From contig JAQGDQ010000771.1 in the NCBI GenBank assembly GCA_030141605.1, positions 1 through 64,000 on the forward strand: a stretch of DNA of 64,000 nt. The letters run 5' to 3'. This DNA comes from Tubiluchus corallicola (taxonomy: Eukaryota; Priapulida; Priapulimorpha; Priapulimorphida; Tubiluchidae). The position numbers were made by a program, and so were the translations under genes. Every line of letters begins with the position of its first letter. Positions within the stretch are counted from its first letter, which is position 1. This document shows positions 1-64,000 of this stretch, in pieces. Below the pieces are notes generated by a model. That model did not search any database and was not told the origin of the DNA. It saw only the letters and a program-made list of their open reading frames with translations.

Positions 1-535
1 AGTTTATTTTGTGGGTATTTACCAGACTATAACATATTAAATGCTTTAGTTCATAGACTGGTGCAGGTCCCATCTGGATTACTGTAATAGTTTATTTTGT
101 GGGTTACCAGACTATAACATATTAAAACTACAACGCGTTTAAAATTCTGCTGCTCGCCTTGTTGTTTGCAATATCAGCAGCTATGACCACATTACGCCCA
201 CGCTTTACCATCTGCATTCGTTGCCAGTCAAATACCGCATGCAATTCGAAATTTTAACCATGGTTTTTAAAGCTATCAATCAAGCGGCACATAAGCTGCA
301 TTTACCTGAACTTTTGACTGTATGTTGTTCTACCTATAGATGAAGATTTAACGAAGGCCCACTTTTTATAAACTGTTTTTAAACTTGCCACGGTTTATAA
401 CCGATCCTATGGGTTCCCATATTATTGGAATTTGCTGCCGTAAAAGCAAAGAACGTGCAGCAATTTTGATACTTTTAAATCCAAATTGAAAACTTACGTG
501 TTCTTAAATTTATCTTTGTCGTTTATTTTGATTAT
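1..535 (+). pseudogene. Decayed LINE fragment: C-terminal part of a non-LTR reverse transcriptase ORF
   Basis: Translating 74 onward gives LDYCNSLFCGLPDYNILKLQ, a stop, then NSAARLV..SSYDHITPTLYHLHSLPVKYR. This is the pattern that follows the reverse-transcriptase core in CR1/L2/Rex1-type LINEs. After frame changes come YGFPYYWNLLP near 408 and DTFKSKLKTYVF near 468, the usual 'YG.R.FS..AP.LWN.LP' and 'tFK..LKT' ending. Stops and frameshifts make it a dead copy. Positions 1-40 and 87-125 are a short direct duplication of about 38 bp. It lies in an intron of the HMMR-like gene. Confidence 0.8.
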
Positions 536-748
536 TTAAATCGTGAAGTGAAATTTTAAATTTTTTACATTTTTCTTGGAGATGTTTTGTTTTCATGATG
601 CAAGTTTGACATTTTAATCTAATTGAAAATTTACCGGTTTACAGGTTTTATTTTCAAGAATTATTTTATATCCATTTTATAATTTTATTCGAATTTATTA
701 TCTGAGCGTGTAATGTTTGAAATGTATATATTGTGAGGCATTCTAGAG

Positions 749-1230
749 CAGGCGTGTGCAAATTGCGGCCCGCCGAGAGAATTTGTGCGGCCCGCGGAGA
801 GATTTGTCAAGCTAATGAAAGTGCGGCCCGGGCGATTAATTGAGTGTATCCAGCTGAAGTTCATACCACGATCCCAAAGATAGTGCGGGTAGTTTTTTCT
901 ACTAGATCCGATGCCATTAACCCTTACAAGACGGTTGTAGCTTAATGTCACTGTACTACACAGACTGTGTGATACACATTACTAATATGCATTGTAATGA
1001 AATTACCACTATCTGTCCAGAAAGTAGAAATATATGGTTTGTAATATAAATTTTAATAACTTCTAAAATAGTTTCTTGAATGTAGTAGTAATGATGTACG
1101 CAGGTCAGATGGAAAAAAATCGTTATTAGGCCTTTCTGTACTTGGCTCCTTGATCAAACTGCCTGTGGCCTGCAGGAATTGCGGGAAAGTTTAATGTGGC
1201 CCTGCTAGTCAGATAATTTGCACACCCCTG
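749..1230. mobile_element. Non-autonomous hAT transposon (MITE), copy 1
   Basis: The element starts CAGGCGTGTGCAAATT and ends AATTTGCACACCCCTG, giving terminal inverted repeats of about 16 bp with one mismatch. It is flanked by 8-bp target duplications TTCTAGAG (741-748) and CTCTAGAG (1231-1238), which differ at one base. An 8-bp duplication with a TCTAGA-like core is characteristic of hAT elements. It has no transposase frame. A close relative sits at 60684-61146; this copy carries about 19 bp extra near its left end, where a GCGGCCCG block is repeated. Intronic in HMMR. Confidence 0.9.
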
Positions 1231-1478
1231 CTCTAGAGTGTGCAAATGGATATTACGCTATAGAAATGGAAATAAACTTAATTTAAATAGAAAACATGTG
1301 CTACTACAGTCACCAAAATAGTTGTTCACTGATTTACTAACCCTTTTAAAAAGCATCGTGATTTTAAAACAAGCTAAAGCCCATGGTGTTTAACTGTTTA
1401 TTTGTTATGAAATCCATTCCTTATTGCAATCTCTATCAATATGCATGGAGGCAGTGAGAAATCTATTACTGTTTTCAG

Positions 1479-1649
1479 GAGCAAGAATTGTTGAAAACCA
1501 TGAAGAACTTTTCCGTACTACAATCTCAATTGGAGGAAAGTGAAAAACGGTGCGAAGAGCAACGGAAAGAGCTGGACATTGTCCAAAAACAGCTTCATAC
1601 TTCTACGCAGACCATTCTTGCTCTGCGTAAGGAAAAGGATGAGTTAAAG
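1479..1649 (+). CDS. HMMR: HMMR-like exon (visible residues 1-57)
   Basis: A 171-bp exon, phase 0 at both ends, bounded by acceptor tgttttcag and donor gtgtta. It encodes EQELLKTMKNFSVLQSQLEE onward to LALRKEKDELK, a coiled coil. Everything to its left in the window is intron, so the gene's start lies upstream. The donor is weaker than those of the other exons, and the 51-bp minisatellite begins only 44 bp downstream. Confidence 0.85.
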
Positions 1650-4600
1650 GTGTTAGTCTTACTGAGTTTAAATGCAATCACAATATTTATATGTTTTTAG
1701 ATAAATATGATGTGCCTCAAGGATCAATATTGTTGCCGCTCTTGTTTTTAGATAAATATGATGTGGTTCAAGGATCAATATTGTTGCCGCTCTTGTTTTT
1801 AGATAAATATGATGTGGTTCAAGGATCTATATTGTTTTTAGATAAATATGATGTGCCTCAAGGATCAATATTGTTGCCGCTCTTGTTTTTAGATAAATAT
1901 GATGTGGTTCAAGGATCAATATTGTTGCCGCTCTTGTTTTTAGATAAATATGATGTGCCTCGAGGATCTATATTGTTTTTAGATAAATATGATGTGCTTC
2001 AAGGATCAATATTGTTGCCGCTCTTGTTTTTAGATAAATATGATGTGGTTCAAGGATCAATATTGTTGCCGCTCTTGTTTTTAGATAAATATGATGTGGT
2101 TCAAGGATCAATATTGTTGCCGCTCTTGTTTTTAGATAAATATGATGTGCCTCGAGGATCTATATTGTTTTTAGATAAATATGATGTGCTTCAAGGATCA
2201 ATATTGTTGCCGCTCTTGTTTTTAGATAAATATGATGTGGTTCAAGGATCAATATTGTTGCCGCTCTTGTTTTTAGATAAATATGATGTGGTTCAAGGAT
2301 CAATATTGTTGCCGCTCTTGTTTTTAGATAAATATGATGTGCCTCGAGGATCTATATTGTTTTTAGATAAATATGATGTGCTTCAAGGATCAATATTGTT
2401 GCCGCTCTTGTTTTTAGATAAATATGATGTGCCTCAAGGATCAATATTGTTGCCGCTCTTGTTTTTAGATAAATATGATGTGCCTCAAGGATCAATATTG
2501 TTGCCGCTCTTGTTTTTAGATAAATATGATGTGCCTCAAGGATCAATATTGTTGCCGCTCTTGTTTTTAGATAAATATGATGTGCCTCAAGGATCAATAT
2601 TGTTGCCGCTCTTGTTTTTAGATAAATATGATGTGCCTCAAGGATCAATATTGTTGCCGCTCTTGTTTTTAGATAAATATGATGTGCCTCAAGGATCAAT
2701 ATTGTTGCCGCTCTTGTTTTTAGATAAATATGATGTGCCTCAAGGATCAATATTGTTGCCGCTCTTGTTTTTAGATAAATATGATGTGCCTCAAGGATCA
2801 ATATTGTTGCCGCTCTTGTTTTTAGATAAATATGATGTGGTTCAAGGATCAATATTGTTGCCGCTCTTGTTTTTAGATAAATATGATGTGCCTCGAGGAT
2901 CTATATTGTTTTTAGATAAATATGATGTGCCTCAAGGATCAATATTGTTGCCGCTCTTGTTTTTAGATAAATATGATGTGCCTCAAGGATCAATATTGTT
3001 GCCGCTCTTGTTTTTAGATAAATATGATGTGCCTCGAGGATCTATATTGTTTTTAGATAAATATGATGTGCCTCAAGGATCAATATTGTTGCCGCTCTTG
3101 TTTTTAGATAAATATGATGTGCCTCAAGGATCAATATTGTTGCCGCTCTTGTTTTTAGATAAATATGATGTGCCTCAAGGATCAATATTGTTGCCGCTCT
3201 TGTTTTTAGATAAATATGATGTGCTTCAAGGATCAATATTGTTGCCGCTCTTGTTTTTAGATAAATATGATGTGCCTCGAGGATCTATATTGTTTTTAGA
3301 TAAATATGATGTGCCTCAAGGATCAATATTGTTGCCGCTCTTGTTTTTAGATAAATATGATGTGGTTCAAGGATCAATATTGTTGCCGCTCTTGTTTTTA
3401 GATAAATATGATGTGCCTCGAGGATCTATATTGTTTTTAGATAAATATGATGTGGTTCAAGGATCAATATTGTTGCCGCTCTTGTTTTTAGATAAATATG
3501 ATGTGCCTCAAGGATCAATATTGTTGCTGCTCTTGTTTTTAGATAAATATGATGTGCCTCAAGGATCAATATTGTTGCCGCTCTTGTTTTTAGATAAATA
3601 TGATGTGCCTCAAGGATCAATATTGTTGCCGCTCTTGTTTTTAGATAAATATGATGTGCCTCAAGGATCAATATTGTTGCCGCTCTTGTTTTTAGATAAA
3701 TATGATGTGCCTCAAGGATCAATATTGTTGCCGCTGTTGTTTTTAGATAAATATGATGTGCCTCAAGGATCAATATTGTTGCCGCTCTTGTTTTTAGATA
3801 AATATGATGTGCCTCAAGGATCAATATTGTTGCCGCTCTTGTTTTTAGATAAATATGATGTGCCTCAAGGATCAATATTGTTGCCGCTGTTGTTTTTAGA
3901 TAAATATGATGTGGTTCAAGGATCAATATTGTTGCCGCTCTTGTTTTTAGATAAATATGATGTGCCTCAAGGATCAATATTGTTGCTGCTCTTGTTTTTA
4001 GATAAATATGATGTGCCTCAAGGATCAATATTGTTGCCGCTGTTGTTTTTAACGTAACCTAAAAAATTGCTTGCAGAAAAGTTTTCACATTTTCTTTGCT
4101 CCTTGACGTATTTTTACAAAAACATATACTTTAGTAATGTTAAATAAAAAATTATAGGAAGGAGGTTGACGAAAAGATGCAGCTTGCAACACTACGTAGT
4201 TATGGCAGTTTGGTGAGGAGAAATTTCATAAAATGTAGACGTGAAATCTTGACGAAAGATATAAACATTTATATCAGCTGATTAGAGAGACGTTCGCTCT
4301 CTCTTAATCTTTGCATCACTAAACTAATACATTTTCTTTTACTGTTATCGTGCACAGTATTGTCCACCTGTATCAGGTTTCTGACTTCATATTTTGGCCA
4401 AAAAAAGTTCACCCGTGCTCATATTTAGACCTTACTTTGAACTGAGCTTTTTATATTATGTTGAATGGGTTCCGTTCTGCATTTATCATTTCACTTTGTT
4501 TACAATTAAAAAAACTATTTTAAATTTTACGTGTATTGCAGGAAGATCTGAACGGAGTTTTTAATACCGTAAGAGATAATAAAGCCGCGCTTTTTGAGCG

Positions 4601-5151
4601 GGAGGAATTAGCCGAGAAGCTGAAGCATGAGCTTGACGAGCTGAAGACCGATTATGATGCCATTGTTGTGAGCAGAAATGAGGCTCAGCAAGCTGTCACA
4701 AACGTGCAGCGCCAGCTGGATGACTTGCGGCAGACGTACGAACAAGCGAACAGTCAGCGGGATGCTGAGGTAAGAAGTCGAGCAAGCCGAAACAGTTTTC
4801 TACGCGACACAAGAATGACTGTTATTCAACACACTATCAGAACTAATGAAAGTTTAAACACTTGCAATAATACAGCATTGAAATGAAATGAAAACAATTT
4901 TAGACCAGACTGTTCAGTCTAGTGTTAATGCGTCTGCTTTCCGTCTCGAAGGTCGTGAGTTCGAACCAGCATCCGGGTCATACCAAAGAGTTTAAAAACG
5001 GTACTTGCTGTTGCCCTGCCTGACGCGTGGTATTTAGGGTAAAAGTGGGGTAATAATAGTCTCTGTTATGTAGTTGTAGGTTGTTATATACAGTCGGCGA
5101 TAATAGCTCTTTGAGCTAATGTTAATTGTTGACCCAAAAGATTATTATTGT

Positions 5152-5190
<39 letters not shown>

Positions 5191-8100
5191 TGTTCTTGTT
5201 TGTTGTTGTTGTTGTTGTTGTTGAAAGCATTAGAAACATTTACAACCAGTCACAGATGCACAACTGTTTTTTTAATAAACTGTTTCTTGTTAAACTTAAA
5301 CCATGATGAATGTGCCGAACGATTCCTCTGCCCGTTTGAACTTGCATCTTATGATAACTGGACATTTCAGAGAGCCATGGCTGAAGAGGATATTGAGTAC
5401 ATGACTGAGTCCATCGACAAGCTAACCAAAGAACTACAAGACGCACAGAAGCAGATAGATGCGGCACAAGATGATAGAACAGCGATGAAGAAGCAAGTAA
5501 GTTATGGAAATATTGTGGAATAGTTGCTTGAAAATGTTAAGAAAATAACAATTGTTTTGAAATTATAATTAACAAAATATCTATAGGACTTAATGCAGCT
5601 ATAACATTCAGCAATTTTTAATTTTTGTAAGTTTTATCCAAAGCTGTTATTTAGATCATTTTAGTGCCATCTTGATCTTTTTAGGATAATTGTAAGATTG
5701 CCTTGTGTATTTTGATCTAGTCCTCTTAATGTACGTACATGAAGCAATTCCTGTTAGAAATGATGTGTGGTACGTGCCATTTTGATGCAAAAAGTTCCAA
5801 CTCTTGTACAATAGTCTAGATAATTTTAAGACTCAAATGATGGTGAAATAATTCATCGAAATTACATATAAATTCGGAAAAATACAGAATCATTTTCTTC
5901 CTAATGTGTTACTTCACTTTGTACATTTTTTTACTAATTTTTTTGCCACTTTTTCTTCGCATGTGTTATGCGTCCGTATGACGATACTTGAGCTGTAATT
6001 GGCGTGAACTAATTTATCTTTTGTTTCGTTTAGTTTGCGAGCACGGAGTCTGAGCTGCAAGCAGAGATCGGTCAGTTAAAGAGACACTTGAATGAATCGG
6101 AGAAACGGTTGAAGCAACTGCAGACTGATTCTGATGCGGAAATAGATCGTGTCTTGAAAGAGCAAAGAGACCAAATCGAAACATATCCTTTTAGTTATAA
6201 TAGATTTATTTATTTATTTATTAAATATATCCAAAATGATCATTACAGCATTGTACATAAAAGTATTTAATAGCATATCTATTATTATGTGCACAAGATG
6301 CCAAGCCGCAAATGACCCGTGGGGTACTCAAGAAGTATTTACTTGTATAGAGCACCCCAAATGAATGTGGACTGAGTGTAATAGAAAAGAGCAGTAAAGG
6401 AGTAGAAAGAAAGGTTGATAGATAATAGAAAGAAAGAGAAAGATGTGATGGTATCTGTATGAAGTAACATAAACTATAGACATGTAAAAATTGACATAGC
6501 CAGCAACACAATGGATTACGACAGGGACAGCAGTGTAATTAATCAAATTGATTTATTCTGTATAATTAGAAAAGATTTCACTTTTAATATTTCTTTTGAA
6601 GTTATTTATAGATAAAGAATTTTTTATGTATTCGTTTATCTTATTCCAAAGTCTAGGGCCAGTGTTAGTGATGAAGTGTCTTGCCGCGTCAGTCCTCACC
6701 AACTTAAACCCCTCGCAAGGGTTAAAGGAAGACAGGGTGATTTTTCACATACTACCCCATTTTCAAGAGCGGTAAAAAGCATACGTTTTAATACCAATAA
6801 TACTATAAAAGCGTTACTGACAATTTAATAATAGATTTAAATCTTAATTAATAGCTGGCGAGCCCAACTGTTTATGACATCACAAACTAACATAATTTTC
6901 CATATCAAAATGTGATTTTCAATGTAAAAAATTCAAATTTCAAATTTACCGTTGTACTCACGCATGAGCTGTCGAGCGTGTGCAGTTCGTCGCAAACTAA
7001 CACATCTGAACTGAGAGGTACAGCACCTGTTTTTTGTGCAACGCTTTGCGCTAGTACCCCGTTAACTAGCAAACGGCGAAATGCATGTAACAGCGAAGAA
7101 CTAGTGGTGCGAACGCGAAATTGTGTTTGTGTGGTAATAATTTTTTCACGTAAGTCATTCTTTATAAAATAGTTTGTTTCCTTTCATTATTTTAAAGAGT
7201 AGATTGTTTTGAGCTGCAGTGTAATATTGGGTCCAGTTTTGCTTTAACGAAAATACAAAATTAATTGAAAAAATGTGCGGGCACATTTAGGCAAGATTAC
7301 CAGTAAATTGAAAAATCTCTTTCAACGTTTTTTTTTGCTTTATTTGAATGTAGTAAAGAAATTTAAATAATCAACAAGACATATCTAATTGAAAATATCA
7401 AGTTTGTAAAACAAAAAAAAAAGACGAGAATGATACGTCTTTTCAATCAATTCTTGCTTAAGGAATCTCAAGATTGAATTATGTAAGTTCTGTAGCTTAG
7501 CGGTAGTGGCGAGAGTTTGATACTCACCTCTGGCGGTATCAATATCACTATCGTGGGAGGATGTATGTTATGCATCCGAATTGTGGCTGAGATACCTTAG
7601 GCTTAGAGGCACAATCATTGATAGTGAACTAGTATTTGGTCACATCGCAAATATCTGTTTAAGTGGGCACTGCGTTTGAGGGTTTTCGGGTCCCGAATTT
7701 TGTGAAAGAATCTTTGTTTACTGCCTTAACTTTTCGTTTCTACTCTGCAAAATCAGCAGGACACGTTATTGACACAACACGAGTTCCTTGAATCACAGCT
7801 GAAGACAAAATGTGATGAAATTTCTACTTTGAAAGTGAGTCGCCAAATTTCACTTTGTGAAACATTATTCCATTTGATTCTTCCCGTAATTTCAACGAAT
7901 TATTTCACGAGATCAACCTTGAAATTTTTAAAACTTAAACAACGTCTATTGTACATGAGTTGAATCTTTTTTGCCATGTACCATACATTAGTCTTAACAG
8001 GAATTACTTTTATGAACATTAAGAGGATAAGATTGGACTAATGACAACCTAGATGACAACTTTGGATAAAACTTATAAAAATTAAAAATTGTGCTACGTT

Positions 8101-11100
8101 ATTGCTACAATATTTCTACAGATATTTTATCAATTATTATCAACTATTTCACTGTATTTGAATAACTTATGATGACTTCAGACTAGCGAGTTTTCTTTCG
8201 TGAGTTTTCTCTCTGAAAGTAAATTTGCAAGTGTGAACGGTTTTGCGAGTTACTATCGGCAAGTTTTTGCAAACTCTCAGACAGCTGCTGCGAGTTCTCT
8301 CCTACAGTAAACTCTCAGACAGCTGCTGCGAGTTCTCTCCTACAGTAAACTCTCAGACAGCTGCTGCGAGTTCTCTCCTACAGTAAACTCTCAGACAGCT
8401 GCTGCGAGTTCTCTCCTACAGTAAACTCTCAGACAGCTGCTGCGAGTTCTCTCCTACAGTAAACTCTCAGACAGCTGCTGCGAGTTCTCTCCTACAGTAA
8501 ACTCTCAGACAGCTGCTGCGAGTTCTCTCCTACAGTAAACTCTCAGACAGCTGCTACGAGTTCTCTCCTACAGCAAACTCTCAGACAGTTGCTGCGAGTT
8601 CTCTTCTACGGTAAACTCTCAGACAGTTGCTGCGAGTTCTCTCCTACGGCAAACTCTCAGACAGTTGCTGCGAGTTCTCTCCTACGGCAAACTCTCGGAC
8701 AGTTGCTGCGAGTTCTCTCCTACAGTAAACTCTCGGACAGTTGCTGCGAGTTCTCTCCTACGGCAAACTCTCGGACAGTTGCACGAGTTCTCTCCTACGG
8801 CAAACTCTCAGACAGTTGCTGCGAGTTCTCTCCTACGGCAAACTCTCAGACAGTTGCTGCGAGTTCTCTCCTACGGCAAACTCTCAGACAGTTGCTGCGA
8901 GTTCTCTCCTACGGCAAACTCTCAGACAGTTGCTGCGAGTTCTCTCCTACGGCAAACTCTCAGACTGTTGCTGCGAGTTCTCTCCTACGGCAAACTCTCA
9001 GACAGTTGCTGCGAGTTCTCTCCTACGGCAAACTCTCAGACAGTTGCTGCGAGTTCTCTCCTACGGCAAACTCTCAGACTGTTGCTGCGAGTTCTCTCCT
9101 ACGGCAAACTCTCAGACAGTTGCTGCGAGTTCTCTCCTACGGCAAACTCTCAGACAGCTGCTGCGAGTTCTCTCCTACGGCAAACTCTCAGACAGTTGCT
9201 GCGAGTTCTCTCCTACGGCAAACTCTCAGACAGTTGCTGCGAGTTCTCTCCTACAGTAAACTCTCAGACAGTTGCTACGAGTTCTCTCCTACAGTAAACT
9301 CTCAGACAGTTGCTACGAGTTCTCTCCTACAGTAAACTGCTGCACGAGTTCTCTCCTACAGCAAACTCTCAGACAGCTGCTACGAGTTCTCTCCTACAGC
9401 AAACTCTCAGACAGTTGCTGCGAGTTCTCTCTTGCAGCAAACTGCTGCACGAGTTCTCTCCTACGGCAAACTGTCAGACAGTTGCTGCGAGTTCTCTCCT
9501 ACGGCAAACTCTCAGACAGTTACTACGAGTTCTCTCCTACGGCAAACTCTCAGACAGTTGCTGCGAGTTCTCTCCTACGGCAAACTCTCAGACTGTTGCT
9601 GCGAGTTCTCTCCTACGGCAAACTCTCAGACAGTTGCTGCGAGTTCTCTCCTACGGCAAACTCTCAGACAGCTGCTGCGAGTTCTCTCCTACGGCAAACT
9701 CTCAGACAGTTACTACGAGTTCTCTCCTACGGCAAACTCTCAGACAGTTGCTACGAGTTCTCTCCTACAGTAAACTCAGACAGCTGCTACGAGTTCTCTC
9801 CTACAGTAAACTCTCAGACAGTTGCTACGAGTTCTCTCCTACAGTAAACTGCTGCACGAGTTCTCTCCTACAGCAAACTCTCAGACAGTTGCTGCGAGTT
9901 CTCTCCTACGGCAAACTCTCAGACAGTTGCTACGAGTTCTCTCTTACAGCAAACTCTCAGACAGCTGCTACGAGTTCTCTCCTACAGCAAACTCTCAGAC
10001 AGTTGCTGCAAGTTCTCTCCTACAGCAAACTCTCAGACAGTTGCTGCAAGTTCTCTCCTACAGTAAACTCTCAGACAGTTGCTGCGAGTTCTCTCCTACA
10101 GCAAGCACAAGATTAAACGCGACAAAACTTGACGTGTGAGTTTACTCTCAGAGAGAAAACTGGCTAGTCTCAACGACCCATTACTTGCTTTCTTGCCAGT
10201 TCATTCTGCCACGTTTCCAATTTTCTCAAGACCCACGATATGCTTGCGTCTAATTACATTAATTCACCTCGCATGAGTGATTTGCATTTGAATAAAATAG
10301 CAGTCCTAATTATCGCCTATTTCAGTCTCCATTTTCCCCTCTGCTTCTTGTTTCAGGATTCAATTGAAGACGAGGAAAAGTGCAAGTCGTCCTTGGAGAC
10401 GCGTTGCAAAACAGCCGAGGAGAAATTAAAACAACAGATGGCGCTTTACCTTGAAATGTAAGTTCATTTCCCTGTGATCTTTCGTAAAATGTCTCTTTAT
10501 CGCTATGAATCGATGACATTTAAGTCTTTGGAAAAATAATTATAATTTTTTGTAATGTTTTATACATATATAAAAAACATACTGCATTTTTTGCTGTTTA
10601 AATTCATTGAATGTTTCAATAACTTCTGTGATTTGCAACGAAGTTTAACTTAACAATTGCGTTCAGACTAGCAAGTTTTTCTCTTTGACAGTAAACTCAA
10701 AACTGTGAACTCCTTTGCGAGTTACTGACGCCAAGTTATTGCAGACTCTCCAACATTTAGTGTGAGTGGATTTACTGTCTAGTTACTGTCTCGTGCGAGT
10801 TACTGTCTAGCTTGAACGCCTTGGTGAGTTACTGTTGACACTTCTCACAGTGAACAGAGAAGGGAGTATCAGCAGAGTAACTCGCAGTAAGTTTTACTCT
10901 CTAGTCTGAAAACTTTTGCGAATTACACCTGAGAATTCACTAGAAAATTCAACTGCAGTGGAGAATTACACTAGAAAATTCACTAGTCTGAATGCGCAAC
11001 AATATGTACTTATAATTTATTCATTAAGATTTCCCATATTGTAGTCGTCAGCATCACAAGGATGATGTAGCGAGAATGTCGGCTGAAATCACCAGCATGA

Positions 11101-14100
11101 AGGAGATACTCCATTCCGCACAGACTGAGCGTAGTAAATCTCAAACTGAACGATCGACGTTAGTTAACCGGTATGAATTATCAGATTTTAGTTATTGAGT
11201 CGTTGATTCAAATTACTACCAAACTAACCCTCTTCATTCCATCTTTAGACAGAATGGAGATGAGGAAGCTGCAAAACAGTGGTGTTAGCTTAATCAAGTT
11301 ATTTTAATTTTACATACTATTAACAAATAATAGTCTTTCTATCTTTTATATCATTCCATATATGAGCTTCATTCATTACATCATTCCATTTTAAGCACTA
11401 AATGTTTTTTTTAATCACGATTCACTTTAAATTTTCAGATTATTTCCAATACTTTTTTTTCTATCATTGTGTGGGACAATCTAACAAGCCCTGCTTTTTG
11501 ATTGCCCGCAACACATTTACCTTCGTATATAAGTGAACAGTGTTTGAGGCTTTTCCTGTGCAGTATTTCTTATTTGTATATCCATTGTAGGCCCTTTCAC
11601 TAGATATTGTACATGAAACTATTGTAAATGTGTAATGTGTAATAAATGACTTATGACTAATGACTACACTTTTTTGCATTAAAGTCTCGAAGATAAGCAA
11701 ACATTCCCCAATTTTTTAGTCTTTAGTTTGTTTCCAGAATGTCATGAATAATACATTGTTACTTACAACGTATTATTGCGTACATTACAATACAAGCTCT
11801 TACTTCTTCTTCTTCTTCTTCCCAGCTTTTCCCTATTCGGGGTCGCCGTTGTGAATGAGTCTTCTCCACGCATTCCTGTTGTTGACCATCGCTTCATTTA
11901 TGTCTTCCCTTCCCACAAGATCTTCCCCGACTCTTCTTTTCAGGTGTCCATACCAGCGCAATCTTGCGAGCCTTCCACTACTTTTACTGTTCCTCTGATA
12001 TTAATCTTGTTATTCCCACCATTCATCTCAACATCCTCATCTCCACCACACCCATTTTCTTCTCTTCGGTCTTCTTTAGAGAAGCTGCTTCCAGCCCATA
12101 GATTAGAGCAGGTCTGACCACTTCTTTGTGAACTTCACCTTTAAGTCTCACCGACTCATTCATAGAAGGTTTTGGCGCAGTTTTTACAGGCGGATGCCCT
12201 TCCTGACTCTAACTCTCCCTATTTATCCGGGCTTGGGACCAGCACTGAGTTGGGCTGGCTTGCCCCCCCCCCTCCCCCCAGTGACTTGGTTACAATACAA
12301 GCTCTTACTACTGCAAACAAAACAGAAATTAAAGTTTCACCACGTGTTAAGATATCGGCTCAGGCCAGGAAGATGAACTTGCATTGGCCTGAGCAGAAAA
12401 GCAAAATGGAAAGAAAAGGTGCAGAAGATGCAGAATAAGATAAGCAAGGAGGTGATACAAAGGTGACAGTTAGATTAAAGAAATGACAATGAAATGATAA
12501 TGAAAAGGAAGATTAGATTCACATGAGAATGTAAAGAGAAATGAAGATTACAGACAAAGAAATTTGTAGGTTGTACGCTGTACATCACATGACCTTAACT
12601 GTTCATTGGTTGAAAACCAAAGCTTTAAGAGAAGTTTATCATCTCATTGAATAAATTTTTCATATTCTTTGCCATAAATGTGATCATGACAGTGGCTGAT
12701 CAAAACTACAAACTTATTGTATATATATATTTTAAGTTACATAATTTAATTTATTGAGGTAACGATTAACATTCACATATAATAATGGTAATGTATTTGT
12801 GTGTATTAATGCTTAACCCTATAAATAAATTGGATTATGTCACTTAAATTTCAGATATTGCATAACTGAGGTAGACTCAAGTTGAGTCAAAATATTCTGA
12901 GTCATTTAATGTGAATATTTTAGTTGATAAAATGCTGAATTTTAATTAACAACACTTAGTTAAAAATAAAATTAAGTATGTTCACAGTAAAGTGGAATAA
13001 CTGTGAAAAGCTTCGAACGATGATCAAAATTAGTACTTGTGCATATGCAGGGAAAAATTGTCGCTCGTTAGTCAAAGAGTAAGACTGTGATTGGTGAAAA
13101 TAGTCCCTTGCTAAACATGCTCCTCTCTTGCATTAAGTAATCAAGCTAACCATGCAGTAGCAGCCTGTAGTACAAATTACTGGGGGAAGGGGGCGCTGCA
13201 TCAGAAAATGTTTAGCCATTGTTTTACTTTTAATACCGTTTAAAACGAAACAAACACGTGTAATTTTAATACTGTAATTTGTAATTGTAATTTTAAACAA
13301 ACAAACATATGAAAATTTTTACATAAACTACTAAAAAAATATTGTTTGCTTACAAATTGCCTAGATTGTCGCAGTTCAAAAATATGCCACGAATTTTAAG
13401 CACCTGACAATTGACAACACACACTGCATGAGCGACAGCACTCTTTCTTCCGAAAGTGCGCATGTACGAACAAGTTCACACATGTACGCATAGCCGCATG
13501 CGCACAAGAACTAAACATCGCGTTGCTGGAGCGCACTGTGCAAACATACAAAAATTCATACATAAACTTGATAAAATCCTGAACAAAAAATTTTTTGCTT
13601 GGAATAGGTTTAAATTGTTGCAGTTCAAGATTATGCCGGTACACGAATTTTAAGCACGTGTCAACTGACAACAAACTGTGTGAGTGACAGTACTTTTTCT
13701 ACCTAGCAGCAGATGCTAGCAGTGCAGCATACAGTGTGTTATCTCAGATATGTGTGCATTCGCAGTGTGTTTAGCTGTAAAGCAAACAGTACTACCCTCA
13801 CGTGCTCTGGTTCCGAACAAGTGTAATGAAAGAACTAAAGAAAAAATACTTTATATACTGAATATTATCGATAAACTGAGTGAAAATAGGGGGCACTGCA
13901 GTTCCACAGTACCTATACACGAGCCACAACTGAGGTAACGTAAAATAACGTGAGAATAGAAGATCGATGCAACCATTACTACATAGTCATAAGAAGGTTT
14001 GAATTTCAAGACACTTTCTTCCATTTTCAGAATAAAGGAGTTGGAGTCAGCTTTTGAGCAGACAAATGAGAAACTGAAATGCACAAGTGAAAAACTCGTG

Positions 14101-17100
14101 CGCGTCGAACGTCAGGAAGAAAAGACTTTCGCTGAAAAAGAGGAGTACGCCTCTTCAGTGGAGCAGTTGCGAGAAATGCAGTGCAGGATGTTGAAGGTAA
14201 AGGGACACCGATGTTTTTAATATCTGCTTTTTAGTGTCAGGTGAAATGCCGTAATTAGAAATAATTGTATTAGCAGTAATGCTGTATAAAACTTGTAAAT
14301 TTAAACTCTTGCAATGACTCTTAGGCGCAGCCATTGTAATGGTAAGTCATTTTAAATAACATTGCATAAAGTTTGAAAAAAAACCACAGCATTCGTAACA
14401 CACTCTGCTAACTAAGCAAAAGTTTAAATTTGTCGATAATTTTTCCAAAAATTCTGTTAGCAAGATCAATTATGTGTTTTTTGGTGAATCAGTGGTGCAC
14501 ACTAGGATGGCAGTACAATATTATTTATACCAATTGGCAAGAACATTTTAAATTATCAAAAAAAATCCAATTTTGTAAGTCTTTAAACAGGCAAGCACAA
14601 TGCCAAGTAATATAACTACATGTAAAGTTTTTTGCAATATATTTGAAAATTCCCTTTTCTTCCCATTTGGCCGTTTCACCGTTACTCTGTGTATATAGAT
14701 GGCAGAGTAATCACTGTACTGAGTTGCTTTCAATAGCGCGAGTTCAACATTCTTTGAATTAGAGATTTTATTTAATTTTGCACTTTCGGACGTGAGGCAT
14801 GTGATACTTGTTTATCACAAACATTGTGCTGCTTGTGCACAATGACTGTCAGCAATTGTAGTAAACTAGTTATAGTATATAGGTACTGATGTGTTCATTG
14901 CATTATTTCTTGTTTTTTTAACGAGCTTATGTACGGCAAGAGATGTCACTCATGTGGGGTAAGCATTTTGGCACTAGCTTTTTACAAAATGTAAACATAC
15001 ACAAAAAGTTTATCTGTTGTCCCTATGTTGCAAGAATTCCTTTAGTTTGCATTTATTGTCGTGTGGCTGGACAAATTTAATGGCTAGGGATAGGGTTAGA
15101 GTTTTCTCTCTGATAGCTTACTCGAAGTATGAACTGCTTTGCGAGTTACTGTCGGCAAGAAATTGCAAATTCTCCGATAGTTGTTGGGGGTTGATTTACT
15201 GTCTAGTGTGAACATCTCAGCGAGTTACTCTCGACACTTTTTGCAATGAGTAGAGAAATGAGTGTCAGCTCGTGCTTACTGTCGTAGAGTAACTAGTCTG
15301 AACATGTTTCTGAGTTACTCTCGACATTTCTCGCAATGAATAGAGAAATGAGTGTCAGCTCGTGCTTACTGTTAGAGATCACGGCAAGTTTTGATCTCTA
15401 GTCTGCCGTAACAATGCTTAAGAAGTAGCGGCATTATAAAGAAGAGTGCTTCACGCAGTAGAAAATCTAAAGCAGTAGTCTTGGGTCTAGAAATAGCTGC
15501 ATGTACAATGTATTTACAATGTTTTTATGTACTTACAATGTATTTACAATGTTTTTATGTATCGATGCAGGAGTTAAATGAGGTGAAAGCTGAAAGGGAC
15601 AACCTGTCGATAGAGCATGCCAAGTTAGTCGGGCATCAAAACCAGAAGCAGAAAATTCAATATCATTTTGCGTTAAAAAAGGAAAACAATAAACTGCGAG
15701 AGGTCAGTAAAAATGTCGCCTGATATCAAAGTACAGGATTTAATTGTACTCTTGCAGGACAAGTTTTTCGTTGACTTCAAAAAAAAACTGAATCAGAACA
15801 CTAATGTGCAGTTGTTGTTTTTGGAATACATTATTTGTCTTTCTAAGTCAGTTTGCCATGTTGCTGGTTATTGAGAATGGACTTGCATGCTCTAGTGTGA
15901 GCTCGTGTATGTTATGCTACATCATGTGTGCTTGAGAATGCGCCTGCATGCTCTAATGTTAGTTCATGTATGTTGTGCAGCATCACGAGTGCTTGAGAAT
16001 GCGCCTGCTTGCCCTAGTGCGAGTTTGTGCATGTTATGCTACATCATGTGTGCTTTAGAATGCGCCTGCATGCTCTAGTGTGAGTTCGTGCATGTTATGC
16101 TGCATCATGTGTGCTTGAGAATGCGCCTGCTTGCTCTAGTGTGAGTTCGTGCATGTTATGCTGCATCATGTGTGCTTGAGAATTGGCCTGCTTGCTCTAG
16201 TGTAAGTTCGTGCATGTTATGCTGCATCATGTGTGCTTGAGAATGCGCCTGCATGCTCTAGTGTGAGTTTGTGCATGTTATGCTACATCATGTGTGCTTG
16301 AGAATGTGCCTGCATGCTCTAGTGTGAGTTCGTGCATGTTATGCTACATCATGTGTGCTTGAGAATGCGCCTGCATGCTCTAATGTTAGTTCATGTATGT
16401 TGTGCAGCATCACGAGTGCTTGAGAATGGGCCTGCATGCTCTAGTGTGATTTCATGTATGTTGTGCTGCATCATGTGTGCTTGAGAATGGGCCTGCATGC
16501 TCTAGTGTGATTTCATGTATGTTGTGCTGCATCATGTGTGCTTGAGAATGCGCCTGAATGCTCTAGTGCGAGTTTGTGCATGTTATGCTGCATCATGTGT
16601 GCTTGAGAATTGGCCTGCTTGCTCTAGTGTAAGTTCGTGCATGTTATGCTGCATCATGTGTGCTTGAGAATGCGCCTGCATGCTCTAGTGTGAGTTTGTG
16701 CATGTTATGCTACATCATGTGTGCTTGAGAATGTGCCTGCATGCTCTAGTGTGAGTTTGTGCATGTTATGCTACATCATGTGTGCTTGAGAATGCGCCTG
16801 CATGCTCTAATGTTAGTTCATGTATGTTGTGCAGCATCACGAGTGCTTGAGAATGGGCCTGCATGCTCTAGTGTGATTTCATGTATGTTGTGCTGCATCA
16901 TGTGTGCTTGAGAATGGGCCTGCATGCTCTAGTGTGATTTCATGTATGTTGTGCTGCATCATGTGTGCTTGAGAATGCGCCTGAATGCTCTAGTGCGAGT
17001 TTGTGCATGTTATGCTGCATCATGTGTGCTTGAGAATTGGCCTGCTTGCTCTAGTGTAAGTTCGTGCATGTTATGCTGCATCATGTGTGCTTGAGAATGC

Positions 17101-17944
17101 GCCTGCATGCTCTAGTGTAATTTCATGCATGTTGTGCTGCATCATATGTGCTTGACTTAATGATCTGGTGCTGCAGCTGGAGTTTAAATGTTCTAATTCA
17201 GATACCTGATGATTCACCTTGAGTGGGGTGGGTGTCCAAAAATTCTTACGCTTTTCCACCCGCTTAGAAAAAATTTGAGAAAGTTTCCATGAATACAACA
17301 AATTTAAATACAGACCCACACAGTATGGCTAGGTCTCCGTCTACAAAATTTTGTGCAGATGTATACTTGTATAACTGGCTACTACAGGTGAGCATTTTCT
17401 ACCAGAATTCGAATTTAGCCGAATTCAAACTTGAATTAACGTATTTCAAGATTTGAAACCAGAAATGATTTCCGTTTTAAAGATTTTCGAATCATTAATA
17501 AAAAGCGATTTTACAGATAATACGTGCTACTCGATTTTCTTCTGCAGTAGAAACACCAATAATCTGTTTAAAAAATTTGCACGGAAATTGCGGCTAAACT
17601 GTGTTGATACTGATGATGTCTCAAATGTTCTAATGATAAAGAATATATGTAGCCGAAGTGCTGAATTTTTTAATCGAATTCAAACTGAAAAAAACTCGAA
17701 CGTTCCATGTTCGTGCCTACTGGCTACAGATAACATTTTCTTACACAGAAAGTTGACACACAGCATAGTACTGTCACTTATATTATACAAATAAAAGCGT
17801 TTGATTTTCTAGGAATTGGTTCAAGCTCACAAGAAAATTCGCGTCCTCGACGATCAGATAAACAACGTTTCACAGAAGGACGGAAGCAAACGCCAATCCC
17901 GGGGAAACATCGAGGGAAAGGAAAATTTGTCACCGACTAGTTGA
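1479..17944 (+). CDS. HMMR: Hyaluronan-mediated motility receptor-like gene (HMMR/RHAMM), 3' ten exons; 5' end outside window
   Basis: The ten exons listed separately join in frame, with phases matching at every junction, to give the last 473 residues. The product is almost entirely coiled coil, rich in Glu, Lys, Gln and Leu. Exon 15571-15702 encodes KLVGHQNQKQKIQYHF then KKENNKLRE, matching the conserved basic zipper of HMMR (family form L.GHQN.KQKI.H..KLK.EN..L). That region mediates centrosome or spindle targeting and contains the basic hyaluronan-binding motifs. The C-terminus GKENLSPTS resembles the KENF.P tail of vertebrate HMMR. HMMR acts in spindle assembly with TPX2 and dynein and also binds hyaluronan. 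KIF15 shares the C-terminal zipper and is the main alternative; its motor exons would lie upstream, out of view. Introns run from 79 or more to about 2.9 kb and are full of repeats. Confidence 0.78.
1694..4051. repeat. Minisatellite, 48 units of 51 bp or 39 bp, derived from a LINE reverse-transcriptase motif
   Basis: There are forty 51-bp units and eight 39-bp units. The full unit starts TTTTTAGATAAATATGATGT and the short form lacks 12 bp. Both lengths are multiples of three, so one + frame stays open for 788 codons and a - frame is open over long stretches. The + frame unit reads FLDKYDVPQGSILLPLL. The stretch VPQGSILLPLLFL differs at one residue from the canonical VPQGSILGPLLFL motif of non-LTR reverse transcriptases. 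Units differ mostly at one codon pair (P/V/L and Q/R). It is in a different frame from the upstream exon and intronic, so it is not a host coding region. Confidence 0.95.
4542..4769 (+). CDS. HMMR: HMMR-like exon (visible residues 58-133)
   Basis: A 228-bp exon, phase 0/0, between acceptor gtattgcag and donor gtaaga. It encodes EDLNGVFNTVRDNKAALFER and on to TYEQANSQRDAE, a continuous heptad-rich coiled coil. GC content is clearly higher than the surrounding intron, as expected for coding sequence here. Confidence 0.9.
4905..5145 (+). mobile_element. tRNA-derived SINE
   Basis: The head (4911-4980) resembles a tRNA gene. It has an A-box-like stretch TGTTCAGTCTAGTG, then AAGGTCGTGAGTTCGAACC carrying a clear RNA polymerase III B box (GTTCGAACC), then CCGGGTC. 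A tRNA-unrelated body of about 160 bp follows, and the element ends in a triplet microsatellite, as many SINEs do. The cloverleaf is incomplete, so it is not a functional tRNA. Intronic in HMMR. Confidence 0.75.
5141..5222. repeat. (TTG)n microsatellite at the SINE tail
   Basis: About 80 bp of ATT and then GTT/TTG triplets with a few GAT and CTT interruptions, directly at the end of the SINE body. It is probably the expanded 3' tail of that SINE. Confidence 0.9.
5371..5496 (+). CDS. HMMR: HMMR-like exon (visible residues 134-175)
   Basis: A 126-bp exon, phase 0/0, with acceptor ggacatttcag and a perfect donor gtaagt. It encodes RAMAEEDIEYMTESIDKLTK then ELQDAQKQIDAAQDDRTAMKK and a final Q, again coiled coil. 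Confidence 0.9.
6034..6182 (+). CDS. HMMR: HMMR-like exon (visible residues 176-225) ending at a U12-type 5' splice site
   Basis: A 149-bp exon with acceptor tttcgtttag. It encodes FASTESELQAEIGQLKRHLN and on to EQRDQIE plus two bases (AC). No usable GT donor follows; the exon runs directly into ATATCCTTTT, the consensus of minor-spliceosome AT-AC introns. The two leftover bases join the next exon's first T to make a Thr codon, and the frame continues. Confidence 0.85.
6209..6827 (-). mobile_element. 5'-truncated LINE insertion inside the AT-AC intron
   Basis: On the - strand, about 6735 to 6551 reads SSFNPCEGFKLVRTDAARHF then ITNTGPRLWNKINEYIKNSL and NNFKRNIKSEIF, then a stop. This is the 'GP.LWN.L....F...LK' end of a non-LTR ORF2. 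A roughly 330-bp pyrimidine-rich 3' UTR and an (AAAT)n tail follow. A 12-bp direct repeat, ATAATAGATTTA, flanks it (6197-6208 and 6828-6839) and may be the target duplication, although it is AT-rich. The left edge is about 25 bp from the U12 5' splice site. Confidence 0.75.
6840..7480. other. Intron interior, no gene seen
   Basis: AT-rich sequence of the same AT-AC intron, with a short more GC-rich stretch at about 6960-7110. No conserved protein, tandem array or bounded transposon is apparent. Confidence 0.6.
7485..7640 (+). mobile_element. Possible tRNA-like SINE remnant
   Basis: TAGCTTAGCGG at 7493-7503 fits the RNA polymerase III A box, but the expected B box about 35-45 bp on (GGTATCAATATC) is poor. 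No tail or target duplication is obvious. It could be an old tRNA-derived repeat or chance. Confidence 0.3.
7744..7834 (+). CDS. HMMR: HMMR-like exon (visible residues 225-255)
   Basis: A 91-bp exon following the AT-AC intron, with donor gtgagt. Its first T completes the split Thr codon. It then reads LQNQQDTLLTQHEFLESQLK and TKCDEISTLK, continuing the coiled coil. Starting the exon at the nearby cag/gac instead would lose the frame. Confidence 0.85.
8177..10173. mobile_element. TIR element of unknown superfamily (copy 1), internally expanded into a minisatellite
   Basis: The left end is TTCAGACTAGCGAGTTTTC. The right end, read on the - strand, is TTGAGACTAGCCAGTTTTC, giving inverted termini that stay alignable for about 45 bp. 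The flanks are TGAC and CGAC, a candidate imperfect 4-bp target duplication. Related copies lie at 10662-10992 and about 15090-15405. Those copies are about 320 bp; this one is about 2 kb because its middle is a 38-bp array. Intronic in HMMR. Confidence 0.7.
8271..10105. repeat. 38-bp minisatellite, about 48 units
   Basis: The unit is of the form AAACTCTCAGACAG, then (C/T)TGCTGCGAG, then TTCTCTCCTACRG. The left eight or so units are identical (AGCTGC/ACAGTAA type), the centre is mostly ACGGCAA type, and the right third is mixed with several shortened units containing GCACGAG. Because 38 is not a multiple of three, all three + frames are open for long stretches. Those apparent proteins are artefacts. 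Confidence 0.95.
10357..10457 (+). CDS. HMMR: HMMR-like exon (visible residues 256-289)
   Basis: A 101-bp exon, phase 0 in and phase 2 out, with acceptor tcttgtttcag and donor gtaagt. It encodes DSIEDEEKCKSSLETRCKTA and EEKLKQQMALYLE plus two bases of an Ile codon. Coiled coil. Confidence 0.9.
10662..10992. mobile_element. TIR element of unknown superfamily (copy 2), about 331 bp
   Basis: It begins TTCAGACTAGCAAGTTTTT and ends CACTAGTCTGAA, so the termini are inverted repeats of at least 10 bp. It is flanked by a perfect 4-bp duplication, TGCG (10658-10661 and 10993-10996). The interior (TTGCGAGTTACTG, GCAGACTCTCCAAC and so on) is homologous to the single-copy edges of the element at 8177-10173 and to the copy near 15.1-15.4 kb. 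It has no open frame. Confidence 0.75.
11045..11170 (+). CDS. HMMR: HMMR-like exon (visible residues 289-331)
   Basis: A 126-bp exon, phase 2 to phase 2, with acceptor catattgtag and donor gtatga. The split Ile codon is followed by RQHHKDDVARMSAEITSMKE and ILHSAQTERSKSQTERSTLV, then N and two bases of an Arg codon. The GC-rich coding composition stands out from the flanking AT-rich intron. Confidence 0.88.
11249..11288 (+). other. Possible alternative terminal exon of the HMMR-like gene
   Basis: A good 3' splice site (ccattccatctttag preceded by a CTAAC branch-like site) lies 79 bp after the previous donor. Spliced from that donor, it reads R-QNGDEEAAKQWC-stop in the correct phase. The main transcript skips it, since the exon at 14031 joins in frame. 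An AATAAA at 11641-11646 could end such a short isoform. It could equally be a decoy. Confidence 0.3.
11805..12289 (-). mobile_element. 5'-truncated LINE insertion with perfect 20-bp target duplication
   Basis: It is flanked by identical TTACAATACAAGCTCTTACT at 11785-11804 and 12290-12309. On the - strand it reads VVRPALIYGLEAASLKKTEE then EKKMGVVEMRMLR. After frame changes it reads LARLRWYGHLKRRVGEDLVG and later NAWRRLIHNGDPE, then a (GAA)n-type tail (TTC repeats at 11805-11820 on +). The RLRWYGH and WRRLI..GDP motifs mark the C-terminus of a LINE reverse-transcriptase ORF, perhaps of the RTE type. Stops and frameshifts make it non-coding. Intronic in HMMR. Confidence 0.85.
12310..13319. other. 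HMMR intron interior, no gene seen
   Basis: AT-rich intronic sequence. I see no exon with plausible splice sites, no array, and no bounded transposon. Confidence 0.6.
13320..13702. repeat. Diverged direct duplication of about 135 bp
   Basis: Positions 13320-13452 and 13560-13702 share the same order of blocks: ACATAAACT, TTTGCTT, TTGYGCAGTTCAA, ACGAATTTTAAGCAC and GTGACAGTACTTTTTCT-like ends. Small differences are spread throughout. The segment between them is unique. Intronic. Confidence 0.7.
14031..14196 (+). CDS. HMMR: HMMR-like exon (visible residues 331-386)
   Basis: A 166-bp exon with acceptor ttccattttcag and donor gtaaag. Its first base completes the split Arg codon. It then reads IKELESAFEQTNEKLKCTSE, KLVRVERQEEKTFAEKEEYA and SSVEQLREMQCRMLK. 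Coiled coil leading into the conserved C-terminal zipper exon. Confidence 0.92.
14197..15089. other. HMMR intron, no gene seen
   Basis: Unique AT-rich intron sequence. No exon, array or clear transposon boundary was found. Confidence 0.6.
15090..15405. mobile_element. TIR element of unknown superfamily (copy 3, degenerate ends)
   Basis: The internal blocks (GAGTTTTCTCTCTGATAG, TTTGCGAGTTACTGTCGGC, TTTACTGTCTAGTGTGAAC, then CTCTAGTCTG at the right edge) match the copies at 8177 and 10662. An internal segment of about 80 bp starting GAGTTACTCTCGACA is present twice. The left terminal repeat is eroded and no target duplication is visible. Confidence 0.6.
15571..15702 (+). CDS. HMMR: HMMR-like exon with the conserved GHQN..KQKI zipper (visible residues 387-430)
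   Basis: A 132-bp exon, phase 0/0, with acceptor gtatcgatgcag and donor gtcagt. It encodes ELNEVKAERDNLSIEHAKLV then GHQNQKQKIQYHFALKKENN and KLRE. This is the most family-diagnostic piece of the gene. GHQN.KQKI and the following K.EN define the HMMR C-terminal zipper, also seen in related form in KIF15. Confidence 0.92.
15871..17155. repeat. 61-bp minisatellite, about 21 units, with a 427-bp higher-order period
   Basis: The unit starts GCTTGAGAATGCGCCTGCAT and continues GCTCTAGTGTGAGTTCGTGC, ATGTTATGCTGCATCATGTG, T. A distinctive variant unit (TTAGTTCATGTATGTTGTGC with CATCACGAG) recurs at about 16383 and 16810, exactly seven units apart, and the neighbouring variants repeat in the same order. 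It fills much of the last HMMR intron. Confidence 0.95.
17156..17812. other. End of the last HMMR intron
   Basis: Unique AT-rich sequence between the 61-bp array and the final exon. An open frame at 17453-17794 has no coding character and no suitable splice sites. Confidence 0.6.
17813..17944 (+). CDS. HMMR: HMMR-like last coding exon with stop (visible residues 431-473)
   Basis: It has acceptor gattttctag and ends at TGA (17942-17944). It encodes ELVQAHKKIRVLDDQINNVS then QKDGSKRQSRGNIEGKENLS and PTS. The coiled coil ends and a basic, disordered tail follows. The tail contains a KEN tripeptide (an APC/C degron-type motif) next to a Ser-Pro, similar to the KENF.P end of vertebrate HMMR. Confidence 0.9.
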   Translation, partial: ELVQAHKKIRVLDDQINNVSQKDGSKRQSRGNIEGKENLSPTS

Positions 17945-18430
17945 CTCTTCGGCATCGCCGGTAAGTTACGTAGCTCCGTTGTACACGAGTACGCCATACA
18001 TGTTAGGTATAGAAAGTAATTTGTATATGAACAGCCTTTTGTGAAAATGCATGAATTATGTTATTGTATTACAGACTGAGATTTTTCTCCTTGTACGTAT
18101 CTGATAATACGTCATGCAGAATCTGTGACATGTATTATAGTGAGAGTAATATTTGATCCATTGCTGTCAAAAATATTGCATGGGAAGACTCAATGAGAAG
18201 ACTTTACCTGCCAATTTATTTTTTTGCAATGTGTAATTTTAAAATCGTTTGGTCAAAAGGCCTGTTAAATAGTAGCAACTAGAACCTTCTCTGTCAATGT
18301 GTTGCTAGAATTAAAAACTAGCTGGATCTGTAGATTTAAATAGATCTAGTATCTTTGTCACCCCAAATGATTGTAAACCGAATTTTAGCATCATCATTAT
18401 TAAGTCTTTATAGTTTAAAATAAAACTACG
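17945..18430 (+). other. Probable HMMR 3' UTR region
   Basis: A strong donor-like GTAAGT occurs at 17961, 16 bp past the stop, so the 3' UTR may be spliced. The first AATAAA I see downstream is at 18419-18424. The transcript end cannot be placed from sequence alone. Confidence 0.4.
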
Positions 18431-20260
18431 TGGTGTATATTTTTGTGTATGGAACAAACGTATTCCGAATTTGGTATAATCGTATGTATAAATTTGCGAA
18501 TATCGTAACAGAGAGTTAGCGTAAAAAAGAAACCATATTCTCGAAATGCCATTGCTGCAATCTTGATATTTCAAAACGAAACAAATATATTTGACAAGCA
18601 AGAATTTAGTGTTGTGTCTGAAAATTGTTTTGTCTTTCCGGTTGTTCTGACTGGTTCTTCCATTTCTTGCACGGGTTAGTTAGTCCATACGTGTAATATC
18701 ACACTACGGCTTTCTAAGAAATAATGTTAAACTGTCTATGAATTTTTTAAAATAATTCTCCAGTGTTATTTCTGTTATTACCTTTAGGCATGTCAATATG
18801 TGTTTGTGAAGAATATTGATATATATATATAAAAAAGATTTAGTTTGTCTTTAGCATTATGTTTGTGCAGTAATGTATATTATACTTACATTTATACATG
18901 TACAATATAAATTTACAAAATCTGATTGAAAAAAATTGTCACAGATATATATAAAAACTCATCTCCAAGCAAATACGTGTACTCAATGAAAGGGGAATAT
19001 TTGAGTGGTCGAGTCACTGCATGAACTTCACACGGTTGTTCACCTCCGGAGGAAGGTATGTAAACATGCAGCAAAACATGGCTTGATACTCATATGCCAG
19101 CTCAGTTATCTTAACCGGATATCCTTGACAATGTGCAAAGTTCCAGTACCGCCACACAAGAGATCTTGCCAGCCTGCAGAGTGCTGAACTCTTTATAAAA
19201 AGAATGAATAAGAAGCACTAATGAAATATGTACATATTCTTGCAGGTTAGACACAAACAGTGATGAGGAAAAAAGTAAAAAAAATTTACAATTATTTGCC
19301 ATTAAATTTAGAAGTTTGCATGATTGCCTTAACGTTCAGCTAACGTAGCTAAAGTGCCAGGAAGCATACGTGGCATCATTAAGTTCATATTGTCCGAGTC
19401 TTAAGTAATAAAAATTTACAAAATCCACGCCACTACAAAATACAACTTTTTCAAAACTTGCATATGAAGCGAAAAATGTCTGTATGTACAGTACTAACAA
19501 CAAATTTATAAATATACACATGGCAGCTATTATAAATAGGCCGAGAAGATGAATGCACATGCATTGTCACTGTGATGTCATCACAATAATAATAATAACA
19601 ACACGTAAACACGTCAGACGGTTACTATTATCACACTACATTCACACACAAGCATTGGATCCCAAAAATAACACTTAACTCTTTCTTTCCTAACTATTTT
19701 ATTAGTTTATTAACAACATAGTAACTATCCTTCAGCTTATTAATTGCATCTAATTCATAAATTAACTTATGATCTTACGTCATGTCTCCGCACAAACATG
19801 CTGACTTAGCTTGAAAGAAGTTGAGCCACAATTTAAAAATGCTACGGCCATCTTTATGACACTCACAATAATTATATCAAGACCGTTTTTAAGACTGCAT
19901 ACAGCTGAATTAAAGCCAACATGGAGATTTTTCTATTGAACTTTGTATTCAGTAGAACAGTAAAATTCTACACCAGACGGACAAGTGAATTATTAAGGAA
20001 CTGCTCTGAAGTAATGAATTTATACCACTGACCATAGTCTGAATCACGGTGTATTGAACGGAAAGTGACGAAAGTCGCATATTGTTATGCATTTCGTTTT
20101 TGCAATGGGCCACGGTATAAAATTTAGTTCAAAACTCCTCAACCATTGGATGCCGATGCAAACGTTTATGGTCAAATTACTCAGAAATGTATTTTGAGTT
20201 GCCTATAATTTAGGATTAAAGACATCTCATTGTACTTTTTCTTCTGTTTCTATTGCTCGA
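18431..20260. other. Region between the convergent HMMR and VANGL genes, no gene seen
   Basis: AT-rich sequence without recognisable exons, RNA genes or bounded transposons. It may contain UTR of either gene. Confidence 0.6.
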
Positions 20261-20530
20261 TCGTCAAGGCAACACTAACTCTTGACTGTAAAGGCAGCAC
20301 TAACTTTCAACCGTAAAGGCAACACTAACTCTTGGCCGTAAAGGCAGCACTAACTCTTGACCGTAAAGGTAACACTAACTCTTGACCGTAAAGGCAACAC
20401 TAACTCTTGACTGTAAAGGCAACACTAACTCTCGACCGTAAAGGCAACACTAACTCTTGACTGTAAAGGCAACACTAACTTTTGACCATGAAGGCAACAC
20501 TAACTCTTGACTGTAAAGGCAAAACTAACT
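20261..20530. repeat. 25-bp minisatellite, about 10.7 units
   Basis: The unit is AAAGGCAACACTAACTCTTG + ACYGT. Variation is mainly CAACACT/CAGCACT and ACCGT/ACTGT. It lies downstream of both convergent genes and could be transcribed in either 3' UTR. Confidence 0.95.
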
Positions 20531-21102
20531 GTGGAGTGAGAGTTTCATTACTTTCTGTTGTTTTTATACTTTGGTCCGGACTCTGGAATAACTGCTCACT
20601 AGAAAAACAAAAAGAAGGAAGGATTAGGAATCACACAGCTATGCACTTACGGGAAAGGGAAGGAATGCAAAAGTGTAAATCAGATGGTGCAAATGCAACA
20701 GTTTTGTAGGGAAAAACTAATGCAAATAACCACTTAAAAGGATAAAATGAAATCACCATCACATGGTTCATCAATACTCAGGCAGGACATCGTATTAAAT
20801 TATCGTTGGAAGACAGAAAAACATTATTCAAAGGCTGCCATAAAAAATGTCGCAAAAAGCTTTGTTTTCCATCAATTAAAACCTGGGGGTTCAAAGCCAA
20901 ATCTTAATCAAGTGTCTCCAATCACCTCTAACATGATTTGATTTTCAAAACCAAGCCCACAGAATTTCATTATCTTACTCAAATACAAAGATATGTCAGC
21001 AATTTGTGATACAAATCAACACTTATGCTGTGCAACACAAACAACACAACGCTTGACATAATTTATAATTTACATCGAATGAATTTTAGGAAGCCCAAGC
21101 AA
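20531..21102. other. Downstream flank or 3' UTR of VANGL
   Basis: Sequence immediately beyond the VANGL stop codon (- strand transcription). I see no clear AATAAA on the - strand, so the polyadenylation site is undetermined. Confidence 0.4.
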
Positions 21103-21404
21103 TTACACCGACGTTTCAGAGTTCAGTCTCAAAACGAAACGGTTATTTTTCGGATCGATCACCTCCTCGGTGACATTAAAATGGGGAATCCTTCGCACGT
21201 TTATCAGGAGAGAAACCTCGCCGTTTTTCAGCTGAAACACCATTGCATCTTCTATTGCACGACTCGGCGCTAAGTCGCTGACTAATGCCCATGTTTGAAT
21301 TGCGTTGTAATCGCGATTGTTAAAAATTCCCGGTACGGGCTGCAGGTAGCGCTCCAGGAAAGATTTTGGTGACATATCGTGGCTTATGCAAACAGCCAAA
21401 TGTT
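21103..21404 (-). CDS. VANGL: VANGL exon 5 (residues 467-566, stop)
   Basis: A 302-bp coding part with acceptor tttcatttacag (- strand). It encodes [20 protein letters not shown] and further to [11 protein letters not shown], then TAA. FLERYL, the WALVS.. block and the terminal ETSV are family hallmarks. ETSV binds PDZ domains such as those of Dishevelled and Scribble. Confidence 0.96.
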
Positions 21405-24400
21405 CTGTAAATGAAATAAAAAATTGCATTAGAATCTAAACTGCAAAAAGAAGAAACTTCAAAAGATTGTTGTAGCTAATTTATAACTTATGCAACAGTG
21501 TAAGAGCAGTTTTATGAGAAGCTTAAAGTTTCATTAGTTTACATGCTTTGCTGAAGCAAGACAATTTTGTTTCGAATCCTGTCTGGTGATTCTTTTCTTA
21601 AGGTCATTCCTTGCAATGGTCAGGCTTTGAAGAACATAAGTCACACCTTGCAACATTTGGTAAGGATTTAAAGAACATAAGTCACTCCTTGCAATTGTAA
21701 GGATTTGAAGAACATAAGTGTAAGTCAGTTGTTTTTTACTTACTGAACTTACAGTCGCATCATGAAGCACGATACAAACAGCACAAACACTAAACTGACG
21801 TAACTCAAGAATTTTTAATCATCATGATTAACTAAATTTTAAGGAATTCAAATGAGAATTTGGCCAATGAAACAATGTTACAACTGCACAATGCTCAGTC
21901 TTTTTACATTTCAGGTTTATCATTACAAATCTGATTTGAAACTGAATATTGTTTAAGCACTTATCGCCAAAAATATGTAATATGGCTCATTAATGTCAGA
22001 CAACTATAAAGTCAGTGATTTTTCTCAACCATATGGTAACCTACGTGGCAGACGAACAGCTTATAAGATCTATCATCATTTATCAACAGCTACGGTAACA
22101 TTAGTCAGTTTGTCACGAAACTGAACCATTAATCTCAGTTTCTTCAAGCAGCAATTAACTTTGCAGTGAGTCATCAATTATTAATCAGGCAGGTATGGAC
22201 GGTTGACGGAGCACGAACCAATTTACATGTGCAAGCTGTTGCAATATTAGTAAAAGTGGCCGCATTCTACAAACTTGAAATTGTAGGAAATTGTAAGATA
22301 GCAAATTTACAAAATGAGGGACTTTCCAAAATGAAAAAAATGCTACTTGTAAAATGCGAAATGGAAACTTCCTTTTAGTCACGTCCTCTGCCTAATCAAG
22401 ATCTTGTGATGCTACTTGTAAAATATGAAATGGAAAAGTCTCTTTTAGTCGCATCCTCTACCTAATCAAGACCTTGCGATGCTACTAGTAAAATATGAAA
22501 TGGAAAAGTCTCTTTTAGTCGCATCCTCTGCCTAATCAAGATCTTGTGGTGCTACTTGTAAAATACGAAATGGAAAAGTCTCTTTTAGTCGCATCCTCTG
22601 CCTAATCAAGATCTTGTGATGCTACTTGTAAAATACGAAATGGAAAAGTCTCTTTTAGTCGCATCCTCTGCCTAATCAAGATCTTGTGATGCTACTTGTA
22701 AAATACGAAATGGAAAAGTCTCTTTTAGTCGCATCCTCTGCCTAATCAAGATCTTGTGATGCTACTTGTAAAATACGAAATGGAAAAGTCTCTTTTAGTC
22801 GCATCCTCTGCCTAATCAAGATCTTGTGATGCTACTTGTAAAATACGAAATGGAAAAGTCTCTTTTAGTCGCATCCTCTGCCTAATCAAGATCTTGTGAT
22901 GCTACTTGTAAAATACGAAATGGAAAAGTCTCTTTTAGTCGCATCCTCTGCCTAATCAAGATCTTGTGATGCTACTTGTAAAATATGAAATGGAAAAGTC
23001 TCTTTTAGTCGCATCCTCTGCCTAATCAAGATCTTGTGATGCTACTTGTAAAATACGAAATGGAAAAGTCTCTTTTAGTCGCATCCTCTGCCTAATCAAG
23101 ATCTTGTGATGCTACTTGTAAAATACGAAATGGAAAAGTCTCTTTTAGTCGCATCCTCTGCCTAATCAAGATCTTGTGATGCTCATGTCCGCAAACCAAA
23201 CTTGAATGATTAACAACTGAAAATATCAATTTGCGAAAATCCTACCGAGTATGCTCTCCAACGTGTAGTACGGTTGTTGCCTGGTTACGCGAAGATACTT
23301 TTGTAAAGCTCTGGCTAGTGTTGGGAAGACCGCCTGCGCTGCTTCCGCAGGATCCATCGGAATAGCCGGACCTGATGTAACATCAATAAATAGTACACCT
23401 TAATTAGTTACAAACCTTTCTTTAAAGTTACGAATTACTAACACATTATTACAAGAATCGTCTACAAATGTTACTTATCTATATATTTTACTTTGAAGGA
23501 GCTTCCTAGCTGTATATAACAGCAGTTTCAAATTTTTATGTTTAGGGAGTCAAAATTTACGACAGGGCAAAATAAAATAACACGGAATACCCTGTAACAT
23601 AGGCTACGAAATCTCTACCCTTCTGTAATCGTGTTTTCTCTGGAACTTTCTTTCTCTACCACAGTACAAAAGCCCAAAGCCATAATATTAGTGCGCTAAA
23701 AAAGCTAAATTCATGCTAATATTGCATTAATCACTCAAAATCTAATAAAAGTGGTCATACTTGTACCGGACGTGTGGAACACCAAGTTATTCTAGTATCA
23801 TCTCTTACTGTAAGACTTTTTGTGATTTTATCAGCATAACTTCTACACACCAGGATATTTCCACCGTTTATTCGTGTTTTTAAACACCATGAATATCACC
23901 CACATAATTCATCAGTAATTCGGTTGTTAAAAAAAGGTTAGATTACAGTGTTATACATTATTTTAAGTCTTTATAAACCCTCCCCACACTCTCATACCTA
24001 ACCCTTCCCCGCATCTCATGCGGGCGCAAGTACTACATTTCGTTTCTGGTGTGTATTCATCCGCCAAATAAATACACTATTTACTGTAAATGGGAATTTT
24101 TTATGATTTATTATATCCTTTTAATGTTAGAATTAATATCTTTAATATATTTTTATACATTTTGCAATTTTTTTAGGCAAAGTTCATCAAATCTATACAT
24201 TACTGTACAATACGTACTATGCATGTGCAAAAATACTTTAGACGGAGTACCGCAAAAACCCGCGAAACAGCGAAAATACCGCGATAAATATTGTACATTG
24301 ATATCTTTTAAAACCCACAAAACAGCGAGTCCGCAATAAACGAACTGCAAAGTAGCGAGGGAACACTGTAAACTCAAAATTTACACTACACATCAGCAAG

Positions 24401-27084
24401 TAAATTACAGAGGGAAACGAGAAGGAATGAGCTCTACATGAAGATATAGAAAAGAAAATAGTATACCAGGTTCATTTTGCAGTCTCTTGATGTGAGTAAA
24501 TGCTTCCTCCGCTGCAGAAACTAATCTAGCTTTCCTACGTCGCAAACGTCGTTCGTACTCCAACTCTTCGTAGAACCTCTCATTGTGCCCGGAATCCCGC
24601 CTCCTTGCCGCCGCCGCCATGACGGCTCGCGACCGACCCTGCAGCGAGTTTGTCCCGCCGACGGAATCGATATCGTAGAATTTAAAACTATTCGAAGCGC
24701 TACCGTTCTTGTGAGTTCGTGACGGTATTTTCTCTAGGTAGGGATTATACACGGGGAAGTCTTTGTAGTATTGTTCTAGCACCCACACAGCTGCACGTTG
24801 GATGCTCAGCTGTCCCATGTTGTAAGCCCGATGTTCGCCATCTGGCGATCGCACAACGTTTATAGTAAACTGAGACTGCATCTGTCGAATTTCCAGCAAA
24901 ATCACAGCTAGATAGTGAATAAACAGCAGCGCGTCTATAAACGACACGGCGTACTGCACAATTTTATAATACATGTCGGCATTTCTCTGCATGGTGGCAA
25001 AGTCTAGGCTACGATCGTAGTCGAAGTCTGCCGGGATCAAGTTCTCGAAGCTACTCGACTGTTTTTCCTCTCCGGCAAGTATGCGCACGCCGTAGAACAG
25101 CCAGTAGCAAAAGGTGAAAATGAACGTCATCACTAGCACGATGCCTCTTAGCACAAAAACACGAGGCATGCTGGCTTTAGGTCGACGGTAGAACAATGCC
25201 CACGAACCGATGAGAAGGATTGCTAGTTTGAAGGAAAGGCTCATCAATAAACCTTCGCAAGCTGCATCACAACTGAAAGAAAAAACACGTATTGTAACGC
25301 GCATTTACATGTCGACTAAATTAACTCAAGTTTCGTAATTAAAATAATTGTAACGCATCAACAACTCTTGGATATCTAAAGGTTAAAAAAGACAATTGTA
25401 ATCTAATAATTCTCTTTGCGAATGGCAAATCAATAATTCCCCCAGTTTGACACGTTTTGCCTAGTGGCAATGCCGGCCAAATACAATCTAAGCATTTCAA
25501 ACGCAAGTCAAAAAAATTGTTGGTACATACTGAATATGAAATTGGCAAAAGAAACAATAAGTTAGATAATATTATAATATAACAGTGATATTATATTATA
25601 TATAATATTGTTAGATATTATATTATATATAATATTGTTAGATATTATATTATATATAATATTGTTAGATATTATATAACATGGTTTTTATAGGTTTCTG
25701 TGCTGTATACAAGCTACTTCCAGCTTAAGATAATAAGCTACTTTAAAATAAGATATTTTAAGAAACTAAAATATTAGTTCCCAAACACAGTACCAAAATG
25801 GAATGGTAATAGAGGAATTTGTTGATTTAAAGGATAACTCTAAAATGATTTACATCCACACGCCCACGCAAATTTAACACTTTCACGTATTCACACCTGA
25901 TTTCCGTCAATCCGGGTACGGCAATGAATTCCGGAAGAACGACAAACGCAACCGGCGTCAGAAATGCAAACAAGGCCAGGATTACGGCGACAGCTGTGCC
26001 CAGATACTGCGTACACTTGAAGCTGAGAGATTCGTCAAATTCCTTCTGCAGCGTGGACATGTCCTCCATGGATATTGACCGCTCGGACGTGTTACCCGTG
26101 ATGCACGTGGTGTTTTCCCCCCAGTTATCATCCTGAGGGATAATTTGTACCTGAAAATAAACAAATGCGTCAGTACACAAAGCCTGTAATAGCGAAACTC
26201 ATGATTTGGGAATGACGAGGGATTCTTCTGCATTTATATAAATTAAAATGCAGTTTTGTGGATAAATCTAATGAATATATTAGATTATAGATTATTAGAT
26301 TAAGATGTGATTATATGTAGTATTCAACACAAGCAGGCCTAAGTGCATCAGCTTAAAGTGAAAAAAACCGCAATTTTAAATTACATCCCCCAAAAAGCCT
26401 TCCATTGATCATGCTTACCTGTTTGAAATACTTATGAAACTAGAAAAAAAATTCTTGGTAATTTAAAATGTTTGCGCCAAAGTCGCAGACTCACCTTCCC
26501 AGCATGCACCACTGATTCACCAAAAATAGTCTTTTTAGTCTTATTGACTGAGACGTAGTACTTTATACTTTTGCTTAGCTAGCGAAGAGTGGTCTATAAA
26601 TGCTCTGACTGTTTTTTCAAATTTTACATGTTATCTAAATTTGTTTGAAATGATGTACTGTTAACAGGGCTGTGTCTAAAGGCCATCAGGGGGGAGTTTA
26701 AATTTACATACTTTATATACAGCGTTCCTACTAACAGTAACACAAATTTTGCGAGGCAGTAAGGCAGTATGTAGCTGATATAAAATTTCAAGACAATTTT
26801 TTTAAATTCATGTAAAGGGTTTCCTTGCGCTTTAAATTTCTGGAATGAAAAAACACTAATCTTTCTTCTACCTCTATAGTCTCATCGCCGGCATGGGAGC
26901 CGCCATCACCGCTGTTTATTGCGTTCATCTCTTCACCGGTGAGGCGCCCCCTATTGGGAGCTTGTCGGTGTCGGGAGCGACGATGCTTGCCAGCGCTGCC
27001 GTGACTGCGACGAGACTGGTTCGACTTCTCGCTGTGACCCGACCTGACGCTTTCCACGTCCACATTATTCATGGTGGTAATCAT
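21103..27084 (-). CDS. VANGL: Van Gogh-like planar cell polarity protein (VANGL/Strabismus), complete, five coding exons
   Basis: Exons 27084-26872, 26150-25897, 25272-24467, 23371-23246 and 21404-21103 join in frame to 566 codons (vertebrate VANGL2 is 521). The N-terminus is Ser/Arg/His-rich. [20 protein letters not shown] (about 78-97) is the conserved DDNWGE block with the Ser/Thr cluster phosphorylated by CK1-type kinases in this family. There are four membrane segments, at about 120-143, 164-183, 194-216 and 260-283. The long cytosolic tail contains [44 protein letters not shown] and FLERYL, and ends in ETSV, a class I PDZ-binding motif. The protein works in the plasma membrane with Prickle, Frizzled, Dishevelled and Celsr. 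Compared with vertebrate VANGL, about 35 extra residues sit between TM3 and TM4. Confidence 0.97.
21405..22340. other. VANGL intron 4, unique part
   Basis: AT-rich intron. Around 21600-21720 a short AAGAACATAAGTCA block is repeated about three times with different spacing. No exon is apparent. Confidence 0.6.
22341..23183. repeat. 70-bp minisatellite, about 12 units, in VANGL intron 4
   Basis: The unit starts TGCTACTTGTAAAATACGAA and goes on ATGGAAAAGTCTCTTTTAGT, CGCATCCTCTGCCTAATCAA, GATCTTGTGA. The internal units are nearly identical; the left-edge unit is the most diverged. The array ends about 60 bp from exon 4's donor side. Confidence 0.95.
23246..23371 (-). CDS. VANGL: VANGL exon 4 (residues 425-466)
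   Basis: A 126-bp exon, too short to stand out by open-frame length, with acceptor gttacatcag and donor gtagga on the - strand. It encodes [21 protein letters not shown] then [20 protein letters not shown] and L, matching the DP.EAAQA.F...AR..QKYLR.T.QQP..T.ESIL block of VANGL proteins. Confidence 0.96.
23372..24200. other. VANGL intron 3, no exon seen
   Basis: Unique AT-rich intron. TACAGTGTTATAC near 23946 might be the eroded left end of the pogo-like element whose right end is at 24368, but the match is short. Confidence 0.5.
24240..24368 (-). mobile_element. Right end of a pogo/Tigger-like DNA transposon
   Basis: Read on the - strand, the sequence begins CAGTGTTCCCTCGCTACTTT, then GCAGTTCGTTTATTGCGGAC and TCGCTGTTTTGTGGG, with a TA dinucleotide outside. 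The form CAGT.TTCCCTCGCTA..TCGCGGTT with TA duplication is typical of Tigger/pogo elements. Only this end is clear. It lies about 100 bp from VANGL exon 3. Confidence 0.55.
24467..25272 (-). CDS. VANGL: VANGL exon 3 (residues 156-424)
   Basis: An 806-bp exon with acceptor tttctttcag and donor gtatac (- strand). It carries TM2 ([18 protein letters not shown]), the [14 protein letters not shown] loop, TM3 ([20 protein letters not shown]), an unusual 35-residue acidic insert ([20 protein letters not shown] onward), TM4 ([20 protein letters not shown]), and the first half of the cytosolic tail through [11 protein letters not shown]. Confidence 0.97.
25585..25680. repeat. 27-bp AT-palindromic tandem repeat in VANGL intron 2
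   Basis: Three-plus copies of GTTAGATATTATATTATATA + TAATATT. Each unit contains a self-complementary ATATTATATATAATAT core, so it could extrude hairpins. Confidence 0.9.
25897..26150 (-). CDS. VANGL: VANGL exon 2 (residues 72-156)
   Basis: A 254-bp exon, acceptor gtttattttcag, donor gtgtga (- strand). It encodes [20 protein letters not shown] then [20 protein letters not shown], and TM1 within [20 protein letters not shown]. The TSERSIS Ser/Thr cluster aligns with the CK1-phosphorylated T(S)EHSIS cluster of vertebrate VANGL. Confidence 0.97.
26151..26871. other. VANGL intron 1 (between coding exons 1 and 2)
   Basis: A GT-AG intron of 721 bp (- strand gtagaa ... ttttcag). AT-rich, no further feature seen. 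Confidence 0.7.
26872..27084 (-). CDS. VANGL: VANGL exon 1 coding part (residues 1-71)
   Basis: It starts at ATG 27084-27082 and ends before donor gtagaa. It encodes [20 protein letters not shown], then [20 protein letters not shown], to ETIE. The second ATG (27072-27070) has the better initiation context, ACCACCATG, so a 562-residue product is possible. The [12 protein letters not shown] stretch corresponds to the N-terminal Ser cluster of VANGL (YSGYSYKSGHSR type). Confidence 0.93.
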
Positions 27085-27103
27085 GACACGTCACACCATC
27101 ATT
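27085..27103 (-). other. VANGL 5' UTR remainder next to a probable 3' splice site
   Basis: On the - strand, TTCTTCTGTGTACAG ends at 27104 and looks like an acceptor, so the 5' UTR probably continues in an unseen upstream exon. This short stretch contains ATGATGGTGTGA, a three-codon upstream frame before the main start. Confidence 0.45.
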
Positions 27104-27226
27104 CTGTACACAGAAGAAAAATCAAACTTAATTTCTTGCAATTTACACACATTTTGAGCTTACAGTGAAGCGAGAGGTTAGGGGTTTCAATCCAAGAGAT
27201 TAAAACACACAAACAGATAGACAGAC

Positions 27227-27375
27227 ATTTTTTTATTCGTCTCTTAATTAACGCCAGAATTACAAGATACACAATAAGTGCTAATGATTAATGATTGTGA
27301 TAAAAATACATATGTAAAAGAAAGTGTGCAGGAGAAAAAGTAGCAAAGAACCAATTGGTCATCAGAGTTAGCTAC
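27227..27375 (-). mobile_element. LINE 3'-end fragment, family B copy 1
   Basis: It shares with 56238-56370 and 58234-58375 an ordered core, GGAGAA....GCRAAGAACC...GGTCA...GTYAGC, embedded in AT-rich sequence ending in a T-rich (+ strand) edge. This looks like the hairpin-bearing 3' UTR of a 5'-truncated LINE in - orientation. No protein part remains. Confidence 0.4.
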
Positions 27376-28077
27376 CCTTCTCAAATGAATGTAAATTATA
27401 ATAAAATTTCATAGCACTGACGAATTATTATTATATAGAGTAGATGAAAAATCATTGTTACTGAAAATTCTGGGGGGGGGGACAAATTATGTATGAAAGA
27501 CGGTGTAACTACATACATGTAGACTACATGGTAAGGAAAGAAATGTAATAAAACGGAAATATGAAATATGTAGACTCAAAAAATCTGTAAATAATATGTA
27601 TAACTGATTAAAGTATAAAACAAAGGAACCAAATCAGATCAAACCAAAGAAGGAAAGAAGTTATAGTTGAAGAATTAATAATGGAAAACAAAAAATATGC
27701 ACAACAATATAAAGGAATGAATATGTGTGATGATATGCTGAATAAACAATGGAACAAGAGAACAATGCCACAGACTGCATTGTTCGTGGTGGCTTGTGAC
27801 CCACATGGTTGTCTCAAATTTTATTAGCAGCAGCTCTGAACGTAAGACTTCGTAAGGAATCATTTGGGTTGCGGTTACTTCTGTTTTGAATTTCACCGAA
27901 CAAGAAGTTAATTCAACTGGCATTTAATGCATCTCACTGTTTTGTTGGATTGTTATTAAAATTCAGCGTACACCAAGAGCAAACCCGCATTTTCTGATGT
28001 TCAAGGTCACGACATACGGACGCGCCAATGTTATTCTACAGAGCATGCATTGAAGACTTACGCCCACTGCTCATCGC
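27376..28077. other. VANGL upstream region, no gene seen
   Basis: AT-rich, with a poly-G run at about 27471-27481. The - strand of 27600-27830 is pyrimidine-rich like the LINE 3' UTR at 6209-6550, but I cannot show homology. Confidence 0.5.
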
Positions 28078-28396
28078 ACATATAGAATTAACAGAAACAA
28101 CTGTTGTGCTCCGAAAGGCTTCACTTATAGAATTAACAGAAACAACTGTTGTGCTTCGAAAGCCTTCACATATAGAATTAACAGAAACAACTGTTGTGCT
28201 TCGAAAGCCTTCACATATAGAATTAACAGAAACAACAGTTGTGCTTTGAAACGCTTCACATATAGAATTAACAGAAACAACAGTTGTGCTTTGAAACGGT
28301 TCACATATAGAATTAACAGAAACAACTGTTGTGCTCCGAAAGGCTTCACATATAGAATAAACAGAAACAACTGTTGTACTCTGAAACGCTTCACTT
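28078..28396. repeat. 45-bp minisatellite, about 7 units
   Basis: The unit is TATAGAATTAACAGAAACAA + CTGTTGTGCTYCGAAAGCYT + TCACA, about 1 kb upstream of the VANGL start codon. Because 45 is a multiple of three, both strands show long open frames; they are not genes. Confidence 0.95.
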
Positions 28397-29295
28397 GTAC
28401 TGCAACTAAAAATTTGACCTACAGTATTCAAAACCTGTTTACGTACATTTTTGCACTATAGGTATAATACGTAGTTTTCCACTTACTCTACTCTTATTAA
28501 TTATTTATCACCGTAGACTGTAGAATATCGACCAACTCTCTTTAATGTAAATCAACACAATAAAATACCCCAAGCAAACGAAGAATATTAGTTAATATTT
28601 TAGCACAAACCGAAACCCGATAACCTCACATACAAGTTTCAATTCCGACTGTATCAATGTACAATGCACTTCCTACAACACACACCGATCAGTTCTCACT
28701 GCATCGTGAGACTATTCATTTCACGTTATCGCGTCGCGTCATCCATACTTTTCTGCAGTAATGCTGTCACAATGAGCAGTTCTGATGAGTTTCGCTATAG
28801 CGTACTAGGATAATCTCCCGTCCACGCACGTGACATCATTGCCAATCAATAACGCTGAATCACTGGCTTCAACTGCAGCGGTAGTTAACGCATTTGCTGC
28901 CTCAAGCAAAACTTCAGAAAGTGACAAAGAAATTCACAGCTCTGGTAGTACTTATACAGATACTTCAACAAGCAGACACGTGACTAATATTGATTGGTCA
29001 CTCCTGGGCTGACTAAATTTGCATAGGTCTATTAAACCTCGTACAGAGACAAAGGCACTTCGTAGATTCTCTATGGTTTCTTAGTCTCTCTAAGCGGCAC
29101 ACGAGAAAGAGGAAAGGATGGATGGTGGGACTCACTAAGGACAAATATAATAGTCTTGCACGTTATAGTAACTGATATATTAAGCGCGATCCGACCTAGA
29201 GTAAACTAAATCTAATCTAGCAATGGTACAGTAAATACTTAGTTTAAACTACATTCTTACTATAACTATGTCCAGGCTGTCAGTCGCTACTATTC
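28397..29295. other. VANGL upstream region, no gene seen
   Basis: Unique sequence, somewhat less AT-rich around 28,720-29,000. A 60-codon open frame at 28830-29012 (+) is unrecognised and lacks support. Confidence 0.5.
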
Positions 29296-30212
29296 AACCT
29301 CACCATAACTGTATTTGATCTTAGCATAACTGTGTATGATCTTAGCATAACTGTGTATGATCTTAGCATAACCGTATTAAATTTTAGCATAACTATAATT
29401 GATTTTGGCGTTATTCGACCTTAGTATTCGATTCTTAGCATAACTGTGTTTGATCTTAGCATAGCTGTGTTTGATCTTAGCATAGCTGTATTTGATCTTA
29501 GCATAACTGTATTTGATTTTAGCATAACTGTATTTGATCTTAGCATAACTGTATTCGATTCTTAGCATAATTGTATTTAATTCTTGGCATAACTGTATTT
29601 GATTTTGGCATAACGATATTCGATCTTAGCATAGCTGCATTTGATCTTAGCATAATTGTATTTGATCTTAGCATAACTGTGTATGATCTTAGCATAACTG
29701 TGTATGATCTTAGCATAACTGTATTTGATCTTAACATAACCGTATTAAATTTTAGCATAACTATATTTGATTTTGGCGTTATTTGACCTTAGTATTCGAT
29801 TCTTAGCATAACTGTGTTTGATCTTAGCATAGCTGTATTTGATCTTAGCATAACTGTATTCGATTCTTAGCATAGCTGTATTTGATCTTAGCATAACTGT
29901 ATTCGATTCTTAGCATAACTGTATTTGATTTTGGCATAGCGGTATTAGATCTTAGCATAACTGTATTTGATTTTGGCATAGCGGTATTAGATCTTAGCAT
30001 AACTGTATTTGATTTTGGCATAGCGGTATTAGATCTTAGCATAACTGTATTTGATTTTGGCATAGCGGTATTAGATCTTAGCATAACTGTATTTGATTTT
30101 GGCATAGCGGTATTCGATCTTAGCATAACTGTATTTGATTTTGGCATAGCGGTATTAGATCTTAGCATAACTGTATTTGATTTTGGCATAGCGGTATTCG
30201 ATTTTAGCATAA
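29296..30212. repeat. 21-bp minisatellite (about 44 units) with a 42-bp subarray
   Basis: The basic unit is TTAGCATAACTGTATTTGATC or a near variant. From about 29910 to the right end the array becomes an alternating 42-bp unit, in which every second 21-mer is TTGGCATAGCGGTATTAGATC-like. Multiple-of-three length gives meaningless MLRSNTV-type frames. Confidence 0.95.
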
Positions 30213-30975
30213 TCAGTCGATTGTATTTTTCTGTGTGCTTCATTTTTTGTTTTATGGACGGTAACTAAGAAGCTTTATGATTGGCGTTTTATTATTATAA
30301 TTCCGTCTTAAAATAAACTATTACGTGCTCACTATTTGTACTAAAACATTCTGAATATACAAGGGATACTTTCTATTTTTTCACATTTTCCACGTAGAGT
30401 CATTGTAAACTTTTCCATGTATAATGTACTTTCAATTTCTTTGCAGCACAAGGTTTGTGTTCGAATCCCAGTAAAAGCGTACAACATTCATGATTTTTAA
30501 TTTAATACTGATTTCGTGAGCTTATAAAATTTTCACTGCACAAAAATAGAACAAAGGCATCAGAAACCTAGAGGCAGAGATCAGACAGATCTATATGGAT
30601 GCGTCACGGAGTAATTTATTTGATTAAATTTTGTCATAATCTACAGCTTATTTGCACGGTACTCTTTGATGTAGCTAATCTCTAATTAGTTGATCTTTTT
30701 CGTTTTTGCTACTCAGTCGCGGTACGCGCAGAGAAGAGATATTTCTGCTGAAGAAAAAAGATAAATATTTACGATAAAGCAGACGCACTTGGGAATAAAC
30801 GTGGCTCCAAGTTTTATGAGATTTGGGAATGACGCTGTTTACAGGCAGCCATTACTGTATCAAATTAATCAAACCCCTGATATATGATAACCTAGATGAT
30901 AATCTGCCTGTTAAATGCATGTCACACATAAAAAACTAACGATACCTACAGAAATCAAATAATGAACAGTGCATG
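30213..30975. other. Intergenic, no gene seen
   Basis: Unique AT-rich sequence. A tRNA B-box-like GTTCGAATCCC occurs at about 30459, without an A box. Confidence 0.6.
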
Positions 30976-30983
30976 GTCAAAAT

Positions 30984-31275
30984 CAGGGCGTATTTCAGGG
31001 GGAGGGAAGTGGGGATACTTCCCCGGGGCCTCACCCTCCAGGGGGGGGCTCGCACCGAGGTAACATTATTTTTTTGGTTTATGCGAACATACTGTATAAC
31101 TCCATATTTTCTCTTCGAAAATGCTTCTCCGGCGTTCTAGCAGTTCAAAAATTTTCTGGGCGCCAACCATGGTAGCACACGACCACTACCCACCCCCCCC
31201 GGTGCTTCGCCCCGCCCCGAGGAGGCCTCACACGCCCCATTTCCCCGGGCCTCGCTTAGGCTGAAATAGGCCCTA
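30984..31275. mobile_element. Small GC-rich-ended hAT MITE (292 bp)
   Basis: The left end is CAGGGCGTATTTCAG. The right end read on - is TAGGGCCTATTTCAG, giving inverted termini of about 15 bp with two mismatches. Perfect 8-bp target duplications, GTCAAAAT, flank it (30976-30983 and 31276-31283). The subterminal regions are rich in C and G runs; the core is AT-rich. No transposase. Confidence 0.88.
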
Positions 31276-31283
31276 GTCAAAAT

Positions 31284-32335
31284 TAAGGTTAAAACTCGTT
31301 AATATTTCGAAAAAAATTATGTAGCATATAGATATCTCAAATTATACTCACTGTACTCATACATTAACTCAAGAATTGTTAAAACCTTGAGTTCTGACTT
31401 AAGACGCTACACTGATCGTTAAGCCTAACATAAAGTATAGCCTGTACATTACATTACGTTTCGCGTAATAATATTGAAACTAATAATGTAAAACTAAGCG
31501 TAGCGACTGATAGTCAAAAACATTTTTGATAGAAGCGAGAAAGCCCTCCAATTCGTCATATTTACAAAAAAAAAATCGGTGAAAATGCAGCTTGAATTCT
31601 GAAATAACCTTTATGAAAAAATCGAAACCATTTCTACAACTGTGCAGTACAATCACACCGTCTTCTTTGAAAAAATGCAGTAGAAATTTACTGTCATTTC
31701 ATACTGCAATCAAAATGGCAGAGAAATCTGAGGAATAATTGAGTATTCTGTACACGAGGCAAGAGAGTAATTGCACACCTTCCCCCGAGGAGAAAATCTA
31801 AAACTCAACAGCACCAGTTGCATTACGCATAACCTCTACTTCAATTATCCATGCCTCCTTGGCTCACTTGTTTAAGCAAATTTCCCTTAATGACAGAGAA
31901 GCCAGCCACCGCTCGGGTAATTAGGGGTCCCTAACTACCAATAAATCTATTTTTCGCATAATAAGCTCGCAGCGTAAGTGCTAGTACTAGAGGCGAGCAA
32001 CAGATGCTAATGTTTGCACAAAACACTTGCACCTGTGCCTGGATTATCAACATCACATCAACATGAGATTTTATAATTTCAATAAAACATGACGCAAGCC
32101 AAAATGATTTTTTTGCTGAAACCAATTTACTGATTTTGTTAAAAAAAAGGGGGTGTGCTTGTGTCAACACGGTACGAAATGCAATATGGCTACAATCTGT
32201 CCAGCAACGGCCCAATATGCAAGTATTTTGAAAAGTATATTAACCACGGATTAATGCATACGTATATACAAAAAACTATTATTATCTGCACGAAAAAAAT
32301 CCTTGTCATTAAATTAGGCACGTCCATAGTTGCAG
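31284..32335. other. Intergenic, no gene seen
   Basis: Unique AT-rich sequence with no recognisable protein, array or bounded element. Confidence 0.6.
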
Positions 32336-32339
32336 TTAA

Positions 32340-32582
32340 CCCTTTCATACCCATTGTATCCCGTGGGATACGAGAAATTTTAAAACTGACAGTTATTTGA
32401 TCTGTTAATAGTTATTTTAATTTAAGCCATTGAGATAAGACTAAAAATGGTGATAAAATGGCAAACTAGAAAATCTACATAGCATAGAAAAAATAATTAT
32501 TATGTGTAAAAAAGATGGACTTACTGAACAAAAGTACTAAGCAACAATTTTTTTGTTAAAAAATAATTTAGAACTGAAAGGG
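32340..32582. mobile_element. piggyBac-like MITE (243 bp)
   Basis: It is flanked by TTAA on both sides (32336-32339 and 32583-32586), with short inverted termini CCCTTTCA...TGAAAGGG. TTAA duplication with CCCTTT-type ends fits piggyBac. A 16-bp subterminal palindrome-like block, GTATCCCGTGGGATAC (32356-32371), lies near the left end. Non-coding. Confidence 0.75.
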
Positions 32583-32586
32583 TTAA

Positions 32587-33551
32587 GCAAGCACAAGGGT
32601 GCATATGCCGTATCTCTGACTAAATCGTAAAATTTCCATATTGTTCACAGACACAGCGATCCTCTATCCTACCTGACCCAACACTTTTACAGATGCAATT
32701 TTATATAGATACAGATTCGATTTTACAATAGCAAGCGGAAAAACACTAAATTATGAGAAAATTCGAATATATTAATAATAATAAATCTTGATTATTACTG
32801 ACATTAAATAGCTAACAATATCAGCGGAGCTAAAAAATGATAAAATTCATGAAACAAAAAAAAGCAAATAATCAATCGAGCAATAATTAGTTAAATACAG
32901 CAGCTTCTTTTTAGCAAAACGTCCCTTAAACGAAGCAGCAAGATGCTTCCATAAATGGCGCAGAAAATTAAATGAGCCAAGTGAATATTTACGGTGACAT
33001 AAAACTTTTAACAACTAAAAATTTTTCTTCAATTTATCACTAGCTGGTTGTATTGGTGACGAAAAACATGAAAATGGAATTACTAAAACTTGTCAATTCA
33101 CGTGGACAACGCGGAACTTATCAGGCAAAATAAAATATACACCCGCACGCGTAATTATAATGCAGGAAAAAGAGAGATTTCATCTACCTGCGTCTGCTTG
33201 CTATGCAGGTAAATAGTCTCTCGACAGGTATAATTAGTAGGCAGGTATGGTTAACACTTGACACCTCTCTTATCTGCTTATAGACCGACATTTTAGTAGA
33301 TAAAAATCAGTGGAGATGTTCAAGTCCCATTGTAAAGAGGTAAAGTGTAATCCCAGTAGAAGTTGCACTTGACACAGTTTATGGTAGAGAGCAAACCTGT
33401 TAATTGCTCTGATTTTCAGTAATTTCCTGATAACTTAACACTTAACTGCCTGCAAATTGGGCTACGTAGTTTTCGCAAATTTTTGAAAGTACAACTTTTG
33501 TTCTCACTATCCGAATACATTCATTATCCTATCCAAAAAAACTGTACGTGT
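32587..33551. other. Intergenic, no gene seen
   Basis: Unique AT-rich sequence. No feature could be supported. Confidence 0.6.
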
Positions 33552-33884
33552 ACATTACAAACATTACATTACATTACATTACACTACATTACATTACACT
33601 ATGTTACGTTACATTACGTTACGTTACATTACATTACACTATGTTACGTTACATTACATTACACTACATTACATTACATTACACTATGTTACGTCACATT
33701 ACGTTACGTTACATTACATTACATTACATTACATTACCCTATGTTACGTCACATTACATTACACTACATTACATTACACTATGTTACGTTACACTATGTT
33801 ACGTTACATTACATTACACTACACTACACTACACTACACTACACTACACTACACTACACTACACTACACTACACTACATTACGT
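33552..33884. repeat. Pentanucleotide array (ACATT)n/(ACACT)n/(ACGTT)n
   Basis: About 66 pentamers. The left part mixes ACATT, ACACT, ATGTT and ACGTT; the right end is a pure (ACACT)n run of about 70 bp. The three + frames are all open as LHYITLHY-type products, which are artefacts. Confidence 0.97.
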
Positions 33885-33890
33885 GTACAT

Positions 33891-35000
33891 TTGTAAATTA
33901 CAACTGAATACTATAGCTAGTGCGCGTAACATTAAAAAAAGTTATAGAAAATAAGTGATTTACCAACAAAAACCCCACAAGAGAGATCGAAAAAAGGGAG
34001 AGTCAGCACCACTTCCAGACGAAAGAAAAAAATGTAAAAATCAATAAATCTATACTAACAGTTCAAAATCGGATTAAATTAGCTACTGCAAATTCTGCCA
34101 TAATACGCAGAGTGAAAAACACAAAGCCTTCATATTAATAGCAAAAACGTATAATTGTTACATTGAATTAAAAATAAACTTTGTCCAGCTAATTTACGGA
34201 TACCATGAATCATTTACAACGCGGAAATAATTTCTAATCGGTGAAATGATGGCGGAATAAAGTAATTTTATGAATATTGATTTCTTGTGAGGTCAAAGGT
34301 CAACCTTTTCCCGTGAAAGGAAGAAAATGACATTCTAACCTCCTTTCAGAAATCGTCAGCGTGATCTTGTTACAACATGTTACTGCCAAGCGGGTCTAAG
34401 GCATGCCCGCTTTCAACACTACGGGAAGCTGATGATCAGAAGATGAGAGCACAGCTGATGTTAATCACTCCATTCTGAAACCATTTCCTCTCGGGAAGCT
34501 TACAACATGCATAGTAAACACTACCGACTACCCAAATGACGCTCGCATTACAATGATAAAGAGAATTTTGTCATCTCTCCGCCCTTTCTCCGCCCCGTCT
34601 ATTCTGTTTTAAGATCATTAATAAAAACAGGTGCAACTGCTTTTGTTCCTACTGACGCTATGCGATACTAATTTGCTAGATTTATTACACGAGGAAACCA
34701 TGACACATACGCTCGGTTGTAAAACGCTCCAATTGCACACGCAAGAATAATGCAACGTCATTTGAGGAATACAAGATGCGAAAACTGAGGTGGCGAAGTG
34801 CATGTAAAATAAGGGAAGACTGGAAAAAGCATATATGATTATCATATGTGACAATGGGATCATCTGGAAAACCAGTAAAATCGGTAGACATGTGATTTTC
34901 AAACGGTAGTCATTGTCAGCAATATTGGCAATATTGTTTACACTATGTAATGTATTATTTTGTATAAAAAACATTAACATTTCAATCACTGGTGTCCAAG
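33891..35000. other. Intergenic, no gene seen
   Basis: Unique sequence. A GTCAGCACCACTTCC block near 34003 matches the inverted-repeat arms at 51.2 and 52.6 kb. Open frames at 34618-35031 (-) have no coding signature. Confidence 0.55.
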
Positions 35001-35423
35001 ATGATGTTCTCTTTAACCACTCAATTGACATAGCTAGGGTATGATGTTCTCTTTAACCACTCAATCGACATAGCTAGGATATGATGTTCTCTTTAGCCAC
35101 TCAATCGACATAGCTAGGATATGATGTTCTCTTTAACCACTCAATCGACATAGCTAGGATATGATGTTCTCTTTAACCACTCAATCGACATAGCTAGGAT
35201 ATGATGTTCTCTTTAACCACTCAATCGACATAGCTAGGATATGATGTTCTCTTTAACCACTCAATCGACATAGCTAGGATATGATGTTCTCTTTAACCAC
35301 TCAATCGACATAGCTAGGATATGATGTTCTCTTTAACCACTCAATCGACATAGCTAGGATATGATGTTCTCTTTAACCACTCAATCGACATAGCTAGGAT
35401 ATGATGTTCTCTTTAACCACTCA
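35001..35423. repeat. 40-bp satellite, 10.6 units, running into an assembly gap
   Basis: The unit is ATGATGTTCTCTTTAACCAC + TCAATCGACATAGCTAGGAT. The copies are almost identical; the first differs most. The array is cut in mid-unit by the run of Ns, so its true length is unknown. Confidence 0.97.
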
Positions 35424-36123
35424 NNNNNNNNNNNNNNNNNNNNNNNNNNNNNNNNNNNNNNNNNNNNNNNNNNNNNNNNNNNNNNNNNNNNNNNNNNNNN
35501 NNNNNNNNNNNNNNNNNNNNNNNNNNNNNNNNNNNNNNNNNNNNNNNNNNNNNNNNNNNNNNNNNNNNNNNNNNNNNNNNNNNNNNNNNNNNNNNNNNNN
35601 NNNNNNNNNNNNNNNNNNNNNNNNNNNNNNNNNNNNNNNNNNNNNNNNNNNNNNNNNNNNNNNNNNNNNNNNNNNNNNNNNNNNNNNNNNNNNNNNNNNN
35701 NNNNNNNNNNNNNNNNNNNNNNNNNNNNNNNNNNNNNNNNNNNNNNNNNNNNNNNNNNNNNNNNNNNNNNNNNNNNNNNNNNNNNNNNNNNNNNNNNNNN
35801 NNNNNNNNNNNNNNNNNNNNNNNNNNNNNNNNNNNNNNNNNNNNNNNNNNNNNNNNNNNNNNNNNNNNNNNNNNNNNNNNNNNNNNNNNNNNNNNNNNNN
35901 NNNNNNNNNNNNNNNNNNNNNNNNNNNNNNNNNNNNNNNNNNNNNNNNNNNNNNNNNNNNNNNNNNNNNNNNNNNNNNNNNNNNNNNNNNNNNNNNNNNN
36001 NNNNNNNNNNNNNNNNNNNNNNNNNNNNNNNNNNNNNNNNNNNNNNNNNNNNNNNNNNNNNNNNNNNNNNNNNNNNNNNNNNNNNNNNNNNNNNNNNNNN
36101 NNNNNNNNNNNNNNNNNNNNNNN
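35424..36123. other. Assembly gap (700 N)
   Basis: Exactly 700 unknown bases. The left edge is satellite and the right edge is unique sequence, so the gap probably hides more of the 40-bp array. Open frames across it are meaningless. Confidence 0.99.
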
Positions 36124-36688
36124 AAATTTGTTAGGTTTCCCATAAATCTCATACAAAAATACTAAAAATACAAAGTGGGCGGCGAAAGATTTAAAAGATA
36201 TTCTTATCAATAAAGCATGTTTATCATGCTTACCTCATGTATCGAAAATAACCACAATAAACGCAAAAGCGCTATAAAAACACTATTTGCCTTGATCCCA
36301 ATTATGCAAGATTTGATAGTATGACGAATTGACGATTGTACCACTTGTACCCACATCTCATTAAATTCAACTATATATTTCCTTCAACTAGACACTAGAT
36401 AAGGCTTAACACAACCACATATAAATTGTGACTACAATATATCTTAATAAATGCATACGAAACCTATCCAAACCTGCTGGCATTGGTATAATGTTCGCTT
36501 GTCGGCAAATACAAAGACGCGGACAAGATCTAGACGACACTCAAGACCAGTTCACACCACTTGCAGACCCAAATCGCCGCTTCACCTACTTTTTGGTCAA
36601 ATAAAACCAACGTAAAGCACCCCACTGCTACTGGACAGTAAAAACAGCAACTAAATCCTGTAGGAATGCACGAGACGGGAGTAAGTAC
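36124..36688. other. Intergenic, no gene seen
   Basis: Unique AT-rich sequence right of the gap. Confidence 0.6.
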
Positions 36689-37116
36689 GCTAGTAAACTC
36701 ACACCATAATACACCATAATGCAACTTTGTGAAGTTGATCCAAACAGTATGTTACAACATAATTATTGTTTCACAAAAAACCCTGGATTAAAACTGGGCG
36801 AATCAAACTCATCAAATAAGCGTTCTACAGTGCGATATGGCCGTCTGTGAAGTGAACAAGGGTTGCGATCAGCAGCTTTGGCAGGGTACAGTGGCTTTAC
36901 GCTAGTAAACTCACACAACAATGCACCATATCATGTAACTTTGTGAAGTTGATTCAAACAGTATGTTACAACATAATTATTGTTTCACAAAAAAAAACTC
37001 ACAAAAAAAACCTGGATTAAAACTGGACGAATCAAACTTATCAAATAACCGTTCTACAGTGTGCCATGGCCGTCTGTGAAGTGAACAAGGGTTGCGATCA
37101 GCAGCTTTGGCAGGGT
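36689..37116. repeat. Two-copy tandem duplication of about 210 bp
   Basis: Positions 36689-36890 and 36901-37116 both run from GCTAGTAAACTCACAC through TGTTACAACATAATTATTGT and GAATCAAACT to CAGCAGCTTTGGCAGGGT, with scattered differences. On the - strand both copies are partly open (AKAADRNPCSLHRRP), but I recognise no family. Confidence 0.9.
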
Positions 37117-37559
37117 GTATAAATCCCTTCCTGTCCCAAATGCCTCTCACACAAAGAAGTCTTTGAAACTGACGGAGGGGGGAACTCGACTGTTTAGCTT
37201 GCAGACAATTTATCACAGCCGATGTTTAGTAAACACTCCGCCACGTCTAGAAATCTCATATTCTACATTCATGAAACGTTAACTAAAATGTCATCACGAT
37301 AGTAATTATGGACTACCATCCTAGCAGGGATGTTCAGGGGAAAAATCCCATGAAAGGAGAGTTACTGGAGAGGCACTATGCAGCGCCCAACCCACGCCAT
37401 TACAGTCCCGAAGCGATCTAGTAATTATTAACATGACAATGTACAAAGCGGAAACTCCCCAACGGAAAGGGATTTAGCACGTTCTTCTGCATGATGTAAT
37501 ACAGTCTACAACATAGAAGGGTTCAGTGGGATAGTTGAATAAGCGTTTTCCAGGTTTCG

Positions 37560-37640
37560 TTGTGCGCACGCGCAGTTACTGTAAGTCAAACACTAAGCGT
37601 ACCACAGCAACGCACCGTCACGTGACGTGAGTGTAAAGCA
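37560..37640. promoter_or_regulatory. Promoter-like cluster: NRF1-type site and palindromic E-box
   Basis: TGCGCACGCGCA (37563-37574) is a full NRF1-type palindrome. GTCACGTGAC (37617-37626) is a perfect palindromic E-box of the USF/MITF type. The stretch is locally CpG-rich in an AT-rich setting. No coding exon is attached. It could be a distal promoter for VANGL (- strand) or an unseen transcript, or chance. Confidence 0.35.
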
Positions 37641-38240
37641 AAGCCGTCTGCGGCATGAGTTCAGTAACGTCAGTTGTTTTACATGGAGTTTACTTAATTA
37701 TGCACTAGCTTGTGTGTACAGTGATTTCCTAGCAAGATCTTGCTTGGAACAACAAAAAATGAACTAGGTAAAGTTCTAGCAAGCTGTTAAAACACATTAA
37801 AACTGTTACTATATCAATAGCATGGGCTGCAAGGCGTTGTCAAGTGTAGGCAAATGCGTTACCTGGTACACTTAACCTTTGACCTTTTCGAGAACATCAT
37901 CAATCGCTGGAAATGTGAAAAGTCTTATTATATAAGTATTTTAACTCAGAGTTACTACTCTTAGAGCTCCTTCCATGTATGAAATAAAGACTTGATACCC
38001 ATAGCAAACTTCACGTGAATGAAATGTCAATACAAAAACACATAAAATTCAATTTTGAAATACGAAAATAGCAACTGTGATGCAGATGACTGTGGGACGT
38101 GCTTATTATTATGCAGCATACGTAACACAATTGTCCTCATAATAACTACTAATGGCAAACCCCGACTTCATTAAGCTCGTCATTAACTGAACAGTAAATA
38201 GATTTGCCAATCTGCTCTGCGGCTCAAGAATCTCATATAA
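37641..38240. other. Intergenic, no gene seen
   Basis: Unique sequence without supportable features. Confidence 0.55.
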
Positions 38241-38564
38241 CCAACTCTAATAATACAGCCAATGTTGCTGGCTTAGAAAGATTACGAAATCACAAACTTT
38301 ATTTGAAACTTGTCGCCGCCATGAGAGGCAGAGGAGCGATCTCTACTAGCCACTCAGTGTGCAAACAAAGAAATCACGCCAAAGTAAAATAAACATGATA
38401 CTGATGCTCAACTAACTCTAATAACAGCCAATGTTGATGGCTTAGAAAGATTACAAAATCACAAATTTTACTTAGAACTTGTCCCCTTCATGAGAGGCAG
38501 AGAAGCGACCTCTATTGGCCGCTCAGTGTGCAAACAAAGAAATCACGCCAAAGTAAAATAAACA
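38241..38564. repeat. Two-copy tandem duplication of about 155-165 bp
   Basis: 38241-38393 and 38409-38564 share ACAGCCAATGTTGMTGGCTT, AGAAAGATTACRAAATCACA, CATGAGAGGCAGAGRAGCGA and a long identical end, CAAACAAAGAAATCACGCCA. Divergence is roughly 10 percent by eye. Confidence 0.9.
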
Positions 38565-38940
38565 CGCAAGTGACTTTAAAAAACAAACTTTCTATTGTGT
38601 TCAGTCAGAGTCAGACAAATAGAAAGAATCGATAACAAGAATAGATGTACAGTTAGCAGAGATCTAGTAGCACTCACACAGACAATTTCGCAGAAGGGAT
38701 TTTCAATCTGTATGATAACACATAAAACTAGTCGTTGAGCTTGAATAACGATGCACTGGCAACAAGAAAATGATTATACTCTAAAATCAATAGTTTTCTT
38801 AGCGTTCAGTGCCCAGCAAAGATGTGCTGTTGGTTTTTCTATATACAGGTAGAAAAAATATTCTCGTCAATATTAACTCGTCAATATTCGGCATGCCAAA
38901 TAATAAATAATGATCAACTCATTAAACCAATTCTCAGGAA

Positions 38941-38995
38941 TGTAATGTAATGTAAAATTTATTTATATAACGCACTACATCATTTAAAATGTATA
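38941..38995 (-). mobile_element. LINE 3' tail fragment
   Basis: The segment AATGTAATGTAATGTAAAAT + TTATTTATATAACGCACTAC matches the 3' end of the longer - strand LINE remnant at 39124-39645 (TAAAATTTATTTAAACAGCG). It is probably an extremely 5'-truncated second copy. Confidence 0.5.
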
Positions 38996-39123
38996 CGTAT
39001 TCAGCGTGTCTAGTTTTCATTCGTAAGTTTTCCACTGTATCGGAAAGCTTTGTTGATTTTATTTTTGTCGAAGTTTTTCCTAGATTTTCCCCTTTCGTTT
39101 GTGATTGTCAGTTTTTTGTTAAT

Positions 39124-39645
39124 AATAATGTAAAGTAAAATTTATTTAAACAGCGCACCACATCATTCTCAGCATATTGTACAATAAAATACATTTGAAA
39201 TTCATAAGAAACAGAAAATTTAAAAGATACAGTATTAAAAATTTCGTCATAAAAGTACAATTTAAACAAATGCGTTTAAGATGTTGCTTGAAACAATCTA
39301 ATCAATTTGTAGAACGTTTAGCAACAGGTAAGTTATTCCAGAGAAGCAGAGCAGAGACAGAAAAAACTTTTCACCATAGAATACTGTATTAAGAATTAGC
39401 TGATGTAAATTAATTTATTCGTTAGCATTAGAACGAAGTGTTTATAGGCCATGTTACGACATATTAAAAGATCCCTAAGATATGCAGGTGCCTAACCACG
39501 CAGTTTTTGTACGTGATACAAAGAATTTTAAATTGAATTCGGAACTTTATCGGGAGCCGATGCAACTCTTATAGAATGGGTGTAATATGATCATATTTTC
39601 TAGTTTTCGTGATAAGACGCGCAGCAGTGTGCCATACGTGAACTA
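39124..39645 (-). pseudogene. Decayed LINE fragment (reverse-transcriptase C-terminus)
   Basis: On the - strand it reads AARLITKTRKYDHITPIL, a stop, ELHRLPIKFRIQFKILCITY, and later FSVSALLWNNLPVAKRSTN. This is the 'AARL....K.DHITP.L..LHWLP...RI.FKI' and 'FS..A..LWN.LP' pattern of CR1/L2/Rex1-like elements. Many stops. The 3' tail at the left edge is TAAATAAATTTTACTTTAC-like. Confidence 0.8.
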
Positions 39646-40716
39646 AATACAAATGAGAATTACCACTGTAGAACTTTTTCGACCGCAAATGACAATAAAA
39701 TTGTTTAATTAGCAGCACAAAAGCATTAAATCAGATTTTATTTCCTGACAATGGAACGGGTATTATTGTTACATCCTATTTAACGAATTCCTTTGAGTAT
39801 ACAATAGCAAAGGTTAATTACAAACGAAAACACTCGGTCCGCTTTGTAACACCAAACTTAAAGCAAAACAATCGGTCATTCATAAAGCAGAATTATGCAA
39901 CCTAAGAACCCGTTTTGTTCACAGCAAATAAGGGAGTCTTCCGATACTCATTTAAAGCAATTTATTACAAAATCAGAAACTTACACAAGAGCAAATATAC
40001 TTTGGACACAACGAAACGCCAAATTAGCACACTAAACTAAAATGTGAAAATAAAAAAATAGTTGAAAACTGATTGATTATAATTTGACAGATATAAAAAA
40101 ATGCTTTCATTGGCGTGCTGTGAATTTTATACGTTTTTAGACAACCAGCGTAAAAAATTTCGTTAATCACAAGTATCACTAATAAGTCTGATTTCTTTTT
40201 TCGAATCACAAGCCAGACGGAAGCTCAAATACCACTGATTGTTTGCCAAAGTATTTAGGTAAATTCCCGAGGGTCATTGGCTGAACATCACTGCAAACTT
40301 TCTGACTGTAGGAGTGTGTAGAAGTATGTCCAGTACAGTGTGGGAGCCTCTACTGCCACGAAAAAGTCCCATTTGTCATTTGAGTCGCGTAGTTGTCAAG
40401 CTATTCCAGTGTACATAAAGGGGCTGCCATGTGCATTTGTTGAGTGCTTTTTGATTGGCTCTTTAAAAGAGAAACCTAGTGGGTCTTTAAACGGCTTATG
40501 AATTCAGCATCGTCCGAGACGCTAACAAAAAAACTGTCAGAATTACAATTATTATAGAATACCATAAGCTATACATTAAATTATCAAGTTGCACGCATTA
40601 AGTATACACATTTTACTATATGTAAAACTACAATATTTTTTAGCAAACCATTAGTATTGTAATACTGCTTTAGAAACATATTTCGCAACATGTCGAAATT
40701 AAAGTACAGGAGCTTG
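39646..40716. other. Intergenic, no gene seen
   Basis: Unique AT-rich sequence. No feature could be supported. Confidence 0.6.
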
Positions 40717-41076
40717 TTTTTGTTGTTGTTGTCAATGGTGGTTGTGTTGTTGTTATCAATGGTGGTGGTGTGGTTGTTGTCGTTGTTGTCAATGGTGGTG
40801 GTGGTGGTGGTGTGGTTGTTGTTGTTGTTGTCAATGGTGGTGGTGTTGTTGCCAATGGTATTGGTGGTGGTGGTGTTGTTGTCAATGGTGGTGGTGTTGT
40901 TGTTGTCAATGGTGGTGGTGTGGTGTTGTTGTCAATGGTGGTGGTGTGGTGTTTTTGTCAATGGTGGTGGTGTTGTTGTTGTCAATGGTGGTGGTGGTGC
41001 TGTTGTTGTCAATGGTGGTGGTGGTGTTGCTGCTGCTGCTGCTACTACTACTACTATTGTTGTTGCTGCTGTTGTT
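40717..41076. repeat. Triplet-rich imperfect array (GTT/GGT/GTC, ending GCT/ACT)
   Basis: GTTGTTGTCAATGGTGGTGG-type blocks recur about 14 times with varying lengths, then (GCT)n and (ACT)n. All frames are open in both directions as Val/Gly/Cys or Thr/Pro runs; these are not proteins. Confidence 0.95.
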
Positions 41077-41990
41077 AAACATGCTAACAAATACTGAAAG
41101 TGGCAACGGAGGCGGTGCTTGCTGCCGGTAGTGAATATACTTCATACTACGATGCCATTCAAGATTCGGATTGGAATCTTTCCATCAGATTGCACACCAG
41201 TAATTATTTTATTAATTAACCAGAATCATATTGATATTACATGCATTCTTGGACCTATGCCAGCAACCACTGAGCAGCGTTCTGCAAAACTTAAAATTTG
41301 ATTGTGTTCAAAGACCAGCACCGCCTGTGATGTGAGACAGTAACCGATACGTGCAACCTGCAATCAAAGGATCCCTTGTTTGACAAGTAGAAAATCACAT
41401 GTTAGTTGAGCAAATTTTTCAAACAAGTTTCATTGTACTCAGCCGGGGTAGCAACCCAGAACGTGTCAAAAACGCTCGTACGGGGAGTCAAAAACCAAAT
41501 CTTCACAACAGTGTGAAGAGTGCTAACCAGAACTAAGTTGAAACAGCCCTACCCCCCCCCCCCCCAAAAAAAAATTCCAAAGGCGCCGAGACAAAAGGCA
41601 GTCTAGCATGATGTGATACAACATTATAAAGAAAGAAGATTTTCGATATTGCCTGTTTCAAATGTTCAGCTACTTTTATCGAACATTGTCTTGCCGTTCC
41701 GCTTACATCATACATGTACTTTCTTAAATATTCATTTCGATGTAAGAGCAAAAAAAATTCAAGAAAACAATCCTCACCTATTATTTGATGTATTTTGGCA
41801 ATAATAAATCAAGGTAATTTAGTCATGCAGGTAAAAAAGTCACAGGTAAAAAAAATCACAGAAAAAATAGATAACCCTAACCCTAAGTTATTAAACAAAC
41901 GTGATTTTTTTCCCACATTCATGTATATGCAATGCCACCATATATAAATAGCGTGTCAATATGTACAAGTCATGTGTTGCCAGTTAATAA
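41077..41990. other. Intergenic, no gene seen
   Basis: Unique sequence with a poly-C/poly-A junction at about 41552-41575. Confidence 0.55.
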
Positions 41991-41996
41991 TTGATC

Positions 41997-42464
41997 CAGG
42001 GATGAGAATGACAAATTGCAAAAAACTCTGAAACAGGCCGAGGCGTTGGGGGGTTTGTTGCTGAGCCAGCAACAAATTGCAATTTTGTGACCATAAAATA
42101 TCAGTTACCTTGTTTCGTGCATAATTTAAAATACCCAACTGTCAAGGATACATGATACCTAATTGTCTCAAAAATGCCTAAGTACTGGCCGCTCCTATGC
42201 AAAAGTATATAAAAACTGTCTGCAATTGATTCAAATAACTCAGCACAATTGATTCTATATTTTTATACATAGAGATATACACGTGGTTACACAGATGTAC
42301 GTGATGTAAACAAAGTGACGGCCTGCCAACTAGCGGTCAACTTGTGAAATAATGTACTGTGTCCGTAAAATTTTCTCAACGAATTTACGCGATTTACAAA
42401 AATGGCACTACTGGTCTTTCAAAAACTCGGAATTCCGCGTATCCGCGGAAAATTCTCATCCCTG
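41997..42464. mobile_element. TIR-bounded DNA transposon remnant, probably hAT (468 bp)
   Basis: It begins CAGGGATGAGAAT and ends ATTCTCATCCCTG, a perfect 13-bp inverted terminal repeat of hAT-like form. The flanks share only TGATC with a one-base offset, so a clean 8-bp duplication is not visible. No transposase frame. Confidence 0.7.
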
Positions 42465-43295
42465 CTGATCTAAGATGTTTCCTGTTTTATTACCTTAATT
42501 GTTTACAGTACTTAAATAAATTATGACTGACTTGAACATGATTGTTTGATTACCGGACTTTCCTGCCTACCCATAATTGTGACGTTTTCCTGTGAATTTC
42601 TGGGTGACTTGTTTTCCTGTCACTACTACCGGTCACCGGTACGAAAAACCTACCTTAGCAACGTAGTTTTTAATTACTAAACTAACGCAGCACATGTTAG
42701 AAAACTACAATATCAAAAAAAGTAAAGCAAGTTATCAGATCATCCTCGCTTTTTACAGAATTTTAAAAATATCAATTTCAAAAGCATTTATAAATTGTAA
42801 ATACGGTGGTTAAGGAACACATTAATAGCTAAAGTGAACTTAATTTTCATTTTTGACAGCTTACAAGAACAAGACGCTGAATATATTCGTGACAACGCAT
42901 AAGAATTTCTGGTCCAAAACCTGTCTGGGCAACGTATCTAGTTTCATGAGTACAAACCATATGGAATTTACGGAGTAAACATTAGTGTTTGCAAACTGGT
43001 TCCCTTAGTTACAAAGATGAAAAGTCAATGTTCATACACATCATCTGTCACGCATAATTTCATGAATTTATACAGTCTATAGCCATATTACACAAAATAA
43101 TTGAAAGATGTTATAAAATACCTTTAGCTTTTTGTACATTAAAAGCGGAGGTTACTGGTTATTAGGTCGTGCGCGTAAACCTTTTACAAACAGAGCTATA
43201 TTCCTTTTAAAATTATATGTATACACTAGTCCAGAATGCGAAGCATTCAATTACTTGCTTACTGAGTTTTTTCTGCCCACCTGCTTGGATATGTC

Positions 43296-43297
<2 letters not shown>
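42465..43297. other. Intergenic, no gene seen
   Basis: Unique AT-rich sequence between the hAT-like element and the LINE 3' end. Confidence 0.6.
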
Positions 43298-43298
<1 letters not shown>

Positions 43299-43340
<42 letters not shown>

Positions 43341-45830
43341 TTCTTTATTTGTCATAAAAACGGTTCCCTCATTATAATAAAATTGAGTTAGCCTCAGCGT
43401 AATGTTAAAATAACAACACTGTTCAAGACAAATGCGTCCAGTGCATACTAAAAAACTAAAGTGCAAACTATATACAATATAATGAACATATTTACAAATA
43501 CCATATTAAAATATTTTTACAAACAATTATAGGAAAGTACATTAAATTTTACATTACATAGTGCACACTATTTATACATTTAACATAACGAAACACGAAA
43601 CTAACATAACACGTATTACATTACATAATTTTTTTTAAAAAATTTCATTTTTAATCATTATATGGAGTCAGGGGCGGGGGTAGATGAAAGTGGAGTCCGT
43701 GTAATTAGTATCAGATGCACAATGTGGAAGTTGAAACCTGTTATATTGATATTCTTTTAATTTCTTTTTAAAGTGGTGGAGAGATTCTATTTGTTTTATT
43801 TCACTGGGTAGTAAGTTCCATAAATGTATGGCCTGTTTTGATATAGAGTTATTTCCAAATTTATTGTTTACTGTAATTTGCTTTAAATTGTATGGTCTAG
43901 TGTTCAATGTGGTATCAGGAATAAATGCTAAGGGATTGTTTATAAATGGAATGCTCAGTTTATTTATATATTTATAAAGAAATATCAGTGTTTTGTAATC
44001 TCGATAGGCTTCTAGTATTGGTATTTTTGTGGACGTTCTTAAGCTTGTTGCAGAAGCAGCATGTTGTTTAGCAGTTTTGTTAGAGTAGCCATGAATTAAT
44101 CTAAGTGCGTAGTTTTGCATTGTATTTAGTTTTCTAAAGTTTTCATATTTAACGTTTTGAAGTAAAGTGCAACCATATAGATAATGTGGTAATATTAGAC
44201 TTTTGTAGATGAGAATTTTTTTTTTCTTGGTTAGATGGCCTCTGGTTTGGCGTAAGAATGTCGTGCTTAATGCCATCTTGTTGTGTATTTGATGAAACTG
44301 TTCATCCCAAGTGAGTTTATTGTCGACAGTAATGCGTAAAAATTTTACAGTTTTTGCTTGTTCTATGGAACAGTCACCTACTTTTAGTGTTGCATTAGAA
44401 GTAATGTCATTGGATTTGGGTGATATTACCATAAATTCTGTCTTATCATCATTCATTTTTAAACCAAAATAGTTAAATGCTGCATTTATATTTGTTATGT
44501 CTTTTTCTAGATTATTTTTTGATGTTAGAAAGTCTGCGTGTGCTGTATAGAGTGTTGTATCATCGGCATATTGTGTTAAGTCTGAATTATGTAAAACTAA
44601 ATGAATTTTATTAACGTATAAACAAAAGAGTAATGGACCTAATATCGTACCTTGTGGGATGCCTCTCTGTGGTGTGTCCCATGTTGAAAAAGTGTGTTTG
44701 TTCAGTTTGACTCTTTGTTTTCTAATGTGTAGGTAATTATTAATTACTTTGAGAGAAGTATAATCGAATCCTAATTGGCGTAAGTTGTCTAGTAGTAAAT
44801 TGTGATCGAGGCTGTCAAAAGCTTTACTTAGATCTAAAAATGCTGCTGTTATATATTTATTTTTATTTAAGTTGTAACGCCACTTTTCAGTGGCATCAAT
44901 TATCGCGTCTATTGTAGAATGTAGTTTTCTAAAACCAAATTGATGATTTGACAGTAACTTATTATTTTCAATGTAATGGTTTATTTGGTTGTAGATAACT
45001 CTTTCAAATACTTTGGCTAGTACGTGCACTACTGAGATTGGTCTGTAGTTTTTAGCATCATCTTTAGCATCTTTCTTGTGTATTGGAGTTATGTTTGCTT
45101 GTTTACACACTGCTGGAAATTCTGAGCGCATTAAGACTTGGTTTGTGATATATGTTAGATGAGGAGTAATGATGCTGGCACAGTCTTTTAAGATCTTTAT
45201 TGGCATGTCTGAGGGTCCACTTCCTTTATTTATATTTAAACTGTTTAATATTCTAAAGATGTCGTATTCTGTGACGCTAGTAAATGAGAAAGTGGATTGT
45301 ATTACTGATTGGTTTTTGTATATATTGTGTATATTTGCATTATGTTGGTGTGGCAAGTTGTCAAATTTTCCGAGATTGATAAATGTGGAATTTAATTTGT
45401 TAGCAATGTCAACTGGATCAGATATTATACTGTCATTTTCTCGTAAACTATTTATTTGTAATTGATCGTTTCTGTATCTGTTAAGTACGTCATTAATTAA
45501 ACGCCATTTTTGTTTAGGTGTAGTTGCATCATTGCATTTATTAATATAATATTTATTTTTGAGTTTCCTGTTGTAGCTATTAAATTTATTTCGTGCCTTT
45601 TTGTAATTATTGTAATTGCTTTTACCTTTTAAATGTAAATATGTTCTATATAATTCATTTTTATTGTGTCTTAGTTTTGCGAGTTCTGTATCCGCCCAAG
45701 GGCAGGCAGATTTTGCATTAAATTGCTGCTGATGTATTTTAATTTTTTTATACGGTGCATAGATATCCAGGCAGTATTCCATATTATTTATTAATGTGTT
45801 TATTTGCATGTCAATGTCAGTCGTTTGCCG
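43299..45830 (-). mobile_element. Non-LTR retrotransposon (LINE), 5'-truncated, with intact RT region
   Basis: On the - strand the copy starts inside ORF2 (about 45830), after the endonuclease domain. It carries the uninterrupted 713-codon frame to 43668, then a 3' UTR of about 330 bp ending GACAAATAAAGAATTAATAT, and a (TA)n tail of about 40 bp (43299-43338). No target duplication could be identified. At its 5' junction GTTTGC(CGTTTGC) motifs are repeated three times (45828-45880). Confidence 0.88.
43668..45809 (-). CDS. LINE ORF2 C-terminal part: reverse transcriptase (713 codons, no stop)
   Basis: Reverse-transcriptase motifs occur in order. KQANITPIHKK (about 236) and NYRPISVV (254) are followed by FGFRKLHSTIDAI (291) and motif A, AAFLDLSKAFDSLDH (322-336). 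Motif B is RGIPQGTILGPLLF (382-395), and the catalytic YADD is at 414-417. FGLKMNDDKTEFMV, LTWDEQF and a C-terminal LWNLLPSEIKQIESL complete it. It belongs to the CR1/Jockey-like superclade; the exact clade is undetermined. The N-terminal endonuclease is missing, so this copy cannot be autonomous. The open frame suggests a fairly recent insertion. The first Met is simply the first in frame; coding extends upstream to about 45829. Confidence 0.93.
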   Translation of the reverse strand: MQINTLINNMEYCLDIYAPYKKIKIHQQQFNAKSACPWADTELAKLRHNKNELYRTYLHLKGKSNYNNYKKARNKFNSYNRKLKNKYYINKCNDATTPKQKWRLINDVLNRYRNDQLQINSLRENDSIISDPVDIANKLNSTFINLGKFDNLPHQHNANIHNIYKNQSVIQSTFSFTSVTEYDIFRILNSLNINKGSGPSDMPIKILKDCASIITPHLTYITNQVLMRSEFPAVCKQANITPIHKKDAKDDAKNYRPISVVHVLAKVFERVIYNQINHYIENNKLLSNHQFGFRKLHSTIDAIIDATEKWRYNLNKNKYITAAFLDLSKAFDSLDHNLLLDNLRQLGFDYTSLKVINNYLHIRKQRVKLNKHTFSTWDTPQRGIPQGTILGPLLFCLYVNKIHLVLHNSDLTQYADDTTLYTAHADFLTSKNNLEKDITNINAAFNYFGLKMNDDKTEFMVISPKSNDITSNATLKVGDCSIEQAKTVKFLRITVDNKLTWDEQFHQIHNKMALSTTFLRQTRGHLTKKKKILIYKSLILPHYLYGCTLLQNVKYENFRKLNTMQNYALRLIHGYSNKTAKQHAASATSLRTSTKIPILEAYRDYKTLIFLYKYINKLSIPFINNPLAFIPDTTLNTRPYNLKQITVNNKFGNNSISKQAIHLWNLLPSEIKQIESLHHFKKKLKEYQYNRFQLPHCASDTNYTDSTFIYPRP

Positions 45831-45834
45831 TTTG

Positions 45835-46725
45835 CAAACACCGTTTGCAATTTAAAACACCGTTTGCCGTTTCCACGTAAGGTTGGAAATCTTACGTGAC
45901 GTCACAACATGAAAATTGTTTAAAAACTTATTACATGAATGAGACAAGCATCACGGCTAAATAGATATCTTTATAGAGTTACTTCCTGAGTGAGTTTCAC
46001 TGATTACCAAAATAGTACGCGTTCTACACAGATGCAGGTGTGTGTGTATACGTTGATAACATTGCATAACAGTACGTACATGTATAACTCTTATCTTACG
46101 AAACGAAGTCATAAATTCTGATAGAAAATGTCCTAAAATCATTCAGGCGAAAACATATGAATTTAAATTATGTTAATTAAAATTTTACGGGCACTTCGTG
46201 TCGCATAAATAACAGTTCGTTTAACAAGTTAGGCAATTCGAACAAGCCACAGATGAGAGCTCTGTAAATCTTGTGTTGGTACGGAAGGAAATTTCACAAC
46301 GGGGGGGGGGTGAAAAACACAAGTTTAAGGTTAATGTTTTTTTTACTTGACAAAAGTGCGGATACGTTCAAATATCCTCTTAAATTTTCAGAAATTCAAA
46401 AAAAATAATGACGATGTTCTATTTTTTTCTTCTGATAAACATATCTGTAAACATTGTCTGTACACTGGTGAACAGTGCAAAACAATTTACGAGGATTTAC
46501 TAAACCAAATTTGATTGCAGAAAGCCAGAAACTATTATTAACTCAAAAAGCTACGAACAAAACATTTGCCGTACCACAAATGCTTTAATGGCAGCCGGTA
46601 CAAAGGTGGTGCAGAATGTTAGCGATTTTTGAAATCCAAACCTTGAATGATTATAAAACAAATTATCTGCCCTGGAAATAACTCACTCTTTGCCTTGAAA
46701 ATGCTCAGTTGGTTTGCCCTGCAAA
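45835..46725. other. Intergenic, no gene seen
   Basis: Unique sequence after the LINE 5' junction, including a poly-G run at about 46302-46312. TTACGTGACGTCAC near 45893-45906 contains CRE-like sequence but no gene is attached. Confidence 0.5.
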
Positions 46726-47204
46726 GGCTACCACCCCCACCCCCCGGCAGACCCCTGCGATCTCGTACGCGTATGCAACCCTACCACCTCCGAATGTAGA
46801 AATATGAAACAATAGGCTACCCACAATTATTAGTTTGGTAAACATGAATTCAATATGCCAGGCACAGCTCGCTGTAAGTTTACCAAAGGCTACCATCCCC
46901 ACCCCACAGACCCCTCCGATCTCGTACGCGTATGCAACCCTACCACCTCCGAATGTAGAAATATGAAACAATAGGCTACCCACAATTATTAGTTTGGTAA
47001 ACATGAATTCAATATGCCAGGCACAGCTCGCTGTAAGTTTGTCAAAGGCTACCATCCCCACCCCACAGACGCCCTCCGATCTCGTACGCGTATGCAACCC
47101 TACCACCTCCGAATGTAGAAATATGAAACAATAGGCTACCCACAATTATTAGTTTGGTAAACATGAATTCAATATGCCAGGCACAGCTCGCTGTAAGTTT
47201 ACCA
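46726..47204. repeat. Three-copy tandem repeat of about 160 bp
   Basis: Units start at about 46726, 46886 and 47044, each with AAAGGCTACCAYCCCCACCC, CTCGTACGCGTATGCAACCC, TACCACCTCCGAATGTAGAA and GCCAGGCACAGCTCGCTGTA. The copies are nearly identical apart from the C-rich start. Frames open on - are a by-product. Confidence 0.95.
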
Positions 47205-48136
47205 AAGGCTTTATTGGCTCTGCAACATTTGAGCTTCAAGCAAGAGATACTCTCCATAATAATAGCATGATGACTCAGTCAGTAATCAATACTGAGCACA
47301 CAAGAGAAACCTTTGCACTCATAGTATCCAGTCTATTCTGTCTACCCTTTTCTACATTTCACATCAGTTTAACGCATACATGTCATTTAAACAAAATTAA
47401 TTTTTGTATGAATTTTAAACTAATTAATTAATATGCAATTAAAAACTATAAATTACGTTTTTGCAGTATTTCGATTCACAACACGTTTTTAAAAATACTT
47501 TGTTGAAATAGATGATTAAAAACAGTTACAAGAACATAATATGAAGAAAATACAGCATCTACTTATCCGAGAATTTTGAATGTATTTACCTATATTATGA
47601 TACATTCAGTATTAGTTCTTATACAGGATTTTGAGATAAGTTTTTAGGTACTACTCACAAAAATTTGAAGTCAATCATTTGTCTAATTTTCGAGCCAGTA
47701 GTTTTCAAAATTAATTTTAAAAGTTAATGTTTATTTTTATAAGATTTAAGAAAATTATTTTATAATTTCAATTTTATTTTTTGAGCTTTCGGAGTCATAA
47801 AACATCGACAGGATAATGAAAGTCACGCATGAAATTGTACAAGTGACTGTAGTGCATAACACGCGTTACATAATTACACGTACATGGCTGCACTATTGCA
47901 GGTGTGAGGTCAAGTAACAAGACACTTTTTGCCACAATACCTGAATGTATTCGTGCGAAATAAACTTGAATTGAACTTCACAAAACTTTTCAAATTCGTA
48001 GAAATACCATTGATATATGATATCACTAATACATAAAATATACTAAATATTTACCAGTACTGATTAAAGTTTCTTGATTCTGTGCGTTCTCTACGACAAA
48101 GATACAATTTGTTCTACATAAAAAACACTAGCTAAA
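47205..48136. other. Intergenic, no gene seen
   Basis: AT-rich. AATAAACTTGAATTGAACTT at about 47960-47980 (+) resembles a LINE or SINE 3' tail, but no body is recognisable. Confidence 0.5.
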
Positions 48137-49868
48137 TTCTATAGCTAGTGTACAGCAAGTACAAGATAAGAACGTCACAATGTAAGTACTATAGCCAGTG
48201 TACAGCAAGGACATCACAATCTAAATACTATAGCTAGTGTACAGCAAGTACAACGCAAGAACGTCACAATGTAAATACTATAGCTAGTGTACAGCAAGGA
48301 CAATCACAAGAACGTCACAATGTAAATACTATAGCTACTGTACAGCAAGTACAACGCGAGAACATCACAATGTACATACTATAGCTAGTGTACAGCAAGT
48401 ACAACGCAAGAACGTCACAATGTAAATACTATAGCTACTGTACAGCAAGTACAACACAAGAACGTCACAATGTAAATACTATAGCTACTGTACAGCAAGT
48501 ACAACACAAGAACGTCACAATGTAAATACTATAGCTACTGTACAGCAAGTACAACACAAGAACGTCACAATGTAAATACTATAGCTAGTGTACAGCAAGT
48601 ACAACACAAGAACGTCACAATGTAATTACTATAGCTACTGTACAGCAAGTACAACACAAGAACGTCACAATGTAAATACTATAGCTAGTGTACAGCAAGT
48701 ACAACACAAGAACGTCACAATGTAATTACTATAGCTAGTGTACAGCAAGTACAACACAAGAACGTCACAATGTAAATACTATAGCTAGTGTACAGCAAGT
48801 ACAACACAAGAACGTCACAATGTAAATACTATAGCTAGTGTACAGCAAGTACAAGATAAGAACGTCACAATGTAAATACTATAGCTAGTGTACAGCAAGT
48901 ACAACACAAGAACGTCACAATGTAAATACTATAGCTAGTGTACAGCAAGTAAAACACAAGAACGTCACAATGTAATTACTATAGCTAGTGTACAGCAAGT
49001 ACAACACAAGAACGTCACAATCTAAATACTATAGCTAGTGTACAGCAAGGACAATCACAAGAACGTCACAATGTAAATACTATAGCTACTGTACAGCAAG
49101 TACAACGCGAGAACGTCACAATCTAAATACTATAGCTAGTGTACAGCAAGGACAATCACAAGAACGTCACAATGTACATACTATAGCTACTGTACAGCAA
49201 GTACAACACAAGAACGTCACAATGTACATACTATAGCTAGTGTACAGCAAGTACAATCACAAGAACGTCACAATGTAAATACTATAGCTAGTGTACAGCA
49301 AGTACAACACAAGAACGTCACAATGTAAATACTATAGCTAGTGTACAGCAAGTACAACACAAGAACGTCACAATGTAAATACTATAGCTAGTGTACAGCA
49401 AGTACAACGCAAGACGTCACAATGTAAATACTATAGCTAGTGTACAGCAAGTACAACACAAGAACGTCACAATGTAAATACTATAGCTAGTGTACAGCAA
49501 GTACAACGCAAGACGTCACAATGTAAATACTATAGCTAGTGTACAGCAAGTACAACGCAAGAACGTCACAATGTACATACTATAGCTAGTGTACAGCAAG
49601 TACAACGCAAGAACGTCACAATGTAAATACTATAGCTAGTGTACAGCAAGTACAACACAAGAACGTCACAATGTAGATACTATAGCTAGTGTACAGCAAG
49701 TACAATACAAAAAGGTCACAATATAAATACTATAGATAGTGTACAGCAAGTACAATACAAGAACGTCACAATGTAAATACTATAGCTAGTGTACAGCAAG
49801 TACAACGCAAGAACGTCACAATGTAAATACTATAGCCAGTGTACAGCAAGTAAAACACGAGAACGTCA
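48137..49868. repeat. 50-bp minisatellite, about 35 units
   Basis: The unit is CTATAGCTAGTGTACAGCAA + GTACAACACAAGAACGTCAC + AATGTAAATA. Recurrent variants are GCTACTG, ACAACGC, GGACAATCAC and ATGTACATA. Some neighbouring combinations repeat, suggesting block duplication. Confidence 0.97.
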
Positions 49869-50398
49869 CTCTAACCCCATTTCAGTTCACATTAATCACA
49901 GTATAATTTTCCCATGACAGTACAAACTACTATAACGACGTGTACGCGTATTATGCTCATTATTTACAAAGATAAGATCAGCAAGCATTGTGTGTTGGAG
50001 AAAAACCGGATGAAAAACAGCCGCCATTATAGCTGTGCTTGATGAGGCTTGCAACTCGCAGAGGTAATACAAATGTACAGTAAATATCATCTCTCGCTGG
50101 TCTGATTACAAGTTTGATTTTCAAAAAATTTCTGCTTTACAAAATTACAGGGCGCGCGGGACGCTAGACGTCTGGGATGAGATGATTTTACGATAACCCT
50201 TTGACTCGACTAATGATTAATTGAACTGGCGAACTAACGATCAGAAATTTCATTTTACCCAGCAACGATGCGAAACAATTTTTCACTCACTATTAAGATT
50301 AATCATAAATATAACACGAAATGTTATCATTCGATTCGATTATCGACACTAAACTAATCAAATGCAAATTTTTGACTAGGTAGCAATTATTGTACGCA
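49869..50398. other. Intergenic, no gene seen
   Basis: Unique sequence. No feature could be supported. Confidence 0.6.
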
Positions 50399-50870
50399 AA
50401 GGTAAAAGTTGATTAATTGCATTATTAACCCAAAGTGTTTTTATCATTTCATAACAATTTTGGCCTGTATTTCACATAAAATCTAAATGCAATTTTTAGT
50501 TTAATCAAGATTGACCTTATTTTGTTGCCCGCTAATTAAATTACATGCATATTCTTTTCTCTGGATTATATAGAAATGTCATAATTTTAAAAATTACTAA
50601 TGTTTCCTAAATTAAACTGATAACATTAATGCCCACCAGTATCTAAAAAATCTTTTCATCTATATTCGGTAAAGGATAGCAGACTAGGTGACTTTATAGT
50701 CTTTTCGCTATCCTTTCTCTAGTTCTAGATCTATCTATTCATTTTAACCAATCTTGAAAACTTATTAGAGATTCTTTTATTAATCATGTTTTATTGTAAC
50801 ACTATAAAGAGATAAATAAATTGAAATTGAATTGAAAAAAATTGAAATGAATTGAATTGCAAGTCACTCA
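50399..50870 (+). mobile_element. Dispersed repeat R, copy 1 (probable LINE 3' end)
   Basis: AAAAGTTGATTAATTGCATT onward through CTATCCTTTCTCTAGTTCTA to GAGATAAATAAATTGAAATT is repeated at 51926-52360 at high identity. It contains an inverted repeat, AAAGGATAGC...GCTATCCTTT, and ends in an AATAAA-plus-AT-rich tail, as LINE 3' ends do. No protein part. Confidence 0.7.
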
Positions 50871-50894
50871 TTTGTAAGTTGCTCAATCAGTGGG

Positions 50895-50895
50895 C

Positions 50896-50937
<42 letters not shown>
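50895..50937. repeat. (ATT)n microsatellite
   Basis: About 14 uninterrupted ATT triplets. Confidence 0.97.
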
Positions 50938-51059
50938 GACGTCAGTTTCTGAAATTTAAATACCGAAACGGTAGTTGAGCGTACGCACACTAGTTACACT
51001 AAACTGTGCAGTAAACCACCATGATAAATTAGACTTGATTAATTCACAAAAGATCACAG

Positions 51060-51260
51060 CACAATGTGAACTTTATTTTTACATCATCAGCATCACCATA
51101 CGCCCATTACGTCACCTGTAGACATTTGGGCAGGCAAAATTCTAATAAAAAGAAATCTGCTCTCAAGACAGGCAAACACAGCAGTAATTCAGGAAAAAAC
51201 TAGACACTGCTTTGAAAGTAGCTTATCAGCACCACTTCCGAGCTTTTATTTATGCAGTTC
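51060..51260 (+). repeat. Inverted-repeat arm, left
   Basis: The reverse complement of 52590-52790 matches this stretch block by block: GGGCAGGCARAATTYTAA, AGAAATCTGCTCTCAAGACA, GCAGTAATYCAG, AAAAAACTAGACACTGCT and TCAGCACCAYTTCCG. The spacer is about 1.3 kb. They are probably two opposite-facing copies of one small transposon. Confidence 0.8.
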
Positions 51261-51676
51261 AATTCAAACTTTATACCAAAATGCAACATAAAAGCGAGAG
51301 GGGGTATTTATACAACGTCTCACTGCAATAAGCTCATACATCCACGCTAAAAACAGAAACATTTTAAAAATCAGAAAAAAAACAAGTACAAACTTCCTCA
51401 ACCCACAAGTCTACAATAAAGTTATTCGCAATCACTTGCAAAGTGCCGACAAATTAACTTTAGTCAACTACGTACCAACCGGGTGTTTATTTTCACACCT
51501 GTAATTACTTACTCGACAAGTGGTCTTACGGGAAGCGGGATCTACAGGAAGTCGATCTGCATCCGGGATTTGTTTCGGCACCGATAAGGCAAAGCAAGGC
51601 TCGTTCACATTACGAGTGTTTAGACACTGATTTTAAACGCACTTACGATCTTCTGAAAACAAAATCGCACGCGAAG

Positions 51677-51755
51677 ATGAGTGTCAGCAGCAAGGCAGAC
51701 AGCAGTGTTGCTACAGGGCGTACAGATTACAACTGGACGGAGCAGCGTATTCCCA
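51677..51755 (+). CDS. Possible isolated first coding exon, gene unknown
   Basis: ATG at 51677 opens MSVSSKADSSVATGRTDYNW + TEQRIP, followed by a perfect donor GTAAGT-like site (51756). The stretch 51500-51760 is clearly less AT-rich than its surroundings and contains ETS-like CAGGAAGT. Without splicing, the frame runs to 51913. I recognise no family and find no partner exon downstream, so this may be a duplicated exon fragment or chance. Confidence 0.25.
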
Positions 51756-51925
51756 GTAAGTTGAACAAACTACGCAGTTCCAAAAGCCTCGAGGCAAATC
51801 GACTAAAGATTCTGCACATAGTGACCATTGTTAAACCGCTGAAGACCAAAGCTTACTACTATTGGTTACACAAAGGATGTTACAGCCATATTAACAATGA
51901 AAATATTGCTTGAAATCAACAATGA

Positions 51926-52360
51926 AAAGTTGATTAATTGCATTATTAACCCAAAGTGTTTTTATCATTTCATAACAATTTTGGCACATAAAATCTAAAT
52001 GCTATTTTTAGTTTAATCAAGATTGACCTTATTTTGTTGCCCGCTAATTAAAGTACGTGTATTTCTTTACTCAGGATTACTTAATTACTTTATATAGCAA
52101 ATGTCATAATTTTAAAATTATTAATGTTTCCTAAATTAAACTGATAACATTAATGCCCACCAGTGTCTAAAAAATCTTTTTATCTATATTCGGTAAGGAT
52201 AGCAGACTTAGTGACTTTATAGTCTTTTCGCTATCCTTTCTCTAGTTCTAGATCTATCCATACATTTAACCATTCTTCAAAACTTATTAGTGATTCTTTT
52301 ATTAATCATGTTTTATTGTAGTATTATAAAGAGATAAATAAATTAAAATAGAGTTGAAAA
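51926..52360 (+). mobile_element. Dispersed repeat R, copy 2
   Basis: Same orientation and extent as 50399-50870, with small indels (it lacks CTGTATTTCA and adds TTACTTAATTACTTTATATA-like sequence). The internal inverted repeat GGATAGCAGACTT...GCTATCC is retained. Confidence 0.7.
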
Positions 52361-52589
52361 GATTTATCGTCAGTTGCAATACAGGTTGATGAAAGCAGAT
52401 GTTCTCTGGTAAACACAGGATGACATTATGCGTGATAACAAATCACTTGCAATATGAATTCGCATGACTTACAAATTAAAATGTTGTAATGTCTCAGTCC
52501 CAGGACAAAAGGTTTTTAATACATCAGTCATTTAGCAACACAATTCGCTGCAAACTTTAAAAGATTAGAGGATCACGAAGAGCACCCAT

Positions 52590-52790
52590 ATTACCACTTC
52601 CTGAAACGCCGTCAGTTTCAAACGGAAATGGTGCTGACAAGCCACTGGCGTAGCAGTGTCTAGTTTTTTGCTGGATTACTGCTGCGTTTACCTGTCTTGA
52701 GAGCAGATTTCTGTTTTAAAATTCTGCCTGCCCAATGTTTACAATTGACGTAACGGGCTTATGATGATGATGATGGTGATGATGATGATG
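52590..52790 (-). repeat. Inverted-repeat arm, right
   Basis: Partner of 51060-51260 in opposite orientation. Its outer side carries an expanded (GAT)n run (52758-52800) where the left arm has ATCATCAGCATCACC, so that triplet tract is part of the repeated element. Confidence 0.8.
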
Positions 52791-52800
52791 ATAACGATGA

Positions 52801-53394
52801 TGATTTTAATAACATTTGATAGGTGAAACTTTATGTGGTTGTAAACAAGTAATTGGAAGTTAGAAAGGTATTTCAATTGCGATATTTTAATTGAGTTTAA
52901 AATGAAGTTAAATAATTCAAGACACTTAAATTCATTCCATCACTACGATAGCCTTGTGCAATTATTCTTACTGCTGCAGCCTGATCATTGCTGCATCCTA
53001 ATAAACTTGTGATTGTCGACAAAAACGTCATGGTTATTTAAAGATACCAGTTAAAAAAGTTTTAATATGGATTTTAGTGCATATCAGTAGCTTAGGTCTA
53101 CTAAGTGTTTTTTATCTCCTGTCTCTTGTTATGTAACTTTGAGGTAAGATAAACTAAAATAATTTATATGTATCCAGATTCTTCTCTTAAAACTATATGT
53201 AACATCACGTTGCTAAATACATCACGCTTAATTTGTTTTAGTGTTGAGCACCATACGGCCGCAAGGCAGAGAGTTCATTCTAAATTTTACATTAAAGAGA
53301 AAACATTGATGATTTTAATAGTCTTGATAATCACCTCAGCATGCTGTCATCTATTATATTAATATTCTTGGTATATATATTTATATATATATAA
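52801..53394. other. Intergenic, no gene seen
   Basis: AT-rich sequence with a short (TA)n at about 53370-53392. Confidence 0.6.
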
Positions 53395-53680
53395 GATTCG
53401 AGGCTACAGCCCGGACGAGGGCACCATTTGTGACGATCTATACATCAAACGAAAGGTCTCGTTCTAGTGTCGTCTCATTGATGGTTTATTTTTCGAATCG
53501 GGCCCACCGGAAGGAACGGGGGGCAAAAAACCTCCAAAATGGCCATTTTTCGGCCGTTTTTTGCAAAAGTTATACGGCTGAGATGTAGAGAACGGGAACG
53601 GGCCGAGGGTGGCGCTGGGTATGGATCTGGCATTAAACTTGTGCATGTACCCGATTCCAAACTATAATGAATATCGGGAC
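53395..53680. other. GC-rich island of unknown nature
   Basis: It stands out sharply from its AT-rich surroundings. It has palindromic words such as AATGGCCATT and CGGCCG, and a proline/glycine-rich frame on the - strand, but I recognise no protein. It starts right after a (TA)n tract. It may be a repeat edge or a piece of a transferred or duplicated sequence. Confidence 0.4.
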
Positions 53681-54189
53681 TGAAACGACTAAATGTGATC
53701 ACGTTCTAATAACAAAAACTATCGCTTATGCGGAAAGACAGTTATTAACCACATGCTATCATGTCCTTAGCGCAAATAATTTTTATGCTTTTTGCTCTAT
53801 AAAACAATTGCACATATGTAAACACTCCACACTATCATTAATGACAGTAACCTCTGCTTCGTGTAACCTATAAAACAACCGGGAACAAAGGGTTAATAGG
53901 ACCAATGTTATCAGTTGAACTCAGCATGGCCCGATTCTATGCCACATATAAATTCTTGGCAAATATAACGTTACTAAATAAATATTTAAAACGGTAATTT
54001 TAGCATCATAACGGCTTACATCACAATACAAACAGTAAACAATATGTGTTTATTTCTCCGCTGCACACGATGAGTTCTCTGAAGTGGCAACGTATCACGT
54101 TTAAAGCTCACAAGTGTACCCAGACGATGTTTTTGTGAAAGGGTTACTGAAAGGGTTTATGGGAAAGTTTCATACCCTACTCCACATAG

Positions 54190-54645
54190 GTCAAACTTGG
54201 ACATTCTGGTTGTCCAGTTTTATCGTCCTTCGCAGGAATGGTCTGCTCTCTTGATTTATCATTTAATTTTGAACAAATGTATATTCTTATTTTTCATTTT
54301 GTATAATTGTCTCTTTATTTTCATTTTCATTATGTCATCAACTTTCACCCATCATTATTCATTCTCATCCTCACTTGTTCACATCCTTTCCTTTCATTTT
54401 TATTCAAACGTAAATAGGCCGGTTACTCGAAATTTCACAGTCAGGGCATTTTCATAAACTTGGCTTCCTTAATACCCTGCAACACAAATCATTTAAATTG
54501 GGCCGTCTAATCATTTTTTCTCAAGATTTGCTTCTTACTGGGTATCTTAGTGTTTGCTAACCACTGAATTATTGTTTGTTTTTTAATGTATTTATTTATT
54601 GTATTTGTGTGACGTAACACAAACAATCTTGAATCTTGAATAATC
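54190..54645 (+). mobile_element. Possible LINE 3' UTR remnant
   Basis: A long pyrimidine-rich stretch followed by TTTATTTATTGTATTTGTGT and a terminal AATCTTGAATCTTGAATAAT resembles the 3' UTR and short-repeat tail of CR1/L2-like elements, as seen on the other strand at 6209-6550. No coding remnant. Confidence 0.35.
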
Positions 54646-55489
54646 TAAACTTCTGACGAGTAACACCAAAATGTGAAATGAAAACATATATGAAAAGAGT
54701 AAAGTGCTATCTTATGATAGTAGTCTATGAAAGAAAACATTGAAAATAAAATAAAGTTGTGAAAGAAAATAAACTTGACAATGACAACAGAGAAAACTGG
54801 CATTATTTGGGCCCTTTCCTTCCATACTAACTACAACCTCCGTGAAGACTTGTGGGTGGTACAAAATACTATCCGTACAACAATGGTTACTCATAAACCC
54901 TAGCCAAAGTTAAGAATCCACTCTGCAAGAGACCTTCTGTTCAGAATGTCTGGTCCTCCCACTCCCAAGCCCATTATCAAATTCACTGAAAAGCCACGAA
55001 CAAGTTAGAAGCGTTAAATGCACATCCGGTCATTTGCATTCACAGCTAATAAGCAGGTAAACTAAGGTAAGACGTTCCTTGCGACGTCTGAAGGAGGAGA
55101 AAAGACTCGACTGTCAAACAACCACAAGATTGACAACTTCAACTTGGGACGCACTAGTTCAGCTAAGAACAGCAAATCTATTCTGAATTAAGGGCTACCA
55201 CCCAAGTGTGATTATTAATCCAAGAATGCAAACTTTTGAGCATCCTAGCAACTGAATCCTTTAGTCTAATAAAAGATTCAAATGGCGAAGACGGATAAAA
55301 TCAGCAAATTTTCTGAAAAAAATCGTTTTTCCCACAGGCAGCAAAACATTCGATAGTCAGTAAAATGGTTATTCGATAGCAGCAGAATTTACCAACTACT
55401 TAACGCTAACAGACTCACACTGTCACAAGCAGGTATAAAACACAGTTCTCACAATAACGTTCAAAGCAATGAATAGTTTTACGCACAAC
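54646..55489. other. Intergenic, no gene seen
   Basis: Unique sequence. No feature could be supported. Confidence 0.6.
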
Positions 55490-55591
55490 CTCCCCCCGGG
55501 TAGGCAGCCATTTTGCACAGACACGCTGGAAATTGAATACCTGTCCATAAATGGGAAAACAATGAGTTGCTGCTACCCCCGGGGGCAGGAT
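55490..55591. repeat. Short inverted repeat with C/G-rich arms
   Basis: CCCCCGGGTAGGCAGC at the left and GCTGCTACCCCCGGGGG at the right are near-complementary, about 70 bp apart. It could be a tiny MITE or a stem-loop. No target duplication was found. Confidence 0.4.
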
Positions 55592-55825
55592 AGGAAATCG
55601 TCATTGGATGTGACAAGGGAAATCGCACGCTGAAATTTTAATTAACAACAGCGTGTCCGCAACAGAATTTGATGTGCAAAAACTTGCAATGGTCGACTTA
55701 CATAATGAGCAGCTGTTAATAAGTTCCTTGATCTATGTCTGTCTCCCAAACATACAAAAGGCAAGGTGCCAGAACTACATGGCTGAAGTTTAAAAACAAA
55801 TGTTGAAGCTAAAACAAGTAACGTT

Positions 55826-56079
55826 CACACAAACCGCACTAAAAAGAGAGACATATGCACAAACTGCACTAAAACGAGAGACATATGCACAAACCGCACT
55901 AAAACGAGAAATATATGCACAAACTGCACTAAAACGAGAGACATATGCACAAACCGCACTAAAACGAGAAATATATGCACAAACTGCACTAAAACGAGAA
56001 ATATATGCACAAACCGCACTAAAACGAGAAATATATGCACAAACTGCACTAAAACAAGAAATATGTGCACAAACCGCAC
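55826..56079. repeat. 30-bp minisatellite, about 8.5 units
   Basis: The unit is CACAAACYGCACTAAAACGA + GARAYATATG. Units tend to alternate between ACTGCAC/ACCGCAC and GAGACAT/GAAATAT forms, giving a loose 60-bp period. Open on both strands because 30 is a multiple of three. Confidence 0.95.
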
Positions 56080-56237
56080 ACCTCATTGAAGGCGTATGTA
56101 TGTTACAGTGTCTGTCTCTCAAACTTACAAAACACAAGGTGCCACAGCTACATGGCTGAAGTTTTCTAAGAGAATGACCTGATTTATATCAAATGATTAA
56201 ATACAAAAATTGTCTGTAAACAAAGATTCACTTAATA

Positions 56238-56370
56238 CAATTCAATTCATTTATTAACTCCTCAAGAATTAACAAAATACAGTATTAGGAATACATGCAA
56301 TTATGTAACAAAGGAGAAGGGCAGCGAAGAACCCGGAGGTTATCTAGTCAGCCAACCTTAAATAGCAACG
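56238..56370 (-). mobile_element. LINE 3'-end fragment, family B copy 2
   Basis: It starts (on +) AATTCAATTCATTTATTAA, i.e. an AATAAATGAATTG-type tail on -. It contains the core GGAGAAGGGCAGCGAAGAAC...GTCAGC shared with the fragments at 27227 and 58234. Confidence 0.5.
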
Positions 56371-58233
56371 ATTAAGTAAAATTAATTTTGGCACCGTTTT
56401 CAATTTAAATTTGAATTCTGTTGACGATGCTGTAACGATGTTAAAAACTAACCCAGCATGCTTTCTTTTCTGTTCAATGGATGGTGCCACATGCATTGCA
56501 CAACATTGAAACTACTACGAATACTATGAATTGAGAAAGTGATGTTGGATTACGTTTATAAATAATAATTCAACTTTTCAATAGTCTTACAGCTGAAGTA
56601 TTCCATATTAATTACCAGCACAGATACAGTCATAATATTGTACAGTCAGGCATGATTTAAAATAATACAGAACCTTTAGTATTTCACACAAGGTTTACAG
56701 TACTTACTAAAATATAAAAATAATTCAAAAAAGATTTCTCTCTTGCTGTGACAGAAAGACCTGCAAGAGAAGTTTGCAAATTTCACGCTAAGCCACCATT
56801 TTATTACTTCTCAACAATTTCACTGCTGGTTATGACTAATGAGTCAACCAGACACTCATCCAGCTGCAGTTCAACATTTACTTGATTAAATTCACAATGT
56901 TATTGTTATAACGTTTATTAGTCATGAGTGATGTACATGAGGTATGTATCCAAAGTTGTCTGTTATTTGTAAATGCACATACATCTAAATAAAATCTTGT
57001 TTATTTAAGCCACGTTCGTTACAGCAAAACTGGAGACAATTAAATATTCTTTTTCAATCGGTATCTTCAATCAATTATACTCAATTTTTGTACTTAACAG
57101 GTATATGTTAGTGAATATTGCTAATAATTGTAATTTCATACGTCACACGGTGCACAGCTATTAACATTTATGCACTTTAGAGAAGGGTGGCTTCACCGAG
57201 ACTGCCTGTAGTTATAAAGTCACCCTCACACATCATCGTTATCGCTGTACATTATACGTTTTCATTTACATATGTTCTTATATCTTATTCTTACTTTCCT
57301 CGACATTTACAACACAGAATTAGTGTAAACGGACGTAAACATTCAGTGTAGAACAAACACCTCCAATATACTGCTTCTTTACGATAAGTACAAGTTGTAT
57401 TTAAAGAGCATAAACTATACTTTAAATGGGAACAAATTGCACTCAGTGCAAGCATATAAGGACACGCATATATTTATTATTATTGTTATTATTATCGTTA
57501 TTTTAAATTTATTTCATACATTTAAAGTACATAGCATTACATATAACTTTAAAAAATTGAAAGAACACTCAACTCTACTATAAAATTACGATAGAAACTA
57601 ATAACATACTTACATATATACACACCCAGACATAAAACATAAAATAGATCACTAAAAAATACAATATACAGAGGCATAAAACCCAACAGAGGTCACCTTT
57701 AAAATGGTAAAAGACGTTGATTTTATAATGCAAAACATAACGCAGCCCAGTTCTTACACGTATAATGCAAATTTTACGATGACAAACGCATTTCCTACCT
57801 GGAAAATTATTCCAAATCCATGGAAGCCTAGCCTCCTTTGTTTTCAAAGCTTTCTCAGGTTAACATTAACTGAGTCGAACAGTCAATACAAAGTGTCGGG
57901 CAAATGTAGCAAAATCGTTTACGTTCAACACAAAGACTATTCCGTAATAAAATCCTAAGCCGGCGTAACTTGCTACGACTAGCCACCACGGCACCCAGCT
58001 CTACACTGTAAATGGATTAAACATGCAGAGAGAAACGCCCGAGTGCGCAAGCTTGCAAGCTCGACATCACGAAAGAGGGAAGTGCGCCTCCGAGAGCGAG
58101 TGATGTACACATTCACAATGCTGATAAACGACGCCTGAATATTAATTAAATGCAAGTTAATTCTAAACTTCGCTATTTTACTTCGTTTTAATAAATGGAA
58201 AACTTTGTCAGATTTTCCCACGAAAGTTCATTC
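56371..58233. other. Intergenic, no gene seen
   Basis: AT-rich. The - strand of about 57830-57480 has a WNNFPG-containing frame and an AT-rich tail that may be another old LINE end, but the match is too thin to call. A short less AT-rich patch lies at 57960-58090. Confidence 0.5.
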
Positions 58234-58375
58234 GATTCAATTTTATTTTCTCAATAGCAGTTAAAATTCGACATAATTATTTTTACATTTCATTGCAACT
58301 GAGAAGGAGCGGCGAAAGACCTATTGGTCACTTGGTCAGCTGCCTCTTATTAAAAATACAAGTTAAGAACACACG
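58234..58375 (-). mobile_element. LINE 3'-end fragment, family B copy 3
   Basis: On + it runs ATTCAATTTTATTTTCTCAA... then GAGAAGGAGCGGCGAAAGAC...GGTCACTTGGTCAGCTGCC, the same ordered core as copies at 27227 and 56238. Confidence 0.5.
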
Positions 58376-58721
58376 TGAAACCAATAGACAAAAGCAAAAC
58401 TACTATTAGATCTGCTATGCGGGTAAAAGAATAATGGACACTATAAAATGCGTACCAAATTTTAAAACTTCGTCTCGGGCACTGTCATTTTCTCTGTAAT
58501 TTTAGACTTCTGTATAAATATTGCTACAGTACAGGTTGCGTAACTTTTCCCTTTCAGACACCATATAATACGTGTGTTCCACATATTTCTTTCAACATAC
58601 CAAGGGAAAATTTAAAATTTGGCACTAACATTGCGATGTTGTGTAAAACGAAAGCACAACAACGTGCGTAACTTCACCTCTGAATGACCTACAGTTCGGA
58701 GATACGGTACAATAGTACAGT

Positions 58722-58850
58722 GCTAGAATTATACATACATAATAGTAGTGACGGAGTACAACTATACATACATAATAGTAGTGACGGAGTAGAATTATAC
58801 ATACATAATAGTAGTGACGGAGTACAATTATATATACATTATAGTAGTGA
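58722..58850. repeat. 33-bp minisatellite, about 4 units
   Basis: The unit is TACATACATAATAGTAGTGA + CGGAGTACAACTA. The last unit is diverged. Confidence 0.9.
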
Positions 58851-59140
58851 GTGACTGAGCGGTACATTTGCTTCTAACCGGAATGACTCCTAAATGTAAT
58901 TCAAATCCCTTAGCTGTGTTATCAACACCCATGATCGGAACACTAGCTAAAATCTTTTTAACATTGTTATTTTTACAACCACTAGAATCGGACAGTGGGT
59001 TATAACACGCAAAAAGGTCACAATTCATTTTAGGTAGGCCTGGGTTATTTGTTCGTTCATTCATGTACCTTTTCCCTTGGACTTTTCCTGTGACTTTTTT
59101 ACGTATGACTTTTTTACCTGGATTCACTAACACTATCCAA

Positions 59141-59201
59141 CAATCTATCTATCTATCTATATATATATATATATGCGCACGCGTGTGTGTGTGCGTGCAT
59201 G

Positions 59202-59297
<96 letters not shown>
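59141..59297. repeat. Compound microsatellite (TATC)n(TA)n then (GT)n
   Basis: TATC/TA repeats at 59141-59174 are followed by a GT run of about 115 bp to 59297. Confidence 0.98.
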
Positions 59298-59300
<3 letters not shown>

Positions 59301-60675
59301 AATCTTATCATTGTAACTCACATATAGTTAGTTGCAAGCACGTTGGGTCATGAACATAAGATATAGGTCAGTTATAAAAGTGTCCTGGCTGCACTTTATT
59401 ATCCTAACAGAAAGACAAGACAATATCATTTAATATCATTACTATATAATAACTTGTCTAACATTAATATTGCCTAAAATCGTGGACGGGCAACAGTAGT
59501 AAAAATGTGGGTCATTTTAACGCGAAATCGCTAATTATTCCTGACTAACTTCTTTGCCTTACCAAAACAAAATGCAAATGGCAATTCACTACTGCACATC
59601 AATTTAGACAAACGCGTTATAAATGATTGTAAATATTATATACTTTAACAGCCATCAGATTCAATCCTGCAACTTTCGACCAACAATTTAACCTTCGGAG
59701 TGCATTCACCTACCTTTAAAGTTTACCTGCTCTAACCGCAGCCACACAGCTGACAGGTAGCAATCAAGAAAGAATCCAAACACAGTCTTTGACAGGACAG
59801 TTATTATTCGAAATTTGATTTTGCCTTAAGCAGTTTCCAATTTATTATCATGTAAAAAGTCCTGATTTCTTAACGCAAGTTCTCTTTGCAAACTATGCTG
59901 CGGTATACTCACTTCAAACTATGGATCTATGGATACTACACAAATGTAAGCATTGCTCTATTAGCAATTCGGGAGTTTGGGTAGTTTCACCTTGGCTTGC
60001 CACTAAGCTATAGTCTATGATAATTTCTTCCAAAGCAATTTGACTCTAAAATGCAATTGGCAAATTGCATTAAACCACTAAAAAGCCACTGATTTAACTT
60101 TTACACAGGCACAAAGCTACGTCAAGCAACTACAGATGGTATAAAACATAAATAAGACCACTTCTGCTTGATCATATACGTTGAGCGTGGTAAAACGTTG
60201 GGCGATGTGCCTGTTACTGCATGCGGGCGCCATCTCTTAGCAACTAAGATAATAAAACCAATTATATCAGCCGACTTCCTTCAACAGGTAGCTATTACAG
60301 GTTCTAGTGTATGGAGTACTCTTAGCCAATTCAGAGGGGAAATTATCAATGATTTAAAGCAAAAGCCAAGTCTCTTAGGAAGTTACAGCAACAAAACTGT
60401 AATAAGCACTTCAGTTAATTAGTAAAATCAATTTAAAGTGGTGATCACTTCACACTTGGGAGTGCTAATTGTGAATGAAAAATGGACCGTGCAATATAAA
60501 CACTCATCCCGCCAGGTGTGTGAGCAAACTTCTTTTGCAGTTATGGTTACTACTGTCAACTATAAACAATCCAAAATGTTAAACGAAAGATAATTAATAT
60601 TATTTTTTGCTTTGTATGAATCCTGTTACCCAACTCATTGTGTGGCATTTTCACATTTTTAGGTATAATCTTGTG
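59298..60675. other. Intergenic, no gene seen
   Basis: Unique AT-rich sequence. The open frame 60168-60422 (+) is unrecognised and unsupported. Confidence 0.6.
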
Positions 60676-60683
60676 GTCTAAAG

Positions 60684-61146
60684 CAGGGGTGTGCAAATTG
60701 CAGCCCGCCAAGAGAATTTGTCAACCTAGTGAAAATGCGGCCCGGGTGATTAATTGAGTGCATCCAGCTGATGTCCATGCCACGATCCCAAAGATAGTGC
60801 GGGTAGTTTTTTTCTACTAGATCGGATGCCATTAACCCTTACAAGACGGTTGTAGCTTAATGTTACTGTACTACACAGACTGTGTGATACACATTACTAA
60901 TATGCATTGTAATGAAATTACCACTATCTGTCCTGAAAGTAGAAATATATGGTTTGTAATATAAATTTTAATAACTTCTAAAATAGTTTCTTGGGTGTAG
61001 TAGTAATGATGTACGCAGGTCGGATGCAAAAAAAATCGTTATTAGGCCTTTCTGTACTTGGCTCCTTGATCAAACTGCCTGTGGCCCACAGGAATTGCGG
61101 GAAAGTTTAATGTGGCCCGGCGAGTCAGATAATTTGCACACCCCTG
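60684..61146. mobile_element. Non-autonomous hAT transposon (MITE), copy 2
   Basis: CAGGGGTGTGCAAATT...AATTTGCACACCCCTG gives perfect 16-bp inverted termini, with perfect 8-bp target duplications GTCTAAAG at 60676-60683 and 61147-61154. Most of the body is near-identical to 749-1230 (for example CCATTAACCCTTACAAGACG). It is shorter by about 19 bp near the left end. No transposase. Confidence 0.94.
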
Positions 61147-61154
61147 GTCTAAAG

Positions 61155-61479
61155 GTATGTAAGCAATTTAAAGTTACTGCTAATTTTTGCATTATCACGT
61201 TTTCACTCAGCTAAACACAAACATTTAATCAGCTAGAATGACAAAATTTCAAAGTGAATTGCAGAAGTTTTGTAATACATGCCTTTGTGCTGTCCAGCAG
61301 CTTACATCATTTTTTCAAATATGCCTGCAGTAAGCTTCATTTAGCGAGAGAGAAGAATGATTTAAATTCGTCTGCATTGCATATATTATGTATTAATTTC
61401 AACATTTTTAAGTGTACATTAAAATACTAAAATATAATGACTGTTGTGTGAGGGTTGGTTTTTCCTTTCAAATAGTAGT
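61155..61479. other. Intergenic, no gene seen
   Basis: Unique AT-rich sequence. Confidence 0.6.
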
Positions 61480-61722
61480 TTTGTGTGTGTCATGAATGCA
61501 TTTTGTGTGTTATTGTGTAAAATAGCAGTTATAGAACAACTAGTCTGATCTGTATGTATCATGAATGCATTTGGTGTATCATTGTGTAAAATAGCAGTTA
61601 TAGAACAACTAGTCTGATCTGTATGTATCATGAATGCATTTTGTGTATCATTGTGTAAAATAGCAGTTATAGAATAACCAGTCTGATCCGTATGTGTCAT
61701 GTATGCATTTGGTGTATCAACA
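61480..61722. repeat. 69-bp minisatellite, about 3.5 units
   Basis: The unit is GTATGTATCATGAATGCATT + TGGTGTATCATTGTGTAAAA + TAGCAGTTATAGAACAACTA + GTCTGATCT. A - strand open frame follows from the multiple-of-three length. Confidence 0.95.
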
Positions 61723-64000
61723 ATCTCTAACTCACTGACAAGAATTTTTAGGTAGAGCCTTTTCTAAAACTGATTAGACTTATCACACCAGATGGGGTTA
61801 ATTCATCACAAGTGACTCTACTAAAGTCAGTTAACTTCTCAAAACTACTGTATGTCTTCACAGCAGTCGAAGATAGACAGCCGACATTTTACAGTAAAGA
61901 CAGGACCGACAAGTCTGGCTATCCTCAGAATAACTACATTTATTGGTCAGACAATGCATAAATGATTTCGCTAGAGGTGAAAGGTCACATTTTAAAAGCT
62001 TTTGCACAATTTTAAAGTGGTAAAAGATAGGTAAATAGTTTGCATTGAGCAATTTGAAATCATATTGATATTTTTGTTACTGTGGAAATTGTAAATGTAT
62101 AATTTTAGGTGCTGCCATCTATTAACTAATCCTTTTACATTTTACTAGCTAAACTGACCCCCGGTATAATTGTACGGTGCATTCACTGGATCTCTCCCTA
62201 TTTTACAGTAATGGTTTTTGTGAAGCCAAGTTTGCATAATCACCTATACCTATATATATTGACTGGATTTACTTTCTAGTCACTGTCTAACTCTCACTCT
62301 CAATGCAGTGCAGAAGTCGTGCTACGCACCTGTCTAACTCACACTCTCAATGCAGTGCAGCAGTCATGATACTCATGTCCCTTACTGTCTAACTCTCAGT
62401 GATCAGTGCATGACACTCTTGTTCTCAGTGTTCAGTGTAGCAGTCATTCTACATATGTGTATGTAGTCTAATAAACACTTTTCAGTTTTGTGCAAATATG
62501 TAGTATAGTGTTTTATTCTTTTACTACAAAGTGTTCAACTACAACCTCAAACATGACTTTCACAGTTAGTAATGCTATATTTTGCATTTTGCCATTTAAG
62601 AATTTTTTGGGCATTGTAATATGAAATCAATCATCTTGCAAGTGATTGGCATAATTGTTATTAACGTGGCATAGTTCTGATTACAATGGATGAGATTTTT
62701 TTATAGCTTCTAATCTCAGACTTTGCATTTGAAACTCAATTACATAAAACTGAGAAGCTTCTTGAGAAAACACTAACCTTGTTATTTGATACTCGATCCG
62801 GAGTTGGCACTGAGAAAATTGCACAAAACGATGCTGACGTTACTTCTGTCTTTGGCCTGCACTGACTGATGCCAGACATTACATTTACGCAGACTGGGTT
62901 AACTATTTGCAACCACATTCAAAAGAAAGCCAGTTGGACTGCTCACTGATTACAAATCGCCATCCTACAATTAATTATAGCATAATGACATTATGATACA
63001 GCTACAATTAGACCTGCAAAATTGTTTAGTGTACAAATACTAAAAAAGATTAAAATGCACAAATGGACAGTTCTTGTAAAATTTTCTTACATGTTGCACA
63101 GTATTTTATCGAAATATATCTTCCCAAGAATGACACTGTTTTTATTTAGCAGATACCTAATTTCACTATAATTTTAAGGCCTGACTCATATAAGACCTTA
63201 CTAGGCTGACTTGCAAGCTGTTGTATCAGTACGTAAACAGGGATGACTCAGAAAGGATTTTCATAAGTGTTTTGTAAAAAATTTTCTAAGCACTAACAAA
63301 AAGTGAATTATGTTTTTCTATAACACTGTCTGTGTTAGCTAACATCACACAAAGTTTCAGTGCAGTAAATTAAACTTTAATGTGCTGTTTTTAAACGTAT
63401 CCATTTCACACGGGGCACCTCACATAAAGAATCATGTACTGATTTAGATAAAATTAGTGGCTGTCAAAAGGTGACCCTGATTATACATGCTTGTAAACGG
63501 GAATTAGTCCCAATTACAACCATGTATAAATGAATGAAATCAGTGATTGAACAGCAATTCAATTAAAAGAGATTAATCAAGAACAAAATGCACGTGTTAC
63601 AAATAAATAGAATATTTGCGTCTTTCTTTGTTTTTCTCGCCTTACACAAAGTATACAATTGCGAACCACCGTGTAGGAAACTAGGGGCTTCAATTTCGTT
63701 AACACGTAATGAAGACATATCGTGAGACTGGAATTTGTAATTATTATTATTTTAAATTTTTATTATTATTTTTTCTTTTCAGTCGAGTAGCAGTCTTTGA
63801 ATGCTCACCTTAATACAAAAGGTCTAGGCACTGAACTAAAAATGTGACGAGTGTAGTGACGTAATCATAGAGCAGTTAAAGAAATGAGCGAGCCTATAAA
63901 ATAGTTTGAAAGTACGAAAATGGCAGACAGCAACGAAAGCCATTGTATAGTAGCAGAAAAATTCTATTTGTTGTCCATATATTTCAAAAATAGCGTCAGC
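61723..64000. other. Intergenic, no gene seen
   Basis: AT-rich to the window end. Around 62,280-62,460 short CTGTCTAACTCTCA/CAATGCAGTGCAG blocks are repeated two or three times. An ATT/TTA-rich tract is near 63,740-63,770. No exon, RNA gene or bounded transposon was found. Confidence 0.55.

Follow-up and report, generated by a model that had tools for sequence, protein, structure and literature searches.

The minisatellite at positions 1694-4051 (+) of the 64,000-nt stretch of Tubiluchus corallicola DNA analysed here (contig JAQGDQ010000771.1; hereafter the window) most probably descends from a retrotransposon gene. We give a probability of about 0.85 to a reading in which a piece of roughly 50 bp from a LINE-type reverse transcriptase (RT) was duplicated head to tail and grew to 48 copies, yielding a neutral minisatellite. 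TRF places the bounds of the array at 1692-4051. Counting the head-to-tail units gave 40 of 51 bp and eight of 39 bp, the shorter ones being 51-bp units without one 12-bp block, which bears out the earlier note's description of 48 copies amplified from a unit of about 51 bp. With these unit lengths and this copy number, the array falls within the 10-100 bp head-to-tail units by which TE-derived minisatellites are defined. Each unit reads LDKYDVPQGSILLPLLF or a variant of it, and the + strand across the unit boundary gives VPQGSILLPLLFL.

The unit matches the RT motif VPQGSILGPLLFL at 12 of 13 residues. For comparison, 30,000 random 51-mers with the dinucleotide make-up of the window were read as tandem repeats in every frame and on both strands; the best of these reached 7 of 13 residues (11 of the random units) and none scored higher. 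Although the target motif was selected post hoc, a margin of 12 against 7 is large and leaves little room for chance. The claim that a single mismatch in 13 residues is unlikely to be accidental is thus upheld. In searches with the array peptide, the Pfam family RVT_1 did not score and nothing was found in the PDB, as expected for so short a stretch; for a motif of this length both are weak tests. We take the names of RT motifs A, B and C to apply here, and presume the compared loci, classed by RT sequence only, to be LINEs.

The similarity extends to the DNA level. Aligned over its whole length, the 51-bp unit matches the RT motif-B region of two LINE-type loci (L050 and L052) at 40 of 51 bases, the alignment needing one 3-nt gap. 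Within the first 39 bases of the unit, these two loci and L072 match at 31; beyond this core L050 and L052 match at 9 of 12 bases after the gap, which is thin extra evidence. The earlier note had made its proposal depend on a LINE of the same genome resembling the unit past the 13-residue core, and in the comparison run for this the similarity to L050 and L052 spans 51 bp. The alignment supports its derivation of the unit from the motif-B region of a LINE-type RT, and the unit would correspond to a motif-B segment with the V of VPQG at one end and the D of YIND at the other, one codon short. When the tandem unit was compared with 12 RT loci (83.7 kb, both strands counted), its local score was 53, a value reached by none of 1000 mononucleotide shuffles (mean 37.2, sd 3.1, max 49); the reversed unit scored 41. 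The margin was narrower with dinucleotide shuffles, the best of 60 reaching 52, just under 53.

We also looked for the parental copy. A DNA search of the assembly (343.5 Mb, 2344 contigs) with 84 nt of the array returned 47 matches, all within the array, after a first look that kept one candidate region. By DNA search the array is thus a single-locus minisatellite. RT genes are abundant in this genome, since there were 3610 first-look candidates for the Pfam RT family and all 150 of those scored exceeded the cut-off. A degenerate pattern lying between the unit and the LINE-like motif gave 89 matches, of which 30 fall in the array and 59 outside it; its reversed form gave none. The LINE that had been placed at 43.7-45.8 kb is present as an RT open frame at 43,668-45,851 (-) (RVT_1 E = 1.4e-34) carrying the motif IPQGTILGPLLF. 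It was rejected as the parent, as its core matches the unit at only 22 of 39 bases. No RT was detected in the 60-nt flanks of the array (p = 0.63 upstream and 0.49 downstream), and overlap with a TE copy was not seen. That neither the DNA search nor the flanks yielded a parent is what speaks for a motif match by chance or convergence in an array unrelated to LINEs. We consider this improbable, given the residue match far above the best random unit, a 51-base alignment as good as that of no mononucleotide shuffle, and a second array (C309, described below) that holds an intact copy of the motif. The assignment of the source to the class of LINE-type RTs therefore appears well supported, with no parental copy found by DNA search or in the flanks.

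By reading the units, six variable base positions were found besides the 12-bp indel, four of them amino-acid changing and two synonymous. Six positions are too few for a selection test; they are compatible with the earlier note's view that purifying selection is absent. Unit types are patchily ordered, with a recurring L-V-V-r block that TRF reports as a 192-bp period, a higher-order repeat. Minisatellites usually expand by slippage or unequal exchange. We infer that a motif-B piece of about 50 bp, bounded by the V of VPQG and the D of YIND, would have been duplicated head to tail within an apparent intron, that slippage or unequal exchange would then have expanded the duplicated unit to 48 copies, which fits the patchy unit order and the 192-bp repeat, and that the resulting array would be a neutral minisatellite.

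The gene model around the array is drawn from sequence features. A probable exon of a coiled-coil protein lies upstream at 1479-1649 (+), preceded by CAG and followed by GT; Pfam gives it weak, generic coiled-coil-type matches, none above the cut-off. The array would lie in the probable intron that follows, at 1650-4161 (+), whose 3' end is uncertain (its AG could end at 4157 or at 4161). A further exon possibly begins at 4158 or 4162. The array thus probably sits within an intron of an animal gene. By reading, most long units contain CTCTTGTTTTTAG, which resembles a 3' splice acceptor, so that the probable intron would carry dozens of decoy acceptors. Further upstream, positions ~100-503 (+) read LQRV*NSAARLVV, LHSLPVKYRMQFEIL and YYWNLLP and resemble what we take to be a decayed LINE 3' end; compared with the LINE in the window, this segment gives a weak match (39%, E 0.43). 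Elsewhere in the window, an open frame at 24405-25304 (-) matches Strabismus/Van Gogh, a planar-polarity protein (Pfam E = 2.3e-114), as indicates an animal source.

The array also carries a long open frame. The earlier note described a 788-codon frame open through all 48 units; the frame is indeed open throughout, but its stop-to-stop length is slightly greater, at 804 codons (1643-4057, +). A repetitive protein of RT-like units could be translated from such a frame and the frame be retained, and the lack of interruption across all 48 units is in keeping with this. We nevertheless regard a translated protein as very improbable. Random 51-mers from the window, circularised (20,000 in all), have at least one of the six frames open in 91.8% of cases, and an open frame stays open at any copy number if the period is divisible by three; the frame of the array therefore needs no explanation. 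By reading, amino acids are altered at four of the six variable positions, and the candidate exon lies in another frame, which meets a TAG in the first unit. The minus strand inside the array is open in parts as well, with two further stretches of 182 and 210 codons. We judge the long frame to be incidental, a side effect of both unit lengths being divisible by three, and infer that it is without function.

The RT motif-B segment apparently recurs in eight other clusters, four seen in sequence and four identified by the spacing of matches only. Among the former, C309 was found by the first protein search and has nine copies of a 53-bp unit. Its first copy has the intact motif GVPQGSTLGPLLFLIYI; most of the later ones read GMPQGSTL, and PLLF is preceded by R or S. 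With a unit of 53 bp, which three does not divide, the frame is lost from one copy to the next. RT in the C309 flanks was not significant (p = 0.29 and 0.15), and a comparison of six of the nine copies gave 4/2/5 variable sites by codon position, showing no bias. In C1885 a 119-bp unit occurs twice, and C290 has two 60-bp copies, 82% alike and 214 bp apart. Four copies were seen in C2284, 144-154 bp apart and 68-72% alike. Their variable sites by codon position were 6/2/10 over 14 codons (p = 0.019), mostly third positions, and 10/4/12 over 20 codons (p = 0.10); the significance depends on the length taken and the bias is not relied on. At positions 907-1640 of the C2284 stretch (L110) the old tandem copies are about 69% alike, and the motif-B part is better kept than the rest (74.6% vs 65.5% outside).

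The four clusters known from spacing are C1377 (three matches 124 bp apart), C2251 (matches 58 and 348 bp apart, 348 being 6 x 58), C2133 (240 and 122 bp apart) and C2056 (three matches 168 bp apart). C1556, C109 and C1946 are doubtful as further clusters. C1636, one of the 20 motif-B stretches assessed below, has a lone motif adjoining a TA repeat. C118, also reached by the first protein search, was rejected as a related array, being an unrelated 51-bp array of DLVRPPQGPQLLLL. Two identical motif-B matches 1261 bp apart (G000 C690:4987 and 6248, +) are perhaps a duplicated piece of a LINE.

Taken together with the window array, the four clusters seen in sequence and the four with regular match spacing raise the question of whether LINE RT motif B is a preferred minisatellite seed in this genome, either through its sequence or through breakage or copying of LINE DNA at that point. 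We hold this tentatively, as a possibility on the unlikely side. Tandem context was assessed in 20 motif-B stretches of 501 bp, chosen for unlike matched strings from the 59 matches outside the array; L049-L052, from the motif-B set, served as RT queries and were left out. A second motif copy lay nearby in three of the 20 (C1885, C2284 and C290), against none of 40 control stretches for motifs A and C (20 from 135 matches and 20 from 124, respectively), giving a one-sided Fisher p of 0.033, with samples that are small and stretches hand-picked from the match lists. A variant that counted isolated or tandem motifs (4/20 vs 0/40, p = 0.0099) was set aside, as it includes L127, taken for an RT relic on inspection although its coverage by the RT panel is 0.

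The match lists give a less favourable picture. By eye, no same-strand pair within 1 kb was seen among the matches listed for motif A (100 of 135), motif C (part of 124) and NYRP (20 of 20), which agrees with a preference for motif B. Among the matches listed, however, clusters made up 3 of the 205 for motif B and none of the 220 for A, C and NYRP together, a difference that is not significant (p = 0.11), and the three motif-B lists overlap, so that the 205 matches are not all distinct loci. These came from three patterns, one of which contributed 100 listed of 120 matches. Up to three mismatches were allowed for A, C and two of the motif-B patterns, and two for the third motif-B pattern and NYRP. 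Reversed-pattern controls gave no matches, except for one in the NYRP search.

Microhomology between VPQ and a downstream NDxPQ was considered as a cause and rejected. Among 33 distinct motif stretches the mean match was 5.70 of 18 at offset 54, where it is just mildly raised, vs 7.30 at offset 41, and the genome has just two YIND[LMV]PQ sites for the coding that was searched. It is kept as an idea for C309 alone, whose later copies read GMPQG. A motif-B hotspot is weakly supported. The stronger proposal, in which motif B has been a recurrent and independent seed above other conserved LINE motifs, with units or spacings of about 51, 53, 58, 119, 122, 124, 150 and 168 bp, is in our view doubtful; it would reflect either a duplication hotspot or the retention of arrays carrying a stretch that ranks among the most conserved in LINEs. 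As a speculation, retained motif-B arrays might supply small RNAs directed at many LINE families simultaneously.

Tandem repeats are generally plentiful around the array. Counting arrays with a period of at least 10, a length of at least 100 bp and at least 2.5 copies, the window holds 16, which cover 18.3% of its non-N bases. The window is thus very minisatellite-rich, and on this count the genome seems to favour minisatellite growth. Arrays made up 13.6%, 11.3% and 21.3% of three other stretches (L016, L017 and L009), 2.4% of L018, which overlaps the window, and 2.9% of 159,660 bp in total when the 34 loci L019-L052, mostly intact RT genes, are included; the choice of stretches was non-random and the shares are not genome-wide estimates. 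Twelve other arrays of the window, compared with 12 LINE loci, gave no clear match, with one marginal case (43 vs a maximum of 42 in eight shuffles).

Arrays of this kind have precedents. In the human genome at least 7,276 minisatellites and satellites, 23% of those catalogued, are TE-derived, and some TE regions (AluS, LTR12) act as minisatellite hotspots, according to the available part of the source (PMC3389668, 2012). There, a TE-derived array is one whose unit is similar to a TE or which overlaps an annotated TE copy (PMC3389668, same part); here it is the similarity of the unit to LINE-type L050 and L052 that was found. The likeness lies in TE pieces amplified head to tail, and the difference in the seed, the human cases discussed in that part being Alu and LTR12 (PMC3389668) and ours the RT coding core of a LINE-type element. 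Closer in source, Pvc20 (Phoca), PROsat (Phodopus) and HinfI from CR1 (Gallus) derive from LINE ORF2 coding DNA, as given in the accessible portion of a review (PMC9659126); these are satellites, whereas the present array is a minisatellite at one locus, 2.4 kb long and built on a 51-bp unit. The earlier note's description of a rare case does not hold in view of the thousands of human TE-derived arrays (PMC3389668), the LINE ORF2 satellites (PMC9659126) and the apparent further arrays of the same segment in this genome, as far as the available parts of both sources go. Arrays built from the RT core motif are not mentioned in the titles and opening lines of abstracts within our literature coverage, which most subscription papers fall outside. 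The array belongs to the well-documented TE-derived minisatellites, a known way of repeat birth.

The array is a clear-cut case in which the origin of a minisatellite can be narrowed to a few codons within a retrotransposon gene. Should the excess at motif B prove true, it would provide a sequence-defined hotspot for studying how minisatellites are born, and would help to explain why gene prediction may yield long, spurious RT-like frames. Otherwise, the array would represent ordinary turnover in a minisatellite-rich genome.
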